Both the position numbers and the translations under genes were made by a program. A stretch of 42,866 nt of DNA from NCBI GenBank assembly GCA_000341795.1, contig AODO01000019.1, forward strand, positions 1 to 42,866, written 5' to 3'. The notes under the pieces were generated by a model that was not told where the DNA came from, ran no database searches, and saw only the letters and a program-made list of their open reading frames with translations. The stretch is from Rhodococcus triatomae BKS 15-14. GTDB taxonomy: Bacteria; Actinomycetota; Actinomycetes; Mycobacteriales; Mycobacteriaceae. Positions 1 to 42,866 of the stretch are shown one piece after another (position 1 is the stretch's first letter; each line of letters begins with the position of its first letter).

Positions 1-44
1 CCGGAAGGGGCGGAGTCGGTGTCCGTGTCGCTCTGACTCGACAA

Positions 45-73
45 AAGTTACGTGCCCATGAACGGCTACGCAA
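45..73 (-). promoter_or_regulatory. Candidate leftward promoter at window edge
   Basis: Read on the minus strand, TTGCGT (68-73) and TAACTT (45-50) are separated by exactly 17 bp, a reasonable sigma-70-type promoter pointing out of the window. In mycobacteria murA is followed by the rRNA operon, so this could be an rrn promoter. That is inference, because no rRNA sequence lies inside the window. A direct repeat of GTGACCTGCGG (minus strand, 76-86 and 108-118) sits just upstream. Confidence 0.35.
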
Positions 74-207
74 ATCCGCAGGTCACACCCCCCGATGCAA
101 CTCGAACCCGCAGGTCACGGCGGCCTGGAACGCGTCACCGGCCGCCCCCCGACACGCTGTGACGCCGGACACTACCCATCGCTGGGCGAACTCGGCTCGA
201 ATCGTCG

Positions 208-249
208 AAGGGCGCCGCCCCTCGCGTTCAGCAAGAGTGCGGCGCCCTT
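208..249 (-). terminator. murA terminator hairpin
   Basis: An 11-bp perfect stem (208-218 with 239-249) and a 20-nt loop lie 24 bp past the murA stop codon. There is no U-run, which is common for actinobacterial terminators. Confidence 0.6.
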
Positions 250-273
250 CGGATCACCCACGCGGCCACGACC

Positions 274-1536
274 TCAGTCCGCCGCGGCAACCCTTTCGAT
301 GTCACCACCGAGTTCCGTCAGGTCCTCGACGAACCTCGGGTAGCCCCGATCGATGTGGTAGACGTCGTGCACTTCGGTCGTCCCGTCGGCCACCAGGCCT
401 GCGAGGACCAGACCCGCGCCGGCCCGGATGTCCGACGACCACACCGGAGCGCTGGACAGTCGCGGTATCCCCCGCACCACCGCGTGGTGCCCGTCGGTAC
501 GGGCATCCGCCCCGAGTCGGATCATCTCTTCCACGAAGCGGAACCGTGCTTCGAACACGTTCTCGGTGATCATCGACGTGCCGTCGGCGATGGCCGCCAG
601 TCCGATCGCCATCGGCTGCAGGTCGGTCGGGAATCCGGGGAACGGCAGCGTCGCGAAGTTGACTGCCCGTGGCCGATCCGCCTGCACGACGCGGAACCCG
701 TCCGATTCGGTCGTCACCTCGGCGCCGGCTGCCCGCAGCTTGTCGAGAACCAGCGCGAGATGCCGCGGGTTCACGCCGCGCACCCGGACGTCGCCCCGGG
801 TCATCGCGGCCGCGACCCCCCAGGTGGCAGCGACGATGCGGTCACCGATCACGCGATGCGTGGTCGGGCGGAGTTCACGAACCCCCTGAATCGTCAGCGT
901 GGACGTTCCGGCACCCTCGATCCGTGCCCCCATCCGGCCGAGCATGTTGCAGAGGTCGACGATGTCGGGTTCCCGCGCTGCGTTGTCGATGACGGTCTCG
1001 CCCTCGGCGAGCACCGCGGCCATCAGAATGTTCTCGGTGGCACCGACCGACGGAAACGCCAGCCGGATACTCGCTCCGTGCAGGTCCTCGGCCTCGGCGA
1101 CCACGCATCCGTGCTGGATCTCGCTCGTGGCTCCGAGCAGCCGCAACCCGCTCTGGTGCATGTCCAGCGGCCGGGATCCGATCGCGTCTCCGCCCGGCAA
1201 CGCCACGACGGCACGGCGACAACGCGCGACGAGCGGCCCCAGAACACACACCGAGGCCCGGAACTGGGTCACGGCCGGGAAGTCGGCGTGGTACTCGGGT
1301 TCCGCCGGTGTCGTGATGGCGACCTCGTCGCCCTCGAGGACCACCTCGCAGCCCAGTCCCCTCAGGACCTCTGCCATCAACGGCACGTCGAGGATGTCCG
1401 GGCAGTTCGTGATGGTCGTCGTCCCCTCGGCGAGCAACGCCGCTGCCATCAACTTCAGCACGCTGTTCTTCGCGCCGCTGACCGAGACCTCACCCGACAG
1501 TCTGTTGCCGCCGGTGACCAGAAAGCGTTCACTCAC
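274..1536 (-). CDS. murA: UDP-N-acetylglucosamine 1-carboxyvinyltransferase
   Basis: MurA transfers enolpyruvate from PEP to UDP-GlcNAc, the first committed cytoplasmic step of peptidoglycan synthesis. The 420-residue protein has the N-terminal GAKNS motif with Lys23 and Asn24, and the loop [10 protein letters not shown] around residues 114-123. Enzymes of most bacteria have Cys in that loop; here it is Asp117. The Cys-to-Asp form is the known basis of intrinsic fosfomycin resistance in M. tuberculosis. The start is GTG at 1536. The gene is divergent from pduO, 59 bp away, and is followed by a hairpin terminator. Gene order pduO/murA is the same as I remember from mycobacteria, where the rRNA operon comes next. 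Function is very secure. Confidence 0.97.
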
Positions 1537-1595
1537 AGTCGCACAGCCTAGTCAGGCCCTCCGGGCACGCCGTCGCGGCGCGGTACGGTGACGTC

Positions 1596-2171
1596 ATGGC
1601 AGTCCACCTGACCCGCATCTACACGCGCACCGGCGACGACGGAACCACCGGTCTGAGCGATTTCTCGCGCGTGTCGAAGAACGACCCGCGGCTCGTCGCG
1701 TACGCAGACTGCGACGAGGCGAACGCGGCACTCGGAGTGGCCATGGCGGTTGGCAACCCGGACAAGCGAATCGCCTTGGTGCTGAGGCAGATTCAGAACG
1801 ATCTGTTCGACGCCGGCGCCGATCTGTCGACGCCCGTCGTCGAGTCCCCGAAGTACCCGCCGCTGAGGATCACCCCGGAGTACATCGACCGGCTCGAGGC
1901 GTGGTGCGACGAGTTCAACGAGGAGCTGACTCCTCTCAACTCGTTCATCCTTCCGGGCGGCACGCCGCTGGCCGCGCACCTCCACGTGGCCCGGACGATC
2001 GTGCGCCGGGCGGAACGTTCCGCGTGGGCCGCTGTCGACGCGGCGCCCGACGACACCAACGTCGCGCCCGCCAAGTACCTGAACCGACTGTCCGACCTGT
2101 TGTTCATCCTGGGCAGAGTGGCCAATCCCGGCGGCGACGTGCTGTGGAAGCCGGGCGGCGACCGGTCGTGA
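1596..2171 (+). CDS. pduO: Cob(I)alamin adenosyltransferase, PduO type
   Basis: The product adenosylates cob(I)alamin with ATP to form coenzyme B12. The 191-residue protein carries the family's N-terminal TRTGDDGTTGL nucleotide-binding motif (about residues 9-19), the central RRAER motif and the C-terminal NRLSDLLFILGR helix, and has normal single-domain length. The ATG start at 1596 is the first in the frame. It is transcribed away from murA and converges on the DUF2550 gene, with a shared hairpin between them. The symbol follows family usage; in mycobacterial genomes the orthologue (Rv1314c, from memory) is also beside murA. Confidence 0.93.
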   Translation: MAVHLTRIYTRTGDDGTTGLSDFSRVSKNDPRLVAYADCDEANAALGVAMAVGNPDKRIALVLRQIQNDLFDAGADLSTPVVESPKYPPLRITPEYIDRLEAWCDEFNEELTPLNSFILPGGTPLAAHLHVARTIVRRAERSAWAAVDAAPDDTNVAPAKYLNRLSDLLFILGRVANPGGDVLWKPGGDRS

Positions 2172-2179
2172 GACGGCTG

Positions 2180-2202
2180 AACCCCGGCCGGTGGCCGGGG
2201 TT
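2180..2202. terminator. Bidirectional terminator, pduO / DUF2550
   Basis: A 10-bp perfect stem (2180-2189 with 2193-2202) with a GGT loop lies between two convergent stop codons (2171 and 2216), so it can serve both genes. It also marks the end of the atp transcription unit. Confidence 0.7.
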
Positions 2203-2215
2203 CGGGTTCTCGGGT

Positions 2216-2668
2216 TCAGTCGGTCATGCCGGGCGGGCGTCCGCGCAGTGACCGGCCGGACGGACGGGATTCGATCCACGACAGGAACGCCGTCAGTGCG
2301 CCGCGGTCGAGGGCGAACTCGAACGCGAGCCCGGAGTCGCCGTCGCTGACCGAGACGATGACGATGTCGTCGGTCATGATGTCGTACTCGGTGTCCTGAG
2401 GTGACCGCCGAACCCCGATCTCGATGCCCTGCCGCGAGATTCGCGAATCCGGGCCGGGTCGCAGGCTCGACAGCTTGAAGAACTGCAGGGTCTCCTCGCC
2501 GTACCGGATGATCCCGTGACGCCACCCGATCCCGGCGTCGTTGGGCAGATTCCGCAGAATCGCCGCGGTCCCGCCTCGGCGCAACACCGCCAACCGATAC
2601 GCGAAAGCCGCGACGAGGACCGCGAGCAGCACAACCAGAATCGAAAGAACGATCACTCCGGCTGTCAC
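2216..2668 (-). CDS. DUF2550 membrane-anchored protein
   Basis: A conserved actinobacterial protein of unknown function, always found after atpC in this group as far as I recall (Rv1312 in M. tuberculosis, about 147 residues). From the GTG at 2668 it is 150 residues. It has one N-terminal membrane segment (roughly residues 3-25, ITVLSILVV-like hydrophobic run), then a soluble domain containing NDAGIGWRHGIIRY and WIESRP. The frame stays open further upstream into atpC, but a start there would overlap atpC and give a low-complexity Pro/Arg leader, so I chose the GTG 40 bp after the atpC stop. It is probably co-transcribed with the ATP synthase operon. Confidence 0.85.
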   Translation of the reverse strand: MTAGVIVLSILVVLLAVLVAAFAYRLAVLRRGGTAAILRNLPNDAGIGWRHGIIRYGEETLQFFKLSSLRPGPDSRISRQGIEIGVRRSPQDTEYDIMTDDIVIVSVSDGDSGLAFEFALDRGALTAFLSWIESRPSGRSLRGRPPGMTD

Positions 2669-2708
2669 TGCTCGTCGGCCTACTCGTCGCGGCTTGTCGT
2701 GGTGTTTC

Positions 2709-3080
2709 TCAGGCCCGCTCGACTGCGCGCAGCCGGCCCTTGGCGATGGCGATCGCCTCGTCGGACGAGGTGGTGTCCGCGAGAACGGCCTTGGCGGCGT
2801 CGACGTCCACGTCACCGGAGAAGTCCGCGGACTCCGCCAGGACGGTGACGGTCTTGCCGGTCACGGAGAGGAAGCCACCGTGCACCGCGGCGACGAGACG
2901 CTCGCCGTCGGCGGTGGTGATGGCGACCGTTCCGGCCTCGACCAGCTGGCCGAGGACCGGCTCGTGGCCGTACATGATGCCGATCTCGCCCTCGGTGGTC
3001 TGGGCGCTGACGAGCGTCGCCGTGCCCGACCACAGTCGCCGCTCGACGGCGACGAGCTCAACGGTCATCTCTGCAGCCAT
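2709..3080 (-). CDS. atpC: F1Fo ATP synthase subunit epsilon
   Basis: The epsilon subunit of the F1 central stalk couples rotation to catalysis and in many bacteria inhibits ATP hydrolysis. The 123-residue protein has the N-terminal beta-sandwich, with the diagnostic motif [18 protein letters not shown] (about residues 29-46), and a short C-terminal helical part. It is about the length of mycobacterial epsilon, shorter than the E. coli protein. The ATG at 3080 has a GGGAAG ribosome-binding site overlapping the end of atpD, whose stop codon is 6 bp upstream. It is the last ATP synthase gene of the operon. Confidence 0.96.
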
Positions 3081-3086
3081 CGTCGA

Positions 3087-4541
<1,455 letters not shown>

Positions 4542-5513
4542 TTAGTCACTTCCTGCGCTCGAGGCGAGCGCATTCGCGCCACCGACGATCTCGCTGATTT
4601 CCTGGGTGATCTGGGCCTGGCGAACCTGGTTGGCCTCGCGGCTCAGGGTGTTCACCAACTCGTTCGCGTTGTCGGTGGCCGCCTTCATGGCGGTACGACG
4701 TGCGGCGGACTCCGACGCCGCGGCATCGAGCAGCGACGAGTAGATGCGGGTGTTGATGTACTTCGGCAGCAGGGCGGACAGCAGCGTCCCGGCCTCCGGC
4801 TCGAAGTCGTACTGGGCCGTCGGCTCAGCACCGTTCGAGTCGGAGAGCATGTCCTCGCCGAGCTCGAAGTTCTCGTCCTGGTAGTTGACCTCCAGCGGCG
4901 CCATCCGGCGGACCTCCGGAGACTGCGTCAGCATCGACACGAACTTCGTGTAGACGATGTGCAGCTCGTCGACGCCCTCGACCGTGCCCTCACCGTTGTA
5001 CGCCGGGATCGTGTTGCCCGACCCCGCCATGAACAGCTCGACGAGGTGCCTGCTGGCACGCGCGGCGTCGGCGTAGCCCGGATCCTGGGAGAACCCGGTC
5101 CAGGCACCCTTCACGTCGCGGTCGCGGAAGGTGTAGTAGGTCAGGCCCTTGGTGCCGAGCACGTACAGCACCGGCTCCTTGCCCTCGCTGCGGAGCAGCG
5201 CGAACAGCTCCTCGGCCTCCTTGAGGACGTTGGAGTTGTAGCCGCCACACATGCCACGGTCACTGGTGACCACGAGCACGGCCGCCCGCGTCGGGTTCGC
5301 CCGCTCGTTCAGCAGCGGATGATCCAGAGATCCCGAGGCGCTCGCGAGCGCCGAGAGCACCTTGGTGATCTCCTCGGCGTACGGCTTGGAGGCCGCGACC
5401 CGGATCTGCGCCTTGGTGATGCGGGAGGTCGCGATCAGCTCCTGCGCCTTGGTGATCTTCTTGGTCGAGTTGACCGACTTGATGCGGGAGCGCAATTCGC
5501 GCAAGTTCGCCAT
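4542..5513 (-). CDS. atpG: F1Fo ATP synthase subunit gamma
   Basis: The rotor shaft of F1. The 323-residue protein begins with the coiled-coil helix [26 protein letters not shown] and ends with the matching C-terminal helix ([18 protein letters not shown] through [15 protein letters not shown]), the two halves of the shaft. The central domain has [13 protein letters not shown]. It is slightly longer than typical gamma because of an acidic stretch around residues 215-240. Mycobacterial gamma subunits also carry clade-specific loops, but I cannot say this one is the same. The ATG at 5513 lies 45 bp after atpA. Confidence 0.97.
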
Positions 5514-5558
5514 CTACTCAGTCCCTCCTTCCCATAGAGTCCGTCACGGCCGTCGCGC

Positions 5559-7202
5559 TCACTTGGCGACGTGCTTGCGGGTAACGGAAACCTGCTCCTG
5601 GCTGACCTCGTCGGCACCGAGAGCCTGAGCCTCGGCCTCGTTGACGACGCGGCTGCCGTCGGAGGCGAGGAAGCCCTGCTTGAACTTGTCGGTCGCGGCC
5701 TTGAGCGCCTCGATCGAACCGTCGTCGAGAGCCTTGCCGCCCGCGATCTGCTCGTAGACGCCGGCGGCGTTGCGGTGCAGATCCTCGAGGAGCTCGGTCT
5801 CGAACCGGCGCACGTCACCGACGGGCACCGAGTCGAACACGCCCTCGCCGGCGAGGTAGATCGAGATGATCTGGTCCTCGACCGCGATCGGGCTGTACTG
5901 GTCCTGCTTGAGGAGCTCGACCAGGCGCTGGCCGCGCTCGAGCTGAGCCTTCGAGGCATCGTCCAGGTCGGAGGCGAAGGCGGAGAACGCCTCGAGCTCA
6001 CGGAACTGGGCGAGCTCCAGACGCAGCGAGCCGGAGACCTTCTTCATGCCCTTGGTCTGCGCGGCGCCACCGACTCGGGAGACCGAGATACCGACGTTGA
6101 TCGCGGGGCGGATGCCCTTGTTGAACAGGTCGGACTCGAGGAAGACCTGGCCGTCGGTGATGGAGATGACGTTGGTCGGGATGTAGGCCGAGACGTCGTT
6201 GGCCTTGGTCTCGATGATCGGCAGAGCCGTCAGCGAGCCGCCGCCGAGCGCGTCGGACAGCTTGGCCGAACGCTCCAGCAGACGCGAGTGCAGGTAGAAG
6301 ACGTCACCGGGGTAGGCCTCACGTCCCGGCGGACGACGCAGCAGCAGCGAGATGGCGCGGTACGCCTCGGCCTGCTTGGTCAGGTCGTCGAACACGACGA
6401 GGACGTGCTTGCCCTGGTACATCCAGTGCTGGCCGATGGCCGAACCGGTGTAGGGCGCGAGCCACTTGAAGCCGGCGGAGTCCGAAGCCGGGGCGGCGAC
6501 GATGGTGGTGTACTCCATCGCACCGTTCTCCTCCAGAGCCTGCTTCACGCCGGCGATGGTGGAGCCCTTCTGGCCGATGGCGACGTAGATGCAGCGGACC
6601 TGCTGCTTCGGGTCACCGGTCGCCCAGTTGGCCTTCTGGTTCAGGATCGCGTCGATGCAGACCGCGGTCTTGCCGGTCTTGCGGTCGCCGATGACGAGCT
6701 GACGCTGTCCGCGGCCGATCGGGGTCATCGCGTCGATGGCCTTGATGCCGGTCTGGAGCGGCTCCTCGACGGGCTGACGCTCGAGCACGGTCGCGGCCTG
6801 CAGCTCGAGGGCGCGGGTCTCGGTCGACTCGATCTCGCCCAGACCGTCGATCGGCTGGCCGAGCGGGTTCACGACGCGGCCGAGGAAGCCGTCGCCGACG
6901 GGAACGGAGAGGACGTCGCCGGTCCGCTTGACCTGCTGGCCCTCCTCGATGTCCTGGAAGTCACCCAGGATGACGGCACCGATCTCGGTGGCGTCCAGGT
7001 TCAGCGCCACACCGAGGACGCCGCCGGGGAACTCCAGCAGCTCGTTGGCCATCGCCGAAGGCAGGCCGGTGACGTGCGCAATGCCGTCGCTGGTGTCGGA
7101 CACCGTGCCGACCTCCTCACGGGAGGCCTCCGGGGAGTAGCTCGCGGTGTAGTTCTCGATCGCGCTACGGATCTCGTCGGAGGAGATCGTCAGCTCCGCC
7201 AT
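5559..7202 (-). CDS. atpA: F1Fo ATP synthase subunit alpha
   Basis: The non-catalytic nucleotide-binding F1 subunit. The P-loop is GDRKTGKT (172-179), followed by the [21 protein letters not shown] region and the signature [17 protein letters not shown]. At 547 residues it is about 35 residues longer than the E. coli protein. The extra length is a C-terminal tail after [13 protein letters not shown] comparable tail in mycobacteria is known to suppress ATP hydrolysis, so the same role is plausible here (inference). The ATG at 7202 follows atpH by 75 bp. Confidence 0.98.
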
Positions 7203-7277
7203 GTTCTTCCTGCTCTCGGTATCTGGTCTCGAAAATGGTTCTGGGTGGGTGCTGCGGGGCGCAGCGGTGGACGCCGG

Positions 7278-8102
7278 CTACTTGAGGTTCTTGCGCAGCG
7301 ACGCGAGTCGTCCCGCGGCGCTGCCGTCGATGACCTCGTCACCCACGCGGACCACGAGTCCACCGAGGAGTTCGGGGTCGACCTCCACGTGCACCGTGAC
7401 CGGCTTCCCGTAGGTCCTGGTCAGCGTCTCGGCGAGCCGTTCGCTCTGGGCGGCCGTCAGCGTGGTGGCGCTGCGCACGTGCGCGACCGCCTTGTCACGC
7501 CGCGCCGCGGCCAGCTCGGACAGCTCGTTGAGCGCATCCGCCGGAGCGGACTGCAGTCGGCCGACCGCCTGGGTTGCCAACGCCTCGGTGACCGCCGTGA
7601 CCTTGCCGTACAGCAGCTTGGCCAGCAGTGCTCGCTTGTCCGCCGCGGGACGGGCCCGGTCGGACAGGCTCTGCTCGAGGTCGGGGTTGCCCGCCACGAT
7701 GCGCCCGAGCCGGAAGAGCTCGTCCTCGACCGTGTCCAGCTGGTTCTGGTCGTCGGCTGCACGCAGCAGCGACTCCCGACCCAGCAGGACCAGCGAGTTG
7801 CGCAGGTCTGCGGACGTCGACCAGTCCTGACCCGCCGCGGCGTCGATCGTCGCCAGGGTCTCGGCGGAAACCTTGCCCGAGAACACCTGGCCGGCGAGCG
7901 CCTGCCGCACGGAAGCGGGAGCCGACGGATCGGCCAACGCGGCGCGGAGTGTGCGCTGGCCGTCGAGGACCTCGACCGCCGTGAACAGCTCCGCGCCGGT
8001 CTGTGCCGCAGCCGCAGTCGCCGCACCGGCCGAAACCCCGGCCAGTGCTGATTCCAGGGCGCTCCTCGTCTGAGTCAGCGCCTCACGGCTTGCTGCGTAC
8101 AT
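7278..8102 (-). CDS. atpH: F1Fo ATP synthase subunit delta
   Basis: The stator subunit joining F1 to the b subunits. The protein (about 274 residues) is the long actinobacterial form; E. coli delta has 177. Its C-terminal part, with [28 protein letters not shown], is the family signature. It is not fused to a second b subunit as in mycobacteria; here b is the separate gene atpF. The ATG at 8102 gives the start MYAASREAL, with GGAAAG upstream. A GTG three codons earlier (8111) overlaps the atpF stop by 4 bp and is the alternative start. Confidence 0.95.
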
Positions 8103-8107
8103 GGTGC

Positions 8108-8668
8108 TCACTTTCCGTTTGCGGAGTCAGCGCTGACGGTGTCCAGTTCACTGAGGAAACGGTCGATCGTGCCTGCCCGCTTGACGTCGTCGGCGAGGGA
8201 CTCACCGATGACCTTCTCGGCCAGGTCGACCGCGGTGCGGCCGAGGTCGCTGCGCAGCTCGGCAACGATCTGCTGACGCTGGGCGGCGAGCTGGCTGCTG
8301 CCGGCTGCGACGATGCGGTCGCTCTCCTCCTGAGCCTGCACCTTCATCTCGTTGATGATCTGCTGACCCTGGGTGCGGGCATCCTCACGGATGGCCGCGG
8401 CCTCGGTACGGGCGTCGGCGAGCTGGGCGCGGTACTGCTCGAGTGCCGCCTTCGCCTCTGCCTGCGCCTCCTCGGCGCGCTTGATGCCGCCTTCGATCTG
8501 GTCGGAGCGATCGGCGAGAACCTGCTGGAACTTCGGAAGGATGTACTTCCAGAAGAAGAAGCCGATGACAGCAACACAGACCAGCGACCAGACGATGTCA
8601 TAGGTCGCGGGGAGCAGAGGATTGACGTCCTCACCCTCCGCGGCCGCGATCACTGCAATGTTCGACAT
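8108..8668 (-). CDS. atpF: F1Fo ATP synthase subunit b
   Basis: The peripheral stalk subunit. One N-terminal membrane helix (about residues 20-42, [19 protein letters not shown]) is followed by a long charged Ala/Glu/Arg-rich helix that forms the stalk dimer and ends at the delta-binding region. The chosen ATG at 8668 gives [14 protein letters not shown] and lies 7 bp after the atpE stop. A TTG nine codons upstream (8695) would overlap atpE by 20 bp and is less likely. The length is 186 residues. Confidence 0.95.
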
Positions 8669-8675
8669 GGCGTGA

Positions 8676-9032
<357 letters not shown>

Positions 9033-9824
9033 TCAGTGCGAGTCGGCGTGCAGCGCCAGGTCGATGTAGACGGCGGTCAGCAGCGCAAAGACGTACGCCT
9101 GCAGGAAGATCACCAGCATCTCGAACAGGGTGAAGCCGAAACCGGCTGCCAGCGAGAACACACCGAAGACCTTCATCCCGGCCGCGGCCTCGAAGAAGAA
9201 GTACTGGGTGGCGCTGAAGAACAGCACGAGCATGATGTGGCCGGCCAGCATGTTGGCCATGAGTCGAACGGTCAGCGTGAACGGCCGCAGGATGAAGGTC
9301 GAGATGAACTCGATCGGGATCAGCAGGAAGTGCAGCGCGATCGGGACGTTCGGGACCACGATGCTGGACTTCACGTACTTGAAGAAGCCGTACTTCTTGA
9401 TGCCGACGTAGTTGAAGACCACGTACGCGAGTGCTGCGAGCACGATCGGCATGCCGACGCGGGCATTCGAGGAGATGTTCAGGAACGGGATCACACTGGA
9501 CGCGTTCAGGAAGAGGACCGTGAAGAAGATCGTGCACAGGACGGGCAGGAATCGCTTGCCCTGTTCCTTGCCGAGCACCTCGTCGGCGATCTGATCCTTG
9601 ACGAACGCGAGTCCCATCTCCGCGACGTTCTGAGCGCCACGCGGGATCAGCTTCGGGCTGCGCATCGCGATCGCGAAGAAGGCGAGCAGGACGACCGTCA
9701 TCAGGATGCGCACCAGCATCAGACGATCGAGCTCGAACGGCGTGCCCTCGAACAGCACAGCGGGAGGGAAGAAGTCTGTTAGTGACGGCGGATGGAATTC
9801 CGCGGCCAGGGTGGTGACGCTCAG
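9033..9824 (-). CDS. atpB: F1Fo ATP synthase subunit a
   Basis: The membrane stator subunit that forms the proton half-channels. The multi-helix protein contains LTVRLMANMLAGHIMLVLF with the essential Arg (Arg187 if the start below is right) and the C-terminal LVIFLQAYVFALLTAVYI helix. The usual N-terminal sequence SVTTLAAEFHPPSLTDFF is encoded only if translation begins at CTG 9824, which has GGGAG six bases upstream. No ATG, GTG or TTG exists in this frame between that point and the upstream stop near 9890. The first standard start is GTG 9758, which would remove 22 residues. I therefore place the start at CTG, length 263. Confidence 0.9.
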   Translation of the reverse strand: MSVTTLAAEFHPPSLTDFFPPAVLFEGTPFELDRLMLVRILMTVVLLAFFAIAMRSPKLIPRGAQNVAEMGLAFVKDQIADEVLGKEQGKRFLPVLCTIFFTVLFLNASSVIPFLNISSNARVGMPIVLAALAYVVFNYVGIKKYGFFKYVKSSIVVPNVPIALHFLLIPIEFISTFILRPFTLTVRLMANMLAGHIMLVLFFSATQYFFFEAAAGMKVFGVFSLAAGFGFTLFEMLVIFLQAYVFALLTAVYIDLALHADSH

Positions 9825-10187
9825 CGGTCTCTCCCGTTGTCGTGGCCGCAGGCGGCATCGCCTGCGGTTCGATCGGACATTGACGAACTAACAAGTCGAC
9901 CAGGTCGGCTCGCGTATTCGTCAGCCGCTGCGGCTCGCCCGGTCACGTGGAGCGCTCGGGTGCGTTGCGTCTGTCGGTGTCGGCGACGGTCGTCGACTCG
10001 GCGGTTCCACCACGCGGTTCCGGTACTCGAAACAACTCGAATGGAAATCACCTTCGTGACTGCCGGCCGGCGCTGTTTCGTCTGATTCGCACCGTTCCAG
10101 CTGTCACGTGACCCTGACCTTATCAAGACAACTACGACGTTGTGTAGACGGGGGTCTGCGGGTTCAGGAAAACTACTGGTCGTAGTA
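9825..10187 (-). other. Leader / promoter region of atpB
   Basis: 363 bp without a gene between the atpI homologue and atpB. It holds a 9-bp perfect hairpin with a GCAT loop (9846-9854 with 9859-9867) just upstream of the atpB ribosome-binding site. The minus strand also has AT-richer sequence around 10,110-10,190 where a promoter could lie; TTGTCTTGATAAGGT there is suggestive but has no well-spaced -35. The length of the gap suggests that the main ATP synthase promoter is inside it. Confidence 0.4.
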
Positions 10188-10634
10188 CTACTTCGAATCG
10201 GATTCGGGATCGACGGTGTCGACGTAGGGCACCTTCACCCGCACGAGCCCGATCGTCTCCGCACCCAGAACGATGATCAGTGCGAGGACGATGACCGCGG
10301 CCAGGGCGCCCTTGCTGTAGAAATCCATGCCCTTGAGCACGCCGAGGACGACGATCGCCAGGATCATCTTCAACAGCCAGCTGCCGAGCAGCACCAGTCC
10401 CGACGTCGCGGGCGGCATCTTCTCCGTGAACAGGACGGAGAGCGCGGTACACAGGATGAACCCGCCGCCGACCGCGACACCGATGAGTGCTCCCCACAGG
10501 CCTGCCCACCCCGCGATCAGGGAGGCGACCAGCGACCCCACGACTGCGAGAGCGATCAGGCCGGCGATCCCCCACCGCACCGCGGCGCGAAGAGGTGCGG
10601 ACGGGTCGGGCAGGGGTTGGGGAGAGAAGCTCAC
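10188..10634 (-). CDS. AtpI-like membrane protein ahead of atp operon
   Basis: A small membrane protein of 148 residues from the GTG at 10634. It has four hydrophobic segments: AGLIALAVVGSLVASLIAG, ALIGVAVGGGFILCTALSV, GLVLLGSWLLKMILAIVVLGVL and GALAAVIVLALIIVLGAETIGLV. Its place directly before atpB matches Rv1303 of M. tuberculosis (from memory) and the AtpI/Unc1 genes of other bacteria, which assist c-ring assembly. The assignment rests on position and topology, not on a clear motif. A GTG at 10682 would overlap wecA and is less likely. Confidence 0.7.
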   Translation of the reverse strand: MSFSPQPLPDPSAPLRAAVRWGIAGLIALAVVGSLVASLIAGWAGLWGALIGVAVGGGFILCTALSVLFTEKMPPATSGLVLLGSWLLKMILAIVVLGVLKGMDFYSKGALAAVIVLALIIVLGAETIGLVRVKVPYVDTVDPESDSK

Positions 10635-10656
10635 AAGCAACCAGGGTAGCGGGCGC

Positions 10657-11856
10657 TCACACCACGTCCCGATCGCGACCACGCACCTGGACGCGGAGCG
10701 ACGGGACCGCGGTCACGACCAAGGCGAACACGAGCCCACCCGCCACCAGGAGCACGACCAGCCGACGGTCGAACAGCGCCGTCCCGACGGCGCCGAACGC
10801 GAGCACTCCGACCCACAAGTAGATGAGGAGCACGACCCGGCGGTGCGAATGCCCGATCTGCAGCAGCCGGTGATGCAGGTGCATCTTGTCCGGCGCGAAC
10901 GGGCTGCGACCCGCCATGGTCCGCCGGACGACGGCGAGCAGCAGATCGAGGATCGGGATGAACATCACCGCACCAACCAGCAGCAGCGGCGAGAGCAGGC
11001 CGAGCATGTCGCGGGAACCGTAGGCGTTCAACGGAATCCGCCCGGAGGCGCTCGTCGAGATCGCGGCCAGCATCAGGCCGATCAGCATCGACCCCGAGTC
11101 GCCCATGAAGATTCGGGCCGGCTGGAAATTGTGCGGCAGGAAGCCGAGACACGCGCCCGCGAGGGCAGCGGCGAGCATCGCAGGCGGGTACGCACTGACG
11201 TCCCCGCCCTGCCCGTGCAGCAGGCCGACCGAGAAGACGAGGATGGCCAGCGCAGCGATGAATCCGAGGCCGGCCGCGAGCCCGTCGAGGCCGTCGACGA
11301 AGTTCATGGCGTTGATCATCACGACCGCGACGAGAACCGTGAACAGACCGCCCTGCAACTGGTCGAGCACCAATGTCGTGCCGCCACCGAACGGCACGTA
11401 CAGCACCAGCCAGCTCACACCCATGACGACCATCACGCCCGCCGCGGTGACCTGGCCGACGAATTTCGTCAACGCGTCCAGACCCCAGCGGTCGTCCACG
11501 AACCCGACCGCCACGATCACCGTCGCCGACACCAGGGCCGCGGGAATGTCCTTGGTGTTGTACTCGAATCCGCGGGCCAGCGCGGGAAGCTGCTGCGCGA
11601 AGAGCAGAGCCACGACGAAGCCGAAGTACATGCCGAGCCCGCCGAGCCTCGGCGTCGGCGTCACATGGACGTCGCGGTCACGGGGTACGGCGACCGCACC
11701 GAACTTCAGGGCGAACAGTCGCACTCCCCCGGTCGCGAGGAAGGTCACGACCGCGGCGGTGAAGAGCACCAGCAGGAGTTCACGGACCGGCACCCCGGCC
11801 CCACGCGACGCCGGTGCCTCCGCCGCGATCAGGAACGTGGCATCGGCGACGGTCAC
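10657..11856 (-). CDS. wecA: Undecaprenyl-phosphate GlcNAc-1-phosphate transferase
   Basis: A polytopic membrane enzyme that loads GlcNAc-1-P (or a related sugar phosphate) onto the polyprenyl carrier. In mycolate bacteria this step starts the linker unit joining arabinogalactan to peptidoglycan. The 399-residue protein has the family motifs DDRWGLDALTKFVGQ, NAMNFVDGLDGLAAG (catalytic Asp residues) and FMGDSGSM, plus about eleven hydrophobic segments. The start is GTG at 11856, 10 bp after the upstream gene. The equivalent in M. tuberculosis is Rv1302 (rfe). Confidence 0.93.
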   Translation of the reverse strand: MTVADATFLIAAEAPASRGAGVPVRELLLVLFTAAVVTFLATGGVRLFALKFGAVAVPRDRDVHVTPTPRLGGLGMYFGFVVALLFAQQLPALARGFEYNTKDIPAALVSATVIVAVGFVDDRWGLDALTKFVGQVTAAGVMVVMGVSWLVLYVPFGGGTTLVLDQLQGGLFTVLVAVVMINAMNFVDGLDGLAAGLGFIAALAILVFSVGLLHGQGGDVSAYPPAMLAAALAGACLGFLPHNFQPARIFMGDSGSMLIGLMLAAISTSASGRIPLNAYGSRDMLGLLSPLLLVGAVMFIPILDLLLAVVRRTMAGRSPFAPDKMHLHHRLLQIGHSHRRVVLLIYLWVGVLAFGAVGTALFDRRLVVLLVAGGLVFALVVTAVPSLRVQVRGRDRDVV

Positions 11857-11866
11857 AGTGCGGCGC

Positions 11867-12532
11867 TCATCCTTGCGCGCCTCCGAGGAGGGTCTCGACC
11901 GTCACGCCGAGCACCTCCGCGACCTCCGCGGTCGGGACCGCACCCTCCCGGAGAACGCGAGGCACTTCGGAGGTGAGATCGACGATCGTGGACGCCACCG
12001 CGTGCTCGGCCGGACCACCGTCGAGGTACACCGCGGCGCTGCCACCGAGCTGGCTGCGAGCCTGCTCGACCGTCGTCGCGGGTGCGTGACCGGATATGTT
12101 CGCACTGGACACCGCCAACGGGCCCACCTCGCGCAAGAGCTCGAGGGCGACGGGGTGCAGCGGCATCCGCAGCATCACCGTGCCGCGGGTGTCGCCGAGG
12201 TCCCAGGCGAGCGACGGTGCCTGTTGGACGACGAGGCTCAGCCCGCCAGGCCAGAACGCGCGCACGAGTTCCCGGGCCTCGGGCCGAACCGTGAACACTA
12301 GTCCGTCGATCGTGTTCCAGGAGCCGACGAGCACCGGCACCGGCATGTCGCGCCCGCGGCCCTTCGCCCGCAGCAGGCTCGCGACGGCGTCACTGTCGAA
12401 CGCGTCGGCGGCGAGGCCGTAGAGCGTGTCGGTGGGCATGACGACGAGGCGTCCTGCCTTGAGCGCGTTTCCCGCAGCCCGGATTCCGGCGTCGCGTGTG
12501 TCGGATTGCCCGCAGTCGTAGACGATGCTCAC
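11867..12532 (-). CDS. tsaC: L-threonylcarbamoyladenylate synthase (YrdC/Sua5 family)
   Basis: Makes threonylcarbamoyl-AMP from Thr, bicarbonate and ATP, the first step of t6A37 modification of ANN-decoding tRNAs. The 221-residue protein has the YrdC fold motifs GRLVVMPTDTLYGLAADAF (about residues 28-46), KGRGRDMPVPVLV and SSANISGHAP. It lacks the extra Sua5 C-terminal domain. The ATG at 12532 is used. It sits between prmC and wecA as in M. tuberculosis (Rv1301). Confidence 0.92.
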   Translation of the reverse strand: MSIVYDCGQSDTRDAGIRAAGNALKAGRLVVMPTDTLYGLAADAFDSDAVASLLRAKGRGRDMPVPVLVGSWNTIDGLVFTVRPEARELVRAFWPGGLSLVVQQAPSLAWDLGDTRGTVMLRMPLHPVALELLREVGPLAVSSANISGHAPATTVEQARSQLGGSAAVYLDGGPAEHAVASTIVDLTSEVPRVLREGAVPTAEVAEVLGVTVETLLGGAQG

Positions 12533-12651
12533 CTGTTCATCCTTTCACCCCGCCCGCACCACCGGTGCCGCCGCCCACCCCGGTCGGCCCTCCGTGGGCA
12601 GCCGCGCCCGGGCACGTCCCCGGAGATGTACCTGTCGAGGGTTGTGTCCTG

Positions 12652-13551
12652 TCAGTGTCCCCGCGCGGCCTCGGCCGCGGTTGCGACGCGCCGCGCCACC
12701 ACGAATCGGGGCTTGCCCGCGAGGTCGTTGTGCTCCGCCACCTCGCCGAACACCCGTCGTTCCCGCAGCAGGCCCGCGACCTGGGTTCCGTTGGTGTCGT
12801 CGTGTTCGATCGCGAGTGCGCCACCGATGCGGAGCCAGCGCGCGATGTTGGCCACCATCGGTGTGATCACCGACAGACCGTCCGCGCCGCCGAACAATGC
12901 GGTCGACGGGTCGTGGTCGGCGACCTCGGGATCGAGCTGCGCCCCGAGTGGGATGTACGGAGGATTCGACACGATCAGATCCACGCCCCCCTCCAGCTCC
13001 GGCGCGAGCGTGCGGTCGGTCACGTCGCCGTGGTGGAGCACGATCGGGGTGTCCCCCGCCGCCGCACGGGTGTCGGCGTTGCGCCGCGCCCACGCCAGTG
13101 CGGCGGTGTCGAGCTCGACCGCGTGGACCACGGCGTCCGGCCTCGCGTGCGCGATCGCCAGCGCCAGCGCCCCCGACCCCGTGCACAGGTCCAGGACGAC
13201 CGGCGGTCGCGTCGGGGTCGTCTCGAGTACGGCGATCGCCCAGGCCAGCAGCAGCTCGGTCTCCGGGCGTGGCACGAACACACCCGGGCCGACGGCGAGA
13301 TCGATGGCTCCCATCGCCGCGACACCGGTGATGTGCTGCAACGGGATTCGTTCGGCGCGCCGCGCGACGAGACCTCGATACGTCTCGATCACCTCGGCGT
13401 CGACCAGCGGAACCAGACCGAGTCTGCCACGCTCGACACCGACTACGTGCGCGGCGAGGAGCTCTGCGTCCGTGCGCGGACTCGGCACCCCGGCGTTCTC
13501 GAGGATGCGCGTGGCGTCGAGGATCGCCAGGCGCAACGGTTGTCTGGTCAC
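12652..13551 (-). CDS. prmC: Peptide chain release factor N5-glutamine methyltransferase
   Basis: PrmC (HemK) methylates the Gln of the GGQ motif of release factors 1 and 2, using SAM. The 299-residue protein has the SAM-binding motif VLDLCTGSGALAL (about 119-131) and the catalytic NPPY (196-199), after an N-terminal helical RF-binding domain. The GTG at 13551 gives the usual family start TRQPLRLAILDATRIL. The frame is open a further 34 codons upstream, but that sequence is not family-like. Its substrate RF1 (prfA) is the gene just upstream, an arrangement found across bacteria. Confidence 0.93.
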   Translation of the reverse strand: MTRQPLRLAILDATRILENAGVPSPRTDAELLAAHVVGVERGRLGLVPLVDAEVIETYRGLVARRAERIPLQHITGVAAMGAIDLAVGPGVFVPRPETELLLAWAIAVLETTPTRPPVVLDLCTGSGALALAIAHARPDAVVHAVELDTAALAWARRNADTRAAAGDTPIVLHHGDVTDRTLAPELEGGVDLIVSNPPYIPLGAQLDPEVADHDPSTALFGGADGLSVITPMVANIARWLRIGGALAIEHDDTNGTQVAGLLRERRVFGEVAEHNDLAGKPRFVVARRVATAAEAARGH

Positions 13552-13653
13552 GCGCTCAGCCTGCCATGCCCGGGTGAGCCGGGAATCGCCGACCGCCACT
13601 CGTGTGCCTGCAGACTTTCGCGGATCGGGCCCGCTCGACCGCGCAGCGCTCAC

Positions 13654-14733
13654 TCACTCGGCCGTGAGGCGAGCTTCCCGGTCGAACTTGCCGAGCGCGT
13701 CGAGCAGCGCGTCCATCTCACCGTCCAGGACCGCGTCGAGATTGTGGGCCTTGAACCCGATGCGGTGATCGGTGATGCGGTTCTCCGGGAAGTTGTAGGT
13801 GCGGATCCGCTCGGACCGGTCGACCGTCCGCACCTGGCTGGCGCGACCCGCCGACGCCTCCGCGTCCGCGGCCTCCTCCGCCGCCGCCTGCAGCCGCGCA
13901 GCGAGGACCTGCATGGCGCGAGCCTTGTTCTGCAGCTGCGAACGCTCGTTCTGGCAGGTCACGACGATGCCGGTCGGAAGGTGCGTGATGCGGACCGCCG
14001 AGTCGGTGGTGTTGACACCCTGGCCCCCCTTGCCCGACGACCGGTAGACGTCGATGCGCAGGTCGCCCTCGTCGATCTGCACCTCCTCCACCTCGTCGGG
14101 TTCGGGATAGATGAGCACTCCGGCAGCGGACGTGTGCACCCGGCCCTGCGACTCGGTCACGGGGACACGCTGCACCCGGTGCACGCCGCCCTCGAACTTG
14201 AGGCGGGACCAGACACCGTCACGGACGTCGCCCTTCGACTTGATCGAGATCGTCGCGTCCTTGTATCCGCCCAGGTCGGAGACGGTGACGTCGAGGACCT
14301 CGACACGCCAGCCGTGGCGCTCCGCGTAGCGGATGTACATGCGCGCGAGGTCGGAGGCGAAGAGCGCCGACTCCTCGCCGCCCTCACCGGACTTGAGCTC
14401 GAGCACCACGTCGTCGGAGTCGTGCGGGTCGCGCGGTGCGAGCAGGTCGGTGAGCGTGACGTCGAGTTCGGCGACCTGCGCTTCCAGCTCCGGCAGTTCC
14501 GCCGCGAAGGACGCGTCGTCGGCCGCGAGCTCCTGCGCGGCGGCGAGGTCGTCACGGGCGGCCACCAGCTTGGCGTGGGTCGCCATGATGGGCGCGAGCT
14601 CCGCGAATCGCTTGCCCACCCGCCGCGCGGCGGCAGGATCGTTGTGCAGCGACGGATCTGCCAACTGCAGTTCGAGGCCGGCGTGCTCGGCCAGGATGTC
14701 GTCGATCGCCGAGGGCTGGGTCGTGCCCGCCAT
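13654..14733 (-). CDS. prfA: Peptide chain release factor 1
   Basis: RF1 reads UAA and UAG and triggers peptidyl-tRNA hydrolysis. The 359-residue protein has the codon-recognition tripeptide PVT (191-193) and the catalytic GGQ (236-238) in the conserved [12 protein letters not shown] context. Both are the RF1 rather than the RF2 form. The start is ATG 14733, about 50 bp beyond the rpmE terminator, so it probably has its own promoter or depends on read-through. Confidence 0.97.
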
Positions 14734-14780
14734 GATGCGCTCCAGGTGTGCGTTCGAATCGGGTGAAGACGGTGGGGATG

Positions 14781-14828
14781 CAAAAAAGCCGACGCCCGGC
14801 CTGCAAGGTGCACAGGACGGGCGTCGGC
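14781..14828 (-). terminator. rpmE intrinsic terminator
   Basis: A perfect 11-bp stem (14788-14798 with 14818-14828) with a 19-nt loop is followed on the minus strand by six T residues (14782-14787). This is the most classical Rho-independent terminator in the window. It begins 7 bp after the rpmE stop codon. Confidence 0.85.
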
Positions 14829-14835
14829 GATGTCG

Positions 14836-15069
14836 CTAGCTGTCGGCAGCGGCCTTCTTCGGCGCGCGCTTGCCGTAGCGAGCCTCGAAGCGGGCAACGC
14901 GTCCGCCGGTGTCGAGGATCTTCTGCTTGCCGGTGTAGAACGGGTGGCACTGCGAGCAGACCTCGACGGTGATCCGTCCGCTCGTGGCGGTGCTGCGGGT
15001 CTCGAACGTGTTACCGCAACCGCAGACGACGGTGGTCGCCACGTACTCGGGGTGGATTCCTGCCTTCAT
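14836..15069 (-). CDS. rpmE: 50S ribosomal protein L31 (zinc form)
   Basis: A 77-residue L31. The N-terminal half carries the zinc ligands CGC (Cys16, Cys18) and CSQC (Cys37, Cys40), so this is the C+ type. Actinobacteria often have a zinc-free paralogue elsewhere, induced under zinc starvation. The start ATG at 15069 has AAAGGGA at the right distance. The frame is open upstream, but only this start gives the conserved MKAGIHPEY beginning. It is followed by a strong terminator. Confidence 0.96.
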
Positions 15070-15186
15070 GGTGTCCCTTTCGTGGTCGCCGGGTCGACTT
15101 CGCGGATCGAAGCCGTGAACCGGAACCGGACATTGTGTTTCCAACACCCGGCGAGCGCCGGATGCGCGGTCGATCATTCTGCCAGA

Positions 15187-15221
15187 GGCTGCCGACGTTC
15201 TCCTAAACGACGTCGGCAGCC
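15187..15221 (-). terminator. rho terminator hairpin
   Basis: A perfect 12-bp stem (15187-15198 with 15210-15221) with an 11-nt loop lies 13 bp after the rho stop codon, without a T-run. Confidence 0.65.
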
Positions 15222-15234
15222 GATCTGTTCCCGC

Positions 15235-17310
15235 TCAGTCGTCGCCGATGGCGCCCGGGGCGGTCTTCGTGACCTGCATCAGGAACTCGACATTGCTCTT
15301 CGACTTCTTGAGCCGGTCGATGAGCAGGTCGATCGCCTGGTGCGAGTCGAGGCCGGACAGTACGCGGCGCAGTTTGTGCACGACCGCGAACTCGTCCGGG
15401 CTCATCAGCAGCTCGTCCTTGCGCGTACCGGACGGGTTGACGTCCACCGCCGGGAACACGCGACGCTCGGCGATCTTGCGGTCGAGCTTGAGCTCCGCGT
15501 TACCGGTGCCCTTGAACTCCTCGAAGATCACGGTGTCGCCGGTGGATCCCGTCTCGACCATGGCCGTCGCGATGATCGTCAGCGAGCCGCCGTTCTCGAT
15601 GTTGCGCGCCGCACCGAGGAACCGCTTCGGCGGGTACAGCGCGGTCGAATCGACACCACCGGACAGGATGCGTCCGGACGCGGGCGAGCTGTTGTTGTAC
15701 GCGCGGCCCAGTCGAGTGATCGAGTCGAGCAGCACGATGACGTCGCGGCCCTGCTCGACGAGTCGCTTGGCGCGCTCGATGGCGAGCTCCGCAACCGAGG
15801 TGTGGTCTGACGGCGGCCGGTCGAAGGTCGAGGCGATGACCTCGCCCTTCACCGAGCGCTGCATGTCGGTGACCTCTTCGGGACGCTCGTCCACCAGCAC
15901 CACCATCAGGTAGCACTCGGGGTTGTTGGTGGCGATGGCGTTCGCGATGTCCTGCAGAACCGTCGTCTTGCCCGCCTTCGGCGGCGACACGATCAACGCA
16001 CGCTGGCCCTTGCCGATCGGCATGATCAGGTCGATGACGCGGGTGGTCAGGATGTTCGGCGTGGTCTCGAGACGCAGCCGCTGGTTCGGGTACAGCGGGG
16101 TGAGCTTGTTGAACTCGGGGCGCCGCTTCGCGGCCTCGACGTCCCCACCGTTGACGGTGTCGATCCGGACCAGCGGATTGAACTTCTGCCGCTGGCTGCC
16201 GCCGCCCTCGCCCTCGCGGGGTACGCGCACGGCACCGGTGATCGCGTCGCCGCGGCGCAGCCCGTTCTTGCGGATCAGGTTCATCGACACGTAGACGTCG
16301 TTCGGCCCGGCGAGGTAGCCGGACGTCCGGACGAAGGCGTAGTTGTCGAGCACGTCGAGGATGCCGGCGACCGGCTGCAGGACGTCGTCCTCGCGGATCT
16401 CGACGTCTCCGCCACCGCCGCCGCCCTCGCCGCGATCGCGTCCACGACGACGCTCCCGGAAGCGACGCCCGCGACGACCGCGTCCGTCACCGTCGTCGTC
16501 GCCGCCACGGTTGTCGCGGCCTTCACCGCGGGGTCCGTTGTTGCCCTGGCCACGCTCGTCCTGGGCGCGGTCCTGGTTGCGGCCGCCCTGGTTGCGGTCG
16601 CCCTGGTTGCGGTCGCCCTGACCACGCTCACCCTGGCTACGGTCGCCCTGACCACGCTCGCGGCGCGGGCGCTCGCCACCCTGCTCCTGGCGCTGCTGCT
16701 GGTCCTGCCGAGCAGCCTGCTGCTCCGGCGCGGCGGGCGCGCGGTCGGTCGCCTCGGACTGCTCGGGAGCTGCGCCGCCCGCAGGCCTGGACGCGCCCCG
16801 ACGCTGACGTCCGCGCCGACCACCCTGCTCGCCCTCGGGCTGGGCGTCGGTCTCGGTGATCTCGATCGCGGTCTGCTCACCGGTGTCGCCGGATTCGGCC
16901 TTGGCCTTCTTGGCAGGCGCGTCGCTCTTCGCGGGCGCCTCGCCCTTGTCGGCCTTGGCAGGCGCCGCACTCTTGGCAGGTGCGTCGCTCTTGGCAGATG
17001 CGTCGCCCTTGGCGGGCGCGTCGCTCTTGGCAGTCTTGGCAGCGGTGCCGCCCTGACGCTCCTTGATGGCGGCGATCAGGTCGCCCTTGCGCATTCCGGA
17101 GGTCCCCTTGATGCCGAGCTCGCCTGCGAGTGCCCGCAGTTCGGTCAGCACCATGCCGGAGAGACCGGCACCGCGGCGCGCATCGGCGCGCTTGGTCGCG
17201 GCTGTGACGGCCGAAGCCGTCTGAGAAGTCTGTGCACCGCCGGTCGGGCCCGACGCGGTCGACACCGCATCGTCGAGCACAGGAGTGGCGATCAGGTCCG
17301 TATCGGTCAC
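15235..17310 (-). CDS. rho: Transcription termination factor Rho, long actinobacterial form
   Basis: A hexameric RNA helicase that ends transcription. The C-terminal ~420 residues are canonical: RNA-binding domain (DVEIREDDVLQPVAGILDVL), P-loop SPPKAGKTT, LVDERPEEVTDMQRSV and the LLDSITRLGRAYNN region. The N-terminal ~280 residues start with a SAP-like segment (LSGMVLTELRALAGELGI) and continue as a Lys/Ala- then Arg/Gly/Gln/Asp-rich disordered insertion, so the total is 691 residues against about 420 in E. coli. Such insertions are known in high-GC Gram-positive Rho proteins and add RNA affinity. The GTG at 17310 has AAAGGA upstream. Confidence 0.97.
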   Translation of the reverse strand: MTDTDLIATPVLDDAVSTASGPTGGAQTSQTASAVTAATKRADARRGAGLSGMVLTELRALAGELGIKGTSGMRKGDLIAAIKERQGGTAAKTAKSDAPAKGDASAKSDAPAKSAAPAKADKGEAPAKSDAPAKKAKAESGDTGEQTAIEITETDAQPEGEQGGRRGRQRRGASRPAGGAAPEQSEATDRAPAAPEQQAARQDQQQRQEQGGERPRRERGQGDRSQGERGQGDRNQGDRNQGGRNQDRAQDERGQGNNGPRGEGRDNRGGDDDGDGRGRRGRRFRERRRGRDRGEGGGGGGDVEIREDDVLQPVAGILDVLDNYAFVRTSGYLAGPNDVYVSMNLIRKNGLRRGDAITGAVRVPREGEGGGSQRQKFNPLVRIDTVNGGDVEAAKRRPEFNKLTPLYPNQRLRLETTPNILTTRVIDLIMPIGKGQRALIVSPPKAGKTTVLQDIANAIATNNPECYLMVVLVDERPEEVTDMQRSVKGEVIASTFDRPPSDHTSVAELAIERAKRLVEQGRDVIVLLDSITRLGRAYNNSSPASGRILSGGVDSTALYPPKRFLGAARNIENGGSLTIIATAMVETGSTGDTVIFEEFKGTGNAELKLDRKIAERRVFPAVDVNPSGTRKDELLMSPDEFAVVHKLRRVLSGLDSHQAIDLLIDRLKKSKSNVEFLMQVTKTAPGAIGDD
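16582..16656 (-). repeat. 15-bp tandem repeat inside rho
   Basis: Five consecutive 15-bp units of the type GTCGCCCTGGTTGCG (plus strand), with a few substitutions. They encode R-N-Q-G-D / R-G-Q-G-D pentapeptides in the disordered insertion of Rho. Copy number may differ between strains because such repeats slip. Confidence 0.7.
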
Positions 17311-17674
17311 GGATGTCCTTTCCTTCCCTCGCCCGCGCGGCGCTGGGTCGAGGGTTCGTTCCGCAGTTCAATGACTGAACTCGGATGTGCCGGACATGTT
17401 TCGGAATATGTCGGGCCGTCCACCCGCTTGGCTCAGGCACCTTCTCCTGGACGATTCCACCATTGCCTCGACGACCTCGAAGCACACGGATTCGGGCGGA
17501 AAAAGCGCAGTCCGGGACTCGGGGCTGATCCGTGAATTCCGAGCCTCACGATCACGACAAGCGATCAGGAGGCCCCTGCATCGGGAGTGATTGCCCTGTA
17601 GAGCACCGGCGACTGATACGCACGATGGGCGAACGCCCTCAGGATAGCCGTGAACACGAATACGGGCAAGGACA
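17311..17674 (-). promoter_or_regulatory. Long rho leader region
   Basis: About 360 bp between the thrB terminator and the rho start, with no credible gene on either strand. It contains small hairpins (GACAT/ATGTC around 17395-17415; GGGCG/CGCCC around 17630-17642). rho genes are often autoregulated through termination in a long leader, so that is the likely use of this region. I could not place the promoter. Confidence 0.4.
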
Positions 17675-17708
17675 ACCGGGGTGGTGTGCGTCGTCACACC
17701 ACCCCGGT
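17675..17708 (-). terminator. thrB terminator
   Basis: A perfect 14-bp stem (17675-17688 with 17695-17708) with a 6-nt loop, starting 3 bp after the thrB stop. It closes the argS-lysA-hom-thrC-thrB operon and separates it from rho. Confidence 0.75.
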
Positions 17709-17711
17709 CGA

Positions 17712-19754
<2,043 letters not shown>

Positions 19755-19762
<8 letters not shown>

Positions 19763-21062
19763 TGGAACCTTCCAATCGGAGAACACTGGTGACCGCGGTG
19801 ACGAAGTCGAGTTTGCCAAGAGCCGCAACGGTTTCGGAGAGCGCCGCATCGGTTGCGCGGTGCGTGACGACGATCAGCCGAGCACCACTGCCCTCGCCCT
19901 CCTGCCGCACCGTCGAGATCGACACGCCGTGCTCGGCGAACTCCGCGGCCACCGCGGAGAGCACGCCGGCGCGGTCCGCGACCTGCATGTTCACGTAGTA
20001 GCGCGTCGGGATCTCGCCGATCGGGGCGATCGCCAGGGCGGCGTAGCTCGACTCGCGCGGGCCGCGTCCGCCGTTCACCTTGTTCCGGGCGGCCATCACG
20101 ACGTCGCCCATCACCGCGGAGGCGGTGGGTGCACCGCCGGCGCCCTGCCCGTAGAACATGAGCCGGCCCGCGTTCTCCGCCTCGACGACGACCGCGTTGA
20201 ACGCGCCGTTCACCGAGGCCAGCGGATGGTCGAGCGGCACCAGCGAGGGGTACACGCGAGCGGAGACCCGCTCGGCGCCGTCATCGGCGACGACCCTTTC
20301 GCAGATCGACAGGAGCTTGACGGTGCAGCCGAGCGACTTCGCCGCCTCGAGGTCACCGGAGGTGATCGCGGAGATTCCCTCGCGGTACACGTCGCCTGCG
20401 GTGACGCGGGTGTGGAAGGCGATCGACGCCAGGATCGCGGCCTTCGCGGCGGCGTCGAATCCCTCGACGTCGGCGGTCGGGTCGGCCTCCGCGTAGCCGA
20501 GGCGGCCCGCCTCGGCGAGCGTCTCGGAATAGTCCGCACCGGTCTCGTCCATGGCGGACAGGATGAAGTTCGTGGTGCCGTTGACGATTCCCGCGACCTT
20601 GGTCACGCGATCTCCGGCGAGGGACTGCGTCAGCGGACGGATGACCGGGATCGCGCCCGCGACGGCGGCCTCGAAGTAGAGGTCCGCGTTCTCCTTCTCG
20701 GCCGCCTCGGCCAGTTCACCGGTGTACTCGGCCAGCAGCGCCTTGTTCGCGGTGACGACCGACTTGCCGGAGTTGAGGGCGGCGAGGATGAGCTTGCGCG
20801 GCACCTCGATGCCGCCGATGACCTCGACGACGAGGTCGACGTCGGGGCGGGCGACGAGCGAGTCCGCGTCGGTGGTCAGCAGACCCTCGGGCACGCCGCG
20901 GTCACCGTCGATCCGGCGAACCGCGATGCCACGCACCACGAGCGGGGCGCCGATCCGGGACTCGAGATCGGCGGCGTTCTCACGGATGATCCGCACGACC
21001 TCGCTGCCCACGTTGCCGAGGCCGAGTACCGCCACGCCGATCACGGCGTTCGGTTCAGTCAT
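19755..21062 (-). CDS. hom: Homoserine dehydrogenase
   Basis: Reduces aspartate semialdehyde to homoserine with NAD(P)H. The 435-residue protein has the Rossmann motif [13 protein letters not shown] (about 10-22), the catalytic domain with NGTTNFIL and [17 protein letters not shown], and a C-terminal ACT domain (from [16 protein letters not shown]) that normally gives threonine feedback inhibition. The ATG at 21062 has the very good site TTGGAGGT and overlaps the lysA stop by 8 bp. Its neighbours supply the rest of the threonine branch. Confidence 0.96.
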
Positions 21063-22482
21063 CTTGCTGTACCTCCAAGCTGAGCAGATCTTCCACGGTT
21101 TCCCTGCGCAGCACGAGGCGGGACTTCCCGTCCCGTACCGCAACCACGGCGGGCCGGGTGAGCAGGTTGTAGCGGCTGGACATCGAATAGCAGTATGCGC
21201 CGGTGGCGGCGACCGCCAGGAGATCCCCGGCAGCGACGTCCTCAGGCACCCAGACGTCGCGGATCACGATGTCACCGCTCTCGCAGTGCTTACCCACGAC
21301 GCGCGCGACAACGGGTTCCGCTCGACTGTCCCGCGAGACCAGCCGACAGTCGTACTCGGCTTGGTACAGCGCAGTGCGGATATTGTCACTCATTCCGCCG
21401 TCCACGCTGACGTAACGCCGAGTTGCGTTGCCGTCCAAGCGCACATCCTTGATGGTGCCCACCTCGTAGAGGGTGACGGTGCCCGGCCCGGCGATCGCGC
21501 GGCCCGGCTCCACCATCAGAGTGGGAACGGGCAGCCCGGCGGCCGCGGATTCCGTCTCCACGATGTTCGCGAGCTTCGCTGCCAGGTCGTCCACGGGCGG
21601 CGGGTCGTCGCTCTCGAGGTACGAGATGCCGAGTCCCCCGCCGAGATCGATGATCGACACCTGGGAGGTCTTCTCGACGCCGAATCCGTCGACGATCTGT
21701 CGCAGCAAGCCGATGACGCGGTGCGCAGCGAGTTCGAATCCGTCGACGTCGAAGATCTGCGATCCGATGTGGCTGTGCAGGCCGACGAGCCTGAGGTTGT
21801 CGGTCTCGAACACCCGACGGACCGCGTCGAGTGCGGCTCCGCCGGACAGCGAGAACCCGAACTTCTGGTCCTCGTGTGCGGTCGCGATGAACTCGTGGGT
21901 GTGCGCCTCGACGCCGACCGTGATCCGGATCAGCACCTCCTGTACGACACCGAGCTCGCCCGCGACCTCGTCGAGACGGTCGATCTCCTGCATCGAGTCC
22001 AGCACCACGTGGCCGACGCCCGCGGTGACCGCGGCCCGGAGTTCGGCGACCGACTTGTTGTTGCCGTGCACGGTGATCCGCTCGGCGGGGAATCCACCGT
22101 GCAGGGCCACGGCGAGCTCGCCGCCAGAGGCGACGTCCATGGACAGGCCCTCGTCGGCGATCCACCGCGCGATCTCGGCGCTCAGGAACGCCTTCGAGGC
22201 GTAGTGCACGCGCTCGGCGGCGCCGAAGGCGCGGGCCATGTCCCGGCAACGGGAACGGAAGTCGTCCTCGTCGATCACGAACAGCGGGGTGCCGTACTCC
22301 GCTGCCAGCTCGGTGACCGGAACGCCCGCGAGACGGACCACGCCGTCGTCGCCGCGGGCAGCCCCGCGGGGCCACACCGCCGCGGGCAGCGTCGTCGTCT
22401 GCGCCGGATCCGTCGGCCGCGGAGGCAGGCCCGGTGCGTGCTGGATGTCGGCGTGCCGGGGGCCGGCGGGATGCGCGCTCAC
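21055..22482 (-). CDS. lysA: Diaminopimelate decarboxylase
   Basis: The last step of lysine synthesis: PLP-dependent decarboxylation of meso-diaminopimelate. The 475-residue protein has the PLP lysine in VHYASKAF (Lys97), the GGGLG phosphate-binding loop in [11 protein letters not shown], and the C-terminal CESGD motif ([11 protein letters not shown]) of fold-III decarboxylases. The GTG at 22482 overlaps the argS stop by 4 bp (GTGA). The first ~40 residues are a variable Pro-rich leader. Confidence 0.96.
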
Positions 22483-24131
22483 ATCCGCTCCGGGGCGCTC
22501 ACGCCGAGCAGTCCGAGACCGTTGGCGAGGACCTGGCGGGTGGCACCGCACAACGCCAGTCGCGCGGTGTGCAGCTCGCCCGCGGGCTCGTCGCCCTGCG
22601 GAAGCACGCGGCAGTCGGTGTAGAAGCGGTGGTAGGTGCCCGCGAGTTCCTCCAGGTACCGGGCGATCCGGTGCGGCTCCCGCAGGTCCGCTGCAGCCTT
22701 GACGACCTTCGGGAAGTCACCGATCGTGCGGATCAGGTCGCCTTCCCGGTCGTGCGTGAGCAACTCGAACCTCGGGTCCTCGGTGGTCAGGCCGAGATCC
22801 GCGGCGTTGCGGGCCAGCGACGCGAGCCGGGCATGTGCGTACTGCACGTAGTAGACGGGGTTCTCGCTGGTGGTGCTCGCCCACAGCTCGAGGTCGATGT
22901 CGAGGCTCGAGTCGACCGACGAGCGGATCATTGCGTAGCGGGCGGCGTCCACACCGATGGCCTCGACGAGGTCGTCGAGGGTGATGACGGTGCCTGCGCG
23001 CTTGCTCATCTTCACCGCGACCCCGTCGCGGACCAGGTTGACCATCTGGCCGATCAGCACCTCGACCGTTGCCGGGTCGTCGCCGAACGCGGCGGCCGCG
23101 GCCTTGAGACGGCCGATGTAGCCGTGGTGGTCGGCGCCGAGCATGTAGATGCACAGGTCGAACCCGCGGGAGCGCTTGTCCTGGAAGTACGCGATGTCGC
23201 CGGCGATGTAGGCGGCGTTGCCGTCCGACTTGATGACGACGCGGTCCTTGTCGTCACCGAAGTCGGTGCTCTTGAGCCACCAGGCTCCGTCCTCCTCGTA
23301 GAGGTTCCCGCTGCCCTTGAGGGTGGCGACGGCCTTCTCGACGGCGCCCGATTCGAAAAGCGAGTTCTCGTGGAAGTAGACGTCGAAGTCGGTGCCGAAC
23401 TCGTGCAGGGTCCGCTTGATGTGGTCGAACATCATCGCGACGCCGAGCGCGCGGAACGCCTCCTGCTGCTCGTCGCCGGCCAATTCCAGGGCGTCGGGGC
23501 GCTGACGCACCACCTCGGCCGCGATGTCGACGATGTACGCGCCTGCGTACCCGTCCTCGGGGGCCGGTTCGCCCTTGGCCGCGGCGATGAGCGACCGGGC
23601 GAAGCGGTCGATCTGGGCGCCGTGATCGTTGAAGTAGTACTCCCGGGTCACGTCGGCGCCCTGCGCCGCCAGGATGCGACCCAACGCGTCGCCGACGGCG
23701 GCCCAGCGGGTGCCGCCGAGGTGGATCGGACCGGTGGGGTTCGCCGACACGAACTCGAGATTGATTCGGGTCCCGTCCAGCGACGACCCGTTTCCGTACG
23801 CCTGACCTGCGGCGATCGCCTTCTCGACGATGGCTCCCTGGGCCGCGGCGGCGAGCCGGATGTTGAGGAAACCCGGACCGGCGACCTCGGCGGACTCGAT
23901 ACCGGCATCGGCGGTCAACGCCTCGGCGATCCAGGTCGCCAGGTCTCGGGGATTCGCGCCGGCCTTCTTGCCGACCTGCATCGCGACGTTGCTCGCGTAG
24001 TCCCCGTGCTCGGGGTTGCGCGGCCGCTCGACGGTCAGCGTCGCGGGCAGCACGGAGGCGTCCAGGTCGTGCTCGGTGAGGACCTTCGCGGCGGTGATGC
24101 GAAGGAGTTCTGCAAGGTCGGCGGGAGTCAC
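22479..24131 (-). CDS. argS: Arginyl-tRNA synthetase
   Basis: Class I synthetase charging tRNA-Arg. The 550-residue protein has the HIGH-type motif [10 protein letters not shown] (131-140), the KMSKS-type [10 protein letters not shown], the N-terminal tRNA D-loop domain and the C-terminal anticodon-binding helices ([12 protein letters not shown] onward). The start is GTG 24131. A TAGGAT hexamer at 24140-24145 lies only 8 nt upstream, so the mRNA may be leaderless. It is the first gene of the argS-lysA-hom-thrC-thrB operon. Confidence 0.96.
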
Positions 24132-24305
24132 GGGTATCCATCCTATGGGCTGGCCGTTCGAAGCCTGCGCTCAGGCACGGAACGTACAGTGGGGCGACCG
24201 CGGGTCCGCCGTCACGCGACGGTGTCGTCCGTCACACGACGAGGCGACCGCGTTGCACCACCCGTGACAGACATGACGTCCACATCAGCGAAAGAGCACT
24301 CACAG
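24132..24305. promoter_or_regulatory. Divergent promoter region argS / DUF3105
   Basis: 174 bp between two divergent genes. On the minus strand TAGGAT (24140-24145) is a good -10 for argS, without an obvious -35. On the plus strand TACAGT (24185-24190) is a possible -10 for the DUF3105 gene. An in-frame ATG at 24273 lies inside the region. Confidence 0.4.
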
Positions 24306-25163
24306 ATGCCGAGCGGTTCGGAAAATCGCGGCGCCAAGAGCAGCGCCAAGTCAGCGAAGGCCATCAAGGCCGCCAACAAGAAGTCCGGCGGATCACCCAA
24401 GGGCGGCCTGCCGAAGCAGCGCAACATTCCGTGGCTCACTGTCGGCGCCGTGGTCGCCGTCGTCGCGCTCGTCGCCCTGCTCGCCGTGAATCTGGTGCCG
24501 AAGTACCAGGACAAGGCGGAGGCCGACAAGTTCGCGCCCACCGAGTCGAACCAGGACCCCTCGGACGGCATCGACGGCGTCGTCAAGATCGACTACCCGG
24601 CCGCTCTCCACGTGTCGGCGGACCAGCGCGTCGCGTACGACCAGGCTCCCCCGTTCGGCGGCCCGCACGACCAGACGTGGGCGACCTGCACCGGTGTCGT
24701 CTACCCCACGGCGATCCGCAGCGAGAACGCCGTGCACTCCCTCGAGCACGGCGCCGTGTGGATCACCTACAACCCGGAACTCGTGTCCGACGACCAGAGG
24801 CAGCAGCTCGCCGACCGGGTCGACGGCAAGTCCTACATGCTGATGTCGCCGTACCCGGGCCTCGACTCGCCGATCTCCCTGCAGAGCTGGGGCCATCAGC
24901 TCAAGGTCGACAGCGCGGACGACGAGCGGATCAACCAGTTCGTCGCCGCCTTGCGCCTGAACCGGTTCGGGGCCTACCCGGAGGTCGGCGCGTCCTGCTC
25001 GACGATCCCGGGTGCGTTCGATCCGGACAACCCGCCGGCCTTCGACCCGAGCGATCCGGGTCCGAACGCGGTCTCCATGGACGGTGCGGGCCTGACCCCG
25101 GACGCGTCGGAGATCGGCGGCACCGGACTGCCGATGGCGCCCGAGCCCGCGCCGGCGAGCTGA
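24306..25163 (+). CDS. DUF3105 membrane-anchored extracytoplasmic protein
   Basis: A 285-residue protein with a Lys/Ala-rich cytoplasmic N-terminus (1-40), one membrane helix (about 43-64) and an exported domain. The exported part has the DUF3105 hallmarks PPFGGPHDQTWATCTGVVY and NAVHSLEHGAVWITYNP, and ends in a Pro/Asp-rich low-complexity tail. The function of the family is unknown. The next gene is DUF305, a pairing that recurs in actinobacteria. The start could instead be ATG 24273, 11 codons upstream; I chose 24306 because of GAAAGAG upstream. Confidence 0.85.
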   Translation: MPSGSENRGAKSSAKSAKAIKAANKKSGGSPKGGLPKQRNIPWLTVGAVVAVVALVALLAVNLVPKYQDKAEADKFAPTESNQDPSDGIDGVVKIDYPAALHVSADQRVAYDQAPPFGGPHDQTWATCTGVVYPTAIRSENAVHSLEHGAVWITYNPELVSDDQRQQLADRVDGKSYMLMSPYPGLDSPISLQSWGHQLKVDSADDERINQFVAALRLNRFGAYPEVGASCSTIPGAFDPDNPPAFDPSDPGPNAVSMDGAGLTPDASEIGGTGLPMAPEPAPAS

Positions 25164-25230
25164 CGCACCAGGTCACCCGGACGTTCTGGGCGAACCGCCC
25201 GGATCGAGCCGGCACAGGAAGGACGTGGAC

Positions 25231-25965
25231 ATGACATCCACCGACACAGGAGCAGAACCCGCTCCGCGCAGCCAACGCACCGCGCTCGCGATCCTGGGGC
25301 TCGTCGCGGCGATCGCGGTCGGTTTCGGGCTCGGGTTCCTGGCCAACCAGCTGCTGCACGACGACACGGTCACCCCGACCGCCGGATCGGTCGACGTCGG
25401 GTTCGCGCAGGACATGATCGAACACCACGACCAGGCCGTGGAGATGTCGGCGATCGCCATCGCGAACGCCTCGGATCCGCTGGTCCGGGACTTCGCGTAC
25501 GACCTCCTGACCACGCAGCAGAACCAGATCGGCCAGATGACCGGGTGGCTCGCGCTGTGGAATCAGCCGGTGGCGTCCTCGGCGGAGCACATGGCGTGGA
25601 TGGGCGACGGGCACGACCACACCGGTGGGCACGAGGGCGCCGCACACGGCGGGACGTCCGCGGCGGCCACGCCGGCCGCAGGCGCAGCGTCGTCTGGCGG
25701 TGCTCAGATGCCCGGGATGGCGACGTCGGCGGAGATGTCGGCGCTGCGGCAGGCCGGGGGTGAGGCCGCGGACGTGATGTTCCTGCAGTTGATGCTGCGG
25801 CATCACCAGGGCGGACTCGAGATGATGGAGTACGCCGCACAGAACGCCGACGTCGCGGCGGTACGCAACCTGGCCCAGACGATGGTCTCCACCCAGCAGA
25901 GCGAGTCCGAGCGGATGACCCAGATGCTCGCCGAGAAGGGCGCCGAACCGCTCCCCTTCCCCTGA
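25231..25965 (+). CDS. DUF305 family protein, ferritin-like, exported
   Basis: A 244-residue protein with one N-terminal membrane/signal helix (about 17-40) and then two DUF305 repeats of a His-rich helical unit. The motifs are MIEHHDQAVEMS (His65, His66) and, in the second half, MLRHHQGGLEMM. A His/Gly-rich linker (GHDHTGGHEGAAHGG) lies between them. The family is often linked to copper or other metal handling, but the substrate is not known here. The ATG at 25231 has AGGAAGGA 7 bp upstream; the GTG at 25225 is too close to it. Confidence 0.88.
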   Translation: MTSTDTGAEPAPRSQRTALAILGLVAAIAVGFGLGFLANQLLHDDTVTPTAGSVDVGFAQDMIEHHDQAVEMSAIAIANASDPLVRDFAYDLLTTQQNQIGQMTGWLALWNQPVASSAEHMAWMGDGHDHTGGHEGAAHGGTSAAATPAAGAASSGGAQMPGMATSAEMSALRQAGGEAADVMFLQLMLRHHQGGLEMMEYAAQNADVAAVRNLAQTMVSTQQSESERMTQMLAEKGAEPLPFP

Positions 25966-26002
25966 TGCCCGCCCCCGCGGCCTTCACGTGACCCTCCCCA
26001 CA

Positions 26003-26057
26003 GGCATGAACGGAACCGTTCAGTCGATCTGATCGACTGAACGGTTCCGTTCATGCC
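26003..26057. terminator. Perfect 27-bp inverted repeat between convergent genes
   Basis: Left arm 26003-26029 and right arm 26031-26057 are exact reverse complements with a single T between them. Each arm contains an internal smaller dyad, GAACGG-AA-CCGTTC or its complement. It lies between the stops of DUF305 (25965) and xfp; the xfp stop codon (26051-26053) is within the right arm. The best explanation is a bidirectional terminator, although the stem is unusually long and perfect. Confidence 0.7.
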
Positions 26058-28468
26058 GACGGCGGGGGCGGCGGGGCCGGGGTGGACCCGACCGTCCAGT
26101 CGCGCACCTCGGGCAGGTCCTCGAGGTACTCGACGACGTGCGCGCGATGCCGCTCCAGCTGAGTTCGGCAGTACGCCGCGAGTTCGTCGCCGCGCTCCGG
26201 GACGCGCCTGCTGCGCCGGAGCGCTTCGATGACGAGGTGGTAGCGGCTCATCCGATTGAGGACCACCATGTCGAACGGTGTTGTCGTGGTGCCCTGTTCG
26301 CTGAACCCGCGGACGTGGAATCGGGCCGCGTCGGGCCGCCCGTGCAGCAGCTCGTGGACGGCACGCGAGTAACCGTGGAAGGCGAAGACAACGTCGGTGT
26401 CGGCGGTGAACAGGTCGACGAACGTCGCGTCGGAGAAGCCGTGGGGGTGGTCCCCCGGTGGGAGCAGCGCCATCAGATCGACGACGTTGACCACCCGCAC
26501 CCGCAGGTACGGCACCCAGGCCCGCAGCAGTTCCGCGGCTGCCAGGATCTCCTGCGTCGGTACGTCCCCGGCCGCGGCCAGCACGATGTCCGGCGGTTCT
26601 CCTGCGTCCGGTTCCCTGCCCGCCCAGTGCCACACCGACGCGCCCGCGGCGCAGTGGACGGCCGCCTCGTCGAGGGTCAGGTACTGCAGGTGCGGCTGTT
26701 TGTCGACGACGATCAGGTTGACGTGATCGACACTGCGCAGGCAGTGGTCGGCGATCGACAGCAGCGTGTTCGAGTCCGGTGGCAGCCAGATCCGGACGAC
26801 GTCGGGGGCGAGCGGGATCGCGGCGTCGATCATGCCGGGCCCCTGGTGACTGAATCCGTTGTGGTCGTTGCGCCAGCACGTGCTGGTCAGCAGGACGTTC
26901 AGCGACGACACCGGCTCGCGCCACGGCAGTGTGGCCGAATGCTGGAGCCACTTCGCATGCTGGATCAGCATCGACACGCTCACCATGGCGAATGCCTCGT
27001 AGCTGGCGAAGACACCGTGCCCACCGGCGAGCAGGTAGCCCTCCAGCCAGCCCTGACAGAGGTGTTCGCTCAGCACCTCCATCACCCGACCGTCGGGGCC
27101 CAGACCGTCGTCGTGTTCGGTCACCGGCAGCTGCCAGCACCGGTCGGTGACCTCGAAGACGGCGCCCAGCCTGTTGCTCGCCGTCTCGTCGGGGCAGAAC
27201 AACCGGAAGTCCCCGCCGCCGTCCGATCGCGTTCCCGCGGCGTAGATGTCGCGCATGAGTTCGCCGAACACACGGGTCGTCTCGTGGAAGGTCGTCCCGG
27301 GCGTCGGCACGTCGAGTGCGTAGCGTTCGAGCGCGGGGACGTGCAGCGGCCGGCGCAGGCGTCCACCGTTGGCGTAGGGCGTGGAGCCCAGCCGCTTGTC
27401 GCCGGCGGGTGCCAGGGCCGCGAGTTCCGGCGCCAATGCTCCATCGGCGTCGAACAGGGTGTCCGGGCGGTACGAGCGCAGCCACTCCTCCAGCAGCGCC
27501 AGGTGTTCCGGGTTGTCCCGCACACCCGACAGCGGCACCTGGTGCGCGCGGTGCGTGCCTTCCACGAGGACTCCGTCGACGGTGTGCGGTCCGGTCCAGC
27601 CCTTCGGCGTGCGCAGGACGATCGCGGGCCATCGACGATCTCCGTCGGCGGCGTCCGACCGGGCGGCCTCCTGCATCGCCGTGATCGTGTCGTATGCGCT
27701 GTCGACGGCGGTGGCCAGTTCTCGGAACACCCGACGCGGATCGTCGCCCTCGACGAAGATCGGCGCCCACCCCTGTCCGGAGAACTGGGCCGCGACGTCC
27801 TCGTCGCTGCTGCGCCCGAGCACGGTGGGACCGGCGATCTTGGCTCCGTTGAGATGCAGGATCGGGAGCACCGCGCCGTCGCGTCGCGGATTGAGGAACG
27901 CAGGGAGTTTCCAGGACGCGGACAGGGGCCCGGTCTCGGCTTCGCCGTCACCGATGACGCAGGCCACCAGCAGGTCGGGCCGGTCGAAGGCGGCGCCGGC
28001 GGCGTGGGCGAGCGCATAGCCGAGTTCGCCGCCCTCGTGGATGCTTCCGGGTGTCTGCACGCTGACGTGGCTGGGTATTCCACCGGGTGTCGAGAACTGG
28101 CGGCACAAGCGCTCGATGCCGACGGCGTCCGGTCCCACGTGGGGATAGACCTCGGAGTAGGTGCCCTCCAGATACGTTGCGGCGACCAGCGCGGGACCGC
28201 CGTGGCCGGGACCGGTGACGTACAACCAGTCCGCGCCGGTGCGGCGGATGTGCCGGTTCAGGACGGTGTAGATCGCCGACAGCCCCGGGCTGGTGCCCCA
28301 GTGACCGAGCAGTCTCGGCTTGATGTGCTCGGCGCGCAGCGGCTCACGGAGGAGGGTGTTCGCCTGCAGGTATATCTGCGCGACCGTGAGGTAGTTGGCG
28401 GCCGCCCACCATCGCAGGTCCAGGTCGAGCTCGTCGTCGGTGTATCCGGATCCGGTCGTGTCGGCCAT
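26051..28468 (-). CDS. xfp: Xylulose-5-phosphate/fructose-6-phosphate phosphoketolase
   Basis: A thiamine-diphosphate enzyme that splits Xu5P (and usually F6P) with phosphate to acetyl-phosphate and G3P or E4P. The 805-residue protein is full length. The N-terminal part has GHWGTSPGLSAIY and the TPP motif GDGEAETG (173-180) with HLNGAKI following. The middle has the pyrimidine-binding domain (FSHQGPGM) and the C-terminal domain is intact. The ATG at 28468 has GAGGAAGG upstream. It is monocistronic and convergent with DUF305. No acetate kinase or phosphotransacetylase gene is nearby. Confidence 0.96.
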   Translation of the reverse strand: MADTTGSGYTDDELDLDLRWWAAANYLTVAQIYLQANTLLREPLRAEHIKPRLLGHWGTSPGLSAIYTVLNRHIRRTGADWLYVTGPGHGGPALVAATYLEGTYSEVYPHVGPDAVGIERLCRQFSTPGGIPSHVSVQTPGSIHEGGELGYALAHAAGAAFDRPDLLVACVIGDGEAETGPLSASWKLPAFLNPRRDGAVLPILHLNGAKIAGPTVLGRSSDEDVAAQFSGQGWAPIFVEGDDPRRVFRELATAVDSAYDTITAMQEAARSDAADGDRRWPAIVLRTPKGWTGPHTVDGVLVEGTHRAHQVPLSGVRDNPEHLALLEEWLRSYRPDTLFDADGALAPELAALAPAGDKRLGSTPYANGGRLRRPLHVPALERYALDVPTPGTTFHETTRVFGELMRDIYAAGTRSDGGGDFRLFCPDETASNRLGAVFEVTDRCWQLPVTEHDDGLGPDGRVMEVLSEHLCQGWLEGYLLAGGHGVFASYEAFAMVSVSMLIQHAKWLQHSATLPWREPVSSLNVLLTSTCWRNDHNGFSHQGPGMIDAAIPLAPDVVRIWLPPDSNTLLSIADHCLRSVDHVNLIVVDKQPHLQYLTLDEAAVHCAAGASVWHWAGREPDAGEPPDIVLAAAGDVPTQEILAAAELLRAWVPYLRVRVVNVVDLMALLPPGDHPHGFSDATFVDLFTADTDVVFAFHGYSRAVHELLHGRPDAARFHVRGFSEQGTTTTPFDMVVLNRMSRYHLVIEALRRSRRVPERGDELAAYCRTQLERHRAHVVEYLEDLPEVRDWTVGSTPAPPPPPSA

Positions 28469-28632
28469 CGGCTCTCGCCTTCCTCGGTGCCTCGTTGGAC
28501 CTCACCTCGTCGGCTTCATGCTGCGGGCTACCAGGGACTTTGTCCACACAGAGGGCGCGAATATGGATTCCGCCGCACCATGCGCTACGCTGATCCCGCC
28601 CAACAGGCACACCGGGTGATTCACGTCGGTGC

Positions 28633-28705
28633 GCCCCCGTAGCTCAGGGGATAGAGCGTTCGCCTCCGGAGCGAAAGGCCGCAGGTTCGAATCCTGCCGG
28701 GGGCA
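28633..28705 (+). tRNA. tRNA-Arg (anticodon CCG)
   Basis: A 73-nt cloverleaf: acceptor GCCCCCG pairs with CGGGGGC, and the D-arm is GCTC...GAGC. The anticodon stem TTCGC/GCGAA encloses CTCCGGA (anticodon CCG, reads CGG), and the T-arm GCAGG TTCGAAT CCTGC is perfect. The discriminator is A and CCA is not encoded. Confidence 0.97.
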
Positions 28706-28730
28706 CTCGCATTTCGAGTGCACCAGTCAA

Positions 28731-28771
28731 CGAAGAAACCCCGGTCGACCACGTCGACCGGGGCTTCTTCG
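28731..28771. terminator. Bidirectional terminator, tRNA-Arg / epoxide hydrolase-like gene
   Basis: A 19-bp stem with one mismatch (28731-28749 with 28753-28771) and a 3-nt loop. The outer arm is A/G-rich on one side and TTCTTC on the other, giving a U-rich tail in the plus direction. It lies 25 bp after the tRNA and 12 bp before the stop of the convergent gene. Confidence 0.75.
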
Positions 28772-28783
28772 TCGGTGAGTCGC

Positions 28784-29152
28784 TCAGCCGAGTGCGTTCA
28801 GCGGACCCATGTCGAAGTAGTCCCGCCACCCGGAGATCCTGCCGTCCTCGGTGACCTCGAAGACCCCCATCACCGGCAGTTCGATCGTGGTGCCGTTGAT
28901 CGTGAAGACGTCGGTGCGTTCGTTCATCACGACCGATCCGGCGGACACCTGCCGGTGCACCCGGAAGTCGATGCCGCCGAACTGGCCGACGAACCCGGTG
29001 AGGAACTCCTTGATCGCTGCCTGGCCGACGACCGGCGCCATCGGAATGTTGTGGTACACCGCGTCTTCGGTGAAGTATGCGGCGAGGGTGTCCACGTCGG
29101 CGTCGGCCCAGGCCGCGCAGAACTCGGTGACGATGCTGTCGGGTGTGCTCAA
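28784..29152 (-). CDS. Limonene-1,2-epoxide hydrolase-like protein
   Basis: A 122-residue NTF2-fold protein. All five residues known for the limonene-epoxide hydrolase active site can be placed: Tyr33 and Asn35 (YHN), Arg79 and Asp81 (ERTD), and Asp111 (WRDYFD). It is therefore probably an active epoxide hydrolase rather than a mere SnoaL-like relative. The M. tuberculosis member EphG accepts cholesterol-5,6-oxide, as far as I recall. The start is TTG 29152 with AGGAG 7 bp upstream. It is the last gene of the cysD-cysNC-cysQ operon, 37 bp after cysQ. Substrate unknown. Confidence 0.82.
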   Translation of the reverse strand: MSTPDSIVTEFCAAWADADVDTLAAYFTEDAVYHNIPMAPVVGQAAIKEFLTGFVGQFGGIDFRVHRQVSAGSVVMNERTDVFTINGTTIELPVMGVFEVTEDGRISGWRDYFDMGPLNALG

Positions 29153-29189
29153 CTCGGGTCTCCTGTGTCGGTGTGCTCGGGCGGCTCGG

Positions 29190-30317
29190 TCATGCGGGTT
29201 CGACGATCGCGGTGATGGCCGTGATCTCGGCGCCGGGAACCGCGAAGTGCTCCGTCAGCGCGACGGTGACGGTCTCGTCCCCGACGCCCATGTCGAGGAG
29301 GAACCGGGCGACGACGTCGGTGCCGAATTCGGTGAAGGTGAGCTCGCGAATCGCGGTGAGCGGCAGGTACTGGGCGCCGGTCTCGAGTTCGCGGATGATC
29401 TCGGGGCCCGAGTCGCCGGTTCGTGTGCCGTTCTCCACGCGGAAACAGTCGGCGGCGAGACGCACCTTGCTCGCATCGTGACTGAGAAGCGAGCCGAGGT
29501 ACTCCCGCGCCATCGCCACCCGCGGACTGTCGGCGACCGCCCCGGTGAGGTCCGCAATCTCCGACAACAGCGCGGGCGCGAGGTCGGGGCGGCAGATGAG
29601 CAGGTCGGGCAGGTACGGGTGATCCTCGTTGTACCGCAGCGCGGTCCCGTCGACACGGGAGCAGTGCAGTCCGGCGGCGAGTGCGACTCCGACCGGGGCC
29701 GCGGAGTCCCATTCCCACTGTCCACCCGCGTGCACGTAGGCATCTGCCTCTCCGCGGAGGACCGCCATCGCCTTCGCCCCCGCCGACCCCATCGGTTCGA
29801 GGTCGCCGCCGATCCGCTCGGCCAGCGGCGCGGCGAACTCCGGTGGGCGGCTGTCGCTGACCAGGATTCGTGGCCGAGCACGTTCGGTGAACGCGGCGCT
29901 GCAGGTGTCGCTGCGGTACACCCGCCCCAGCGCGGGCTGCGCGACCGCCGCGGCGGTGATTCCCGCGCCCCGCTCCCACAGCGCGACGTGTACCGCCCAG
30001 TCCGCGCGCCCGGGCAGTCCGAACTCGCGGGAGCCGTCGAGCGGGTCGATGATCCACACCCGCGCCGACCCCCGCCGGGCCGGGTCCTCCACCGACTCCT
30101 CGGAGAGCACGGCGTCGTCGGGCCGGTGCTCGGCGAGCATCGTCAGCAGCAGGACGTCGGCGTCCGCGTCGCCCCGGCGGCTCAGCTCCCGGGCAGCCGC
30201 CTTCGGCAACGGGTCCGTGCCCAGCTCGCGATCCCGCAGGGCGAGCAGCAGGTCGCCGGCCCGCGCAGCGAGCTCGGCCGCGAGCTGCGCGTCGTCCAGT
30301 TCGAATTCGGTGCTCAT
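29190..30317 (-). CDS. cysQ: 3'(2'),5'-bisphosphate nucleotidase with C-terminal NTF2-like domain
   Basis: CysQ removes the 3'-phosphate of PAP, the by-product of PAPS-dependent sulfotransferases, and can also act on PAPS. Residues 1 to about 260 form the inositol-monophosphatase-type domain with the metal motif [12 protein letters not shown] and the second metal site [16 protein letters not shown]. The protein then continues in frame for about 107 residues (from near [10 protein letters not shown], residue 269). The pattern of that tail resembles an NTF2/SnoaL-like domain, which ordinary CysQ lacks. The ATG at 30317 overlaps the cysNC stop by 4 bp (ATGA). The CysQ call is strong; the nature of the tail is inference. 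Confidence 0.9.
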
Positions 30318-32164
30318 CGGACCAGATACTCCATGATCGCGGCGGCCTGCGCGACCGGATCGCCGTCCGCCGGCGTCAGGACGAGCTCGGCCCCCTCGGG
30401 GCGCTCGTAGGGGTCGTCGATTCCCGTGAAACCGGTGATCTCGCCCGCCCTCGCCCGGGCGTACATGCCCTTCGGGTCGCGCGCCTCGCACTGCTCCAGC
30501 GGCGTGTCGACGAACACCTCGACGAATCGAAGTCCCGCGGCCTCGTGTGCGGCGCGCACTCGGTCGCGGTCCTCGCGGTACGGGCTGATCAGCGACGCGA
30601 CCGCAACCATGCCCGCGTCGGCGAACAACTGCGCTACGGCTCCCACACGGCGGACGTTCTCGGCGCGGTCGTCGGCACCGAACCCGAGGTCGGCGTTGAG
30701 CCCGTGCCGGAGGTTGTCGCCGTCGAGGCGGTAGGCCGGGATCCCGGACGCCACCAGCGCGCGCTCCAGTTCCGCTGCGACGGAGGACTTCCCGGACGCG
30801 GACAGGCCGGTGAGCCACACGGTCGCTCCGCGGGTGGCGCGCTCGCTGCGGTCGATGGTGGCGCTGTGCCAGACGACGGCGGACTCCCGCAGTGTCGGAC
30901 CGGTGATCATGCCGGCCGCGACGGTGTTGCCGGTGGTGTCGTCGACGAGGACGAAGCTGCCGGTGACGCGATTGCGCCGGTAGGGGTCGAACAGCAGTGG
31001 CTGCTGTGAGCGCAGCTGGACGCGACCGATCTCGTTGAGCCGCAACGATCCGGCGGACTCGTCGCGGTGCAGCGTGTTGACGTCGAGCCGGTAGTCGAGC
31101 CGCTCGATCCGCGCTTTCGTGGACCGGGTGGTGTGCAGCAGCGTGTAGTTTCCGCCTTCGGACAGCTCGGACTGCTCGGTGAGCCAGCAGACCATGGCGT
31201 CGAGTTCCTGCCCGACCTGGGGGCGGTTGTTCGGACGGCACAGGGTGTCGCCGCGCGCGACGTCGATGTCGTCGGTCAGGCGGATACAGACCGCCGCGGG
31301 CGCGAACGCCTCGGCCATCGGAGCACCGCCCGGACCGTGGATCTCGGCGATCTGCGTTGCGCGTCCGGAAGGCAGTACGACGACGTCGTCGCCGGGCTTG
31401 AACACACCGCTGGCGACGGTCCCCGCGTACCCGCGGAAGTCGTGCAGGTCGGCGTCGGTCTGTCGCTGCGGCCGGATCACGTACTGAACGGGGAAGCGGG
31501 CGTCGATCAGGTTGCGGTCGGACGCGACGTGCACCTCCTCGAGCAGGTGCAGCAGCGAGGAGCCCTCGTACCACGGCATACTCTCGGTGCGGGTGACGAT
31601 GTTGTCGCCGCGCAGCGCGGACACGGGGACGAAGGACAGGTCGTGGACGTCGAGTTTCGCGGCGAACTGCCGGAATTCCTCGCAGATCTCCTCGAACCGG
31701 TCCTGCGACCAGTCGACGAGATCCATCTTGTTGACGCACACGACGAGGTGGGGAATGCCGAGGAGTGTCGAGAGGAACGCGTGCCGCCTGGTCTGCTCGA
31801 GCACGCCGTTGCGGGCGTCGACGAGGATCAGGGCGAGGTCGGCCGTGGACGCCCCGGTGACCATGTTGCGGGTGTACTGCTCGTGGCCGGGGGTGTCGGC
31901 GATGACGAACTTGCGCCGCGGGGTGGCGAAGTAGCGGTGCGCGACGTCGATGGTGATGCCCTGCTCGCGTTCGGCCCGCAACCCGTCTGTGAGCAGGGCG
32001 AGGTTCGCGTGCTCGTCGCCGCGTTCACGGCTGCTGCGCTCGACGGCTTCGAGCTGATCCTCGAAGATCGACTTCGAGTCGTAGAGGAGCCGGCCGATGA
32101 GCGTCGACTTGCCGTCGTCGACGCTGCCCGCGGTGGCGACACGAAGTAGCTGCTGCTGCGACAT
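30314..32164 (-). CDS. cysNC: Bifunctional sulfate adenylyltransferase subunit 1 / APS kinase
   Basis: A 616-residue fusion. Residues 1 to about 430 are CysN, an EF-Tu-like GTPase that drives APS synthesis with CysD: P-loop GSVDDGKST (13-21), [12 protein letters not shown] and NKMDL. Residues 445 to 616 are CysC, which phosphorylates APS to PAPS: P-loop GLSASGKS (453-460), [12 protein letters not shown] and [20 protein letters not shown]. The ATG at 32164 shares one base with the cysD stop (TGATG). With CysD the protein gives PAPS from sulfate, two ATP and GTP. No cysH, sulfite reductase or transporter gene is nearby, so PAPS made here may be for transfer rather than assimilation. Confidence 0.96.
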
Positions 32165-33102
32165 CAGAAGTACCCCTCCTTCTTCCGGTCTTCCATGCCC
32201 GCCTCGGAGATGCGGTCGTCGGCACGGGTGGCGCCGCGTTCGGTGATGCGGCTCGCCGCGACCTCGGCGACGACGTCCTCCGGGGTGACGGCCGTGGACT
32301 CGACGCACCCGGTGCAGGTGGCGTCGCCGACGGTCCGAAAGCGCACGAGCTCCTCGTACGACTCCTCGCCGGGGAGCAGGGTCAGGAACCTGGTGTGCGC
32401 CAGCAGCATCCCGTCACGCGGCACGACCGGCCTGCGGTGTGCGTAGTAGATCGACGGCAGGTCGATCCGCTCCGCGGCGATGTACTGCCAGATGTCCAGC
32501 TCGGTCCAGTTCGACAGCGGGAACACGCGGATGTGCTCACCCTTGCGGTGCCTGCCGTTGTAGAGGTGCCACAGTTCCGGACGCTGTGCCCGCGGGTCCC
32601 ACTGCCCGAATTCGTCGCGGAAGCTGAAGACGCGCTCCTTGGCCCTGGCCTTCTCCTCGTCCCGGCGCGCACCGCCGAAGACGGCGTCGAATCGGCCGTC
32701 GCGGATGCCTCGCAGCAGGGCGTGGGTCTGAAGACGGTTGCGGCTCGCGCGCGGTCCGGATTCGTCGACGACGCGGCCGGCGTCGATGTCGTCCTGCACG
32801 CTGGCGACGACGAGCCGCAGCCCGTGCTCGGCGACGACACTGTCCCGGAACTCGATGACCTCGTCGAAGTTGTGCCCGGTGTCGACATGCATGACCGCGA
32901 AGGGCAGCGGCGCGGGCCAGAAGGCCTTGAGTGCGACGTGCAGCATCACGACCGAGTCCTTGCCGCCGGAGAAGAGCAGCACCGGCCGCTCGAACGTCGC
33001 GGCGACCTCCCGGAAGATGTGCACCGCTTCGGCTTCCAGCGCCTCGAGATGCGTCAACTGGTAGTTGGGCGGAGAACTGGCAGGTGGGGACTGTGCTGTC
33101 AT
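32164..33102 (-). CDS. cysD: Sulfate adenylyltransferase subunit 2
   Basis: The catalytic subunit of ATP sulfurylase (CysDN type), a PP-loop protein. The 312-residue protein has the pyrophosphate loop SGGKDS (45-50), [11 protein letters not shown], the [14 protein letters not shown] motif and [15 protein letters not shown], all typical. The ATG at 33102 has GGAGG upstream. It is the first gene of the leftward operon cysD-cysNC-cysQ-hydrolase. Its promoter region (33,103-33,204) carries a 16-bp palindrome and a KstR-type box, the same pair as in front of the rightward sulfotransferase operon. Confidence 0.96.
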
Positions 33103-33115
33103 CGAGCCTCCGGGG

Positions 33116-33177
33116 CTACAGTCGGTACATTTTTGTACCGCATCGGTACCAAAATGGAAGTGTGACGCCGACTGTAG
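33116..33177. repeat. 10-bp inverted repeat around the cysD operator
   Basis: CTACAGTCGG (33116-33125) and its exact reverse complement CCGACTGTAG (33168-33177) flank the 16-bp palindrome. The right arm overlaps the KstR-type box. It may be a further protein-binding dyad or a looped structure. A lone GGTACC half-site lies at 33145-33150 between the arms. Confidence 0.6.
33124..33139. promoter_or_regulatory. 16-bp palindromic operator, cysD side
   Basis: GGTACATTTTTGTACC: two perfect 6-bp arms around a 4-bp centre, 21 bp before the cysD start. An almost identical site lies at 34189-34204 ahead of the sulfotransferase operon. The adjacent IclR-family protein is the natural candidate to bind it (inference). 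Confidence 0.75.
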
Positions 33178-33188
33178 AACGCGTTCCA
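33175..33188. promoter_or_regulatory. KstR-type box, cysD side
   Basis: TAGAACGCGTTCCA matches all fixed positions of TnnAACnnGTTnnA, the known binding consensus of KstR, the TetR-family repressor of sterol catabolism in mycobacteria and rhodococci. It lies 72 bp upstream of the cysD start, beyond the 16-bp palindrome. Confidence 0.6.
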
Positions 33189-33204
33189 GTACCGGTCAAT
33201 GCCG

Positions 33205-34134
33205 TCAGCGCACCACCCGGCTCGGCGCCCGCCCACCGAACTCGGCGGTGACGGCATCCGCCACACCGACCAGAGCCAGCCCCCTGCGCTCGATGTCGAC
33301 GCCGGTGATCGACCCGCCCACGTCGAGGGTGAGCACCATCGACTGCCTGCCGTCCGCGTCGTAGACCGGGGCCGCGATCAGACTCACCGGATACTCGACG
33401 TCCGCCTCCCTCTCACGGCCGAGATGGACCCGCTCGCCGAGACTCGAGACCATTTCACCCACCAGTTCCCGCAGTTCGGCGGGCAGGTTGCGATCGGCAA
33501 CCCCGGCCATCAGGGAGAACAACCTGCGGCCGGTCGGCGTGAGCCGCTCGACGAGGTACCCGGACTCCCGGCAGTCGTCGACCACCCGCCGCAGAAGGTC
33601 GTGATCGAGGACCACGGGGAAGGCGGGTTCACGGTCGAGCCACCGCGCGAACTCGTCGTCGTGACTCCACAGGACGTACATCAGCCCGACCGGCGGCGCG
33701 AACGGGTACACCTGGCCCACCCGTGCCGCGGCTCGTCCGGCCTCGGCGCCCGGCGGGATCGCCACCTCGAGGATCATCACCTGGTCGCCGACAACAGCAG
33801 ACGCGGTGCACACGGCACCGAAATCGGCGGCGAGAGCGTCCAGGTGCGGGCGCACGACCGATCCGGCGGCGTACCCGCGCTGCGCTGCCCGGCCGGCCGC
33901 GATCAGCGCGGGACCGAGCCCGTACCGGGCGTCGGCGTCCCGCGTGAGATAGCCACCCCCGACCAGGGCGCCGAGGATGCCGAGGCATGTCGGCTTGCTG
34001 ATCCCCAGGTCGCGAGCGAGTTCCGAGAGCCCGAATCGCCCGTCCGGACGGGCAACGAGATGGTCGAGCACCTGGACGACCCGCTCGGTCGGCGGTGAGC
34101 GACGCCCGGTGACGTTGTCCGGCTCGGCAGCCAT
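33205..34134 (-). CDS. IclR-family transcriptional regulator
   Basis: A 309-residue regulator. The N-terminal winged helix-turn-helix (about residues 16-66) contains ERVVQVLDHL and FGLSELARDLGISKPTCLGIL. The C-terminal IclR effector domain follows, with VYPFAPPVGLMYVLWS and ending VVLTLDVGG-type strands. The ATG at 34134 has AAGGAG seven bases upstream. The frame is open further upstream, but that is the divergent promoter region. It lies between the PAPS operon (same strand) and the DUF1214-SDR-sulfotransferase operon (opposite strand). Effector unknown; a sulfated or steroid-like ligand is speculation. Confidence 0.9.
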   Translation of the reverse strand: MAAEPDNVTGRRSPPTERVVQVLDHLVARPDGRFGLSELARDLGISKPTCLGILGALVGGGYLTRDADARYGLGPALIAAGRAAQRGYAAGSVVRPHLDALAADFGAVCTASAVVGDQVMILEVAIPPGAEAGRAAARVGQVYPFAPPVGLMYVLWSHDDEFARWLDREPAFPVVLDHDLLRRVVDDCRESGYLVERLTPTGRRLFSLMAGVADRNLPAELRELVGEMVSSLGERVHLGREREADVEYPVSLIAAPVYDADGRQSMVLTLDVGGSITGVDIERRGLALVGVADAVTAEFGGRAPSRVVR

Positions 34135-34145
34135 TGACCACTCCT

Positions 34146-34159
34146 TAGAACACGTTCTA
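34146..34159. promoter_or_regulatory. KstR-type box between iclR gene and DUF1214 operon
   Basis: TAGAACACGTTCTA is a perfect 14-bp palindrome (around the central AC) that fits TnnAACnnGTTnnA. It lies 11 bp upstream of the iclR-family gene start, touching its ribosome-binding site, and 80 bp upstream of the DUF1214 gene, so it could control both. Confidence 0.7.
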
Positions 34160-34188
34160 TGGTCTGAGCAAGAATCTTCTACCACTTG

Positions 34189-34204
34189 GGTACATATTTG
34201 TACC
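34189..34204. promoter_or_regulatory. 16-bp palindromic operator, DUF1214 side
   Basis: GGTACATATTTGTACC has the same arms as the site at 33124-33139, differing only in the 4-bp centre. It lies 35 bp before the DUF1214 start, near where a promoter is expected. Confidence 0.75.
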
Positions 34205-34239
34205 ACTATCGAGTGGCACCAGCGACGCAAGGAGCGGGA

Positions 34240-35481
34240 GTGACAGATCAACTGGGCGCGGCGTCCCCGATGGCCGGGGTCGGCGTACCGACGGGGCCGT
34301 TGACGGGACCGCTCACGGACGCGATCGCCGAGGCGGAGGCACTCGTCGCCGCGGCGCCGCACATCCGGTCGGAGCAGGACCTGCTCGAGGGTTACCAGTA
34401 CCTGGCGGGCGGCATCCTGGCCTGCGTGCACGCCGCCTGGGCGACCGAGAAGACGCATCCGAACTTCATCCAGGGCACCGGGCCGTACATGAAGATGGGC
34501 CTGGACAACCCGGACACCCTGTACTTCGGCGCACGCATCAACGACGACGCCGAGTACGTCGTCACCGGCGTCCGCGGCACCACCTGCGACCTCAGCTTCC
34601 AGGTGCTGAGCGGGAACTACACCGACTCCAACGTCCCGGGCAGCGAATCGGCCTTCGACGACCGCGCCATCGACATCGGCTCCGACGGTCACTTCGAGGT
34701 CCGGTTCGGACCGGCGCAGCAGGACGGATCCCCGTACGGCGGCGGAGCCCGCAACCACTTCACCCTGGCGCCGGGTGCATCCCAGCTGGTGGTGCGCGAG
34801 GTGTACAGCGACTGGTCGCAGCGCCGGGGGTCGGTCCGGATCGAGCGGGTGGACCGCATCGGCGTCGCCTTCGACGCGCTCACCCCCGAGGAGACGGCCA
34901 AGCGTTTCTCGCGCGCCGGAAAAGCGCTGATCAGCCGTGTCAAGACGTGGCTACAGTTCCCCGAGTGGTTCTACCTCAAGCTGCCGGTGAACACGATGAC
35001 GGAGCCACGACCCACCCCGGGTGGCCTGGCGACACAGTTCTCCTCCGTGGGCCACTACGACCTCGCCGACGACCAGGCGATGATCATCACCGTCCCGAAA
35101 TCCGATGCGCCGTATCAGGGCTTCCAGCTGGGCAGCATGTGGTACATCTCGCTGGACTACACCGGACACCAGACGTCGCTCAATCACAACCAGGCACAGG
35201 TCGATCCGGACGGGATGATCCGGATGGTCGTGTCGGAGCGTGATCCCGGCATCACCAACTGGATCGAGACGGTCGGGCACCCACGCGGGATCCTGCAGTT
35301 CCGCTGGCAGCGCACCTCGCGCGACTTCACGCCCGCCGACGGCCCGACCGTCGAGGTCGTGCCCGTCGACGAGGTCGCGGCGAAACTACCCTTCCACGAA
35401 CAGAACCGGATCACTCCACCGGACTGGGCAGCGCGCATCGGCGCCCGCCAGGCGGCCGTGGCCGACCGGATGCTCGGCTAG
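34240..35481 (+). CDS. DUF1214-like protein, first gene of sulfotransferase operon
   Basis: A 413-residue protein with no membrane segment. Its C-terminal region (GSMWYISLDYTGHQTSLNHNQ, then RDPGITNWIETVGHPRGILQFRWQ) resembles DUF1214 proteins; the family's activity is unknown. The N-terminal half has YLAGGILACVHAAW and a long beta-rich stretch (VVTGVRGTTCDLSFQVLSGNY). From memory, the M. tuberculosis KstR-regulated trio Rv3531c-Rv3530c-Rv3529c has the same order (unknown protein, SDR, sulfotransferase). The GTG at 34240 has AAGGAG 5 bp upstream; the open frame before it is promoter sequence. Confidence 0.75.
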   Translation: MTDQLGAASPMAGVGVPTGPLTGPLTDAIAEAEALVAAAPHIRSEQDLLEGYQYLAGGILACVHAAWATEKTHPNFIQGTGPYMKMGLDNPDTLYFGARINDDAEYVVTGVRGTTCDLSFQVLSGNYTDSNVPGSESAFDDRAIDIGSDGHFEVRFGPAQQDGSPYGGGARNHFTLAPGASQLVVREVYSDWSQRRGSVRIERVDRIGVAFDALTPEETAKRFSRAGKALISRVKTWLQFPEWFYLKLPVNTMTEPRPTPGGLATQFSSVGHYDLADDQAMIITVPKSDAPYQGFQLGSMWYISLDYTGHQTSLNHNQAQVDPDGMIRMVVSERDPGITNWIETVGHPRGILQFRWQRTSRDFTPADGPTVEVVPVDEVAAKLPFHEQNRITPPDWAARIGARQAAVADRMLG

Positions 35482-35527
35482 ACAACCGACCCTTCCCGGC
35501 ACAGCCGGACACACGAGAAGGACACCC

Positions 35528-36310
35528 ATGTCTCAACTTCTGCAGGATAAAATCGTCGTCATCTCCGGCGTCGGGCCCGCCCTGGGCCGGACACTGGCGC
35601 TGCGCTGCGCCGAGGCCGGCGCCGACCTGGTGCTCGCCGCCCGCACCCAGTCACGTCTCGACGAGGTCGCGAAGGAGGTCGCGGACCTGGGCCGGCGCGC
35701 GCTGACCGTGGCCACCGACATCACCGACCACGCCTCGGTCGAGAATCTCGTCGCCGCCACGCAGGACGCCTACGGCCGCGCCGACGTGCTGATCAACAAC
35801 GCATTCTCGGTGCCCTCGATGAAGCCGTTGGAGCGCACCGATTTCCAGCACATGCGTGACGCCGTCGAACTGACGGTGTTCGGTGCCCTGCGACTGACCC
35901 AGCTGTTCACCCCCGCGCTCGAGGAGTCCAAGGGCGCCGTGGTGAACGTGAACTCGATGGTCCTGCGACACTCCCAGGAGCGTTACGGCAGCTACAAGAT
36001 GGCCAAGTCCGCCCTGCTGTCCGTCTCGCAGTCGCTGGCAACGGAGCTGGGACCCAAGGGAATCCGCGTCAATTCGGTTGCGCCCGGCTACATCTGGGGT
36101 GACACGCTGCAGCAGTACTTCGCACACCAGGCCAACAAGTACGGCACGACGGTCGAGCAGATCTACGAGCACACCGCCGCGAGCACCGACCTCAAGCGAC
36201 TGCCCACGACCGACGAGGTGTCGGACGCGGTGATCTTCCTGGCCTCCCCCATGGCCAGCGGGGTCACCGGACAGTGCCTCGACGTCAACTGCGGCGAATT
36301 CCACCACTAG
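35528..36310 (+). CDS. Short-chain dehydrogenase/reductase (SDR)
   Basis: A classical SDR of 260 residues, NAD(P)-dependent. The cofactor loop is SGVGPALGR (13-21), a variant of TGxxxGxG. NNA (90-92), catalytic Ser143, Tyr156 and Lys160 (YKMAK) are all in place. The C-terminus GVTGQCLDVNCGEFHH is family-like. The ATG at 35528 lies 46 bp after the DUF1214 gene. The substrate is unknown; a hydroxy or keto lipid that is then sulfated by the next gene's product is an attractive guess. Confidence 0.92.
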   Translation: MSQLLQDKIVVISGVGPALGRTLALRCAEAGADLVLAARTQSRLDEVAKEVADLGRRALTVATDITDHASVENLVAATQDAYGRADVLINNAFSVPSMKPLERTDFQHMRDAVELTVFGALRLTQLFTPALEESKGAVVNVNSMVLRHSQERYGSYKMAKSALLSVSQSLATELGPKGIRVNSVAPGYIWGDTLQQYFAHQANKYGTTVEQIYEHTAASTDLKRLPTTDEVSDAVIFLASPMASGVTGQCLDVNCGEFHH

Positions 36311-36324
36311 AGGATCCGAACCAC

Positions 36325-37470
36325 ATGACTGAGAGCACCGAGCGCACCACGGTCGGCACCGTCGAGGACCTGCACGCCTCGGCCACGAAGATGACCGGCA
36401 TGACCGACTTCGGCGTCGACGACTACACCGAGGCCCTCGGCGTCCTCCTCGACTCCTACGCTCGCGACGAGGACCTGACTCCCTTCGGCAGCAAGATCTC
36501 TCGCGTGTTCCTGCGCGGAGCACTCGTCGCACGGCTGCTGTCGGAGGCGGCGTGGAAGGCGAATCCCGAGCACGCGGACGTCTCCATCGATCGCCCGATC
36601 TTCGTCACCGGACTACCACGCACCGGCACCACCGCACTGCATCGCCTGCTCACCGTGGACCCGGCGCACCAGGGCCTGGAGATGTGGCTGACGGAGATGC
36701 CCCAGCCGCGGCCGCCACGGGACACGTGGGAGTCGAACCCGGTGTTCCAGGGAATCGAGGCACAGTTCAGCCGGCACCACGTCGAGCACCCCGAGTTCAT
36801 GGGCGTGCACTACATGTCGGCCGCGGAGGTCGAGGAGTGCTGGCAGCTGCTGCGGCAGACGTTCAAGTCGGTCTCGTACGAATGCCTGGCGAACCTGCCG
36901 ACGTACTCGAAGTGGCTCGAGGGCCAGGACTGGACGAACGCCTATGCGCGGCACAAGCAGAACCTGCAGTTGATCGGCCTGCACGATCAGGATCGACGCT
37001 GGGTACTGAAGAACCCGAGTCACCTGTTCGCGCTCGACGAGCTGATGGCGGTGTATCCGGACGCCCTGATCATCCAGACGCACCGTCCACCGAGCACGAT
37101 CATGGCGTCGACCTGCAGCCTCGCCGAGCAGGCCACCGAGGGCTGGTCCAACAAGTTCCACGGCGAGGTGATCGGACGCGGTCAGCTCGAACTGTGGGCA
37201 CGTGGGCTGGAGACGTTCACCGCGGCACGAGAGAAGTACGACCCCGCCCAGTTCGTCGACGTCGACTTCGGCGATTTCCACGCGGACCCGCTCGGCACCG
37301 TCGAGGACATCTACTCCCGGTTCGGGATGTCCCTGAGTTCAGCGGCGCAGCAGAACATGGAGGCCCTGCACGCGGAGTCGCAGACCGGCGACCGCAAGCC
37401 GGCACACCGCTACACGCTCGAGGAGTACGGCCTCACCGAGGCCGAGGTGAACGAGCGGTTCGGGGTCTGA
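36325..37470 (+). CDS. PAPS-dependent sulfotransferase family protein
   Basis: A 381-residue protein of the broad sulfotransferase family found in mycolate bacteria. The PAPS 5'-phosphosulfate loop is TGLPRTGTTALHRLL (95-109). The 3'-phosphate region is probably RWVLKNPSHLFALDELMAVYPDALIIQTHR. The N-terminal 90 residues are helical. The ATG at 36325 follows the SDR gene by 14 bp. Its donor would come from CysD/CysNC and its product PAP be removed by CysQ, all encoded a few kb away under what look like shared operators. Acceptor unknown. Confidence 0.88.
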   Translation: MTESTERTTVGTVEDLHASATKMTGMTDFGVDDYTEALGVLLDSYARDEDLTPFGSKISRVFLRGALVARLLSEAAWKANPEHADVSIDRPIFVTGLPRTGTTALHRLLTVDPAHQGLEMWLTEMPQPRPPRDTWESNPVFQGIEAQFSRHHVEHPEFMGVHYMSAAEVEECWQLLRQTFKSVSYECLANLPTYSKWLEGQDWTNAYARHKQNLQLIGLHDQDRRWVLKNPSHLFALDELMAVYPDALIIQTHRPPSTIMASTCSLAEQATEGWSNKFHGEVIGRGQLELWARGLETFTAAREKYDPAQFVDVDFGDFHADPLGTVEDIYSRFGMSLSSAAQQNMEALHAESQTGDRKPAHRYTLEEYGLTEAEVNERFGV

Positions 37471-37706
37471 CAGCCGGTCGTCTGCCGTCGCAGACGACCG
37501 TCGACGTCCGGGATACGGGCTGTCACGCCGCAGCGTGTGCGGCGTGACAGCCCGCTCCGCGGTTCGGCCGTCCCGTCGCCGCTGCTGGACCGCCGGCGGG
37601 AGGAGTCATGCCCTCCACCGCCGGCGAGGGCGGTTCACCTGCGATTCTCCCCCGCGCGACCGACGCTCCCAGGCCGGAGCGGGGAGGCGCGATCAAGATC
37701 AAAAAA
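37471..37706 (+). terminator. Three consecutive hairpins after the sulfotransferase gene
   Basis: The gene-free stretch after the stop holds a perfect 11-bp stem (37475-37485 with 37490-37500, 4-nt loop), which is the likely terminator. Next comes a perfect 16-bp stem (37517-37532 with 37538-37553), then an imperfect GC-rich hairpin (37591-37626). I see no gene in it. Confidence 0.6.
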
Positions 37707-37725
37707 TTGGGTTAGCCTAGCCTTC
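37707..37725. promoter_or_regulatory. IdeR/DtxR-type iron box before bfd
   Basis: TTGGGTTAGCCTAGCCTTC matches 15 of 19 positions of the iron-box consensus TTAGGTTAGSCTAACCTAA and 12 of 13 in its core. A weaker copy (core GGTTAGTGTAGCC, 37739-37751, 10 of 13) follows 29 bp downstream. Tandem boxes are known at IdeR-activated ferritin genes in mycobacteria. Confidence 0.75.
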
Positions 37726-37785
37726 ACAAGTGGCCCGCGGTTAGTGTAGCCTTCCCTCCAGGAAGTAGGGCTGGAGGATCACGAC

Positions 37786-37992
37786 ATGTACGTGTGCGTC
37801 TGCGAGGCAACCACCGAGGACACGGTGCACCAGTGCATCTCGGCCGGTGCACGCACCACCAAGCACGTGGCCATGGGCTGCGGCGCCGGACGCGGACGCG
37901 GCTGCGGAATGTGCCGCGACCGAATCAAGTCGATGATCGAGCAGCACTACGCCGTCGCCGAGGAATGCGAGGCCGAGCCCATCAGCGCGTAA
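37786..37992 (+). CDS. bfd: Bacterioferritin-associated ferredoxin
   Basis: A small [2Fe-2S] protein (68 residues) that reduces ferric iron in bacterioferritin so it can be released. The four cluster ligands are in CVC near the N-terminus (Cys4, Cys6) and the CGMC motif, in the context GRGRGCGMCRDRI. The ATG at 37786 has GGAGG 8 bp upstream. It precedes bfr by 105 bp on the same strand and follows iron boxes. Confidence 0.92.
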   Translation: MYVCVCEATTEDTVHQCISAGARTTKHVAMGCGAGRGRGCGMCRDRIKSMIEQHYAVAEECEAEPISA

Positions 37993-38097
37993 CCGGAATC
38001 GTCGCGAGCAACGACTCGTCACAAATACACCGAGATAAGTACCCCGGTGGGGGCTAGGCTGTGTACAACGTCCAGCCAACTCACCGGAGGTGCTGTC

Positions 38098-38583
38098 ATG
38101 CGTGGCGACGATGAGGTCATCGCCCTTCTCAACGAGCAGTTGACGAGCGAGCTCACGGCGATCAACCAGTACTTCCTCCATTCGAAGATGCAGGCCAACT
38201 GGGGCCTGACGAAGATCGCGGAGAAGACGCGACAGGAGTCCTTCGAGGAGATGCAGCACGCGGAGATCCTCACGGACCGCATCCTCATGCTCGAGGCGCT
38301 GCCGAACTACCAGCGCATCCTCCCGCTGCGGATCGGCCAGACGATCCGCGAGCAGTTCACCTCCGACCTCGCGATCGAACTCGAGGTGGTCGCGCGACTG
38401 CGACCCGGCATCACGATGTGCCGCGCGAAGAACGATCACACCACGGCAGGAATCTTCGAGAAGATCCTCGCCGAGGAGGAGGACCACGTCGACTACCTCG
38501 AGACGCAGCTCGAGCTCATCGACAAGCTCGGCGAACAGCTCTACCTCGCGCAGCTCGTGGACCAGCCGCCGACCGTCGGCTGA
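38098..38583 (+). CDS. bfr: Bacterioferritin
   Basis: A haem-containing iron-storage ferritin of 161 residues. The ferroxidase ligands are complete: Glu18, Glu51, His54, Glu94, Glu127 and His130. Met52, the haem axial ligand between subunits, is present too. The ATG at 38098 has GGAGG upstream. The pairing with bfd and the iron boxes suggest storage and release are controlled by IdeR. A hairpin terminator follows. Confidence 0.97.
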   Translation: MRGDDEVIALLNEQLTSELTAINQYFLHSKMQANWGLTKIAEKTRQESFEEMQHAEILTDRILMLEALPNYQRILPLRIGQTIREQFTSDLAIELEVVARLRPGITMCRAKNDHTTAGIFEKILAEEEDHVDYLETQLELIDKLGEQLYLAQLVDQPPTVG

Positions 38584-38598
38584 CCCGATCCGAACCCG

Positions 38599-38631
38599 AA
38601 GGCCCGGCCGATGCTCCACCGGCCGGGCCTT
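38599..38631 (+). terminator. bfr terminator
   Basis: A perfect 12-bp stem (38599-38610 with 38620-38631) with a 9-nt loop, beginning 16 bp after the bfr stop. Confidence 0.75.
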
Positions 38632-38667
38632 CGCACGTGTGCACCGAGGCCACGAGACAATCCTCGG

Positions 38668-39345
38668 GTGAAGTCGAATCACGTCGTCACCTATGACGGA
38701 CTCCCCACGTCGGCCGGCGGAGCGCACTCCCTTCGGACCAGGAAGCCCGCCGCAGCGTACGAGCACGTCCGCCGGTTCGTCGGCAGCAGCACCGTCCCGA
38801 CCTCGTCGGCGGACGTGAGCTTCCGGATATGGGCGGGCGGACCGGACGATGTGACCGCCCGACTCGCGTCGCGGACCGAAGAGGTGCTCGGCGGTCCGCG
38901 CCGCCGGGACCGCACACACGCGGAATGGACTGTCGGGCCGGACGCCGTGGACGTGATGCTCGACGTTCTCGGTGAGACGGGAACGTGCGCGACGACCGGC
39001 CACGGGAGTTCGCTCGCGGCCGTCACGTGGAGCGCACCGGTCCGGCTGATCGATGCCACGACGGGCGCGCCGTACGAGGGTGTCGACGCCGACACATTCG
39101 GCCGCTTTCGAGTGGACGGCTACGGGCGGTTGCTCGGCGAGTCGGGCGTTCGCGCCACGATCGGGAACGCGTCGTCGTCGCTGTCGCTGTGGCTCGCCTT
39201 CCCCGCCGACGACCGGCTCTGTGCGGCGGTCGCGCACGTCCGGCAGAGTCTGCCGTTCCGGCTGTCCCCGAAGCACTGGCGGCGGTGGCAGCCGACGCGG
39301 GACGGCTCCGGCTACAGGTCGACGAGAATTCCCGCCCCCGAATGA
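38668..39345 (+). CDS. Hypothetical protein
   Basis: I do not recognise this 225-residue protein. It starts at GTG 38668, giving KSNHVVTYDGLPTSAGG, and is followed by a sequence with no membrane segments and few lysines. Recurrent features are RIWAGGPDDVTARLASRTEEVLGG, a central AEWTVGPDAVDVMLDVLGETG and a C-terminal FRLSPKHWRRWQPTRDGSGY. Codon use is like the backbone (high G/C third positions), so it is a real chromosomal gene. It lies between bfr and the island. An in-frame start further upstream would run through the bfr terminator. Confidence 0.65.
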   Translation: MKSNHVVTYDGLPTSAGGAHSLRTRKPAAAYEHVRRFVGSSTVPTSSADVSFRIWAGGPDDVTARLASRTEEVLGGPRRRDRTHAEWTVGPDAVDVMLDVLGETGTCATTGHGSSLAAVTWSAPVRLIDATTGAPYEGVDADTFGRFRVDGYGRLLGESGVRATIGNASSSLSLWLAFPADDRLCAAVAHVRQSLPFRLSPKHWRRWQPTRDGSGYRSTRIPAPE

Positions 39346-39350
39346 AACAG

Positions 39351-39382
39351 GGTCGGGGCCGGCTGTGAGACCGGCCCCGACC
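39351..39382. terminator. Hairpin at island edge, original tRNA-Cys terminator
   Basis: A perfect 12-bp stem (39351-39362 with 39371-39382) with an 8-nt loop, between the hypothetical gene and the displaced tRNA-Cys 3' end. Before the island was inserted it would have ended the leftward tRNA-Cys transcript. It can still serve the rightward gene. Confidence 0.65.
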
Positions 39383-39386
39383 TTCG

Positions 39387-39433
39387 AGCGGATGACGGGA
39401 TTCGAACCCGTGTGAACGGCTTTGCAGGCCGGT
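39387..39433 (-). repeat. Displaced tRNA-Cys 3' half (att site)
   Basis: Covers the anticodon stem-loop, variable loop, T-arm and acceptor 3' strand but no 5' half, so it is not a functional tRNA. It is 46/47 identical to 42541-42587. Confidence 0.9.
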
Positions 39434-39648
39434 TGAGATGTTGGCCGGGCAACGGCGGCATACGAGCATACCACGTTTGCGCAGGTAGCAGCACCGGGAC
39501 GAGGTTGCCTACCGTTTGCCCGGCAGTCGGTACCCCCGCTGTACCTCCGCGCGTCGCGCACTTACTTGTCAAGTCACCGTGAGAACATCTCCGATGGACA
39601 AATGCAGTTGCGGCGTAGGACGGACCTCTGAGTACATTCGATCTGACA
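39434..39648. other. Island left end, no gene
   Basis: 215 bp with no convincing coding sequence. It has GTACCTCCG near 39541, a word that recurs near the right end (about 42391), possibly an integrase arm site. At 39633-39638 TACATT lies 10 nt before the GTG of the next gene, a possible leaderless promoter with TTGCGG upstream at a long 19-bp spacing. Confidence 0.4.
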
Positions 39649-40851
39649 GTGGTTAGTGACCCAAGCGCTGCACTGACCCCGGGAGAGCGCGTCTGGCTGA
39701 CTGACCTCGACGCTGTGACGCAATATGACGTCGACTTGCTCAAACCGGCACTGCTGTTCGCCGACTCGGTAACGCTTGTCACTACTCGTGTTGAGCTGAT
39801 AAACCTGGCGAAGAGTGATATTGCGCTGGTTCGAGGCATGGGAATCCGCCAGTACATAACCTTCCTCCGAGTCGCAAAGAACGCCATTGCTAGCGAACTT
39901 GAGTTCTTCGGGATAAAGGAAGAATGGCTACCTACCCAACAGGAGGTAGACGCCCGTCTAGTCGAAATTCAAGAGTTCGCGAGCCAGCAGTCGGACTACC
40001 CAGCGAACGCCATGGAAGAATTTCTAGCGAAGTACGATCAAGCGTTCATTGCGTTCCTCGATGGAACCCTTCGGGCCAGTCGGGAGAGAATCTCGAAGCT
40101 AGTTTCGGCAGAAATTGATGAAGCCGAAGAAACTGGACTTGTCCGAATCACAGGATGGGGCGATAGGGCTATCCATCCGGCGGGCATTCATCTCCAGGGA
40201 CAACAGAATTATATGGACGAGCTGGCAGACTCTGCCGCCGACCTTCTCACACGGACGGTCCCCGGCGCAATAATGCTGGAGCCTGGGTCCGCTGGCCAAC
40301 TTCTCACCCGCGAAAGCGCCAGCGCACCGTTACCAAATTCAGCCAATCGGATTGCGGCGTCATTTGTTGGGATGCTCCCGGGACTGAGAAGCGCACCCAT
40401 GTCCGAAGTCCTGGATGTCCGTAATGACCTGAGCGAGTATCTTCCTCCATTTCGTGCAGCAATTCTCGATTTATCTGAGAGACTCTCCTCCCATGATATT
40501 GCAGATCCAATGCAAACTCTCGACGAAATCGATAAACATTGGCACCGAGAAATAAATCCCGCCCTCTCAGAAATTCACGCCCAGTTGGCGCGCGGCAGAT
40601 ACCGACGGCATATACTTGAGGAATTCGCCACAAGTAAAGATTCCCTTGCAGCAACCGCCGGGGCAGCTATTGCCATTGGAGGCGGAAGCCTAATTGGTGG
40701 AATTGCGGCCCTCGTTCCGGGACTAGTAGCTGGCGCTTACCCATTCGTAAAGGCTATGAACTCGGCCCTGAACACACGAGATGAGGCAAAGAAGAATCGG
40801 ATGTATTTCCTCTACGAGTCCCGAAAACGGCTTCAAAAGTTCGCTCCGTAG
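39649..40851 (+). CDS. Unknown island protein with hydrophobic C-terminal segment
   Basis: I do not recognise this 400-residue protein. Residues 16-60 (WLTDLDAVTQYDVDLLKPALLFADSV and on) look like a soluble alpha/beta start. The middle is helical and charged. Residues 334-370 form a Gly/Ala-rich hydrophobic stretch (GAAIAIGGGSLIGGIAALVPG) that could insert in a membrane, followed by a Lys/Arg-rich end. Base composition is far lower in GC than the backbone (28 of 60 in one line counted by hand), so it was acquired. No ribosome-binding site is visible before GTG 39649; translation may be leaderless. The next gene is 53 bp downstream on the same strand. Confidence 0.7.
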   Translation: MVSDPSAALTPGERVWLTDLDAVTQYDVDLLKPALLFADSVTLVTTRVELINLAKSDIALVRGMGIRQYITFLRVAKNAIASELEFFGIKEEWLPTQQEVDARLVEIQEFASQQSDYPANAMEEFLAKYDQAFIAFLDGTLRASRERISKLVSAEIDEAEETGLVRITGWGDRAIHPAGIHLQGQQNYMDELADSAADLLTRTVPGAIMLEPGSAGQLLTRESASAPLPNSANRIAASFVGMLPGLRSAPMSEVLDVRNDLSEYLPPFRAAILDLSERLSSHDIADPMQTLDEIDKHWHREINPALSEIHAQLARGRYRRHILEEFATSKDSLAATAGAAIAIGGGSLIGGIAALVPGLVAGAYPFVKAMNSALNTRDEAKKNRMYFLYESRKRLQKFAP

Positions 40852-40904
40852 CCCAAGTCATCCTGCCCATATGGAGAGCGTAGGGGCCAGTTCCAGGACG
40901 GAAA

Positions 40905-41726
40905 ATGACTGTTTCCAGCGATGAACCAACGTGCTGGTGGTGTGGCGGCGTCGCCGACTCCCGCGAGCATCGGGTAAAGGCGTCCGAACTCAGAAAGATG
41001 TTCCGCGACGCAGACCACCTGATCCTCGGTGGCGCTGGCCGTCGCCCGACGCGCTTCCGGGGGCCGGGAGCAAAGCCGATGCTGTTCCCAAAGGTGCTGT
41101 GCCGCGAGTGCAACAACACACGCAGCAAGCCGTTCGACAGCGCTTTCGACCACTTTGTTGAAAAGATTCGGGACGACCCCGAGTACTTTCGGAGTCGCAG
41201 CTGGATCGATATGACCGAAGTTTTCGACTCCAGCACTGAGAGCCCGCAAGATCTTGCGCGATACTACATGAAGAATATCGCCTGCCGTATCGCAGAGATC
41301 GGATTCGACGTACCCCAGCAGATCGTCGATTTCATGGACGGCGCTCCCATTATGCCGAACGCAATACTCGTGCTGTACAAGGATTTCTCCAACTACGACC
41401 AGTTCGTTCGAGCCGGAAGCGATGGACACTACCCGTTCGCGAACCGGATGCATGATCCTGAATCTTCGATGGACGGTCCACTCGTAGGATTCTGTGCTGA
41501 GGTCCAGAATGGACCGGTCGGCGCGCTGTTCTGGTGGGGAACGTCCTTTCGCGGTGGTCACAATTTTGGGTTGCAGCCTGTAATTCCTATAAGAGATCGA
41601 CGCGAGCTGCCTCATCACGAACTCCACGAGGACGAATGGGATCGCGCAGCGAAGATGAAGCTCGCAATGGATTGGCAGGCGTCGCAACTGGAAAACTCAG
41701 AGGCGCCAGGAAGCCCGTCCGACTAG
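40905..41726 (+). CDS. HNH-like zinc protein, island cargo
   Basis: A 273-residue protein whose first 90 residues fit an HNH nuclease pattern. Cys10 and Cys13 (CWWCG), then EH at 21-22, then Cys66 and Cys69 (LCRECNN), Asn71, Arg73, Pro76 and His83 are in the expected order. The remaining 180 residues have no motif I know (DLARYYMKNIACRIAEIGFDV, then GPVGALFWWGTSFRGGHNFGLQPV). The ATG at 40905 has AGGACGGAAA upstream. With the preceding gene it may form a two-gene unit. Nuclease activity is inferred from motif order only. Confidence 0.72.
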   Translation: MTVSSDEPTCWWCGGVADSREHRVKASELRKMFRDADHLILGGAGRRPTRFRGPGAKPMLFPKVLCRECNNTRSKPFDSAFDHFVEKIRDDPEYFRSRSWIDMTEVFDSSTESPQDLARYYMKNIACRIAEIGFDVPQQIVDFMDGAPIMPNAILVLYKDFSNYDQFVRAGSDGHYPFANRMHDPESSMDGPLVGFCAEVQNGPVGALFWWGTSFRGGHNFGLQPVIPIRDRRELPHHELHEDEWDRAAKMKLAMDWQASQLENSEAPGSPSD

Positions 41727-42100
41727 CCCGCTCGCATCGGGACCACGCTGGCTGGCCGGGGCGTACCCAGCGCCCCGAGCGCAGCCATTGCGTCGGCGTG
41801 GTCGTCCTGGAACAGGTGTGCGTACACCCCAAGTGTGACGTTGGTGTTCGCGTGCCCCATGAACTTGGACAGCACGAACGGCTGGATGCCCGCCGCGATA
41901 CACAAGCTCGCGTAGGTGTGCCGCAGGCTGTGGAAGCGGAAGTCGTCGGCGACGCCCGTGCCCGCCAGGTTCGCCCGGAGAACCGCAGGACGGTACACCG
42001 CCCCGTAGAAGTTTCTGTGCACCACGGGCGTATCCCAGTCCAGCACCAGCCGGTCGCGCGCACCCTGCACGGAGGTTCGGGCCGCCTGCTCGGCCGGGGG
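41723..42100 (-). pseudogene. Truncated tyrosine recombinase (island integrase remnant)
   Basis: Only the C-terminal ~115-125 residues of a phage-type integrase remain. The HxxR box (FHSLRHTYAS), the second His (FMGHANTNVTL) and the Tyr nucleophile (GVYAHLF) are intact. Upstream in the same frame there is a stop codon near 42103, and none of the SAM-like DNA-binding domain or the first catalytic Arg is found. It presumably targeted tRNA-Cys when complete. A GTG at 42070 could still start a short product. Confidence 0.8.
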
Positions 42101-42108
42101 TCATCCGC

Positions 42109-42324
42109 TTGCCCTTGCGGGGTCCTCGCTCGGTGCGCGCCCGCCGGAACGACCTGGGCTGGAGTCAAGAGAAGGCCGCAGCTGAATGCGGTATTCACTG
42201 GACACACCTTGGGCAGGTAGAGCGCGGCCCGCGGAGCTCCCGCATCGAGAACATCCTCAAGATTGCGCGCGGACTGCGCACCACGCCTGGCGCTCTAATG
42301 GACGGCCTACCGCTCCCCGAATAG
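42109..42324 (+). CDS. Small XRE-type HTH protein
   Basis: A 71-residue frame with a recognisable XRE/Cro helix-turn-helix: VRARRNDLGWSQEKAAAECGIHWTHLGQVERG and SRIENILKIARGL. The first few residues, before RARR, are not family-like and the start is TTG. It begins exactly where the integrase is cut off, on the opposite strand, so the N-terminus may be a fusion with leftover sequence. It could be an island regulator or a fragment. Confidence 0.5.
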   Translation: MPLRGPRSVRARRNDLGWSQEKAAAECGIHWTHLGQVERGPRSSRIENILKIARGLRTTPGALMDGLPLPE

Positions 42325-42503
42325 ACCCTGTTCCTTCGCAAGATCGGCATCGCTCATCCGTTCGATCGCGGCCGGGCCAGTACCTCCGTCGCACCTCCAC
42401 TCGGAGTGATCACGCACGGTTTCGGACCGCCTACGGCCCGCCCACACGCCGCCACGCAACGCACACACAGGGCCGAGCTCGATCGCCTTACCTGGGAATA
42501 TAG

Positions 42504-42535
42504 ATCGGGGCTGACCATTGCCGGCCAGCCCCGAT
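42504..42535 (-). terminator. tRNA-Cys terminator supplied by the island
   Basis: A perfect 10-bp stem (42504-42513 with 42526-42535) with a 12-nt loop just past the tRNA-Cys 3' end in the minus direction, followed by the AT-rich TATATTCCC. Confidence 0.65.
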
Positions 42536-42540
42536 GCCCG

Positions 42541-42611
42541 AGCGGATGACGGGATTCGAACCCGTGTAAACGGCTTTGCAGGCCGGTGCCTTACCACTCA
42601 GCCACACCCGC
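42541..42611 (-). tRNA. tRNA-Cys (anticodon GCA)
   Basis: A complete 71-nt cloverleaf on the minus strand. Acceptor GCGGGTG pairs with CATCCGC (one G-U), the anticodon loop is CTGCAAA (GCA), and the T-arm ACGGG TTCGAAT CCCGT is intact. The discriminator is T and CCA is not encoded. Its 3' half is the island attachment site, restored by sequence the island carried. Confidence 0.95.
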
Positions 42612-42692
42612 ATCACCGATCACTGTGCCCTCTCCCCCGACCTTCGCCCACCCTTCCGCTCACCGTGATCCGAACCCACCCCACCTACGGCA

Positions 42693-42811
42693 GAAGGTTG
42701 CCTTCATGCCTGTGAACCGCACGAAGGCCACCTTCAGCCACAGGTGGCAACCACCCCCGGCCCCGACTGAAGGCCACCTTCACCTCGACAAACCGAACGA
42801 AGGCCACCTTC
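42693..42811. repeat. Four copies of GAAGG-nnn-CCTTC palindrome
   Basis: GAAGGTTGCCTTC at 42693 and GAAGGCCACCTTC at 42723, 42769 and 42799. The start-to-start distances are 30, 46 and 30 bp, and part of the flank (AACCGMAC just before copies 2 and 4) is repeated too. No coding frame is convincing in 42,612-42,866. Function unknown. Confidence 0.7.
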
Positions 42812-42866
42812 AGCCGGGTGGGGGCTGGTGGGGGTGGTGTGGGGGTTCAGACGCGGCGGGTGGCGG

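Follow-up and report, generated by a model that had tools for sequence, protein, structure and literature searches.

Why should an operon for making PAPS and an operon for using it stand on either side of one regulator gene and carry the same two upstream sites? The question is raised by a locus in Rhodococcus triatomae BKS 15-14, on a contig (C19) that is in its entirety the window analysed here (42,866 nucleotides of a 5.82-Mb genome). The initial annotation placed a 16-bp palindrome close to cysD and to a DUF1214 gene, with a KstR-type box further upstream of each. All four sites (GGTACATTTTTGTACC, GGTACATATTTGTACC, TAGAACGCGTTCCA and TAGAACACGTTCTA) were present exactly at the coordinates claimed, and the two promoters do have one order in common, with the 16-mer nearer the gene and the KstR-type box upstream of it (Table 1).

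Layout of the locus

ATP sulfurylase, APS kinase, a putative PAP phosphatase and a sulfotransferase are all encoded at the one locus, as judged with Pfam and NCBIfam. In the leftward operon, the start of cysNC overlaps the stop of cysD (32164), and the inositol-monophosphatase-family gene that follows is probably cysQ, a PAP phosphatase role suggested by PF00459. In the rightward operon, the DUF1214 label held for the family and not for the window protein: PF06742 was matched by 19 of 24 aligned relatives (best 6.3e-06), while the window protein itself matched no Pfam family up to E = 1. The GLPRTGTT region of the sulfotransferase was invariant or almost so in 21 aligned members. Its match in the PDB, 2zq5, extends over 380 residues (E 1.2e-169) and carries the database title "putative uncharacterized protein"; we take this entry to be the mycobacterial sulfotransferase Stf1. 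No substrate was found for the window sulfotransferase or for 2zq5. The closest named relative found was Rhodococcus sp. RD6.2, with 91% identity between the two IclR proteins. An RNA element in the 5' leaders was considered and rejected, as no Rfam family matched up to E 0.1 across 32900-34400.

Table 1. Genes and putative control sites of the locus, by position in the window
Feature	Position	Strand	Evidence or score
Inositol-monophosphatase-family gene	29190..30317	-	PF00459 on part 29190-30020
cysNC, GTPase subunit fused with APS kinase	30314..32164	-	Pfam GTP_EFTU + APS_kinase
cysD, sulfate adenylyltransferase small subunit	32164..33102	-	PF01507, NCBIfam CysD
IclR-type palindrome GGTACA-N4-TGTACC, cysD promoter, GGTACATTTTTGTACC	33124..33139	-	profile 26.3 bits
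cysD upstream half-site GGTACC; ACC at -8 to -6 from palindrome, 5 nt gap	33145..33150	-	67/69 cysD-side operators
Putative -10 TACAGT of cysD, KstR box overlapping	33171..33176	-	promoter alignment
KstR box TGGAACGCGTTCTA (minus-strand reading; TAGAACGCGTTCCA), cysD promoter	33175..33188	-	23.2 bits
Putative -35 TTGACC of cysD	33194..33199	-	promoter alignment
iclR-family regulator gene, 309 aa, between cysD and the DUF1214 operon	33205..34134	-	HTH_IclR 1.4e-07
Putative -35 TTGACC of DUF1214 operon, overlaps iclR start codon	34134..34139	+	promoter alignment
KstR box TAGAACACGTTCTA, DUF1214 promoter, also 11 bp before iclR start	34146..34159	+	17.3 bits
Putative -10 TATGGT of DUF1214 operon	34158..34163	+	promoter alignment
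DUF1214 upstream half-site TACC, 5 nt from palindrome	34180..34183	+	98/106 DUF1214-side operators
IclR-type palindrome GGTACA-N4-TGTACC, DUF1214 promoter, GGTACATATTTGTACC	34189..34204	+	profile 31.2 bits
DUF1214-type protein gene, GTG start	34240..35481	+	19/24 family members match PF06742
Short-chain dehydrogenase (SDR)	35528..36310	+	PF13561 6.2e-49, NCBIfam PRK07890
Sulfotransferase (Sulfotransfer_3)	36325..37470	+	PF13469 1.7e-56; PDB 2zq5 1.2e-169

Rarity of the palindrome

The exact 16-mer pattern had two matches in the 5.82-Mb genome, both at this locus, and the reversed pattern, used as a control, had none in the whole genome. The genome scan proposed as a check on rarity thus found the 16-mer nowhere else, and two intact pairs are, as had been claimed, hard to explain by chance. 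When up to three mismatches were allowed, the window held 7 matches vs. 6.9 expected, so among 16-mer matches only the exact copies are unusual; chance palindromes were rejected as an explanation for the exact sites, with no window excess at ≤3 mismatches. That IclR governs a wider regulon in the genome was likewise rejected at the level of the exact 16-mer, the scan for exact matches giving only these two sites.

The upstream motif as a KstR box

Using a KstR profile built from published KstR sites, for which leave-one-out scoring of the known sites gave a range of 16.6-31.3 bits, both window boxes scored inside that range (23.2 and 17.3 bits). In random sequence with the dinucleotide make-up of the window, none of 4.28 million positions reached 17.3 bits. 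The TNNAACNNGTTNNA pattern is not rare by itself, since it had 36 genome matches vs. 12 for the reversed control. A third match to the pattern, at 37147-37160, lies inside the sulfotransferase gene and does not rank among the window's six best profile scores; we take it as chance.

The genome has a KstR orthologue, a TetR-family gene (C1:92758-93414) that matches PDB chains named KstR with a best E of 2e-87 and adjoins a TAGAACGTGTTCTA box; the gene facing it is presumably FadE34-like. Other KstR boxes stand at P450 and thiolase genes, at an FAD-dependent oxidoreductase gene, and at genes for a reductase with a 2Fe-2S domain, an acyl-CoA-dehydrogenase-type protein and an alpha/beta-hydrolase. 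The predicted domains of these box-associated genes, which we assume to be CYP125, FadA5, KstD, KshB, HsaA and HsaD, are as expected for sterol breakdown. The profile scores, the presence of a KstR orthologue and the boxes at other sterol-type genes together bear out the assignment of the second motif as a KstR-type box. The orthologue was found in 24/24 genomes tested, including some whose locus is without the box, so a KstR box is not obligatory at the locus.

Is this KstR site new? In PMC1995591 the Rv3531c promoter is listed as KstR-bound, with a positive gel shift; no published gel shift with KstR turned up for cysD. Searching 396 genomes of one genus, g29, with the published Rv3531c probe and one mismatch allowed found three loci, in each of which the box directly precedes a gene for a protein 59-60% identical to the window DUF1214 protein, followed by an SDR. 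We infer from these close relatives, the link being drawn through their match to the probe, that the DUF1214-type operon belongs to the mycobacterial Rv3531c family. The Rv3531c promoter would then serve an operon of the same kind, a DUF1214-type gene and then an SDR, with the KstR box inside a TTGAC/TANNNT promoter. The three probe-matching loci differ from the window in lacking the IclR operator and, within flanks of ~1.5 kb, iclR itself. If this counterpart is the right one, what is new about the KstR half is its setting, the biology being known already.

The IclR-family protein and a survey of relatives

The protein encoded between the operons matched HTH_IclR at 31.6 bits, above the Pfam cut-off, and IclR_C at 19.3 bits, below the 24-bit cut-off. 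An IclR-family chain in the PDB matched residues 21-196 (2.6e-13), and the helix-turn-helix was conserved in 27 aligned members. It shares HTH_IclR with the PcaR/PcaU/PobR-like regulators, to which NCBIfam likens it at a score (31.8 bits) far from the cut-off of 284.75. As with IclR-family regulators, a palindromic site and a gene beside the presumed targets are found here too, both putatively. No close characterised IclR relative was found, the best solved-structure match being an unnamed IclR-family entry, and a target set of PAPS and sulfotransferase genes was not found for any IclR-family regulator in the literature searched.

To see how palindrome and regulator are distributed, 401 genomes of the family were searched with the IclR protein, and 167 matched at E ≤1e-30; the source genome had two matches, the second weaker. 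Among the matches listed, 110 loci were read, namely the best 30 and 80 lower ones chosen by hand. Duplicates (L003-L009), pieces of the window (L001 and L002) and loci in which the DUF1214 gene or iclR was not found (L010, L011 and L117) were dropped before counting. The counts are over 109 loci, including the window and a few second copies per genome (e.g. L091 beside L019 in G064), and in all 109 a DUF1214-type gene adjoins iclR. Genera carry group numbers (g6, g9, g10, g14, g16, g22 and g29), of which g22 appears to be Nocardia-like and g29, judged by its hit with the probe published for M. tuberculosis, Mycobacterium-like. The window site served as seed for a 16-position palindrome profile, which was then trained on the DUF1214-side regions and used with a cut-off of 14 bits; independent of this training are only the cysD side and the loci that have no linked iclR.

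The palindrome reached 14 bits on the DUF1214 side of 106/109 loci and on the cysD side of 69/86 with a linked cysD. The DUF1214-side regions below the cut-off were those of L085, L105 (just below) and L109. The best score in the 109 iclR coding sequences, a control, was -1.46 bits, and shuffles that kept base composition reached 14 bits in 1/2180 cases for the DUF1214 side and 0/1720 for the cysD side. The strict KstR 14-mer was found on the DUF1214 side of 98/109 loci and the cysD side of 63/86, the latter rising to 76/86 with a relaxed form. Missing cysD-side operators were concentrated in g22 (12/13 loci) and g16 (4/4), with one more in g10 (L031). In g16 only 21-54 bases separate cysD from iclR, so cysD may have no promoter of its own there.

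Loci without a linked iclR gave a different picture. This set of 48 comprises 30 loci from g9, 15 from g29 (14 genomes that gave no IclR match) and 3 more from g29, two of its members (L226 and L236) coming from the same genome. The g9 loci are the best 30 of 50 matches, the DUF1214-type gene being present in 50/52 g9 genomes, and one of these genomes (G249, L199) has an IclR match elsewhere. L219-L221 were picked by their match to the KstR probe, and iclR absence there covers the linked flanks only. In the 30 g9 loci read, DUF1214-SDR-sulfotransferase directly follows another coding sequence, and linked iclR, operator and KstR box are all absent. Each of the 18 g29 loci that lack linked iclR has a KstR box in a TTGAC/TANNNT promoter (9 strict, 9 relaxed), three of them having been selected by the box itself through the probe match. 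The operator stood at the DUF1214 promoter of 106/109 iclR-linked loci vs. 0/48 without linked iclR (Fisher p 3e-37), and within g29, where operon and promoter are held fixed, of 12/14 vs. 0/18 (Fisher p 4e-7); both p values are too small because the loci share ancestry. These contrasts strengthen the proposal that the adjacent IclR-family protein owns the palindrome. Since the operator comes and goes with linked iclR, this protein is the best candidate for binding the 16-mer on comparative evidence; operator and gene may also have been lost together simply as neighbours.

The exact 16-mer itself occurred in 86/401 genomes of the family vs. 14 for the reversed control, and in 67/167 genomes with this IclR vs. 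19/234 without (hand counts; Fisher p 1.4e-14 for the latter). Four g6 genomes have an extra exact copy with an AT-rich spacer (L176, L177, L178 and L185, at 1501-1516), near a large membrane-protein-like gene and remote from the iclR locus. The 16-mer GGTACAAAAATGTACC was also found in three g9 genomes whose proteins gave no IclR match at E 1e-30 (L172, L173 and L174, at 1501-1516), flanked by a hydrolase-like gene and by a second gene that looks like fgd1.

The two inputs can be found apart. Each of the paralogous loci L091 and L116 combines DUF1214-SDR-sulfotransferase with iclR, cysD and cysNC. Neither has a KstR box, and the operators at both of their promoters read GTTCCA-N4-TGGAAC or nearly so; the two loci are possibly a sterol-independent version of the module. 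Two g14 loci retain the exact 16-mer and have no KstR box. With KstR boxes that lack iclR and operator, and operators that lack a KstR box, the inputs are separable in both directions, and by this reading of the promoters the KstR and IclR inputs evolve separately.

A shared promoter design and an extended putative operator

Promoters from both sides were aligned on the palindrome in gene orientation. Across the 109 loci, window included, the 16-mer turned out to belong to a longer conserved element. At 98/106 DUF1214-side and 67/69 cysD-side operators, a half-site with ACC at its end lies 5 nt upstream of the palindrome. Part of the palindrome's right half thus recurs 21 bp further upstream, an arrangement that would fit binding by a dimer of dimers. 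Further upstream, TTGACN-N17-19-TANNNT was found in 88/106 DUF1214-side promoters and TTGACN-N17/18-TANNNT in 68/69 cysD-side promoters. The ACC half-site and the shared -35 and -10 hexamers are additional to the sites of the initial annotation.

In both window promoters the KstR box occupies the spacer and overlies the putative -10, and it overlies the -10 in most of the aligned promoters as well. In non-g29 DUF1214-side and in cysD-side loci with both sites, the operator lies 19-31 bp downstream of the putative -10 wherever a -10 was found; in the window it is 25 bp downstream of the core promoter on the DUF1214 side and 31 bp on the cysD side. Transcription is predicted to start near 34170 and 33164, so both operators would be in the transcribed leader. 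Where both sites were present, the KstR box was upstream of the palindrome in 85/85 DUF1214-side loci outside g29, window included, and in 64/64 cysD-side loci. In g29 the operator was upstream of the KstR box in 8 such loci and downstream in 4, one of which (L105) scores just under 14 bits. This reversed order speaks against a single fixed mechanism across lineages.

Leaders may also vary. In four g29 loci without linked iclR (L221-L223 and L232), a GTG stands ~6-7 nt after the -10 of the DUF1214 promoter, and the operon of such g29 loci may give a leaderless transcript. The predicted leader of iclR-linked loci outside g29 carries the operator.

Which cysD carries the putative operators

The genome has three cysD copies, and the window copy was the only one with either motif. 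The copy on contig C40 adjoins NIR_SIR (sulfite-reductase-type) and PAPS_reduct genes and looks assimilatory from these neighbours; that on C5 has its own inositol-monophosphatase-type gene. Neither the operator nor a KstR box was found within 400 bp upstream of the C40 and C5 copies. In the C5 region (G000:C5 60000-67000, L169) cysD, cysNC and a phosphatase gene form a third such set, and SnoaL-like and SDR-like genes lie nearby. Co-control of unlinked cysD in g29 was rejected, as neither motif occurred in the 400 bp upstream of 19 cysD copies in 14 iclR-linked genomes. With the other copies free of the motifs, the proposed double control belongs to the linked copy, and cysD is linked in most lineages, not all. 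The suggested dual control of PAPS supply and sulfotransferase is accordingly supported by the DNA layout and by the two other cysD copies without motifs.

The M. tuberculosis cysDNC genes offer a comparison. According to PMC3141025, CysD and CysNC lead to PAPS for sulfotransferases and there is a CysQ-type phosphatase, much as in the window; sulfur limitation and cysteine are among the cues to which cysDNC responds there. Unlike the M. tuberculosis genes as treated there, the window's separate copy carries sterol-type and IclR-type putative operators.

Proposed mechanism and alternatives

We regard the shared sites as a real observation and, on comparative evidence, as functional. The operons for making PAPS (cysD-cysNC-cysQ-like) and for using it (DUF1214-SDR-sulfotransferase) probably form a small regulon with one promoter design under a double block by KstR and the IclR-family protein. 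The inducers of KstR are sterol-derived CoA thioesters. KstR would block polymerase at the core promoter until such a thioester releases it. The product of the intervening iclR-family gene would bind the operators further downstream, probably as a dimer of dimers whose half-sites are spaced by 21 bp, and would block initiation or early elongation until its own ligand arrives. Both operons would then open only during sterol degradation combined with a second signal, and PAPS and sulfotransferase would appear together.

The same two sites could serve an IclR protein that activates, or that a ligand switches between repression and activation, leaving KstR as the sole repressor. IclR-family members include activators and repressors, according to a review title in the reference list of PMC8281962, and the upstream operator of the 8 g29 loci misfits a downstream block and would agree better with activation or with iclR controlling its own gene. 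We nevertheless think activation unlikely for the window, given the downstream operator in every non-g29 DUF1214-side locus (85/85) and every cysD-side locus (64/64) with both sites, and given that 19-31 bp past the putative -10 is an awkward position for an activator. With the window's layout, IclR is likely to repress, not to activate.

That some other regulator binds the palindrome, the link to iclR being one of neighbourhood only, is improbable in our estimation. It would account for the 16-mer beside the presumed fgd1-like gene in the three g9 genomes that gave no IclR match at E 1e-30, and for the extra copy near an unrelated membrane-protein-like gene in four g6 genomes; against it, the operator is absent from 18/18 g29 loci without linked iclR even though promoter and operon are kept, and it is kept in iclR-linked loci (chosen by iclR) that have no linked cysDNC or no KstR box. 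We give equally little credence to an ordinary KstR regulon gene beside a local regulator that only controls itself, with a cysD operator of no meaningful effect on PAPS. Such an arrangement would fit the linked cysD without operator in 12/13 g22 and 4/4 g16 loci and the unlinked cysD with neither motif in the 14 g29 genomes tested, and it sits poorly with an operator at 69/86 linked cysD promoters and with a cysD-side half-site conserved at the same offset in 67/69 loci. The double block by KstR and IclR thus remains the reading we prefer.

Implications for sterol metabolism

KstR binding at the Rv3531c promoter, in what we infer to be the mycobacterial counterpart, is already known (PMC1995591). 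As far as our searches go, the putative IclR operator, the double control and the dedicated PAPS supply appear to be new. No work joining KstR with this IclR gene, cysD or this sulfotransferase was found in the literature searched, which included the available parts of PMC6429209, PMC7062782, PMC8281962 and PMC4482099 and lay outside subscription papers and preprints. Nor was a role for the KstR regulon's DUF1214-SDR-sulfotransferase operon stated in the literature covered.

The two shared putative operators tie this operon to its own PAPS supply and predict a sulfated sterol-related product, made only once both regulators release; the ligand of the IclR protein would be a handle on that product. 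The operator, half-site included, is defined well enough for searching other genomes. Tentatively, and with considerable doubt on our part, mycolic-acid bacteria may use sulfation in breaking down sterols, either as an on-path step or for detoxification, with the IclR protein sensing a sterol intermediate or its sulfate and, together with KstR, opening a closed module that runs from PAPS to sulfotransferase. If so, the sulfate group might act as a leaving group or a solubilising tag, and the core of the module, DUF1214-SDR-sulfotransferase, would be the same as in the mycobacterial KstR regulon.
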